DNA of 34,529 nucleotides from Acidobacteriota bacterium (GCA_023265015.1 JAHFUO010000008.1:9729-44257); one strand, 5' to 3'; shown: positions 1 through 34,529, counted from the stretch's first letter. Numbers and translations are program-made. The notes: a model not told the origin generated them from the letters alone.

Positions 1-927
1 CATCAGGAGCAGCGCCTTTTGCGTGTGCAGCCGGTTCTCCGCCTGGTCGAACACGATCGACCTCGACGAGTCGAGCACGTCGGAGGTCACCTCTTCGCCG
101 CGATGGGCCGGCAGGCAGTGCATGAACAACGCATGGGGCGCGGCAGTGGCCATCAGGGCGGCGTTGACCTGGTACTCGGCAAAAACCTGTTTCCGCCCGG
201 CCGCTTCCTGCTCGCGGCCCATCGACGTCCAGACGTCCGTGTAGATCGCATCGACGCCGGCGACGGCCTCAGGTGGGCTGGCGAACGCGCGGATCTGCGC
301 GCCGTCGCGCGCCCCTCGCATGGCGTCGTTGACCACGCGGTCGGGCAGCTCGAAGCCGCGCGGCGAGGCGACGTTGAGCGAGATGCCACACATCATCGCG
401 GCATGTGCCAGCGACGTGGCGACGTTGTTCCCGTCGCCGACATAGGCGATGCGGCGGCCACGCAGCGCTCCCCACTGCTCGCGCAGCGTCAGCATGTCGG
501 CCAGCGCCTGGCACGGATGCTGCTCGTCGCTGAGCGCGTTGATGACGTGCAGCCGCGGGGCCGCGGCGGCCATCATCGTAACGTTCTCATGCGCGTACGT
601 GCGCACGACGAGGCCATGGACCCAGCGCTCGAGATTGCGGGCGATATCGTCCAGCGGCTCGCGCGAGCCGTCCGCGAATTCGGACGGGACGTGCAGGGTC
701 TCGGCGCCCAGCTCCTTGACGGCGATCTCGAACGTCGATCGCGTTCGCAGCGACGGCTTCTCGAACAGCAGCGCCACGTACCGGCCGGCCAGCGCCGACG
801 CTGTTGGTGCCTGGCGGCCCAGCCGCCGGTCGGCTTTCAGCTGCTGCGCGAAATCCAGCAGGCGCGTGAAATCCGCGGGAGACAGGTCGAGGACGGAAAG
901 GAAGTCCTTCGCGAGCCTCGTGCCCAC
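1..927 (-). CDS. argF: ornithine carbamoyltransferase, 3' end cut by window edge
   Basis: ArgF transfers the carbamoyl group of carbamoyl phosphate to ornithine, giving citrulline, in the cytoplasm. Reading from 927 the protein shows the carbamoyl-phosphate loop FEKPSLRTRSTFE at about residues 55-67, the ornithine loop SMG (in DVWTSMGRE) and the catalytic HCLPAHRGEEV near residue 270. The SMG loop favours true ornithine rather than N-acetylornithine as substrate, which fits the upstream argJ. About 309 residues are present; the family is usually 305-335, so only a few C-terminal residues are missing. The start is a GTG four bases after the argJ stop; no better in-frame start is visible. It is the last visible gene of the argCBDAJF operon. 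Confidence 0.93.
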   Translation of the reverse strand, partial: MGTRLAKDFLSVLDLSPADFTRLLDFAQQLKADRRLGRQAPTASALAGRYVALLFEKPSLRTRSTFEIAVKELGAETLHVPSEFADGSREPLDDIARNLERWVHGLVVRTYAHENVTMMAAAAPRLHVINALSDEQHPCQALADMLTLREQWGALRGRRIAYVGDGNNVATSLAHAAMMCGISLNVASPRGFELPDRVVNDAMRGARDGAQIRAFASPPEAVAGVDAIYTDVWTSMGREQEAAGRKQVFAEYQVNAALMATAAPHALFMHCLPAHRGEEVTSDVLDSSRSIVFDQAENRLHTQKALLLM

Positions 928-931
928 GCCG

Positions 932-2170
932 CTAGGTTCGGTACTCGCCATTGATCCGGACATATTCGGCGCTCAGGTCGCAGCCCCAGATCGTCGCGGC
1001 CGCGTCGCCCGCGCCGAGGTGTACCTCGATGTCGACCGTGTCGCCTTTGAGAATCTCGGCGGCTTTCGGCGCGGCCTCGTCGTGCGGCAGCCCGTTCTCG
1101 AACAGCAGGATTCCGCCGAGGTGCACCGTGAGGCGGCCGATGTCGAACACCACGCCCGAGCGTCCCGCCGCCGCGACGATACGTCCCCAATTCGGATCCG
1201 CGCCGTGCACCGCCGTCTTCACCAGCGGGGAGTTGGCGATCGTCCGCGCAACCTGCCGCGCATCGTCACCGGTCCGCGCGCGGCGAACCGTGACCGCAAT
1301 CAGCTTGGTCGCCCCCTCGCCGCCCCGGACGATGCCGAGCGCGAGCTCGCGCGACGCGGCGAGGAAGCCTTCGAGCAGGGCGGGATACCGCTCCTCGTCG
1401 ATGACGATCCCGCTCGTGCCGGACGCCATCGCGAACAACGAGTCGTTGGTGGAGCACTCGCCGTCGACCGTGATGGCGTTGAACGTGTCGCGCGCCGATT
1501 CCCTCAGCGCGCGCTGCAGCAGTGCCGGAGTCACGCGCGCATCGGTCGTCAGGAACCCGAGCATCGTGGCCATGTTCGGCTCGATCATCCCGGAGCCCTT
1601 CGCCATCCCACCGACCGCGAACGATCCCCGCGAGGTCTCGACGCGCACGGCGTGTTCCTTCGGGAACGGATCGGTCGTCATGATCGCGCGCGCGGCGTCG
1701 CCGGCGTTGCCATGCGCAAGCGACGAGCACGCCTCGTGGATGCCCGGAACCAGCCGATCCATCTGCAGGCCGACACCAATGACACCGGTCGAGGCGACGA
1801 GGACCTGTTCGGGCTGGCACCCGAGATCCAAGGCGGTTTCGTCCGCCATCCGGGCCGCGTTCGCCAGGCCGTTCGAGCCCGTGCACGCGTTGGCGCAACC
1901 GCTGTTGACGACGATGGCGCATCCCACGCCACCGTTCACCTCGAGATGGCGCTTCGAAACGAGCACCGGCGCGGCCTGGGCCAGGTTGGTGGTGAAGAGC
2001 GCCGCCATCGATGCGAATGTATCCACGGCAAGCACGGCGAGGTCGAGCGCGCCCGCCGTGGCCTTGATGCCGCAGTGCACCGCGGCCGCGCGGAATCCGG
2101 TGGGAGCCGTGATGCCGCCGCTGAGGGGAGTGATGGTGAAGTGCCGGGTCGACGGCATGACGTCAGCCAT
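932..2170 (-). CDS. argJ: glutamate N-acetyltransferase / ornithine acetyltransferase
   Basis: ArgJ moves the acetyl group from N-acetylornithine to glutamate, recycling acetyl in arginine synthesis. The 412-residue protein has the usual length. It carries the self-cleavage region KGSGMIEPNMATML, where Thr202 is the expected nucleophile that becomes the N-terminus of the beta chain. TNLAQAAPV near residue 61 is also typical. The ATG at 2170 overlaps the argA stop by 8 bases; Met5 is a possible alternative start. With a separate argA next door, ArgJ could be mono- or bifunctional; the sequence alone does not decide. The TAG stop lies four bases before the argF start, so the two genes are probably translationally coupled. 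Confidence 0.95.
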   Translation of the reverse strand: MADVMPSTRHFTITPLSGGITAPTGFRAAAVHCGIKATAGALDLAVLAVDTFASMAALFTTNLAQAAPVLVSKRHLEVNGGVGCAIVVNSGCANACTGSNGLANAARMADETALDLGCQPEQVLVASTGVIGVGLQMDRLVPGIHEACSSLAHGNAGDAARAIMTTDPFPKEHAVRVETSRGSFAVGGMAKGSGMIEPNMATMLGFLTTDARVTPALLQRALRESARDTFNAITVDGECSTNDSLFAMASGTSGIVIDEERYPALLEGFLAASRELALGIVRGGEGATKLIAVTVRRARTGDDARQVARTIANSPLVKTAVHGADPNWGRIVAAAGRSGVVFDIGRLTVHLGGILLFENGLPHDEAAPKAAEILKGDTVDIEVHLGAGDAAATIWGCDLSAEYVRINGEYRT

Positions 2171-2759
2171 GCAGCGCCGCCAGCGGGACGCACGAGTGAC
2201 GTGCCCGCTCGAGCGTGCGCACGACGGCGTACTGGCCGCACTGACGGAAGTGCCGGCACGCGTGACAGTCGGTCACGATCTTCTCGGGGAGCCAGACATG
2301 CGGCACGATCGAGAAACCCAGGTGGACGAAATATCCGGGCGAGTGCGTGAACGCGCACAGCGTGTCGAAGCCGGCCGTTGACGCTCGATGGAGCAGCTCG
2401 CCGATCATCCGCCGCCCGGCGCTACGACTGCGCGCCTCGCGGCTGACCACGAGCGAGCGGACTTCGGCCACGGACCGGCTCAGCGGCGCCAGCTCCGCGC
2501 ACGCCAGCACATCGCTGCCCTGGACGGCGACCACGAAGCGATGCGCGTGAACGACGATCTCGCCAAGCTCGCGCGGCAGCAGGTGCCCTTCGGCGAGGTG
2601 CTCCTCGATCAGTCCGTGAATCGCTGCCGCTTCGTCCACGGTTGCGGTGCGGATGGTGATCGACTGGGGATTGGGGATTAGGGATTGGGGATTAAGAACG
2701 TTGTTGCCAATCCCCAATCCCTGATCCCGAATCCCTACAGCTGACACCAGCGGCGTCAT
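2163..2759 (-). CDS. argA: short GNAT-type N-acetylglutamate synthase
   Basis: The protein is predicted to acetylate glutamate from acetyl-CoA, the priming step of arginine synthesis. From about residue 35 it is a single GNAT domain ending in the DCHACRHFRQC cysteine cluster seen in the short stand-alone ArgA type (as in mycobacteria). It lacks the kinase-like domain of E. coli ArgA. Residues 9-34, rich in Asn-Pro-Gln-Ser and Gly, are encoded by facing heptamer repeats and look like an inserted linker. The ATG overlaps the argD stop as ATGA and the stop overlaps argJ, so the frame through the repeat is probably translated. A later start just before the GNAT domain would need a weaker codon. 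Confidence 0.85.
   Translation of the reverse strand: MTPLVSAVGIRDQGLGIGNNVLNPQSLIPNPQSITIRTATVDEAAAIHGLIEEHLAEGHLLPRELGEIVVHAHRFVVAVQGSDVLACAELAPLSRSVAEVRSLVVSREARSRSAGRRMIGELLHRASTAGFDTLCAFTHSPGYFVHLGFSIVPHVWLPEKIVTDCHACRHFRQCGQYAVVRTLERARHSCVPLAALHG
2665..2737. repeat. heptamer inverted repeat inside argA
   Basis: The left arm (2665-2694) is made of GGGGATT and GGGATTA units. The right arm (2707-2737) carries the complement, AATCCCC and AATCCCT units, so the pair could fold into a hairpin. The element sits inside the argA reading frame and adds about 26 codons without a stop. Confidence 0.8.
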
Positions 2760-3970
2760 GCGTGCACCTCCGCTTCGACGGCTGCGAACACGCCATCGAG
2801 GATGTCGACCGCGCGATCGAGATCCGCGGCCTCGATCGTCAGCGGGGGAAGCAGACGAACCACCTTTTCATCGGTGCGATTCACCAGCAGGCCGCGGTCG
2901 CGGGCGGTGTCGACGATCGGCATGGCGTCGATGGCCAGCTGCAGGCCGCGCATCAGCCCGGCGCCGCGTGCCTCGACGATCACCGGGTGCTTCAGCGCGA
3001 GCGTCCGCAGCAGGCGCTCGAAGTGCGCGCCCACGGCCTTCACGTGATCCAGCAGCCCCCTGTCCATCAGCTGCTCGAGGAAGAACGCGGCCGCGCGGCA
3101 GGCCAGGAGGTTGCCGCCATAGGTGCTGCCATGGTCGCCCGGTGAAATCGCCTGCGCGACACGCGCGGACACCAATGTCGCCCCCATCGGAACGCCGCTG
3201 CCGACCGCCTTGCCCACGCTCACGAGATCCGGCTGAAGGCCGAGCGCCTGGAAGTAGAACGGGTACCCCGTGCGGCCGAGGCCGGTCTGCACTTCGTCGG
3301 CGATCAGCAGCGTTCCCGTGCGGGCACATGCGGTGGTGATCGCCTCCGCGAATTCACGCGACATCGGACGAATGCCGCCTTCGCCCTGTATCGGCTCGGC
3401 GATGATCGCGGCCGTGCGCTCCGTCATCGCCGCATCGAGCGCCGCCACGTCGCCGGACTCGACGAACGTCACGGGACCAAGGAGCGGTTCGAACGGCGCG
3501 CGGTAGTGCTCATCGTGCGTCACCGAGAGCGCGCCGAAGGTGCGCCCGCCGAACCCGCGTTCGATGGCTACGAACCCGGTGCGTGTCCTGACGCCCTGCG
3601 TGTACCAGAAGCGCCGGGCGAACTTGAGGCAGCCTTCGACCGCCTCGGCGCCGCTGTTCCCGAAGAACACGCGCGAGAGGCCCGAGAGCTGGGTGAGACG
3701 CGCCGCCACCTCGCCCTGGAGCGGGTGGTAATAGAGGTTCGACGTGTGCAGCAGCGTCGCTGCCTGGTCGGCGATGGCCGCCGCGAGACCCGGGTGCGCG
3801 TGCCCGAGCGACGCCACGCCGATCCCCGATACGAGATCGAGATACTCGCGCCCCTCGACGTCGTACAGACGCGGGCCGCTGCCGCGCACGAAGGCGATCG
3901 GCTGCCGCTTGTACGTCTGCAGAACGTGGCGCGACTCACGCGCCCGGATCTCGTCGAGTGTCGGCTTCAT
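2756..3970 (-). CDS. argD: acetylornithine aminotransferase
   Basis: ArgD is a PLP-dependent aminotransferase that converts N-acetylglutamate semialdehyde to N-acetylornithine; many relatives also act in lysine synthesis. Class III signatures are clear: GNSGAEAVEGCLKFAR near residue 104, IADEVQTGLGRTG with Asp225, and SVGKAVGSGVPMGA with Lys254 as the PLP lysine. The 404-residue length is normal. I chose the ATG at 3970 because it overlaps the argB stop as ATGA, as at other junctions here. An in-frame ATG at 3988 would add six residues and reach further into argB. Confidence 0.95.
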   Translation of the reverse strand: MKPTLDEIRARESRHVLQTYKRQPIAFVRGSGPRLYDVEGREYLDLVSGIGVASLGHAHPGLAAAIADQAATLLHTSNLYYHPLQGEVAARLTQLSGLSRVFFGNSGAEAVEGCLKFARRFWYTQGVRTRTGFVAIERGFGGRTFGALSVTHDEHYRAPFEPLLGPVTFVESGDVAALDAAMTERTAAIIAEPIQGEGGIRPMSREFAEAITTACARTGTLLIADEVQTGLGRTGYPFYFQALGLQPDLVSVGKAVGSGVPMGATLVSARVAQAISPGDHGSTYGGNLLACRAAAFFLEQLMDRGLLDHVKAVGAHFERLLRTLALKHPVIVEARGAGLMRGLQLAIDAMPIVDTARDRGLLVNRTDEKVVRLLPPLTIEAADLDRAVDILDGVFAAVEAEVHA

Positions 3971-4779
3971 GGCACCACCTGTGTGCATCCCGAGAGCGGC
4001 CCCTTTGCCGCCATAAGGGTTTCGAGCGGAACTTCGCGGCCGTTGGCGATAAGGACATCACCAACGCCCTTGCGCAGCGCCTCCCGGCAGGCCTCGAGCT
4101 TCGCCACCATCCCCTTGTTCGCCGTGCCCGCCTTGATCATCCGCGCGGCGCCGCGCGAGTCGAGGCGCGCGATCGTCCGGCCCGCCTCGTCCAGGACGCC
4201 GGACGTGCCGCCCGCGATCACCAGCCGCCGCGCGCCGAGCGTCGATGCAAGATGCGCAGCGAGCGTATCGGCGTTCACGTTCAGCAGCTGGCCGTCGCGC
4301 GTCGCGCCGATGCAGGCCACCACCGGCACGTACCCGCGGCGCAAGAGGTCCATCAGGAGCTGGGGCGATCCGTTGTTGATCGGCGAGCCGACAAGGCCGA
4401 GATCGACCTTGGGTCCAGCGACGCTCGCGACCGGCGCCGACCGCTTCAGCGTCGCGACCGACGCATCGGCTCCCGTCAGGCCGACCGGCCGGGCGCCTGC
4501 CTTTCGGACGGCCGCCACGAGGCGCGTGTTGATCGCGCCCGCCAGGACCGCAACGACGACGTCGAGCGTGCGCGCGTCGGTGACCCGCAGTCCATCAACC
4601 TGCTGTTTCGGGATGCCGGCCGTGGCCAGCGCCGCGTCGATTTCGCGCCCGCCGCCGTGCACGACGACGAGCGAGGTGCGCTGCGCCAGGGCGGCGATGC
4701 CGCCGGCGATCCGCTCGAGATCGGCCGGCTGCTCGAGCAGCTCGCCGCCCAGCTTCAGCACGAGCCGCGGCTTCGTCAT
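3967..4779 (-). CDS. argB: acetylglutamate kinase
   Basis: ArgB phosphorylates N-acetylglutamate with ATP. The 270-residue protein is an amino-acid-kinase fold with KLGGELLEQ at the N-terminus, VVVHGGGREID near residue 38 and a C-terminal region with Asn and Gly motifs typical of the family. The ATG at 4779 shares one base with the argC stop (TGATG), and the stop overlaps argD as ATGA. A longer open frame exists upstream of this ATG, but it runs antisense-like through argC and matches nothing. ArgB is often the feedback-inhibited step when argJ is present; that is family knowledge and not visible here. Confidence 0.95.
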   Translation of the reverse strand: MTKPRLVLKLGGELLEQPADLERIAGGIAALAQRTSLVVVHGGGREIDAALATAGIPKQQVDGLRVTDARTLDVVVAVLAGAINTRLVAAVRKAGARPVGLTGADASVATLKRSAPVASVAGPKVDLGLVGSPINNGSPQLLMDLLRRGYVPVVACIGATRDGQLLNVNADTLAAHLASTLGARRLVIAGGTSGVLDEAGRTIARLDSRGAARMIKAGTANKGMVAKLEACREALRKGVGDVLIANGREVPLETLMAAKGPLSGCTQVVP

Positions 4780-5819
4780 CAGAGCAGTCCCGTCCGCTCG
4801 TCGAGGCCAAGGACGATGTTCAGGTTCTGGACCGCCTGTCCCGCTGCGCCCTTCACCAGGTTGTCGAGCACCACGATCAGCGCGAGCCGGCGGCGGCCCT
4901 CGTCCACCTTCCACCCGATGTCGCAGAAGTTCGTGTGCGCCACATGTTTGATCTCCGGCAGCGCGGCGCCCGTCAGCCGCACGAACGCCGCGTCGCGGTA
5001 CGCCTCTTCCAGCGCATGGGCCACCTGCGCCTCGGTCGTTCCCGGCGCGAGGGTGACGTAGATCGTCTCGAGGATGCCGCGATCGAGCGGCACCAGGTGC
5101 GGCACGAACGTGACGTCGCGCTTCAGCTCCTGCTCGATCTCCGCGTTGTGCCGGTGCGAGAACACGGCGTAGGCGGCGACGCTTCCGTGGTTCTCCGAGA
5201 AATGGGTCCGGTCGCTTGGCGCCTTGCCGGCGCCCGAGATGCCGGACTTCGCATCGACGATGACCGCGCCGTCGATGAGGCCGGCGGCTTCGAGCGGCTC
5301 GAGCGCGAGGAGCGCCGCCGTCGGATAACAGCCCGGGCACGAGACGAGACGCGCGTTCCTGATGGCCGCGGCGTCGTGCTCAGGCAATCCGTACACCGTC
5401 CCGGCAGGCAACGCGGTGGTGGCCGGATACCAGCGCTGACGATCCGCGGCGTCCCGGATGCGGAACGCACCGGAGAGATCGATTACGCGGGCGCCGCGCC
5501 CGACGAGCGTGGGCGCGAGCTCCGCCGAGGCCGCTTCGGGAAGCGCGAGAAAGACGATGTCGGCGGACGAGACCAGCCGGTCGATGTCGAGCGGGGTCAC
5601 CGCCTCGTCCCAGATGCGGGCGAGCGCCGGCAGCGGCCGCGGCGTGCTCGTGGCGCCGGACGACATCGCCGCCGTCAATGTGACCGCCGGGTGGCGCGCC
5701 AGCAGGCGGACGAGCTCCTGGCCGGCATAGCCGGTCGCGCCCGCGACGGCGACGCGCGTGCGGCGCGCCCCGCCGGCGGCGGAGGATTGGGGGGCGGCGT
5801 GCGGGGCGGCGATGGTCAT
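4779..5819 (-). CDS. argC: N-acetyl-gamma-glutamyl-phosphate reductase
   Basis: ArgC reduces N-acetylglutamyl phosphate to the semialdehyde with NADPH. The N-terminal dinucleotide motif is VAVAGATGYAGQEL (about residues 23-36). The catalytic cysteine is Cys164 in SCPGCYPT. At 346 residues the protein is of normal length, with about 20 extra Ala-rich residues at the start. It is the first gene of the leftward arg operon; its ATG lies about 29 bases downstream of a strong -10 box that is overlain by an ARG box, so arginine-dependent repression by the divergently encoded ArgR is expected. Confidence 0.96.
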   Translation of the reverse strand: MTIAAPHAAPQSSAAGGARRTRVAVAGATGYAGQELVRLLARHPAVTLTAAMSSGATSTPRPLPALARIWDEAVTPLDIDRLVSSADIVFLALPEAASAELAPTLVGRGARVIDLSGAFRIRDAADRQRWYPATTALPAGTVYGLPEHDAAAIRNARLVSCPGCYPTAALLALEPLEAAGLIDGAVIVDAKSGISGAGKAPSDRTHFSENHGSVAAYAVFSHRHNAEIEQELKRDVTFVPHLVPLDRGILETIYVTLAPGTTEAQVAHALEEAYRDAAFVRLTGAALPEIKHVAHTNFCDIGWKVDEGRRRLALIVVLDNLVKGAAGQAVQNLNIVLGLDERTGLL

Positions 5820-5841
5820 CGTGGTCGATTACAGACAGGAA

Positions 5842-5875
5842 AGAATATTTATACATTCGGATGCATAAACAGTCA
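5842..5875. promoter_or_regulatory. two ARG boxes (ArgR operator)
   Basis: Against the ARG-box core TGAATWWWWATTCA, AGAATATTTATACA (5842-5855) matches 12 of 14 positions and TGCATAAACAGTCA (5862-5875) matches 11 of 14. Their centres are 20 bases apart, about two helical turns. The first covers the -10 box of the argC promoter; the second covers its spacer and -35 box. ArgR is encoded 45 bases away, so one site could control both divergent operons. Confidence 0.75.
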
Positions 5876-5876
5876 A
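5848..5876 (-). promoter_or_regulatory. sigma70-type promoter of argCBDAJF
   Basis: On the minus strand TTGACT (5876-5871), a 17-base spacer and TATAAA (5853-5848) form a near-consensus promoter ahead of argC. Confidence 0.8.
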
Positions 5877-5892
5877 GGATTCGTGTATGCTG

Positions 5893-5919
5893 TTTTAGGT
5901 TTTGGGTTTTGGGATTTGA
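5893..5919 (+). repeat. TTTTGGG heptamer run before argR
   Basis: About 27 bases of TTTTAGG and TTTTGGG units end directly at the argR ATG, so the repeat fills the place where a ribosome-binding site should be. No other Shine-Dalgarno sequence is visible. Confidence 0.7.
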
Positions 5920-6384
5920 ATGAAGGCTCGCCGCCAGTCGGTCATTCTCGACGTCATCCAGCGCGCGCCGGTGCGGAGCCAGGAGCAGCTGCGCCGCAGC
6001 CTCCGCGCCGCGGGGTTTGACGTCACGCAGGCGACGCTCTCGCGCGACATCCGCGAGCTGGGGCTCATGAAGGGGGGCGCCGACGGCGCCTACCAGCCGC
6101 CCGCGCAGCCGGGGCCGAACGGCCACGCCGCGAAGTCGCTCCTGCAGCGCGGGCTCGGCGAGTACCTGATGCGCGTCGACCGCGTCCAGCAGATGCTCGT
6201 GCTGCGGACCGGCGCGGGGCAGGCGCAGCTTCTCGGCGTGGCACTCGATCGCGCGCGGCTCCCGGAGATCGTCGGCACAATCGCCGGCGACGACACGATC
6301 CTGGTCATCGCGCCCGATGTCCGCCGCGCCCGGGCGCTGGTGAAGCGGCTGGAAGCCATCACCGGAGAGGGACAGACGAGTTGA
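5920..6384 (+). CDS. argR: arginine repressor
   Basis: ArgR is a hexameric, arginine-sensing repressor. The N-terminal winged helix (residues 1-70) includes the recognition signature [14 protein letters not shown]. The C-terminal oligomerisation and arginine-binding domain ends with [14 protein letters not shown], holding the acidic pair that binds arginine in the family. The 154-residue length is standard. The gene diverges from argC across a short region with two ARG boxes and overlaps the next gene by four bases (TTGA), so it probably controls and is co-transcribed with argG(like)-argH. Confidence 0.95.
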
Positions 6385-7277
6385 CGGCGCGCGCCGCTCG
6401 TAAGGGGAGAATCGTGTTCGCCTGCTCGGGCGGCCCCGGGAATTCCGCGGCGATCCCATGGCTGGCGGCGAAGTTCGGCGCCGAGATCGTCGCCATGACG
6501 CTCGACATTGGTCAGGCGCGCGAGCTCGAGAGCGTCCGTCAGGCCGCCCTGGCCGCCGGCGCGGCGCGTGCCCACGTGCTGGACGTGCGCGACGAGTTTG
6601 CCCGCGACTGCATCCTGGGCTCGCTGCGCGCCGGCGCCGCCGCTGACGATCCGCTTGCGCACGCGCTGGCGCGTCCACTCATCGCGAGGAAGCTGGTGGA
6701 AATTGCCCGAATCGAGGAAGCGACGGCGATCGCCCACGGTGGAGATGACGACGACCACGCGGCGATTGAGGCGGCGGCGCATGCGATCGATCCATCCATC
6801 AGCGTGATACCCGCCTCCGCCGCGCCGGTCTCCGCACACGGCTACATCATCCACAGAACCCTCTGGGGACGGTCGATTGACTGTGGCTTTCGCGAGCCCG
6901 GCGATGAGCTGCCTGAAGAGGTCTACGCGCTGACGGCTCCCGCGACGCGCGCTCCCGACGCACCCGCGCATCTCGAGATCGCCTTCGAGGCGGGCCTGCC
7001 GGTGGCCGTCAACGGCGTGCCGATGCCGCTGACGGAACTCATCGAGAGCGTCACGACGATTGCCGGGAACCACGGCGTCGGCCGGGTCACCAACGCCGCA
7101 TCACGCACCGCGTGCGAGGCGCCCGCCGCTGTCGTGCTGCAGGCCGCGCACGCCGCGCTCGGCACCGCGGCCCGACGCGCCGCCGGCGCCACCGTGCGCA
7201 TGGAGCTCTTCAGGGGGCGGCACACCATCGTGTCGACGACGCTCCCGAAGGCCAGGCGCGCCGCGCACCGCTCATGA
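6381..7277 (+). CDS. shortened, motif-poor argininosuccinate synthase-like protein
   Basis: By position this is argG, and several stretches are plainly ArgG-like: [43 protein letters not shown] and [10 protein letters not shown]. The catalytic parts are altered. The PP-loop SGGLDTS is SGGPGNS (residues 16-22). The AHGCTGKGNDQVRFE block is [13 protein letters not shown]. About 25 residues are missing after VIPAS, and much of the C-terminal region is absent. The protein is 298 residues against about 400 in the family. It starts at a TTG overlapping argR and ends in an ATGA overlap with argH, so it is an intact reading frame and shows no decay. It could be a very divergent enzyme or a non-catalytic paralogue; I give no gene symbol for that reason. 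Confidence 0.8.
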
Positions 7278-8683
7278 CACTCTGGTCCGGACGCTTCGAC
7301 ACCGCGCCCGATCCCGCAGCGTTCGACTTCGGGATCTCCTTCGGCTTCGATCGCGCCCTGTTCGAGGACGATGTGACGGGAAGCCTTGCCTGGGCGGAAG
7401 CGCTCGGCGCGGCCGCGGTGCTCTCTGCCGAAGACACGCAGGCGATCATGGACGTGCTGCGCGCGATCCGTGAGGAAGGCCGCCGCGATCCGGCCTTCGT
7501 CTCGGGACCGGACGAAGACGTGCACAGCTTCGTCGAGCGGAAGCTCGTCGAGCGGATTGGCGATGCGGGCCGACGTCTTCACACGGGCCGCTCCCGCAAC
7601 GAGCAGGTCTCGCTCGATCTCCGCCTGTATCTGCGCCGGCGGATTCCTCTGCTGCAGGCCGCGCTCGCCCGCCTCGTGGCGGCGTGCGCCGATCAGGCGG
7701 AGCAGGCGGGCGCGGCCCTGATGCCGTCGTACACGCATCTGCGCCGCGCGCAGCCGATCCTGGTCGCGCATTTCTTCCTGTCGCACGCGTCGGCGCTGCG
7801 GCGCGATCACGCGAAGCTGCAGGCGGCGGCGGACGACGCCGACGCGTTGACGCTCGGGTCGGGCGCGATCGCCGGCACGAGCTATCCGGTCGACACGGCG
7901 CTTCTCGCGCGCCGGCTCGGCTTCTCGCGCGTCGTCCGCAACAGCATCGACGCATCGTCGGACCGCGATTTTGTCGCGTCGTTCCTGTTTGCCGCGTCGC
8001 TCGCGATGGTGCATCTGAGCCGCATGGCCGAGGACCTGATCATCTTCACGGGGGAGGAACACGGCTTCTTCGAGCTGTCGGATGCGTCCGCCACCGGCAG
8101 CAGCATGATGCCGCAGAAGAAGAACCCCGATCCGCTCGAGCTCGTGCGCGGCAAGTGCGGCCGCGCGGTCGGGCGCCTCACCGGCTGGCTGGTGACCATG
8201 AAGGGGCTGCCGAGCGGCTACAACAAGGATCTGCAGGAGGACAAAGAGGCGGTCTTCGACGCCGAGCACACGCTGGCGGTGTCGAGCGCCGCGGCGCACG
8301 CTGTCGTATCGCGTCTCTCGCTGAACGTGCAGCGAACCGGGCACGCCGCATCCGGGCTGATGCTGGCGACCGACGTGGCGGACTACCTGGTGTCGCGCGG
8401 GGTGCCGTTCCGGCGCGCGCACGAAGTCGTCGGCGCGATGGTGCGGCGGCTGCTTGCCGAAGGACGCGATTTCAGCGACCTCACGATGGCCCAATGGCGG
8501 GACGCGAGTGAGATGTTCGGCGACGACGCGCCCCGCGCGGCGACCGCGCTCGCCTCCGTGCAGGCGCGCCGCACGCCGCAATCCACGAATCCGGACGCCG
8601 TGCGGGCGGCCCTCCGCGAATGCCGGGACTGGCTCATCTCGGAAAATCCCAAGCCCCAACCCCCAAGCCCCAACGCCCAATGA
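7274..8683 (+). CDS. argH: argininosuccinate lyase
   Basis: ArgH splits argininosuccinate into arginine and fumarate. The fumarase/aspartase signature GSSMMPQKKNP is present near residues 275-285 with the mobile-loop serine. HTGRSRNEQ (103-111) and EDVHSFVE (81-88) are also canonical. The ATG overlaps the upstream stop as ATGA. The protein is 469 residues. Its last dozen residues, rich in Pro, Asn, Lys and Gln, are encoded by heptamer repeat sequence and are not part of the conserved fold, so the original stop was probably replaced when the repeat arrived. Confidence 0.96.
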   Translation: MTLWSGRFDTAPDPAAFDFGISFGFDRALFEDDVTGSLAWAEALGAAAVLSAEDTQAIMDVLRAIREEGRRDPAFVSGPDEDVHSFVERKLVERIGDAGRRLHTGRSRNEQVSLDLRLYLRRRIPLLQAALARLVAACADQAEQAGAALMPSYTHLRRAQPILVAHFFLSHASALRRDHAKLQAAADDADALTLGSGAIAGTSYPVDTALLARRLGFSRVVRNSIDASSDRDFVASFLFAASLAMVHLSRMAEDLIIFTGEEHGFFELSDASATGSSMMPQKKNPDPLELVRGKCGRAVGRLTGWLVTMKGLPSGYNKDLQEDKEAVFDAEHTLAVSSAAAHAVVSRLSLNVQRTGHAASGLMLATDVADYLVSRGVPFRRAHEVVGAMVRRLLAEGRDFSDLTMAQWRDASEMFGDDAPRAATALASVQARRTPQSTNPDAVRAALRECRDWLISENPKPQPPSPNAQ

Positions 8684-8719
8684 CAGCATTGGGATTTGGG
8701 ATTTGGTATTTGGGATTTT
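8645..8719. repeat. heptamer inverted repeat at the end of argH
   Basis: The left arm has CCCCAAG and CCCCAAC units within the argH tail. The right arm (8688-8719) has GGGATTT units after the stop. The arms are imperfectly complementary and could act as a weak terminator. Confidence 0.7.
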
Positions 8720-8730
8720 CTAGGTAAACT
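8703..8730 (+). promoter_or_regulatory. possible promoter with repeat-derived -35 box
   Basis: TTGGTA (8703-8708), a 16-base spacer and TAAACT (8725-8730) lie about 57 bases before the next gene. The -35 falls inside the heptamer repeat. The match is moderate. Confidence 0.35.
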
Positions 8731-8787
8731 CTGAGCGCCGCCTTTTCCACTACCCCGCCTGAAAAGGTACGGCTCCGGGGGAATTTG

Positions 8788-9495
8788 ATGCAGCAACGCC
8801 GGCTTAGGCTCGGTGACGTTCTGGACGACTACTGTCCGCGCGAGCGCCGTATCACCAATCACGCGGTCGTGGCGATGATCGATGACCAGGTGAAGCAGAC
8901 GCGCTGCACGACGTGCGACGCGGACCACGAATACAAGCAGGCCAGGGTGCCGGCGCCGCGCCGCAAGAAGGACAGTGTGGCGGTAACGCCCGAAGAAGAA
9001 ACCAACCAGGCCGCATCGCTCGACAGCAGCTCGGAACCTGTGGAGATCGCGGAGGCGACGGAGGCCACGGAAGCCACGGAGCCGGCGCCAGCCGAAGCCG
9101 CCACGGAGGCCGAAGCGGACGATGCCGCTGCGACCCCCGGTGACGACGACGGCCCGGTGCATCGCCGGCTCATTCGCGCCACGTTGCCGCGTCCGCAAGG
9201 ACAGTCACCGGAGCGCAAGATTCCCGAGTTCACGATCCGTCAGCCCGGTGGACGCGGCCGCGAGTTCGATGGCAACAGCCCGGGTGGTGGTGGCCAGCGC
9301 CATGGCCGTGGACGCCGGGCGATGCGAGGCCCGCAGCACGGACAATCGAGCGGACAGCCGCCACGCTTCGGCGGGCCGCGCCAGGGGAACCAGTCTCGCC
9401 ACGGCTCCTCGCCGCAAGGCCAGGGGCAGAATGGAAGCCGGCCTCCGCGCGGTCCCCGGCAGGGCTCCGGCCCCGGCCGGAAGCGCGGACGTTGA
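8788..9495 (+). CDS. CxxC protein with acidic linker and Arg/Gly-rich disordered tail
   Basis: I do not recognise a named family. The first 55 residues form a compact, conserved-looking segment (LGDVLDDYCPRERRITNH, then RCTTCDADHEYK) with one CxxC pair and a third cysteine, possibly a small metal-binding domain. Residues 60-115 are acidic and Ala/Glu/Thr-rich. Residues 140-235 are Gly/Arg/Gln-rich with GRGRR, GGPRQG and RPPRGPRQG repeats like RGG-type RNA-binding tails. No signal peptide or membrane segment is seen. The ATG at 8788 follows a GGGGG run at a suitable distance; a TTG three bases upstream is a less likely start. An RNA-binding or ribosome-associated role is only an inference from composition. 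Confidence 0.8.
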   Translation: MQQRRLRLGDVLDDYCPRERRITNHAVVAMIDDQVKQTRCTTCDADHEYKQARVPAPRRKKDSVAVTPEEETNQAASLDSSSEPVEIAEATEATEATEPAPAEAATEAEADDAAATPGDDDGPVHRRLIRATLPRPQGQSPERKIPEFTIRQPGGRGREFDGNSPGGGGQRHGRGRRAMRGPQHGQSSGQPPRFGGPRQGNQSRHGSSPQGQGQNGSRPPRGPRQGSGPGRKRGR

Positions 9496-9498
9496 GCA

Positions 9499-9580
9499 AA
9501 GCCCAGATCCCAAATCCCAAAAGCCAAGTCCCAAACCCTGAGCCTGAGCCTTGAGCCCTGAGCCCTGAGCCTTAAGCCCC
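9499..9580. repeat. heptamer repeat tract before fabI
   Basis: Two kinds of unit follow each other: CCCAAAT-type units (9500-9540), then AGCCCTG or AGCCTTG units (9541-9580), ending seven bases before the fabI start. Confidence 0.75.
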
Positions 9581-9586
9581 TCGTCA

Positions 9587-10360
9587 ATGACAGACTTCAC
9601 CGGAAAGTACGGGCTTGTTGTTGGCGTGGCCAACAAGCGCTCGCTCGCGTGGGCGATCGCGCAGGCGACGGCCAGCCGCGGCGCGCGCCTGGCGCTCACG
9701 TACCAGGGGCGGTTCGAGGAGCATGTCAACGAGCTGTCCCAGGGTCTTTCGCAGCCTCCCCTGGTGCTGCCGTGTGACGTCAGCTCGGACGACGAGATCG
9801 CCGCGGTCTTCGCGCGAGTCGAGCAGGAGTTCGGGGGGCTCGACTTCCTCGTGCACGGCGCGGCGTTCGCCCCGCGCGACGAGCTGTCGTCGCCGTTCGC
9901 CAACACGACGCGCGAAGGTTTCCGCGTCGCGCTCGACATCTCCGCCTACTCGTTGATCGCGCTGACGCGCGGCGCCATTCCGCTGATGGAAAAACGCGGG
10001 GGCGGAAGCGTCCTTACGCTGAGTTATCTCGGAAGTCAGCGCGTCTTTCCGAACTACAACGTGATGGGCGTCGCCAAGGCGGCGCTCGAAGCGACCGTCC
10101 GGTATCTGGCCGCGGATGTCGGGCCGCGCAACATCCGGGTCAACGCGATCTCGGCCGGACCGGTGAAGACGCTCGCCGCCGCCGGCATCTCTGGATTTTC
10201 GAGCATCCTCACCGTGTATCGCGAGCGCGCGCCGCTTCGCCGCAACATCGAAAGCAGCGAAGTGGGCGAGGCGGCCGCGTTTCTCCTTGGCGACGCGGGC
10301 CGGGGCATCAGCGGCGAGGTGCTGATGGTCGACGCCGGTTTCCACATCATGGGTATGTAG
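9587..10360 (+). CDS. fabI: enoyl-ACP reductase (NADH), FabI type
   Basis: FabI performs the last reduction of each fatty-acid elongation cycle. The 257-residue protein is an atypical short-chain dehydrogenase with the FabI N-terminus GLVVGVANKRSLAWAIA. The catalytic residues Tyr147 (SYLGS), Tyr157 and Lys164 (YNVMGVAK) sit at nearly the E. coli positions. The tail GEVLMVDAGFHIMGM is also FabI-like. It stands alone, with repeat tracts on both sides. If active it would be the expected target of triclosan-type inhibitors; that is family knowledge. Confidence 0.95.
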   Translation: MTDFTGKYGLVVGVANKRSLAWAIAQATASRGARLALTYQGRFEEHVNELSQGLSQPPLVLPCDVSSDDEIAAVFARVEQEFGGLDFLVHGAAFAPRDELSSPFANTTREGFRVALDISAYSLIALTRGAIPLMEKRGGGSVLTLSYLGSQRVFPNYNVMGVAKAALEATVRYLAADVGPRNIRVNAISAGPVKTLAAAGISGFSSILTVYRERAPLRRNIESSEVGEAAAFLLGDAGRGISGEVLMVDAGFHIMGM

Positions 10361-10403
10361 GTTATTCCCGAGGGGCGGCAGAACGACACGGTTGAAGTGT
10401 AAC

Positions 10404-10449
10404 GTGCGACGGTGCGATGGTGCGACGTGCGACGGTGCGACGTGCGATG
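10404..10449. repeat. GTGCGAC tandem repeat
   Basis: Six or so imperfect copies of GTGCGAC, spaced 7-10 bases apart, lie between the converging ends of fabI and the HD-GYP gene. The same core (GGTGCGA) makes up the tandem repeat inside nagA. Confidence 0.7.
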
Positions 10450-10456
10450 CCCCGCT

Positions 10457-12397
10457 TCAGACGGCGCCGGCGTGATTGCGGAACGCTGCGGCCGCGTCGG
10501 CCGCGCTCCCCACGGTGGCGCGCTGCTGGGCGCGGAGCGCCTTGCGCTGGCTCTTGTCGCGGTACATGCGGTTGTCCGCCTTGGCGAGCAGCGCCTCGTA
10601 GCTGCCGCCGTCGTGCGGGAACACCGCGGCGCCGGCGCTGACCCACATCGGCACCCGCAGGTCCGGCCGGACCTCGAGATCCACGCTGTCGACGGCACGC
10701 TGCAGCTCGCTGCGCTTGTTCTCGGCCTCCTCGCGTCCGCAGCCCGAGAGCACGACGATGAACTCGTCGCCCGCGTACCGCACGCAGATGTCGTACGGCC
10801 TGATGGCGGCTCGGAGGACGTTCGCGACCTCGCGGAGCGCGAGGTCGCCGACCTGATGGCCGAAGTTGTCGTTGATTTCCTTGAAGTCGTCGAGGTCCAG
10901 GACCATCAGCGAGACTTCCGCCTTCAGCCGATCGGCGCGCGCCAGCTCCCGCGAGAGGTGCAGGAACATGAACCGCGTGTTCGGGAGTCCGGTCAGCGGA
11001 TCGGTCAGCGAGTCTTCCTGGGTCTGCTCGAAGATGATCGAGTTGTGGATGACGGCGGCCGCCTGCTCGCACACGCGATCGAGGAGCCGCCGGTGATCGT
11101 CGCGGTAGAAGCCCGGTTCGGTGTGATAGACCGCGAGCGTCCCGATGAAGCGGTCGTGGACGATCAACGGGCACACGAGCGCTGACTGCAGCGTCGTCTG
11201 CTGATCCGACCCGGCGGCTTCGAAGTCGGCGCCCGGACGGGCGTTCACCAGCGGCCTGCGATGGCGCGCGACCCAGCCGGTCAGCCCCTGGCCCTTGCGC
11301 ACCGAGAGCCGCTCGAGCCCTTCGGCGTCGACGCCCGTTGAGAAGCGGCACCGGAGCGTGTCGGTTGACTCGGTGTACAGGAACAGCGCGCAGGCGGAGA
11401 ACGGCACGAGCTCGGTGAGCTTCGACGAGATCACGGCCATCGTGTCGGCCACGCCCAGGCTTGTCCCCATCGTTTGCGCAATCTGGTACAGCGCGTAAAT
11501 CTCGCGATGGGCGATCGCGATGTCCTCGAACACCGAGGGCTGAGGCGATTCGGTCCAGGGGCGTGGGGACGTATCGTCGCTTTCGGAAAGATCCTGCGCC
11601 GCCCCCATCGAAGTCTCGAGGTCGAGCCGCTGCACTTCAGCGCGAAGCTCGGGCAGCACGCGGACGAACATCTCGACCACGCGGGGGTCGAGCGCCTTGC
11701 CTGATTCACCCTGCAGGAGGGCGACCGCTCCCTCGACCGACATCGCGTGGTGATAGGGCCGCTCGGAAGTCAGCGCGTCGAAGTAGTCGACGATCGACAG
11801 AACGCGCGCGCCGAGCGGAATGTCCTGTTCTCTCAGGCCGGCCGGATAGCCGCGGCCGTCCCACCGCTCGTGATGACTCAGGATGAGCGGCGCGACCGGA
11901 TAGGGAAAGCGCACGGCGCTGATGATGCCCGCACCGACCTGCGGATGGATGCGTACTTTCTGAAATTCTTCAGGCGTCAGAGGCCCCGGCTTCGCGAGGA
12001 TGTGCTCAGGGACCGCCAGCCTGCCGATATCGTGGAGCAGCGCGGCGGTCTTGACGCCCTGGATGTCGTGCTTCGACATGCCGAGCGCGTGCGCAAGGCC
12101 GGTCGCATAGATCTGGACGCGGCGGATGTGATTGTGGGCGGTCTCATCCTTGGCCTCGATCGCGAGCGCCAGCGCCTCGATGGTCGCGAGGTGCAGCTCC
12201 GATATCTGCTGCGCCTGGCGATACAGGCGGAACGCGAAGTACAGCGGCAGAAACGAAACAGGGAGCAGCCACAGGAAGGAGGGAGACAGCGCCAAGACGG
12301 CCAGCACCGCCGTACACACGACGACAACAGCGCCGGACGCGCTCCACACAAGGCGCGTGCGCGCCTCGCTCGATGAATGACCGATTGATGTCCCCAC
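10457..12397 (-). CDS. membrane HD-GYP / GAF / GGDEF cyclic-di-GMP protein
   Basis: The 646-residue protein combines both sides of cyclic-di-GMP turnover. Two membrane segments (about 16-38 and 41-57) are followed by an HD-GYP phosphodiesterase domain with HDIGRL (122-127) and HHERWDGRGYP (175-185), both intact. A GAF sensor domain spans about 300-455. A GGDEF domain (463-620) has the active-site motif as AGDEF (542-546). An RxxD inhibitory site (Arg533, Asp536) lies exactly five residues ahead of it. AGDEF is a one-residue departure from the consensus; some AGDEF proteins are active cyclases, so activity is open. The start is a GTG at 12397 with only a weak ribosome site. The gene lies downstream of a sigma54 activator on the same strand, separated by 440 bases. 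Confidence 0.92.
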   Translation of the reverse strand: MGTSIGHSSSEARTRLVWSASGAVVVVCTAVLAVLALSPSFLWLLPVSFLPLYFAFRLYRQAQQISELHLATIEALALAIEAKDETAHNHIRRVQIYATGLAHALGMSKHDIQGVKTAALLHDIGRLAVPEHILAKPGPLTPEEFQKVRIHPQVGAGIISAVRFPYPVAPLILSHHERWDGRGYPAGLREQDIPLGARVLSIVDYFDALTSERPYHHAMSVEGAVALLQGESGKALDPRVVEMFVRVLPELRAEVQRLDLETSMGAAQDLSESDDTSPRPWTESPQPSVFEDIAIAHREIYALYQIAQTMGTSLGVADTMAVISSKLTELVPFSACALFLYTESTDTLRCRFSTGVDAEGLERLSVRKGQGLTGWVARHRRPLVNARPGADFEAAGSDQQTTLQSALVCPLIVHDRFIGTLAVYHTEPGFYRDDHRRLLDRVCEQAAAVIHNSIIFEQTQEDSLTDPLTGLPNTRFMFLHLSRELARADRLKAEVSLMVLDLDDFKEINDNFGHQVGDLALREVANVLRAAIRPYDICVRYAGDEFIVVLSGCGREEAENKRSELQRAVDSVDLEVRPDLRVPMWVSAGAAVFPHDGGSYEALLAKADNRMYRDKSQRKALRAQQRATVGSAADAAAAFRNHAGAV

Positions 12398-12839
12398 CGA
12401 CTGCTACCGCAAACAAAACTTTACCAAGACCGACGTGCGCTGCGCGGCGGCCTGCACAGTAATCAGAGCCGTGCCGCTGTGAAGAACCGCGCACTCGAGC
12501 GCACCACCGACAATAAGTGCGAATGTACAACGGCTCCGCCTTGACGGCAGCGCTGTGGTCAGCGTCGATGCGATGCAGCCCGACCGTTGTTGGTTAGGGC
12601 AGCCAGATGATCGTGACGCGAGCTCTCATGGTCGTCCTGGTCGCAAGCGGACATGGGTCCGCCGCCGATAGAACTAGGCGCTCACGAGCAGGGCAAAGAC
12701 GCTGCCGTGGCCCGCGCCGACCGGGCGTTTTCAGTTAAGTTCCATGGAGTTAGAGACTTACAGATTCAGCGGCGGTGCCGGTGAGTCCGTGGACGCACTC
12801 CGCCGTCTACATTTGTGTTCAAGAACTGCACAGGGTGTG
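12398..12839. other. 442-base non-coding stretch
   Basis: It separates the sigma54 activator from the HD-GYP gene on the minus strand. I see no convincing gene, repeat, terminator or -24/-12 promoter. A 43-codon plus-strand frame from 12607 has a signal-like start but nothing else in its favour. Confidence 0.5.
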
Positions 12840-14189
12840 CTACTCGGGTGTTCTGTTCCGGGACGTCCGCGTCTCCGGCTCGAGGGTGTATTCGACGATT
12901 TTCCGGTACAGCGTGCCCCGGCTGATCTCCAGGACGCGCGCCGCTTCTTTCTTATTCCACGAGACGGCGTCCAGCACGCGAACGATGTGGGCGCGCTCGG
13001 CGTCGCGCAGCGTGGGGAGCTTTGGCGGGTCATCAGGGACCGGCATCGTCACGCCTGCGTGCAGGAACTCGATGTCGTTGTCGCGGATGACCCGTCCCGG
13101 CGCCGAGAGCGCCGCGCGTGAGACCGTGCTTTCGAGCTCGCGGATGTTGCCGGGCCACGGGTACGACTGCAGCCGGCTCATCGCTTCGGTCGAGATCGTC
13201 TTCGCGTCGAGTGGCAGACCGTTGCCCGCGCAGTAGCGCGCGAGGAACCGATTCGCCAGGACCGGGATATCGACCGGCCGCTCGCGCAGCGACGGCAGGC
13301 GGATCGAGAACGCGTTCACGCGGTAATACAGGTCTTCGCGGAACCGCGCATCGCGGACGAATTGATCGAGCGGCCGGTTGGTGGCCGAAATCAGCCGGAA
13401 GTCGACGTGCAGCGATTTCTGCCCGCCGAGGCGCTCGAAGCGGCGATCCTCCAGGACGCGCAGGAGCTTGGCCTGTGCGACCAGCGAGAGATCGCCGATC
13501 TCGTCGAGGAACAAGGTGCCGTGATCGGCAAGCTCGAGACGTCCCGGCTTGCGATCGTGGGCGCCCGTGAACGCGCCCTTTTCAAAGCCGAAGATTTCCG
13601 ACTCGAACAGCGTGTCGGGCAGCGCGGCGCAGTTCACCGCCTGGAATTTCTCCGTTCCGCGGCGGCTCAGCTCGTGAATCATCCGCGCGACGACTTCCTT
13701 GCCAGATCCCGTGGGTCCGAGAATCAGCACCGCGATATCCGACTTCGCGGCGGTGCGGATCCACTCGAACACGATCAGCATCTTCTCGTCGCGGCCGATC
13801 ATTTCGCGGAATCGCTGGACCGACGGCGCCGAATCCTCGGTGCTGATGGCGGCCCGGCGTTCGAGGAACGTATCGAGCAGGAGCGCGGAATTCTCGTCCA
13901 CCGGACGCACGGCGCCGAACCGCAACGGCGTGCCGGCAACCCTCTGCACGACGCCGAACCCGACGAGCTCGTTGACGCAGTTTTCGACGTCGAGCTTCAG
14001 GCGGCCGAAGGTCGACATCAGCATCTCGACATCGAACATTTCCTCGGGGCGGGCGCTCAGGAAGCGCAGGAGGCCGGCGCGCAGGGGCGACTGTACGAGG
14101 TTGCGGAAGCGCGCCTCGAGGTCCGGCGCGTTGTCGGACTTCGGGAGCGACGCAATCGCGCGCCGGGCGGCAAAAGTCAGTTCGTCCAC
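12840..14189 (-). CDS. sigma54-dependent transcriptional activator
   Basis: The AAA+ domain has Walker A GPTGSGKE (158-165), the sigma54-contacting GAFTGA loop (205-210), Walker B TLFLDEIGD (225-233) and arginine-finger region FREDLYYR. A Fis-type helix-turn-helix follows near residues 412-433 (NKKEAARVLEISRGTLYRK). The N-terminal 115 residues are not a response-regulator receiver: they look like a winged-helix segment (LRAGLLRFLSARPEEMFDVEML), so the input is not an obvious phospho-relay. The GTG start at 14189 lies three bases after the upstream stop, suggesting an operon with the PH-like gene. The target genes are unknown. Confidence 0.92.
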   Translation of the reverse strand: MDELTFAARRAIASLPKSDNAPDLEARFRNLVQSPLRAGLLRFLSARPEEMFDVEMLMSTFGRLKLDVENCVNELVGFGVVQRVAGTPLRFGAVRPVDENSALLLDTFLERRAAISTEDSAPSVQRFREMIGRDEKMLIVFEWIRTAAKSDIAVLILGPTGSGKEVVARMIHELSRRGTEKFQAVNCAALPDTLFESEIFGFEKGAFTGAHDRKPGRLELADHGTLFLDEIGDLSLVAQAKLLRVLEDRRFERLGGQKSLHVDFRLISATNRPLDQFVRDARFREDLYYRVNAFSIRLPSLRERPVDIPVLANRFLARYCAGNGLPLDAKTISTEAMSRLQSYPWPGNIRELESTVSRAALSAPGRVIRDNDIEFLHAGVTMPVPDDPPKLPTLRDAERAHIVRVLDAVSWNKKEAARVLEISRGTLYRKIVEYTLEPETRTSRNRTPE

Positions 14190-14192
14190 AGC

Positions 14193-14675
14193 TTAAGAGG
14201 AGCCCACTGGCCCGTCTGTGTATCGGCGCGTCGAGTCTCCAGCCACAGGGGTGGGGGGTGGCTCCCGGCGGTAGTAGGCGGACTGGAATTCCTCGATCAG
14301 GCGCTTCATTTCGAGCGCGTCGCGTTTCCCGTGGCCGTGGCATTTGACCGGGCTGGCCCCGCCGGAGGTCTCGATGTAGACGTCGCTGAAGAAAAACGCC
14401 GTGTCGATCCGCACGGAGGCGACGTGCGCGACGTGGATGGAATGCTCGCTACGCCCGAACCAGTGCGGCGTGTAATGCACGATCGAGGTCGGGGTGATCT
14501 GGACCTGTGTGGGGAACAAGTGGTTGCCGGCGCTCAGGCGGATGGCCCGGTAGACGTGACCGTCGGCAAACGGCCGCCCCTTCCGCCAGATGATCATCAG
14601 CAGGACCAGAAGGATGAAGGCGGCTGCCGCTCCGACGATCATCCATACCGAGTTGGTGTCGAGCTGTCCGTTCAT
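14193..14675 (-). CDS. membrane-anchored PH-like domain protein
   Basis: I see one N-terminal membrane helix (about residues 11-31, ending IIWRKG) and then a 100-residue beta-rich segment ending in a helix (DALEMKRLIEEFQSAYY). This is the usual form of bacterial PH-like domains. The C-terminal 25 residues are Pro/Thr-rich and probably flexible. The family assignment rests on shape and no strict motif. The gene precedes the sigma54 activator by three bases, so the two probably share a transcript. Its promoter must lie in the 63-base gap shared with the divergent deoxyhypusine-synthase-like gene. Confidence 0.65.
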   Translation of the reverse strand: MNGQLDTNSVWMIVGAAAAFILLVLLMIIWRKGRPFADGHVYRAIRLSAGNHLFPTQVQITPTSIVHYTPHWFGRSEHSIHVAHVASVRIDTAFFFSDVYIETSGGASPVKCHGHGKRDALEMKRLIEEFQSAYYRREPPPTPVAGDSTRRYTDGPVGSS

Positions 14676-14738
14676 GAAACCTGCGCGTTGGATGCTAAGC
14701 TAGCCGCGAGCCGTTCTCAAGCGGTTCAGTGAGCGTCT

Positions 14739-15857
14739 ATGCCGCACCGCGCGCCAGGATCCACAGCCACATCCCGCCAGCAGCACCTGTCAGGCAAGCC
14801 GATTCGCTATTACCGTCCGCGCGGTAGCGCCGACATTCACCATTTGATCGACGAAGGATTCCAGGCGTTCAACGCCGCGCGGCTCGGCGAGGCCTGCCGT
14901 ATCTTCGCCGACAAGATGCTGCTGCCCGAGCACGACACGACGATCGCCCTCACGATGGCGGGGGCGATGACGCCCGCGGGTCTCGGCGGCTGCGTCGTGG
15001 AGATGATGGAGCGCGGCCTGGTCGACGTCGTGATCAGCACGGGCGCGAACCTGTATCACGACCTCCACTACGCCCTGAACTTCACGCTTCATCGTGGCTC
15101 GCCCTTCGTCGATGACGTGGAGCTGTACGAGGAAGGCATCATCCGCATCTACGACGTGCTGTTCCCGTCGAAGGTGCTGCTCGAGACCGACGCCTACATC
15201 CGCCAGTTTCTCGTCCGCTCGGGGATGAACGGACCCGTGTCGACCGCGGAGCTTCATTACGCGCTCGGTCGGGATCTCATGGCGCTCCATCCCGGGTGCG
15301 AGACCTACTCCGTCGTGGCGGCGGCGGCCGCCGCGGGCGTGCCGATCTATACCTCGTCGCCGGGCGACAGCTCGATCGGGATGAACGTCGCGTACCACGA
15401 GCTGATGAACGACAGCCGCCTGATGATCGATCCCAACAAGGACGTCAACGAGGTCTGCGCCTTCATCCTTGCCGGGAAGAAGAACGGCTGCGTGATCCTC
15501 GGGGGCGGCTCGCCGAAGAACTTCTACCTGCAGGGGCAGCCGACCCTGTGGGAGGTGTACGGAATCCCGAAGGGCGGCAACGACTTCTTCATCCAGATCA
15601 CGACCGACTCGGTCGTCTGGGGCGGACTGTCGGGCGCGACGCCCGCCGAGGCCGTGAGCTGGGGCAAAGTCAATCCCGGCGTGCTGCCCGATACCGTCGT
15701 CGCGTACTGCGATTCCACGATCGCGTTTCCGCTGCTCTGCGAATACGCCGTCGGCTCCGAACATAACCGACGCCCGCTCAAGGCGCTCGTGCACAAGCGG
15801 GACGCGCTGGTCGAGACGCTGAAGCGCGAAGCGAAGAGCGCTGCACCCCACACGTAA
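14739..15857 (+). CDS. deoxyhypusine-synthase-family protein
   Basis: The 372-residue protein keeps the hallmarks of the deoxyhypusine synthase fold: GAMTPAGLGG (75-84), STGANLYHDLHYAL (100-113), DSSIGMN (210-216), GGGSPKNFYLQGQP (255-268) and SGATPAEAVSWGKVNP (298-313). Lys310 aligns with the lysine that carries the aminobutyl intermediate in eukaryotic enzymes. Bacteria lack eIF5A, so the substrate must differ; some bacterial relatives are linked to homospermidine or other polyamine synthesis. NAD and spermidine use are inferred from the family. It is the first gene of a four-gene operon with no spacing between members. Confidence 0.9.
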   Translation: MPHRAPGSTATSRQQHLSGKPIRYYRPRGSADIHHLIDEGFQAFNAARLGEACRIFADKMLLPEHDTTIALTMAGAMTPAGLGGCVVEMMERGLVDVVISTGANLYHDLHYALNFTLHRGSPFVDDVELYEEGIIRIYDVLFPSKVLLETDAYIRQFLVRSGMNGPVSTAELHYALGRDLMALHPGCETYSVVAAAAAAGVPIYTSSPGDSSIGMNVAYHELMNDSRLMIDPNKDVNEVCAFILAGKKNGCVILGGGSPKNFYLQGQPTLWEVYGIPKGGNDFFIQITTDSVVWGGLSGATPAEAVSWGKVNPGVLPDTVVAYCDSTIAFPLLCEYAVGSEHNRRPLKALVHKRDALVETLKREAKSAAPHT

Positions 15858-16292
15858 ATGGGAACGCTTGCTTCCGAACTGGGCCCGCACGCCGAACGCC
15901 TGACCGAGCATCCCCGCGTGTACGTCGACGCGAACGTGCCGGCCGGCCTCGTGGCGTTCATGCGCACCAGGCTTCACTGGGACGCCCTCTTCGTGATCGA
16001 GCACGACGACCTGCGCCGCGCCCGCGACGGCGAGCATTTCCGCCTCGCCCGCCAGCTCCGGCGCACGTTAATCAGCTTCGATCGCGATTACCTGGACGAC
16101 CGGAAATTTCCTCCCGGTGAAAGCGGCGGCGTCGTGATTCTGACCGCGCCGGAAGAGCGCGGCTACGTTGCGCTGCTCACGCGCCTCGATCGCGAAGTCT
16201 TCCGGCCCTCGCTCGCCTCCTGTGCGCTTCCGTTCGAGGGGCGCAAGCTTCACGTGCACGTCGACTGGCCCGGCGATACAATCCAGCTGTGA
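15858..16292 (+). CDS. DUF5615-like PIN-fold protein
   Basis: The ATG follows the previous stop with no gap. The 144-residue protein resembles DUF5615 PIN-like proteins. It has VYVDANVP near the start (Asp24), HDDLRRARD (49-57) and RTLISFDRDYLDD (69-81) followed by FPPGESGGVVIL. These acidic clusters could form a nuclease-type metal site. Many relatives are putative toxins paired with a DUF433 antitoxin; no such partner is present here. The tight link to metabolic genes argues for some other role. The stop overlaps the ROK gene start as GTGA. Confidence 0.7.
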   Translation: MGTLASELGPHAERLTEHPRVYVDANVPAGLVAFMRTRLHWDALFVIEHDDLRRARDGEHFRLARQLRRTLISFDRDYLDDRKFPPGESGGVVILTAPEERGYVALLTRLDREVFRPSLASCALPFEGRKLHVHVDWPGDTIQL

Positions 16293-17167
16293 TCCTCGGC
16301 GTCGAGCTTCGCGAAGATGCCGTCGTGGCGGTGGTGGCCGACGACCGCGGCGTCGTGGCGGCGCGTGGAAAACGCGACGGGCAGAACGCCACGTCTGCCG
16401 CGGACGCGGTGCGCGCCGCGTTGTCCGGCGCATCGGTCTCGGCCATCGGCATCGCGGTACGCGATCCGCTCGAGGACGCCATCTCCGGCACGATCGCCGC
16501 CGCGGCCGGCGCCGCGGGCGTCTCGACGCCGCCCCGCATTGTCACGCGGGGATGCGCCGTCGCCCTCGGCGAATACTGGGTCGGCGTCGCGCAGGGTGCC
16601 AACCTCGTCGTTGCGCTCACCGCCGCCGATTGCGTGCATGCCGGCCTCATCGTGAAGGGGCAGCCATTCGAAGGCGCCCATGGCGTCGCGGGCGCGGCGG
16701 CGTGGCTGGCGCTGAATCCGGTCGAGCGCGAGGACTACCGCAAGCGGGGATGCCTCGAGGCGGAGATTGGCGAGGCGGGCATCGTTCGCCGCCTCGTGTG
16801 GCGAATCAAGTCCGGAGATCGATCGCGCGTGCTCGACATGGCCGGCGGCGATCTCGCGGCCATCACGGTGCACCAGATCTTCGACGCCGCGCGAGCCGGC
16901 GACGGCGTGTCGATCTCGGTCGTGCGCGACACCGCGCGCTACATCGGCATGGCGATCGCGAACCTGGTCGCGATCACCGATCCGGATATCGTGATCCTCG
17001 GCGGGCTCATGGCCGGCGCGGCCGATCAGCTGCTGCAACCCTCGCAGACGGAAGCGTTGCGGCGGCTGCCACGAACCATCGCGGACTCGCTGACGGTCGC
17101 CGTTGCAACGCTGGGCGAAGACGGCAGCGCGCTCGGCGCCGCGCGAGCGGCCATGCTCGCCCGATGA
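16289..17167 (+). CDS. degenerate ROK-family (sugar kinase-like) protein
   Basis: The protein follows ROK layout: an N-terminal GVELREDAVVAVVADDRG strand pair, GAHGVAG near residue 129 and a late DPDIVILGGLMAG. Key sites are lost. The catalytic NDANAAALGE is RGCAVALGE (87-95), without the aspartate base. The GTGxG nucleotide loop is TAADC. The GEIGH and CxCGxxGC zinc motifs are absent. At 292 residues it is slightly short. The start is GTG overlapping the previous gene; the end overlaps nagA as ATGA. I expect a non-kinase sugar-binding or regulatory role, though a changed catalytic mechanism cannot be excluded. Confidence 0.75.
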   Translation: MILGVELREDAVVAVVADDRGVVAARGKRDGQNATSAADAVRAALSGASVSAIGIAVRDPLEDAISGTIAAAAGAAGVSTPPRIVTRGCAVALGEYWVGVAQGANLVVALTAADCVHAGLIVKGQPFEGAHGVAGAAAWLALNPVEREDYRKRGCLEAEIGEAGIVRRLVWRIKSGDRSRVLDMAGGDLAAITVHQIFDAARAGDGVSISVVRDTARYIGMAIANLVAITDPDIVILGGLMAGAADQLLQPSQTEALRRLPRTIADSLTVAVATLGEDGSALGAARAAMLAR

Positions 17168-18384
17168 TCGTTCTCGCCGGCGGCGACATCGTCCTGCCGG
17201 ACCGCATTCTCGCCAGCGCGTCACTCATCGTCGACCAGGGCCGCATCGCCGCGATCGAATCAGCATCTGCCTCGCCCGCCGGTGCGACGGTCGTCGACGT
17301 GCGCGACTGCTACGTCGTGCCCGGCTTCATCGACGTGCACGTCCATGGCATCGAGGGTCAGGACACGCTGGACGATGGAGGTGCGATCGGTGCGATCGGT
17401 GCGACGGGTGCGACGGGTGCGATCGGCGGGATCGCGTCGCGCCTGCCGCGCTACGGGGTGACGGCGTTCTGTCCAACGACCGTGGCGTGCAGTCCTCGAG
17501 AGCTGCGCGCGGTGCTCGATCAGGTTGGCCGCGCGCGGGTGCACAGGCCGCGCGGAAGCGCCCGCGTGCTGCCGGCTCACCTCGAAAGCAACTTCATCAA
17601 TCCCGCGTACAACGGTGCGCAGCCGCGTGCCTGCCTGAGGCTGCCGGATGACCAGCGAGGCGAGGGCGACTTCACGGGCCGCGACATCCTGAGGGTGATC
17701 GAAGCGGGCCGCGCGGACGTCGGCATCATCACGATTGCGCCCGAGCTGCCGGGTACGCTCGACCTGGTGCCCGCCTTCGTGCGCGCCGGGCATCGCGTGT
17801 CGGTAGGCCACTCGGGAGCAGACTTCGACGAGGCGATCGCCACGATCGATGCGGGCGCCCGCCACGCAACCCACCTGTTCAATCGAATGACGCCGGTGAC
17901 GCATCGCGCCCCCGGCCTTGCCGGCGCCGTGCTCTCGCGCGAGGAGGTCACCGCTGAGCTGATTTGCGACGGCTTTCACGTGCACCCCGCGATGAGCCGC
18001 GTGGCGATCGCGGCGAAGGGGGTTCACGGCGTCATGGCGATCACCGACGGCACGGGCGGATCCGGACTGCCCCCCGGATCGACCGCGCGGCTGGGCGGAC
18101 GATCGATACGCGTGTCCGATCAGGCGGCGCTGCTGGACGACGGCACGCTTGCGGGAAGCACGCTGACGATGGACAGGGCGTTTCGGAACATCGTCACGAT
18201 GTTCCAGGCATCAATCGCCGACGCGGCGATCCTCTGCTCGACCACGCCGGCGCGCGCGCTCGGCCTCACCGGGTTTGGCGTGATCGCTGAAGGGAACGCG
18301 GCCGATCTCGTGGTGCTCGATCGCGCCTTCCGCGTCATGAGAACGTTTATCGAGGGCGAAGAGATCTACACGGCGGCCCGTTAA
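17164..18384 (+). CDS. nagA: N-acetylglucosamine-6-phosphate deacetylase
   Basis: NagA removes the acetyl group from GlcNAc-6-phosphate. The 406-residue amidohydrolase has the HxH metal motif (His59, His61), Glu141 in HLESNFINP, His216 (VGHSGAD), His237 (THLFNRM) and the catalytic Asp295 (ITDGTG). Two usual motifs differ: HLEGPF is HLESNF, and the GAH that contacts substrate is GAQ (151-153). Residues 73-90 are six Gly-Ala-Ile/Thr triplets encoded by a 9-base tandem repeat, in a loop after the HxH strand. These changes leave some doubt about the exact amino-sugar substrate. It ends the four-gene operon; no nagB or transporter is near. Confidence 0.88.
   Translation: MIVLAGGDIVLPDRILASASLIVDQGRIAAIESASASPAGATVVDVRDCYVVPGFIDVHVHGIEGQDTLDDGGAIGAIGATGATGAIGGIASRLPRYGVTAFCPTTVACSPRELRAVLDQVGRARVHRPRGSARVLPAHLESNFINPAYNGAQPRACLRLPDDQRGEGDFTGRDILRVIEAGRADVGIITIAPELPGTLDLVPAFVRAGHRVSVGHSGADFDEAIATIDAGARHATHLFNRMTPVTHRAPGLAGAVLSREEVTAELICDGFHVHPAMSRVAIAAKGVHGVMAITDGTGGSGLPPGSTARLGGRSIRVSDQAALLDDGTLAGSTLTMDRAFRNIVTMFQASIADAAILCSTTPARALGLTGFGVIAEGNAADLVVLDRAFRVMRTFIEGEEIYTAAR
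17380..17433 (+). repeat. 9-base tandem repeat inside nagA
   Basis: Six consecutive units of GGTGCGATC or GGTGCGACG (the last is GGCGGGATC) keep the frame and encode Gly-Ala-Ile/Thr triplets. A prone-to-slippage tract of this kind can vary in length between strains. Confidence 0.85.
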
Positions 18385-18397
18385 GGGCCGCCCTACG

Positions 18398-18538
18398 CCC
18401 GCTACGCCCGCGTAGACCGGGCCTTCACGGCCCGGCATCATCTCCGCCCTATGCCCGCGTAGACCGGGCCTTCACGGCCCGGCATCATCTCCGCCCTATG
18501 CCCGCGTAGACCGGGCCTTCACGGCCCGGCATCATCTC
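18398..18538. repeat. three tandem copies of a 47-base hairpin unit
   Basis: Units begin at 18398, 18445 and 18492. Copies two and three are identical and the first differs at its start. Each holds the palindrome CCGGGCC TTCAC GGCCCGG, a 7-base stem with a 5-base loop. The last copy runs into the final codons and stop of queC. Lying between the converging ends of nagA and queC, the hairpins may stop transcription from both sides. Confidence 0.88.
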
Positions 18539-19203
18539 ACGGGTTGAACGGCGTATCCCGTCGGATCGACGACGCCCGCCTCGTTGAAGCCGTCGCGCCG
18601 CTCGCGACACTTGCTGCACAACCCGCAGTGCATCCCGGCCTTCGGGTTCATGCACGAGAGCGTCAGCTCCAGCGGGACCCCGAGCTCCACGCCGATCGCG
18701 ATGACCTCGGCCTTCTCCTTCCGCGCAAACGGCGCAGCGATGCGGATGGTGTGAGCGAGACCGAGCGACAGCGCGCGCGCCATCGAGTCGAAGAATTCCG
18801 GCGTGGCGTCGGGGAACGGGTTGCCCGCGAGCGGCCCGAGCGCGATGCGCGTGATGCCGTGCTGCGCGCAGTAGATTGCAGCCTTGCTGAGGAGGATGAC
18901 GTTCCGTCCCGTCAGGTACACGTCTTCATCCGGCGTGTCGAACGCGGGCGGCTCGCCGCGAAGCGCCCAATGCGTGGAGGGATAGAGATCGCTGACGGTG
19001 AAGGTCAGTCGAGCGAGCGGAGCCAGCGACGCGAACGCCGGCGCGCTCAGGAGGCGCTCGAGCGCGGCGAGTTCCTCCGCCTCCCACGCGAGACCGGCGC
19101 TCACGTAGATCGGATGCACTGTTCCCGCGCGCGCCTCGGACGCGGCCAGCACCGCGCTGTCGAGACCGGCGGAGAGTAGAACTGCTGTCGACGCTGATAC
19201 CAT
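18532..19203 (-). CDS. queC: 7-cyano-7-deazaguanine synthase
   Basis: QueC makes preQ0 from 7-carboxy-7-deazaguanine with ATP and ammonia, for queuosine in tRNA. The 223-residue protein has the PP-loop as SAGLDS (11-16), where SGGxDS is usual. The C-terminal zinc cysteines are Cys184, Cys193, Cys196 and Cys199 (CGLCSKCRERRDGF). The stop codon and last residues lie inside the third 47-base repeat. It diverges from queD; queE and queF are not in the window. Confidence 0.9.
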   Translation of the reverse strand: MVSASTAVLLSAGLDSAVLAASEARAGTVHPIYVSAGLAWEAEELAALERLLSAPAFASLAPLARLTFTVSDLYPSTHWALRGEPPAFDTPDEDVYLTGRNVILLSKAAIYCAQHGITRIALGPLAGNPFPDATPEFFDSMARALSLGLAHTIRIAAPFARKEKAEVIAIGVELGVPLELTLSCMNPKAGMHCGLCSKCRERRDGFNEAGVVDPTGYAVQPVR

Positions 19204-19207
19204 CGCC

Positions 19208-19237
19208 TTGGGAGTTGGAAGTTGGGAGTTGGGAGTT
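19208..19237. repeat. TTGGGAG heptamer run between queC and queD
   Basis: Four units of TTGGGAG or TTGGAAG fill most of the 56 bases between the divergent genes. Confidence 0.75.
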
Positions 19238-19251
19238 ACCGCAACTAAGAT
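19222..19251 (+). promoter_or_regulatory. possible queD promoter with repeat-derived -35
   Basis: TTGGGA (19222-19227), an 18-base spacer and TAAGAT (19246-19251) precede queD. Only eight bases separate the -10 box from the ATG, so a transcript from here would have almost no leader. Confidence 0.4.
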
Positions 19252-19259
19252 TACAGAGT

Positions 19260-19664
19260 ATGTACTCGGTCACCAAGCGCATTGACTTCTGCTACGGACA
19301 CCGGCTGCTCGACTACAGCGGCGTCTGCAAGCACCCGCACGGGCACAACGCGGTGGCCGAGATCGAAGTGCGCACCGATGCGCTCGACACGCGTAACATG
19401 GTCGTCGATTTCAGCGACATCAAGCGCGTGGTGAAGAGCTGGATCGATCGCGAGCTCGATCACAAGATGATCCTGCGCCACGACGATCCCCTCGTGCAGC
19501 CGCTGCAATCCCTCGGTGAGCCGGTGTACGTCGTGGACAGCAATCCGACCGTGGAGCGGATCGCGAGGCTGATCTTCGACATCTCGCGCCAGCAGGGGCT
19601 TCCCGTCGTGCGCGTCACCGTGTGGGAGACGCCGACCTCGTGGGCCACCTACAGCGCCGCCTGA
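19260..19664 (+). CDS. queD: 6-carboxy-5,6,7,8-tetrahydropterin synthase
   Basis: QueD converts dihydroneopterin triphosphate to carboxytetrahydropterin, the second committed step to queuosine. Zinc ligands are His14, His27 and His29. The CxxxHGH motif reads CKHPHGH with catalytic Cys23, which places it in the QueD group rather than pterin synthases. WETPTSWATY near the end holds the conserved Glu. I chose the ATG at 19260 because the family begins at YSVTKRIDF; an upstream in-frame ATG at 19215 would add residues encoded by heptamer repeat. The protein is 134 residues. Confidence 0.93.
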   Translation: MYSVTKRIDFCYGHRLLDYSGVCKHPHGHNAVAEIEVRTDALDTRNMVVDFSDIKRVVKSWIDRELDHKMILRHDDPLVQPLQSLGEPVYVVDSNPTVERIARLIFDISRQQGLPVVRVTVWETPTSWATYSAA

Positions 19665-19770
19665 TCGCGTTCGATCTCGAGGCACGCTGATCGACTCGTC
19701 GCGCGATCTCGCCGATTCGGTCAACGAGCTGCCAGCCGAGGCGATCGGCCGTTTCGTGACTACCGGCTGA
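19661..19770 (+). pseudogene. remnant of a phosphoglycolate phosphatase (gph) N-terminus
   Basis: Starting inside the queD stop, the DNA reads LIAFDLE, then after restoring one lost G near 19681 it reads TLIDSSRDLADSVNEL and LPAEAIGRFVTTG. This matches the start of HAD phosphatases of the Gph type, where FDLDGTLIDS holds the nucleophile aspartate and AIGRxVGDG comes about 20 residues later. One frameshift and a small internal deletion have destroyed it, and the rest of the gene is gone. Its place suggests it once followed queD in an operon. Confidence 0.65.
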
Positions 19771-20533
19771 AGGGCAGCTCGTACGAGAGATAGCCGAATC
19801 CGGCGAGCCGCGCCGATTCGTCCGACCAGAGGACCGGCGCAGCGACGCCGATGATCATCTGCGCGTCCCCGCGGTTCCACCCGAACCGCATGCCCGGCGA
19901 CACGGTGACGAGCGCAGATCGAAGGGTTCCACCTGGCGCCGGCCGCGCTTCCCACTCGATCAGCGTTTCCATCATCAGGTTGAACATCGGCCGCGCACGC
20001 CAGATGGCGCTCGCCGCAACGTGGGGCGTCAGGAGGTTGTATTCGCCGTCCGCTTCGCTGGCCGACGGAATGTGGGTGAAGCCGAGATTCCAGTGAAGGT
20101 AGGTATCTCCGGCCTGCTCGCTGAACGGCAGATTGACCTGCCACCCCACGCCGCCGCTGCCGAGGCCCCTCCGGTGGTCGCCGCTCGGCACGATCAACGA
20201 AATCCGCGGCGAGAACGCCAGCGTCCCGTTGTCACCGATCAGGAGCTGAACGCGGTAATTGATCAGGGCGTCCGACAAACCCGCGCGGCCCGTCGTCGCT
20301 GACCCGAACGGAATCGTGTAGGAAATCTGGTGCGTGCGGCCGTGCAGCGGCCACTCCTGTGTGAAAGTCGCCAGCCAGTCATCGCGTGCGTGCATCTTGA
20401 AGGTCGCGATACTCTGAAAGATCCCCGCCTCCTGGTTGAACGCCTCTTCGACGAAGAAGGAATTGTCGATGATCTCGAAGGGGCGCGCGCGGCCTTGTGC
20501 GAAGGCGGCCGAGCCCCACAGGATCACGAGCAT
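19760..20533 (-). CDS. outer-membrane beta-barrel protein (internal start)
   Basis: If translated on its own from the ATG at 20533, this gives a 257-residue protein with a signal peptide cleaved after AFA or AQG. The remainder alternates short amphipathic strands with turns (for example TLAFSPRISLIVPSG and WQVNLPFSE) and ends in an aromatic-containing tail, as barrels of the MetA-phenol-degradation type (PF13557) do. The family call is tentative. Its place behind the metal regulator and opposite mntH hints at metal uptake across the outer membrane, which is inference only. Confidence 0.55.
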   Translation of the reverse strand: MLVILWGSAAFAQGRARPFEIIDNSFFVEEAFNQEAGIFQSIATFKMHARDDWLATFTQEWPLHGRTHQISYTIPFGSATTGRAGLSDALINYRVQLLIGDNGTLAFSPRISLIVPSGDHRRGLGSGGVGWQVNLPFSEQAGDTYLHWNLGFTHIPSASEADGEYNLLTPHVAASAIWRARPMFNLMMETLIEWEARPAPGGTLRSALVTVSPGMRFGWNRGDAQMIIGVAAPVLWSDESARLAGFGYLSYELPFSR

Positions 20534-21211
20534 CACGACGTGAGCGACCTGCACCAGCAGCTTCGACGCGGCGCGGGCCCCGATGGTGATCCGCCGATCG
20601 TCCTTCCCGCGCACCCGCACGCTGTCGGACGCGTCATCGCGATCTTCCACTTCGATCGACTCGCCCGGCTTCAGGCTGTTCTTCTCGATGAAGCGCAGGA
20701 ACGGCTTGTCCTGATCGATCACGCGCGTGACGGTGACGCGGGTGCCGAGCGGGCAGGTCAGCAGCGATTGCGCCTCCTGCGCCTTCACGACACCCTTCGC
20801 GTTGGGAATCGGATCGCCGTGGGGGTCGGTTTTCGGCCGCCCGAGCATTTCATCCATGCGATCGATCAGCCGATCGGAGACGACGTGCTCGAGGAGCTCC
20901 GCCTCGTCATGCACTTCGTCCCACCGCAGTCCCATCATCTGAACGAGAAAGAGCTCGACGAGCCGATGGCGGCGCAGCACGAGCGCCGCCAGCTTTTCGC
21001 CGGCCCGTGTCAGCGCGACGCCGGTGTACGGCTCGTAGTCCACGAGGCCTGATTCCGCCAGCGCCTTGACCATGGTGGTCGCCGTGCCTGGCGTCACGCC
21101 AAGGGCCGCGGCGAGCTGTCCCATGGGGAGCAATCGAGGCGCGGACCCCGGCGACGTCGAGCCCAGGTAGATGGTCTTCAAATAGTTTTCGACCGTGCTC
21201 GAAGGCAGCAT
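19760..21211 (-). CDS. DtxR/MntR-family regulator in frame with an outer-membrane beta-barrel
   Basis: Residues 1-223 are a complete DtxR/MntR-type metal regulator: a winged helix (LGVTPGTATTMVKALAESGLV cut short here), a dimerisation and metal-binding region with HDEAELLEH and DPHGDPIP, and an SH3/FeoA-like C-terminal domain ending at about ASKLLVQVA. With no stop the frame runs into a hydrophobic segment MLVILWGSAAFAQG (227-240), a good signal peptide, and then about 240 residues of amphipathic beta strands ending in FSR, like a small outer-membrane barrel. A cytoplasmic repressor fused to a secreted barrel makes little sense as one protein. The overlap TGATG at 20535-20531, one frame off, suggests two genes whose junction has lost or gained a base. 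It diverges from mntH. Confidence 0.8.
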   Translation of the reverse strand: MLPSSTVENYLKTIYLGSTSPGSAPRLLPMGQLAAALGVTPGTATTMVKALAESGLVDYEPYTGVALTRAGEKLAALVLRRHRLVELFLVQMMGLRWDEVHDEAELLEHVVSDRLIDRMDEMLGRPKTDPHGDPIPNAKGVVKAQEAQSLLTCPLGTRVTVTRVIDQDKPFLRFIEKNSLKPGESIEVEDRDDASDSVRVRGKDDRRITIGARAASKLLVQVAHVVMLVILWGSAAFAQGRARPFEIIDNSFFVEEAFNQEAGIFQSIATFKMHARDDWLATFTQEWPLHGRTHQISYTIPFGSATTGRAGLSDALINYRVQLLIGDNGTLAFSPRISLIVPSGDHRRGLGSGGVGWQVNLPFSEQAGDTYLHWNLGFTHIPSASEADGEYNLLTPHVAASAIWRARPMFNLMMETLIEWEARPAPGGTLRSALVTVSPGMRFGWNRGDAQMIIGVAAPVLWSDESARLAGFGYLSYELPFSR

Positions 21212-21236
21212 GCTTGGACTTCCGGCTAGTATAACG

Positions 21237-21265
21237 TTGACTTTGATTGGTCGAGCATGTATTTT
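21237..21265 (+). promoter_or_regulatory. mntH promoter
   Basis: TTGACT (21237-21242), a 17-base spacer and TATTTT (21260-21265) form a good sigma70-type promoter. The expected start of transcription is within about six bases of the mntH ATG, so the mRNA may be leaderless. Confidence 0.65.
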
Positions 21266-21278
21266 TGACCAGTCAAAA
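21263..21278. promoter_or_regulatory. palindromic operator for the DtxR/MntR-type regulator
   Basis: TTTTGAC CA GTCAAAA is a perfect 7-base inverted repeat with a two-base centre, overlapping the mntH -10 box and start codon. Binding would block mntH. On the other strand TATACT (21233-21228) is a plausible -10 box for the regulator gene itself, 16 bases before its ATG. Confidence 0.6.
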
Positions 21279-22618
21279 TGGCGGAACTCGATCAGGCTCG
21301 CCCCCGCAGCGGGTGGCGGCGGCCCCTCGGCGAAAGAAGTCTCAGGGAAGTCCATGGCTCGATTGCGATCCCGCCCGATGCGGGCTTCTGGCGGAAGCTC
21401 TTTGCGTTCGCGGGGCCCGGGTACCTCGTGGCGGTCGGCTACATGGATCCCGGCAACTGGGCGACCGACCTCGCCGGCGGCGCGCGGTACGGCTACACGC
21501 TGCTCAGCGTGATTCTCATCTCGAACCTGATGGCGATCCTGCTGCAGGCGCTCGCGCTGCGCCTCGGCATCGCGAGCGGCCGCGACCTCGCCCAGGCGTG
21601 CCGCGACCATTACTCGCGGCCGGCGACGATCGGGCTCTGGATTCTCTGCGAGATCGCGATCGCCGCCTGTGACCTTGCCGAGGTGATTGGCGCGGCCATC
21701 GCACTCAACCTGCTCTTCGGCCTGCCGCTCATCTGGGGCGTCTGTCTGACCGCGCTCGACGTGCTCATCGTGCTGTTCCTGCAGCACCGGGGCTTTCGCT
21801 ACGTCGAAGCGCTCGTCGTCGGGCTGATCGTGATGATTGCCGGGTGCTTTGCGATCGAGCTGTGGCTGTCGAAGCCGGTGGTGGCGGACGTGACAGTCGG
21901 ATTCATCCCGACCGCCGGGATCCTGGGCAATCCCGACATGCTGTACATCGCGATTGGCATCCTCGGCGCGACCGTGATGCCGCACAATCTCTACCTGCAC
22001 TCATCGATCGTGCAGACGCGCATGTACGCCGACACGCACGCGAGCAAGGCCGAGGCGATCCGCTTCGCCTCGATCGATTCGGCCGTCGCGCTGATGTTCG
22101 CGCTCTTCATCAACGCGGCAATCCTCGTCATGGCGGCAGCGGCATTCCACGGCAGCGGCAATCAGGACGTGGCCGACATCGGCGACGCGTACAAGCTGCT
22201 CACGCCGCTGCTCGGGACGAGCGCGGCAAGCGTGCTGTTTGCGGTGGCGCTCCTCTTCTCGGGTCAGAACGCGACACTGACCGGCACGCTGGCGGGCCAG
22301 ATCGTCATGGAAGGCTTCGTGAATATCCGCCTGCGGCCGTGGCTGCGCCGTCTCATCACGCGGCTGATGGCGATCATTCCGGCCATCATCGTCGTGGCGC
22401 TGTATGGAGAGCGTGGAACCGGCGCGCTGCTGATTGCGAGCCAGGTCGTCCTGAGCCTGCAGCTGCCGTTTGCGGTGTTCCCGCTGGTCAGCTTCACCTC
22501 CGACCGGGCGAAGATGGGGGAGTTCGTCGCGCCGGGATGGATGCGGGCGCTGGCGTGGAGCGTCGCGGTTATGATTGCCGCGCTGAACGCGTGGCTGCTG
22601 TACCAAATACTGGTGTAG
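21278..22618 (+). CDS. mntH: Nramp-family Mn2+/Fe2+ transporter
   Basis: MntH imports divalent manganese with protons across the inner membrane. The 446-residue protein has about eleven membrane helices. It keeps the two metal-site motifs: DPGNWATDL in helix 1 (about residue 57) and [10 protein letters not shown] in helix 6. No other in-frame start exists before helix 1, so the ATG at 21278 is used although no Shine-Dalgarno sequence precedes it. It diverges from a DtxR/MntR-type regulator across a 66-base region with a clear palindrome, the usual arrangement for manganese-responsive control. uspA follows after two bases. Confidence 0.95.
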
Positions 22619-22620
22619 GC

Positions 22621-23043
22621 ATGTATCGCCGGATCCTCGTCGCCATCGAGAACTCGCCGGCCGACCAGGCCATCGTGGACCATGTCCGCCGCCTCGCTGC
22701 GCTCACCGGCGCGGAGCTTCACCTCGTGCACGTCGCCGACGGATGGGCGGCGCGCAATTACGATCAGCTGCAGCTGCGCGAGTCGGAGGAGATGAAGACC
22801 GACCGCGATTACCTCGATCGGCTGGCAGCGGAACTGACCGCGGGCGGCCTCACGGTCTCGACCGAGCTGGCGATGGGCGATCCCGCGACCGAGCTGATCC
22901 GCCTCGCCGAGGAGCGCCAGGCGGATTTGCTGGCGATGTCCACGCACGGCCACCGCTTTCTCAGCGACCTCGTGCACGGCACGACGGTCAATCGTGTCCG
23001 TCACCTCGTGAAGATTCCCGTCCTCCTGCTGCGCGCGCACTAA
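22621..23043 (+). CDS. universal stress protein, UspA family
   Basis: The 140-residue single Usp domain starts MYRRILVAIENSPAD. It ends with an ATP-binding type loop, GHRFLSDLVHGTTVNRV, close to the G-2x-G-9x-G(S/T) pattern, followed by IPVLLL. This suggests it binds ATP or a related nucleotide. Only two bases separate it from mntH, so the two are co-transcribed and the stress protein is probably induced by low manganese together with the transporter. Its direct function is not known. Confidence 0.9.
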   Translation: MYRRILVAIENSPADQAIVDHVRRLAALTGAELHLVHVADGWAARNYDQLQLRESEEMKTDRDYLDRLAAELTAGGLTVSTELAMGDPATELIRLAEERQADLLAMSTHGHRFLSDLVHGTTVNRVRHLVKIPVLLLRAH

Positions 23044-23044
23044 T

Positions 23045-23104
23045 CGTTCGGGCCGTTCGGATCGTTCCGCGAGAACGTGCCGAACGATCCGAACGATCCG
23101 AACG
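23045..23104. repeat. inverted repeat of CGTTCGGAT units after uspA
   Basis: CGTTCGGATCGTT on the left faces two overlapping copies of AACGATCCGAACG on the right, around a short loop. It lies between uspA and ubiE, could form a stable hairpin, and may separate their transcripts. Confidence 0.7.
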
Positions 23105-23111
23105 ACGTTTT

Positions 23112-23831
23112 ATGAATCTCCGTTCAACGATCGCAACCCCCGCCGGCAAGCGCCGCTTCGTTCGGGGACTCTTCGCGACGATTGCCGATCGCTACGACTT
23201 CATCACGCCCGCGCTCTCCTACGGACGCGATCGGCGTTGGAAGGAGCGGCTGATTGGGCTCGCGCGCATTACGCCGGACGACCGCGTGCTGGATCTTGCC
23301 TGCGGCACAGGCGATCTGCTCTTCGCGGCCGCGCCGAAGGCGCAGTGTGCGGTGGGCCTCGATCTCACCTTCCGAATGCTGCAGCTCGCGGCGGCGAAGC
23401 CCGGCCGGGCGCGCACGCCGCTCATCACGGGCGACATGCTCGCGCTTCCGTTCGCCCGCTCGCGGTTCACCGTCGTCACCACCGGCTACGGTCTCCGTAA
23501 CGTGCCGGACCTCGCGCAGGCGATCGACGAGATCCATCGCGTGCTGACGCCGGGCGGGCGGTTTCTGTCGCTCGATTTCAACCGGCCGGCGCAGCCAGTC
23601 GTGCGCGCCGCGTACCTGGCCTATCTGACGATCGTCGGATCGACGCTCGGGCTGCTGCTTCACGGCGATCCGGACACCTACCGCTACATCCCCGAATCGA
23701 TCCGCAGCTATCCCGGGGCCGAAGGCGTGGCTCGGATGCTCGAGCAGCGCGGGTTCACGGACGTGCGAGTGGTTCCTTTGCTGGGCGGCCTGATGGCGAT
23801 TCATTTCGCGAAAAAGAAATCGGCAGCGTAG
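23112..23831 (+). CDS. ubiE: demethylmenaquinone/ubiquinone methyltransferase
   Basis: This SAM-dependent C-methyltransferase makes the last or a late step of menaquinone (MenG) or ubiquinone synthesis. The 239-residue protein shows RYDFITPALSYGRDRRWK near the start, SAM motif I DLACGTGDLL (61-70), GYGLRNVPD, and the family signature YRYIPESIRSYPG. The ATG at 23112 has no evident ribosome site; the open frame continues upstream through the repeat and uspA in another frame, which is not coding. If the host is an acidobacterium the substrate would be demethylmenaquinone. Confidence 0.92.
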   Translation: MNLRSTIATPAGKRRFVRGLFATIADRYDFITPALSYGRDRRWKERLIGLARITPDDRVLDLACGTGDLLFAAAPKAQCAVGLDLTFRMLQLAAAKPGRARTPLITGDMLALPFARSRFTVVTTGYGLRNVPDLAQAIDEIHRVLTPGGRFLSLDFNRPAQPVVRAAYLAYLTIVGSTLGLLLHGDPDTYRYIPESIRSYPGAEGVARMLEQRGFTDVRVVPLLGGLMAIHFAKKKSAA

Positions 23832-23855
23832 AGGCGCACCTTCGGGTCCGCCCGA

Positions 23856-24284
23856 TTACCGTTCCAGCCACGGCTCCAGCGCACTCATCAGAAACGCGAG
23901 CACGTCCGCGTCGGAAAGATCCTGCGGCGCGGCGCCTGCTTTGATCGGCCGCTCCTCTTCAATCGTCCGCGAGCCGCGCGTCTGGCGAATCCGCCCGACG
24001 ACCACGGATCGATCGCCGCTCGTGTCGAGCGCGAACTCGACGTAGTCATCGCGGCCGCGATCGGACGCCAGGCGAAGCCCTCCGCTGGGCGTGGACACGG
24101 TAAACAGGTATCCCTCCGCCTTCAACGAGTTCGCCATCATACGCGTCGTCGGCGTCGCGATGTCTTCCAGGAACGCCGCGTACGCGCGCTCGGCTTCAGC
24201 AGCGTGCTGCCGCCGCTGCTGCGCCCGGGCGCGGGCCCGCTCCATTGCGTGCTTGAGCTGCCTTCTGACCTCGGATACTTCCAC
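23856..24284 (-). CDS. hypothetical protein with N-terminal coiled coil
   Basis: I do not recognise a family. From the chosen GTG (preceded by CGAGG) the first 35 residues are a charged Arg/Gln/Ala helix, probably a coiled coil. After that come a short helix (TRMMANSLKAEGY), beta strands with LFTVSTPSGGLRLAS and YVEFALDTSGDRSVVVGRI, and a C-terminal helix (LSDADVLAFLMSALEPWL). The frame stays open to 24353, giving up to 165 residues; Met38 of that longer form is another candidate start. No membrane segment is present. It converges with ubiE and diverges from the glycosylase gene. Confidence 0.65.
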   Translation of the reverse strand: MEVSEVRRQLKHAMERARARAQQRRQHAAEAERAYAAFLEDIATPTTRMMANSLKAEGYLFTVSTPSGGLRLASDRGRDDYVEFALDTSGDRSVVVGRIRQTRGSRTIEEERPIKAGAAPQDLSDADVLAFLMSALEPWLER

Positions 24285-24381
24285 GTGTGCCTCGCGAGGC
24301 CCATTGTAGTCACCCCTATCCTCCGGATCGTGGGCAGGGTGTAAGCTGTCCACCTTCCCGTGCCGGGGGGCGTCTGCTGAG

Positions 24382-25008
24382 ATGATGGCCGTTGACTACG
24401 CAAAGGCGCGCCGGTTGCTCGCGCGGCGCGATCCCGTGCTTCGTGATCTGATGCGCGCCCACGGCCCGTGTGGTCTCGGCGCGCGGCAGCACACGGATCC
24501 GTTCAAGGCGTTGATCCGCGCGATCATCTCGCAGCAGTTGTCGACGAAGGCGGCGGCGACGATCGCCGCCAGGTTCGAAGCGCTGTTCGACGCGTTTCCG
24601 ACGCCCTCGCAGGTCGTCGCCGTCCCTGACGAGCGCCTCCGCGGCGTCGGTCTGAGCTCGCAGAAGGTCGGTTACCTCCGTGACCTGTCCCGGCGCATCG
24701 AGGAGGGACTGCTGCCGATGGAGGCGCTCGATCGAATGGACGACGAAGCGGTCGTCGAACGATTGACGCAGGTGAAGGGCATTGGCCGCTGGACCGCCGA
24801 AATGTTCCTGATGTTCCGGCTTCAACGTCCCGACGTGCTTCCGGTCGGCGATCTCGGGATCGTGAAAGCCGTTCAACGAGCGTATAAACTCCGCAAGGCT
24901 CCGACGGCGGATCGCCTGACGCGAATCGGCGAAGCGTGGCGACCCTACCGATCGGTGGCGTGCTGGTACTTGTGGGCTAGCCTGAACAACGCCCCGACGA
25001 AGGACTGA
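24382..25008 (+). CDS. DNA-3-methyladenine glycosylase II (HhH-GPD, AlkA type)
   Basis: The protein removes alkylated bases from DNA to start base-excision repair. It is a 208-residue HhH-GPD domain without the N-terminal domain of E. coli AlkA. The helix-hairpin-helix is VKGIGRWTAEMF (131-142) and the catalytic aspartate is Asp157 in LPVGDLGI. IISQQLSTKAA (48-58) is the usual conserved helix. There is no Cys cluster for an iron-sulfur centre, which excludes Nth and MutY. The M16 protease begins six bases after its stop, probably on the same transcript. Confidence 0.93.
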   Translation: MMAVDYAKARRLLARRDPVLRDLMRAHGPCGLGARQHTDPFKALIRAIISQQLSTKAAATIAARFEALFDAFPTPSQVVAVPDERLRGVGLSSQKVGYLRDLSRRIEEGLLPMEALDRMDDEAVVERLTQVKGIGRWTAEMFLMFRLQRPDVLPVGDLGIVKAVQRAYKLRKAPTADRLTRIGEAWRPYRSVACWYLWASLNNAPTKD

Positions 25009-25014
25009 CGCACC

Positions 25015-27822
25015 ATGAAGACACGAACACTGTATGTCCTGGCTGTCCTCACGGCAGCCCTTGCAATGCCTTCCGCTCAGAACCGCCCGGCGCCTGCGGC
25101 GTCGGACATTCCGAAGATCACGTTCGAGAAGTACACGCTGCCGAACGGCCTCGAGGTGATCGTCAGCCAGGATCACCGGCTGCCGCTCGTCGCCGTGAAC
25201 CTGTGGTACCACGTCGGGCCCGCGAACGAGGAGCCGGGCCGGACCGGCTTCGCGCACCTCTTCGAGCACCTGATGTTCCAGGGCTCGAAGCACACGCCGC
25301 CGGATTCGCACTTCCAGATGCTCGAGGCCGCCGGCGCGCACGGCATCAACGGCACGACCGACTTTGATCGCACGAACTATTTCGAGACCGTGCCGTCCAA
25401 TCGCCTCGACCTGGCGCTCTGGATCGAGTCGGACCGGATGGGCTACCTGCTCGACACGATCGACGAGAAGGCGTTTGCCAACCAACAGGACGTCGTGCGC
25501 AACGAGCGCCGGCAGACGACGGAAAACCGGCCGTACGGCATCGCGGAAGAAGCGCTCGTGCACATGCTGTACCCCAAGGGCCATCCGTACTACGGCAGCG
25601 TCATCGGCTCGCATGCCGACATCCAGGCCGCGCGTCTCGATGACGCGAAACAGTTCTTCAAGCGCTACTACGCGCCGAACAACGCGAGCCTGTCGATCGT
25701 CGGCGACATCGATCCCGCGCAGGCGAAGCAGATGGTCGAGAAATATTTCGGCGGCCTGAAGCGCGGCGCCCCTGTGCCGCCGATCAAGGCGGAGACGCCG
25801 AAGATCACGGCCGAGCACCGCCTCGTCGTGAGCGATCGGATCGAGCTGCCGCGCGTCTACATGGCGTGGCTCACCTCGTCAATTTTCAAGCCGGGTGACG
25901 CGGATGCCGAGATCACCGCGGCGATTCTCGGCGGCGGCCGGGCGAGCCGGCTGTATCAGAAGCTCGTGTACGAGAAGCAGATCGCGCAGGACGTGCGCGG
26001 TGATCAGCAGTCGCTGATCCTCGGCTCGCAGTTCACGATCACGGCGACCGCTCGCCCTGGTCACACGCCGGAGGAGCTCGAGCAGGCGATCAACGTGGAG
26101 CTCGACGCGCTGCGCGCCAAGGCGCCGGAGACGCGGGAGATCGATCAGGCGCGCAACACGATCGAGACGCGGATCGTCACGCGCCTCGAAACGCTTGGCG
26201 GCTTCGGCGGCGTGGCCGATCGCCTCAACCTCTACAACCACTACCTGGGAACGCCCGACTTCCTGCAAAAGGACATCGAGCGGTATCGCGCGGTGACGCC
26301 GGCCACCATCTCGGCGTTCGTGCGCCAGCAGCTGCAGCCGTCGGGGCGCGTGGTCGTGCACACCGTCAAGGGCAATCCTGATTTCGGGGCGCCGGTCCCG
26401 ACGCCGGCCGCGCCCACGACGGCGGGGGCCGGCGCGGAATCGGTCAATGCCGACGAGGCATGGCGGAACGACGTGCCACAGCCGGGGCCCGCGAAGGCGC
26501 TGCAGGTGGCGACGCCTGAAACGGCGCAACTCGCGAACGGCCTGACGCTGATCCTGAGCCCGCGCAAGGGCCTGCCGGTCGTCGCGGCGAATCTTGTCGT
26601 CAGGACCGGAAGCGATGCCAACCCGGTTGAGACGCCCGGACTCGCGAACTTCACGGTGTCGATGCTTGACCAGGGGACGGTTGCACGAGGTGCCGTGCAG
26701 ATCGCGAACGAGATCGCGCAGCTTGGCGCGACGGTCGGCACGAACAGCTCGATGGATGCGTCGATCGTGACGGCGCGCTCGCTGAAGAAGAATTTCCCCG
26801 CGGCGCTCGAGCTTGCCGCAGACGTCACGCTTCACCCCTCGTTCCCGGCGGCGGAGATCGAGCGGCAGCGAAGCAGCCGTCTCGGCCAGCTCGCGCAGCA
26901 ACGCGAGAACGCCGGCGTGCTCGCCGGACGGATTGTCGCCTCGGCGCTCTATGGCGACCGGCATCCCTACGGCTACACGGAAATCGGGACCGAGGCGTCG
27001 GTGCGGGGCGTGATGCGCGACGCGATGCTGACGTTCTGGAAGCAGAACTTCGTGCCGAACAACGCGGCGCTGGTCGTCGCGGGTGACATCACGATGGCCG
27101 AGCTCCGGCCGCTGGCGGAGAAGGTGTTCGGCACGTGGCAGCGCGGCACGCCGGCCCAGCCATCGCTCGCGAGCGCGGCCGCCGCGCAGGCGCGCGTGAT
27201 CATCGTCGACCGCCCGGGCGCGCCGCAGACGCAGGTGCGCGTCGCGACGATCGGCGTCCCGCGATCGGTGCCCGAGTATCACGCGCTCAGCGTGATGAAC
27301 ACGGCGCTCGGCGGACTCTTCTCGAGCCGCATCAACATGAACCTGCGCGAGGAGCACGGGTACACCTATGGCGCCGGATCGGCCTTCGCGTTCAGGCGCG
27401 GCGCGGGGCCGTTCCAGGTCGTGAGCGGCATCCGCACCGACGTGACCGCACCGGCCGTGTCAGAGATCCTGAAGGAGATCCGCGGCATCACGGAGGCGCC
27501 AATGAAGGCCGACGAGATCCAGCGGGCGAAGGACTCGATCACGCAATCGCTGGCGGGTGATTTCGAGACAGGCGCCGGCGCCGCGGGGAGCTTCTCAACG
27601 CTCTATGTCTACGGCCTCGGGCTCGACTACTACACCCACGTCAACGACCAGGTGAACGCGGTGACCGTCGCCCAGGCGCTGGCCGCCGCGAAGAAATATC
27701 TCGCGCCGGATCGGATGGTGGTGATTGCGGTCGGCGACCGCGCGAAGATCGAGCCCGAGCTGCGGAGGCTCAATATCGGGCCGATCGAGGTCCTCACACC
27801 CGAAGGCAAACCAGCCAGTTAG
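25015..27822 (+). CDS. secreted two-domain M16 zinc peptidase
   Basis: The 935-residue protein has an N-terminal signal peptide (cleavage near AMPSAQ, residue 21) and tandem M16 halves on one chain. The first half carries the inverted zinc motif HLFEH (His81, Glu84, His85) with Glu164 as likely third ligand. The second half lacks HxxEH, having LANFTVSM at that place, and keeps the glycine-rich R/Y-type substrate-binding region (GHTYG-like EEHGYTYGAGS). This active-inactive pairing resembles mitochondrial processing peptidase and PqqL-type proteins joined in one chain. It probably degrades peptides in the periplasm. The linker near 455-480 is Pro/Ala/Thr-rich. Confidence 0.93.
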   Translation: MKTRTLYVLAVLTAALAMPSAQNRPAPAASDIPKITFEKYTLPNGLEVIVSQDHRLPLVAVNLWYHVGPANEEPGRTGFAHLFEHLMFQGSKHTPPDSHFQMLEAAGAHGINGTTDFDRTNYFETVPSNRLDLALWIESDRMGYLLDTIDEKAFANQQDVVRNERRQTTENRPYGIAEEALVHMLYPKGHPYYGSVIGSHADIQAARLDDAKQFFKRYYAPNNASLSIVGDIDPAQAKQMVEKYFGGLKRGAPVPPIKAETPKITAEHRLVVSDRIELPRVYMAWLTSSIFKPGDADAEITAAILGGGRASRLYQKLVYEKQIAQDVRGDQQSLILGSQFTITATARPGHTPEELEQAINVELDALRAKAPETREIDQARNTIETRIVTRLETLGGFGGVADRLNLYNHYLGTPDFLQKDIERYRAVTPATISAFVRQQLQPSGRVVVHTVKGNPDFGAPVPTPAAPTTAGAGAESVNADEAWRNDVPQPGPAKALQVATPETAQLANGLTLILSPRKGLPVVAANLVVRTGSDANPVETPGLANFTVSMLDQGTVARGAVQIANEIAQLGATVGTNSSMDASIVTARSLKKNFPAALELAADVTLHPSFPAAEIERQRSSRLGQLAQQRENAGVLAGRIVASALYGDRHPYGYTEIGTEASVRGVMRDAMLTFWKQNFVPNNAALVVAGDITMAELRPLAEKVFGTWQRGTPAQPSLASAAAAQARVIIVDRPGAPQTQVRVATIGVPRSVPEYHALSVMNTALGGLFSSRINMNLREEHGYTYGAGSAFAFRRGAGPFQVVSGIRTDVTAPAVSEILKEIRGITEAPMKADEIQRAKDSITQSLAGDFETGAGAAGSFSTLYVYGLGLDYYTHVNDQVNAVTVAQALAAAKKYLAPDRMVVIAVGDRAKIEPELRRLNIGPIEVLTPEGKPAS

Positions 27823-27829
27823 CAATAGC

Positions 27830-27889
27830 CGGGTCCGCTTCGCGGAACCCGGCCTACGTACGTGGGGCGGGTTCCGCGAAGCGGACCCG
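27830..27889. repeat. 22-base perfect inverted repeat of the GC-rich palindrome family
   Basis: The arms 27830-27851 and 27868-27889 are exact reverse complements, each built around TCCGC TTC GCGGA. A 16-base spacer separates them. The element follows the M16 gene and probably ends its transcript. Related single copies lie before iscS and iscU. Confidence 0.88.
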
Positions 27890-27900
27890 CCGGAGGCCCG

Positions 27901-27936
27901 TGGGATTTGGGCTTTGGGTTTTGGGATTTGGGCTTT
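27901..27936 (+). repeat. TTTGGGA heptamer run before cysM
   Basis: Units of GGGATTT, GGGCTTT and GGGTTTT follow each other directly upstream of the -10 box of the next gene. Confidence 0.75.
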
Positions 27937-27942
27937 TATAAT
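27914..27942 (+). promoter_or_regulatory. promoter of the cysM-mec-moeZ operon
   Basis: TTGGGT (27914-27919), a 17-base spacer and a perfect TATAAT (27937-27942) precede the cysM start by 20 bases. The -35 box lies inside the heptamer run. Confidence 0.65.
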
Positions 27943-27962
27943 TCGGACTGGAACAGTCGGAT

Positions 27963-28970
27963 ATGCCAGTTGCCATCCCGGGCCTTCCCCGCACCGCCTC
28001 CTCGATCGTCGATCTGATCGGCAATACGCCCATGATCCGGCTGTCGAAATTCGAAGCCGGGCTCCGTCACGTGGAGCTATATGCGAAGGCGGAATGGAAG
28101 AATCCGGGCGGCTCGGTGAAGGATCGCGCGGCGGCGCGCATGATTGCGGACGGCGAATGCTCCGGAGCGCTGACGCGCGACAAGATCATCCTCGACGCGA
28201 CCTCCGGGAACACGGGCATCGCCTACGCGATGATTGGCGCGGCGTGCGGCTACCGCGTCCGCCTGTGCGTGCCGCAGAACGTCACCCCGGAACGGAAGAA
28301 GATCCTGCGGGCGCTCGGCGCGGAGATTGTCTTTACCGATCCGATGGAGGGTTCTGACGGCGCGATCATCCGCGCCCGCGCCATGTACGCCGCGGACCCG
28401 GATGTCTACTTCTACCCCGACCAGTACAACAATCCGGGTAACTGGCGGGCGCATTACGACACCACGGCCCCGGAGATCATTGAGCAGACTGGTGGCCGTC
28501 TCACGCACTTCGTCGCTGGCCTCGGCACGAGCGGCACGTTCATCGGCGCCGGGCGGCGCTTCCGCGAGTTCAACCCGTCGATTCGATTGATTTCGGTTCA
28601 GCCGGACTCTCCGCTCCACGGCCTCGAGGGACTGAAGCACATGGAAACGGCGATCGTGCCCGGCATTTACGAACCGGAGCTGGCTGACGAAGAGCTGGGC
28701 GTCTCAACCGAGGAGGCATTCGAGCTGACGCGCGGGCTGGCTCGCCAGGGGTTATTCGTCGGGATCTCGAGCGGCGCAAATCTCGCCGGAGCCCTGAATG
28801 TGGCACGGCGCGCATCGGACGCCGTGATCGTCGTGATCTTTCCCGACGGCGGCGAGAAGTACCTGTCCGAGCGGTTCTGGGACGAAGGCTCCGACCCGAG
28901 CGGCGCGGACCCTCTTGGCGCGCCGACGCCGCGAAGCGGCGAAGGCGGGTCCGGTCCGCTGGGGCGATAG
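27963..28970 (+). CDS. cysM: PLP-dependent cysteine synthase, CysM type
   Basis: The enzyme forms cysteine from an activated serine and a sulfur donor. The PLP lysine is Lys53 in NPGGSVKDRAA, with TSGNTG near residue 80 for the substrate carboxylate and GTSGT near 188 for the phosphate. The neighbours, a JAMM protease and a ThiS-like carrier, match the mycobacterial pathway in which CysM uses O-phosphoserine and a carrier thiocarboxylate. I prefer that role to sulfide-using CysK; the active site alone does not prove it. The last 27 residues or so (Gly/Ser/Pro-rich) are encoded by GC-rich repeat-like DNA. The stop shares one base with the next start (TAGTG). Confidence 0.85.
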   Translation: MPVAIPGLPRTASSIVDLIGNTPMIRLSKFEAGLRHVELYAKAEWKNPGGSVKDRAAARMIADGECSGALTRDKIILDATSGNTGIAYAMIGAACGYRVRLCVPQNVTPERKKILRALGAEIVFTDPMEGSDGAIIRARAMYAADPDVYFYPDQYNNPGNWRAHYDTTAPEIIEQTGGRLTHFVAGLGTSGTFIGAGRRFREFNPSIRLISVQPDSPLHGLEGLKHMETAIVPGIYEPELADEELGVSTEEAFELTRGLARQGLFVGISSGANLAGALNVARRASDAVIVVIFPDGGEKYLSERFWDEGSDPSGADPLGAPTPRSGEGGSGPLGR

Positions 28971-29377
28971 TGCCCCTCGAGTTGAAGCCGCATGTGGATG
29001 CGGCGATTCGCGCGCATGGCGCGGAAACCTATCCGAACGAGTGCTGCGGCGCGCTGATCGGCCGTGACGGGGTCGTCACCGACACGTTCGCGCTGCCAAA
29101 CGCGACGGAGGAAGGCCCGCGGCGGCGGTTCCTGGTGCGGCCGCAGGATTATCGGTCGGCGGAGCGGCGCGCGAGCGACGTGGGAGCCGACCTGCTGGGG
29201 TTTTATCACTCGCATCCGGATCACCCGGCGCGGCCGTCGCAGTACGATCTCGACCACGCCTGGCCGGTCTTTTCGTATGTAATCGTTTCTGTGCGCGCGG
29301 GAGTCTCAGAAGATATGACGTCGTGGCGACTGCGCGAGGATCGCTCGGAATTCGATCAGGAACATCTGACCAGCTGA
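28970..29377 (+). CDS. mec: JAMM/MPN+ metalloprotease, Mec type
   Basis: The 135-residue protein has a full JAMM zinc site: Glu24 in YPNECCGALIG, then HSHPDHPARPSQYD with His80, His82, Ser90 and Asp93. In mycobacteria the equivalent Mec frees cysteine from the CysO carrier by cutting after its Gly-Gly. The GTG start overlaps the cysM stop and the fusion gene follows after three bases, so all three are one transcript. Here it may also be needed to release the carrier domain from the fusion protein downstream. Confidence 0.92.
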   Translation: MPLELKPHVDAAIRAHGAETYPNECCGALIGRDGVVTDTFALPNATEEGPRRRFLVRPQDYRSAERRASDVGADLLGFYHSHPDHPARPSQYDLDHAWPVFSYVIVSVRAGVSEDMTSWRLREDRSEFDQEHLTS

Positions 29378-29380
29378 CTT

Positions 29381-30862
<1,482 letters not shown>

Positions 30863-30863
30863 A

Positions 30864-31026
30864 GGGATTGGGGATTAGGGATTAGGGATTAGGGATTAGG
30901 GATGTGGGAACTGGCGTCAGGAATTGGGAGCCGTCGCTTCCAATCCCCAATCCCCAATCCCCAATCCCCAATCCCCAATCCCCAACCCCTAATCCCTAAT
31001 CCCTAATTATCCCTAATCCCTGAATT
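30864..31026. repeat. large heptamer inverted repeat before iscR
   Basis: The left arm (30864-30903) holds about six GGGATTA/GGGATTG units. The right arm (30940-31026) holds about eleven AATCCCC and TAATCCC units. It is the largest copy of the heptamer family in the window. A long hairpin here probably ends the sulfur-carrier transcript. Confidence 0.88.
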
Positions 31027-31036
31027 ACGACCTTTC

Positions 31037-31066
31037 TTGACGGATATCGGTCGGAACCCGTAAACT
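31037..31066 (+). promoter_or_regulatory. promoter of the isc operon
   Basis: TTGACG (31037-31042), an 18-base spacer and TAAACT (31061-31066) lie 45 bases before iscR. Confidence 0.6.
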
Positions 31067-31067
31067 A

Positions 31068-31082
31068 CGACAACTGCAGTCG
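31068..31082. promoter_or_regulatory. candidate IscR-type operator
   Basis: CGAC AACTGCA GTCG is an inverted repeat just downstream of the -10 box, the position expected for self-repression by the Rrf2-family regulator encoded next. Confidence 0.45.
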
Positions 31083-31111
31083 GATTTAGCGGACGGAGTG
31101 AGCAGCGTTCC

Positions 31112-31573
31112 ATGTTGAGGCTGTCGAAAAAAGCTGATTACGCCCTGATGGCGATGAAACATCTCGCCCAGAAGAGCGGCACCTCGTCGACGAGCGCCCG
31201 CGAGATCGCGGAGCAGTACGACATCCCGATCGAGCTGATGGCCAAGGTGCTTCAGCGGCTGGTCCGGATCGGGCTGCTCGTCTCGACGCAGGGGACGCGC
31301 GGCGGCTACACGCTCGGGCGCCAGGCCAACAGGATCAGCGTGGTGGACGTCATCGAGGCGATCGATGGCCCGATCACGGTGACCGCATGCTCGACGAAGA
31401 AGATCGACTGCGAGCAGTTCAGCAAGTGCAGCATCCGGGATCCGCTCTGGCAGATTCGCGAGCGGATTGCGGCGGCTCTTGGAACCGTGACGATTGCGGA
31501 GATGGCGGTCGAGCCCGTGCCCTCGCGTGAGCCGGTCTCGCGCGCCGCGGTGCTACATAACGCTCGTACGTAG
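31112..31573 (+). CDS. iscR: Rrf2-family iron-sulfur regulator, IscR-like
   Basis: The 153-residue protein has the Rrf2 winged helix ([18 protein letters not shown], then [20 protein letters not shown]) and three cysteines in C-x6-C-x5-C ([15 protein letters not shown]). In the family these hold a [2Fe-2S] cluster that senses cluster supply. It heads the isc operon and has a palindrome over its promoter, so self-control is likely. The last residues (AAVLHNART) run close to the GC-rich repeat that follows. A TTG three bases after the ATG is a less likely start. Confidence 0.92.
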
Positions 31574-31630
31574 GGCGGGGTCCACGAAGCGGCCCCGCCG
31601 AGAGGGGACCGCGAAGCGGACCCGCCGAGG
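31567..31630. repeat. GC-rich palindromic repeat between iscR and iscS
   Basis: Two tandem copies of the family occur: GTAGGGCGGGGTCCACGAAG, and the more regular GGGACCGCGAAGCGGACCCG. The second ends in GAGGA, which serves as the iscS ribosome-binding site. Confidence 0.8.
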
Positions 31631-31640
31631 AATAACGACG

Positions 31641-32855
31641 ATGAAGTTTCCGATTTACATGGACTACCACGCCACGACGCCCGTCGACCCGCGGGTGCTC
31701 GAGGCGATGATGCCGTTCTTCACCGAGAAGTTCGGCAACGCGGCGAGCCGCAACCACCCCTTCGGCTGGGAAGCGGAGGAAGCGGTGGAGGCCGCGCGCA
31801 AGCAGGTCGCCGATCTGATTGGCGCCAACCCGAAGGAAATCATTTTCACCAGCGGCGCGACCGAGTCGAACAACCTCGCGATCAAAGGCGCCGCGGAGAT
31901 GTACCGCGAGAAGGGCAATCACGTCATCACGTGCGTCACCGAGCACAAGGCGGTGGTCGACACCTGCAAGAAGCTCGAGAAGCTTGGCCTCCGCGTGACC
32001 TACCTGCCGGTCCAGAAGGACGGCCGCATCAGTCTTGACGACCTCCGCGCCGCGATCACCGACAAGACGATCCTCATCACGATCATGACCGCCAACAACG
32101 AGATCGGCGTGCTGCAGCCAATCGCGGAGATCGGCGCGATCGCGAAGGAGAAGGGGATCCTGTTCCACACCGACGCCGTGCAGGCGGTCGGGAAGGTGCC
32201 GTTCGACGTGACGGCGCTGAAGGTGGATCTCGCCTCGATCAGCGGCCACAAGATCTACGGCCCGAAAGGCGTCGGCGCGCTGTACGTGCGGCGCCGGAAT
32301 CCCCGCGTGCTGCTCGCGGAGCAGATCAGCGGCGGCGGCCACGAGCGCGGCATGCGCTCGGGCACGCTGAATGTCACGGGCGTCGTCGGCCTCGGCAAGG
32401 CGGCGGAACTCTGCAGGCTCGAGATGGCGAAGGACACCGAGCGGCTGCGGACGCTGCGCGATCGTCTCAGCGAGGCGCTGCACGGGAGCCTCGACGAGAT
32501 TTACATCAACGGGTCGATGGAGCACCGGCTGCCGCACAACCTGAACATCAGCTTCGCCTACGTCGAGGGCGAGTCGCTGCTGATGGGGATCAACGACGTG
32601 GCGGTGTCGTCCGGATCGGCCTGCACGTCGGCCAGCCTCGAGCCGTCGTATGTGTTGAAGGCGCTCGGCGCTGGCGACGACCTGGCGCACTCGTCCATCA
32701 GGTTCGGTCTCGGCCGCTGGAGCACGGATGAAGAAGTCGATTACGTGGTCGACAAGTTGACGAAGGTTGTGCGGAGACTCCGCGAGATGTCGCCGCTCTA
32801 CGAGATGGTCAAGGAAGGCGTCGACCTCTCGAAGATGCAGTGGGTGTCGCATTAG
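31641..32855 (+). CDS. iscS: cysteine desulfurase
   Basis: IscS takes sulfur from cysteine for iron-sulfur clusters and other sulfur transfers. At 404 residues it equals E. coli IscS. PLP lysine lies in [14 protein letters not shown] and the active cysteine in [17 protein letters not shown]. The N-terminus [19 protein letters not shown] is typical. The start at 31641 is supported by GAGGA at a suitable distance, contributed by the preceding repeat; a longer frame upstream overlaps iscR and the repeat and is not needed. IscS could also feed the rhodanese domain encoded just upstream. Confidence 0.97.
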
Positions 32856-32914
32856 GCACCCCGTACAGGGGTGCGCTACGTAGGGCGGGTTCCGCGAAGC
32901 GGACCCGCCAGGAG
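32856..32914. repeat. hairpin plus GC-rich palindromic repeat between iscS and iscU
   Basis: GCACCCC GTACA GGGGTGC (32856-32874) is a 7-base stem-loop. After it comes the palindrome GGGTTCCGCGAAGCGGACCC, ending in AGGAG, which is the iscU ribosome-binding site. Confidence 0.82.
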
Positions 32915-32920
32915 AAAACA

Positions 32921-33352
32921 ATGGCGTATTCGAATAAGGTCGTCGATCACTACGAGAACCCGCGCAACGTCGGGTCGCTGCCGAAGGATGATGCGAACGT
33001 CGGCACCGGGCTCGTCGGGGCGCCGGAATGCGGCGACGTCATGAAGCTCCAGGTGAAGGTGAACCCGGAGACCGGCGTCATCGACGATGCGAAGTTCAAG
33101 ACGTTCGGCTGCGGGTCCGCGATTGCCAGCTCCAGCCTCGCCACCGAGTGGCTCAAGGGCAAGACAGTGGATCAGGCGCTCGCGATCAAGAACACCGACA
33201 TCGTCGCCGAGCTGTCGCTCCCGCCGGTGAAGATTCACTGCTCGGTGCTCGCCGAGGACGCGATCAAGGCGGCGATTGCCGACTACAAGAAGAAGCAAGA
33301 CGAGCTGAAGGGCGCGAAGCCGGCGGCGCAGCACGCGCAACCGAGCGCGTAA
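32921..33352 (+). CDS. iscU: iron-sulfur cluster scaffold protein
   Basis: IscU builds [2Fe-2S] clusters from IscS sulfur. The three cluster cysteines are in APECGD, FGCGSAIASSS and KIHCSVLAEDAI, with Asp after the first. The 143-residue chain has a 15-residue Lys/Ala/Gln-rich tail beyond the usual end. The ATG at 32921 follows AGGAGAAAACA; an upstream in-frame start within iscS is not needed. The LPPVK motif recognised by HscA appears as LPPVKIHC, in keeping with the HscB gene downstream. Confidence 0.96.
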   Translation: MAYSNKVVDHYENPRNVGSLPKDDANVGTGLVGAPECGDVMKLQVKVNPETGVIDDAKFKTFGCGSAIASSSLATEWLKGKTVDQALAIKNTDIVAELSLPPVKIHCSVLAEDAIKAAIADYKKKQDELKGAKPAAQHAQPSA

Positions 33353-33384
33353 CGCGAGCGTCCCAATAGTGAGGCACCGGGAGT

Positions 33385-33402
33385 GTCCGGCTTTAGCCGG
33401 AC
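33385..33402. repeat. stem-loop between iscU and iscA
   Basis: GTCCGGC TTTA GCCGGAC forms a perfect 7-base stem with a four-base loop in the 69-base gap. It may tune mRNA stability within the operon. Confidence 0.7.
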
Positions 33403-33421
33403 TACACCCGGACCATACGAA

Positions 33422-33748
33422 ATGATTCAGATCAGCGAGACCGCCGCCCGGAAGATCAGAACGCTGATGGCCAAGCAAGGCATCAGCGACGGCGGTCTTC
33501 GTGTGGGTGTGAAGGGCGGCGGCTGCTCGGGGCTGAGCTACACCTTCTCGTGGGAGCGCGCGCCGCGGCTCGGCGACGAGGTGTTCGAGGGACCCGACGG
33601 CGCGAAGATTTTCGTCGACCGCAAGAGCCTGCTGTTCCTGAAGGGCACGACGCTCGACTACGACACCGCGCTTCTGACCCAGGGCTTCGTGTTTCACAAC
33701 CCGAACGCGAAGTCGTCCTGCGGGTGCGGCAGCTCCTTCGGCGCATGA
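33422..33748 (+). CDS. iscA: A-type iron-sulfur carrier
   Basis: The 108-residue protein has the three A-type cysteines: GGGCSGLSY and the C-terminal SSCGCGSSFGA. It starts MIQISETAARKI, the usual start of the family; a frame open further upstream crosses the stem-loop and has no conserved sequence. IscA carries iron or [4Fe-4S] precursors to target proteins. No strong ribosome site precedes it, so it may depend on translation of iscU. Confidence 0.94.
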   Translation: MIQISETAARKIRTLMAKQGISDGGLRVGVKGGGCSGLSYTFSWERAPRLGDEVFEGPDGAKIFVDRKSLLFLKGTTLDYDTALLTQGFVFHNPNAKSSCGCGSSFGA

Positions 33749-33785
33749 GAGCCGGCAGAAGGCAGCCGGGAGCGATAAGTGCGGC

Positions 33786-33804
33786 GCGGACCCTTCGGGT
33801 CCGC
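33786..33804. repeat. stem-loop between iscA and hscB
   Basis: GCGGACCC TTC GGGTCCGC is an 8-base stem with a C(UUCG)G-type tip. It is another short GC-rich palindrome of the isc operon. No U-run follows, so it is not an obvious terminator. Confidence 0.75.
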
Positions 33805-33861
33805 GGTAGCAAGACGTAGCGCGGAGCTGCCAGCCGCCTGCTGCCAGCCGCCAGCTTCACC

Positions 33862-34529
33862 ATGACTCCCGAACCGATTCCAGTCCGCTCACCGTCCATG
33901 CTCGAGTGCCGCAACTGCGGCGCGGGCGCGCCGCTCGATGAGCACTTCTGCCCCCAGTGCAGCCGCATCATGGCGCTGGGGCGGCACGGCGACTACTTCG
34001 CGTTCCTCGGTCTCCGGCGGCGTCTCACCCTGGATCCGCAGGAGCTCGAGAAGCGCTTCCGCGATCTGAGCCGCAAGTTCCACCCGGATTACTACTACAA
34101 CGCGGCGCCGGCCGAGCGGCTCGCCAGCCTCGAGCGCTCGTCGTACCTGAACGACGCCTACCGCGCGCTGAAGAACCCCATCTCGCGCGTCGAGCATCTG
34201 CTGGCGATCGAAGGATTGCCGCCCGCGAAGTCGGAAGAAGGCACGGCCAAGGTGCCGCCCTCACTCCTCGAGGAAGTGTTCGCGCTGAACGAGGAGCTCG
34301 ACGAGATCCGCGAGCTGCGCGAGTCCGGAACGGACCCGGACCGGCTGCGCGCCCGCCTCGAGTCCGCGCGGAAGCCGATCGACCAGAAGCGCGAAGAGCA
34401 CGAGCGGCAGGTCCAGCAGCTGAGCGCCCTCTGGGACAGCCAGGAGGATGCGCCGGCCACGGAGAAGCGGAAGACGCTCGACGTGCTGCGTGACCGGCTG
34501 CTCGAGCGCAACTACATCAACAACCTGCT
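33862..34529 (+). CDS. hscB: HscB co-chaperone with N-terminal zinc finger, 3' end cut by window edge
   Basis: HscB brings IscU to the HscA chaperone. After the start, four cysteines form two CxxC pairs (CRNCGAG and FCPQCS, residues 16-34), a zinc-ribbon found in the eukaryotic type and in some bacteria. The J-domain follows with the HPD motif (FHPDYYYN, near residue 75), then LNDAYRALKNPISRVEHLL, and the C-terminal helical IscU-binding domain with a long charged coiled coil. At least 222 residues are present, longer than E. coli HscB (171), and the end is outside the window. hscA is expected next. Confidence 0.92.
   Translation, partial: MTPEPIPVRSPSMLECRNCGAGAPLDEHFCPQCSRIMALGRHGDYFAFLGLRRRLTLDPQELEKRFRDLSRKFHPDYYYNAAPAERLASLERSSYLNDAYRALKNPISRVEHLLAIEGLPPAKSEEGTAKVPPSLLEEVFALNEELDEIRELRESGTDPDRLRARLESARKPIDQKREEHERQVQQLSALWDSQEDAPATEKRKTLDVLRDRLLERNYINNL

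Follow-up and report, generated by a model that had tools for sequence, protein, structure and literature searches.

The window, a 34,529-nt stretch of DNA from an Acidobacteriota bacterium, contains a gene encoding a deoxyhypusine synthase (DHS)-family enzyme followed by a gene encoding a DUF5615 PIN-like protein. These genes appear to form a long-standing, co-translated DHS-PIN pair; nagA usually comes next, and in some cases a ROK pseudokinase gene is present as well. The explanation that we favor, with somewhat better than even confidence, is that a divergent SpeY-type aminobutyl transferase is co-translated with a probable RNase, and that NagA acts in its usual role. The catalytic activities of the whole unit are predicted, as is any functional link between the DHS-family enzyme and the RNase. 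The genes of the unit and their conserved neighbors are listed in Table 1.

Table 1. Genes of the four-gene unit and their conserved neighbors, with positions counted from the first nucleotide of the window
Feature	Position	Strand	Profile match and remarks
Divergent protein of unknown function, hydrophobic N-terminal segment	14193..14675	-	No Pfam match; conserved upstream neighbor
DHS-family enzyme, 372 aa	14739..15857	+	PF01916, 251 bits; NF001980, 438.2 bits; catalytic Lys310
DUF5615 PIN-like protein, 144 aa	15858..16292	+	PF18480, 35.9 bits (cut-off 23.8)
ROK-fold pseudokinase (predicted), 292 aa, GTG start	16289..17167	+	PF00480, 77.6 bits
NagA, N-acetylglucosamine-6-phosphate deacetylase, 406 aa	17164..18384	+	TIGR00221, 241.2 bits (cut-off 225.65)
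QueC-like protein, convergent	18532..19203	-	PF06508, 104.8 bits; conserved downstream neighbor, syntenic
QueD-like protein	19215..19664	+	PF01242, 111.2 bits; conserved downstream neighbor, syntenic

The TAA stop codon of the DHS gene directly abuts the ATG of the PIN-like gene, and the PIN-ROK and ROK-nagA junctions are 4-base overlaps (GTGA and ATGA, respectively). The ORF coordinates and family profiles bore out the four-gene tandem with abutting or overlapping junctions described in our first-pass annotation, and the genes, as had also been proposed there, look co-translated from their overlaps and stop/start contact. A sigma-54 regulator gene is also located upstream of the DHS gene. Scans for promoters and terminators gave no signal that clearly exceeded chance.

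The neighborhood is not confined to this genome. A scan with the PIN alignment across 84,980 species yielded 78 loci carrying the PIN-like gene; since exact peptide patterns were used, more distant relatives could have escaped. Nearly all of these loci belong to MAGs titled Acidobacteria or Vicinamibacteria; a few bear other names (Acidimicrobiia, Cyanobacteria, and Woeseiaceae), which we took to be misnaming because their gene order and identity agree with those of the remaining loci. The DHS gene was located directly upstream of the PIN-like gene in 71 of the 77 judgeable loci (L172 ends too early and was left out). This number comprises 68 loci within the automatic distance limits, two just outside them (L134 and L175), and L118, where a partial DHS gene lies at the contig end; the six loci in which DHS was missing upstream of PIN were L139, L147, L155, L170, L183, and L188. 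Downstream, nagA was present in 59 of the 78 loci and absent in 12, the contigs of the other 7 ending too early, and the ROK gene was optional (32/78). The conserved core is therefore the DHS-PIN pair, usually with nagA. The divergent gene of unknown function preceded DHS in 37 loci.

Across 59 related genomes, most members of the family and numerous other families in the order proved to have a DHS orthologue with 72-89% identity. Window-type DHS occurred in 24 and a strong PIN match in 20 of the 297 genomes in a phylum-wide sample, all from one order, and the two genes were adjacent in 19 genomes. The host order consists of soil and water bacteria. The DHS stop and the PIN start were separated by no more than an estimated 30 bases in 46 of 70 loci, and an overlap of exactly 4 bases between PIN and the following gene was seen in 17 of 55, with some of the start positions behind both counts being estimates from the alignment. 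The recurrence of this order in dozens of species, together with the recurring tight or overlapping junctions, indicates that the arrangement did not arise by chance.

The main rival explanation is shared inheritance of a syntenic block, in which the pairing would be positional only and DHS and PIN would have no function in common; we regard this as quite possible, if short of probable. The block comprises the genes for a GGDEF protein, the sigma-54 regulator, the upstream protein, DHS, PIN, NagA, QueC, QueD, and a HAD phosphatase, and because it is inherited as a whole, adjacency by itself carries little weight. Its remaining genes are syntenic as well, and the QueC-QueD and QueD-HAD phosphatase spacings are as tight as that of DHS-PIN. 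Either gene can also occur without the other: in the phylum sample, 5 of the 24 genomes with window-type DHS had no PIN, and PIN lacked DHS both in the six loci named above and in G037, a single 7.48-Mb contig in which PIN adjoins nagA and DHS has gone from the locus. However, a single one of the 71 loci had a DHS-PIN junction above 400 bp, possibly owing to a misjudged start, whereas other junctions in the block were often this wide (NagA-QueC in 32 of 44 loci; PIN-NagA in 26 of 59, mostly with a ROK gene in between), and touching or overlapping stop/start junctions recurred across families. A joint function of DHS and PIN is possible.

The family of the DHS enzyme is already known: bacterial DHS homologues of the SpeY type make homospermidine from putrescine and take no part in deoxyhypusine formation (PMC9992855). 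A second precedent is CdmS of Thermus, which couples two agmatines to yield caldomycin (PMC10981699). The best NCBIfam model for the window DHS was NF001980 ('homospermidine biosynthesis protein'), whose cut-off of 450 bits was just missed; on NF002699 (agmatine homocoupling, CdmS), the enzyme scored 161.1 bits, under the cut-off of 500. In a tree rooted on a distant DHS class, the window-type sequences formed a clade of their own (78 sequences, support 0.875), with the SpeY/PRK00770 homospermidine type as the sister clade (29 sequences, support 0.984). Both sister-clade members scanned exceeded the NF001980 cut-off, at 557 and 520 bits, and the window DHS was 46-52% identical to the Acidobacteriota sister-clade representatives compared. 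DHS proteins from plasmids were discarded as references, the two that were aligned showing 25-30% identity and belonging to other classes.

Like SpeY (NF001980/PRK00770), the window-type DHS belongs to the DHS family and retains the catalytic Lys and the GGGSPKNF and SGATPxEAVSWGK motifs; Lys310 (human K329) lies within EAVSWGK and was kept in the clade members displayed. Unlike SpeY, it falls short of the family cut-off and has two switched segments by the active site, QTEPQIQEVLG being replaced by Q.QPTLWEVYG and TDAR.DTGG by TTD[SQ]VVWGG. Nine fixed differences at residues 267-294 separate the 78 window-type from the 29 sister-clade sequences, and the fixed differences overall include residues 249, 267, 269, 270, 271, 274, 289, 290, 293, 294, and 312. 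Residues 289-294 align with human residues 308-313 in a gapless alignment around the catalytic Lys; we take the human residues to contribute to the site that binds NAD and spermidine, a correspondence drawn from alignment rather than from coordinates. The Thr-Asp at 289-290 is common to an agmatinase-linked DHS class, so this pattern may be ancestral rather than new. Some genomes with window-type DHS also carry the agmatinase-linked class, and we counted this against a SpeY-like reading, since one of the two enzymes would be superfluous if each produced homospermidine.

Eukaryotic and archaeal deoxyhypusine synthases share the family and the catalytic Lys with the window DHS, but differ from it at the positions of human His288 (Asn here), Asp313, and Asp316. 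The Leu at the Asp316 position corresponds to Leu286 of CdmS from Thermus thermophilus; however, the NF002699 score is low and evidence for agmatine is absent. The first-pass annotation had left the acceptor open on the grounds that bacteria have no eIF5A. A search of the host genome with PF01287 indeed found no eIF5A match, although the same search was positive in three archaeal controls, and this too sets the enzyme apart from deoxyhypusine synthase; the annotation had, however, overlooked the SpeY and CdmS precedents. The question of the acceptor still stands for the window-type clade, given that the surroundings of its active site are not those of the sister clade.

The genomic context also distinguishes the window-type DHS from SpeY. 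None of the 78 loci had polyamine genes of the types searched near the window-type DHS, whereas 6 of 30 sister-clade loci had a gene for ODC, pyruvoyl arginine decarboxylase, or agmatinase next to DHS, and in the f4 family this chromosomal region holds, between nagA and queD, a SpeY-type DHS gene paired with an ODC-like gene. In the host genome (assembly 92% complete), we searched for polyamine genes one family at a time. The searches for AdoMet decarboxylase, pyruvoyl arginine decarboxylase, and OKR-type decarboxylase gave no match; the only candidates were two PF02784 proteins, both of which read as diaminopimelate decarboxylases, and one arginase-family protein. No putrescine- or agmatine-forming decarboxylase was found in this assembly, a further point against the SpeY-like reading. 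A second PF02784 (Orn/Arg-decarboxylase-family) protein was present in 11 of 14 relatives, in most of those inspected as the long SpeA type, from which we conclude that the group probably has agmatine at its disposal, its source in the host genome not having been found. The lack of eIF5A and AdoMet decarboxylase matches would fit a role in polyamine metabolism that concerns neither hypusination nor spermidine.

The second member of the pair belongs to DUF5615, which we take to be a member of the PIN clan in Pfam. Asp24, Asn26, Arg36, Arg53, Arg54, Asp57, His60, Arg69, Asp75, and Asp77 were invariant in 60 orthologues. The AlphaFold2 model was a confident alpha/beta fold (pLDDT 90, pTM 0.84) that places Asp24 after the first strand and Asp75 and Asp77 after a later strand, presumably as expected of PIN-like domains. 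A Foldseek search with the model found no PDB structure at E <= 0.001, and a sequence-profile search of the PDB returned weak matches to unrelated proteins only, so the assignment of nuclease activity draws on family membership and the conserved residues. From these, the protein is probably a metal-dependent RNase using Asp24, Asp57, Asp75, and Asp77. Neither the surroundings of the sister-clade DHS genes nor the loci without PIN contained a PIN relative. In G315 and L191, the PIN copies were seemingly frameshifted or truncated while DHS remained, which may reflect sequencing errors in the MAGs. Our literature search found no paper on DUF5615 and none combining polyamine, operon, PIN domain, and homospermidine.

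Small COG2442/DUF433 antitoxins are frequent partners of PIN-family proteins (PMC2701414, PMC4963859), and the PIN-like protein could by analogy be a VapBC-like toxin with a neighbor as its antitoxin. The window protein shares the PIN-like family and the acidic residues with such VapC-type toxins. As the first-pass annotation had noted, however, no antitoxin-type gene accompanies it: the gene is flanked by DHS and by ROK or nagA, and the locus contains metabolic enzymes and no small DNA-binding partner. In addition, the PIN-like gene is limited to one order, persists where DHS or ROK has been lost, and went undetected in a tblastn search of 72,556 plasmid records. Unlike VapC, the protein also has an extra conserved N-terminal helix and a C-terminal GRKL tail. 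We rejected the toxin-antitoxin reading, to which we give very little credence, because both an antitoxin and plasmid copies are absent.

The conserved tail raised another possibility, namely that DHS modifies a Lys in the PIN C terminus (PLxGRKLHxHxDW) as a bacterial counterpart of eIF5A hypusination. The adjacency and tight coupling of the two genes, the conservation of PIN Lys130 at 90% or more, and the host genome without an eIF5A match would all fit. However, Lys130 was kept in 7 of 7 genomes having PIN without a window-type DHS at the locus and was replaced in several genomes carrying both genes (L116, L148, and L190), showing that its conservation does not track the enzyme. Modification at Lys130, which we consider highly improbable, was accordingly dismissed; a different modification site is conceivable.

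In none of the eight sequences aligned (the window copy and seven orthologues) did the ROK-fold protein have the catalytic Asp or the phosphate motifs, which agrees with the earlier observation that the window copy has no catalytic Asp. It retains a conserved segment, WLALNPVEREDYR...GIVRR.VWRIK.GD. Although it shares family membership with ROK-family sugar kinases and NagC/Mlc, it has neither their catalytic Asp and phosphate motifs nor a complete zinc motif, and it has no DNA-binding domain. Judged from its sequence, the protein is a conserved pseudokinase. NagA, in contrast to this degenerate neighbor, is intact, keeping the HxH, the Glu, two His, and the Asp, and it would do ordinary amino-sugar work, the deacetylation of GlcNAc-6-P.

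The first-pass annotation had also asked whether the four genes form one pathway, with an amino sugar or cell-wall component as a possible acceptor of the aminobutyl group. The proximity of nagA to the unit in 59 of the 78 loci is in line with this. However, ROK is absent from more than half of the loci, PIN and DHS have each been lost alone, and in the f4 family nagA is found in the same region although the SpeY-type DHS there is paired with the ODC-like gene. No conserved sugar-binding or wall gene was seen at the loci, and no finding points to such an acceptor. A single four-gene pathway of this kind is hardly credible, and the guess at the acceptor was not upheld.

In the mechanism that we favor, the SpeY-type transferase, with bound NAD, would oxidize a diamine donor as SpeY does, and the aminobutyl group would be carried as an imine on Lys310 before its transfer to an amine; starting from putrescine or agmatine, this would yield homospermidine or a closely related compound. 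The PIN-like protein would be a metal-dependent RNase in a housekeeping rather than a toxin role, and NagA would deacetylate GlcNAc-6-P as usual. A bolder version, which we think unlikely, is that the donor or acceptor of this clade of DHS-family enzymes is new (something other than two putrescines) and that the enzyme acts together with the co-translated DUF5615 RNase, for instance through a polyamine-type product that governs how the RNase acts on RNA.

An entire order thus keeps a distinct DHS clade that has altered active-site surroundings, stands apart from polyamine genes, and is coupled to a PIN-like gene. If the DHS-family enzyme and the PIN-like protein cooperate, polyamine-type chemistry would be linked to RNA turnover, and DUF5615 nuclease-like proteins would gain a role beyond toxin-antitoxin modules.

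In one family of the order (represented by locus L081), we found that the NagA-QueD region carries a gene for a SpeY-type member of the deoxyhypusine-synthase (DHS) family and an ornithine-decarboxylase-like gene in place of DHS-PIN.

The NagA protein of the window contains a 12-residue insertion near its HxH motif that is missing from 16/16 aligned orthologues; this insertion is accompanied by a 9-bp repeat of approximately six copies, in frame within the gene. HLESNF occurs in 17/17 aligned NagA proteins of the group, at the position where HLEGPF is the usual NagA sequence, and the catalytic Glu is retained in these proteins. Between NagA and QueC lies a 47-bp tandem repeat of three near-identical copies (98% match), each containing the palindrome GACCGGGCCTTCACGGCCCGG; the chance expectation for this repeat with its palindrome is zero copies.

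Second, very divergent DHS-family proteins (about 25% identical) are encoded in the same genome as the window (L083) and at locus L098, and in both of them GGGIAGDF replaces GGGSPKNF, the motif kept in the window DHS and SpeY. The L083 copy scores under every NCBIfam cut-off. A GSU2086-family protein of the window's own genome is a weak DHS match, and its gene is flanked by putative TilS and QueA genes. The window-type DHS is also present in some genomes with a third DHS class, which adjoins an agmatinase gene.

Features of the window and of loci from its own and related genomes
Feature	Location	Positions	Remark
NagA	window	17164-18384	HLESNF
9-bp repeat	window	17380-17434
47-bp tandem repeat	window	18402-18538
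NagA, DUF4097-like, SpeY-type DHS, ornithine-decarboxylase-like, QueD (in order)	L081	1872-7031
Second DHS-family protein	L083	4318-5331	own genome, contig C55; very divergent
Second DHS-family protein	L098	8690-9664	very divergent
GSU2086-family protein	L084	9075-10022	own genome, contig C157; 400.8 bits to NF052581
Third DHS class of the order and agmatinase	L105	6086-8040
Third DHS class of the order and agmatinase	L106	643-2632
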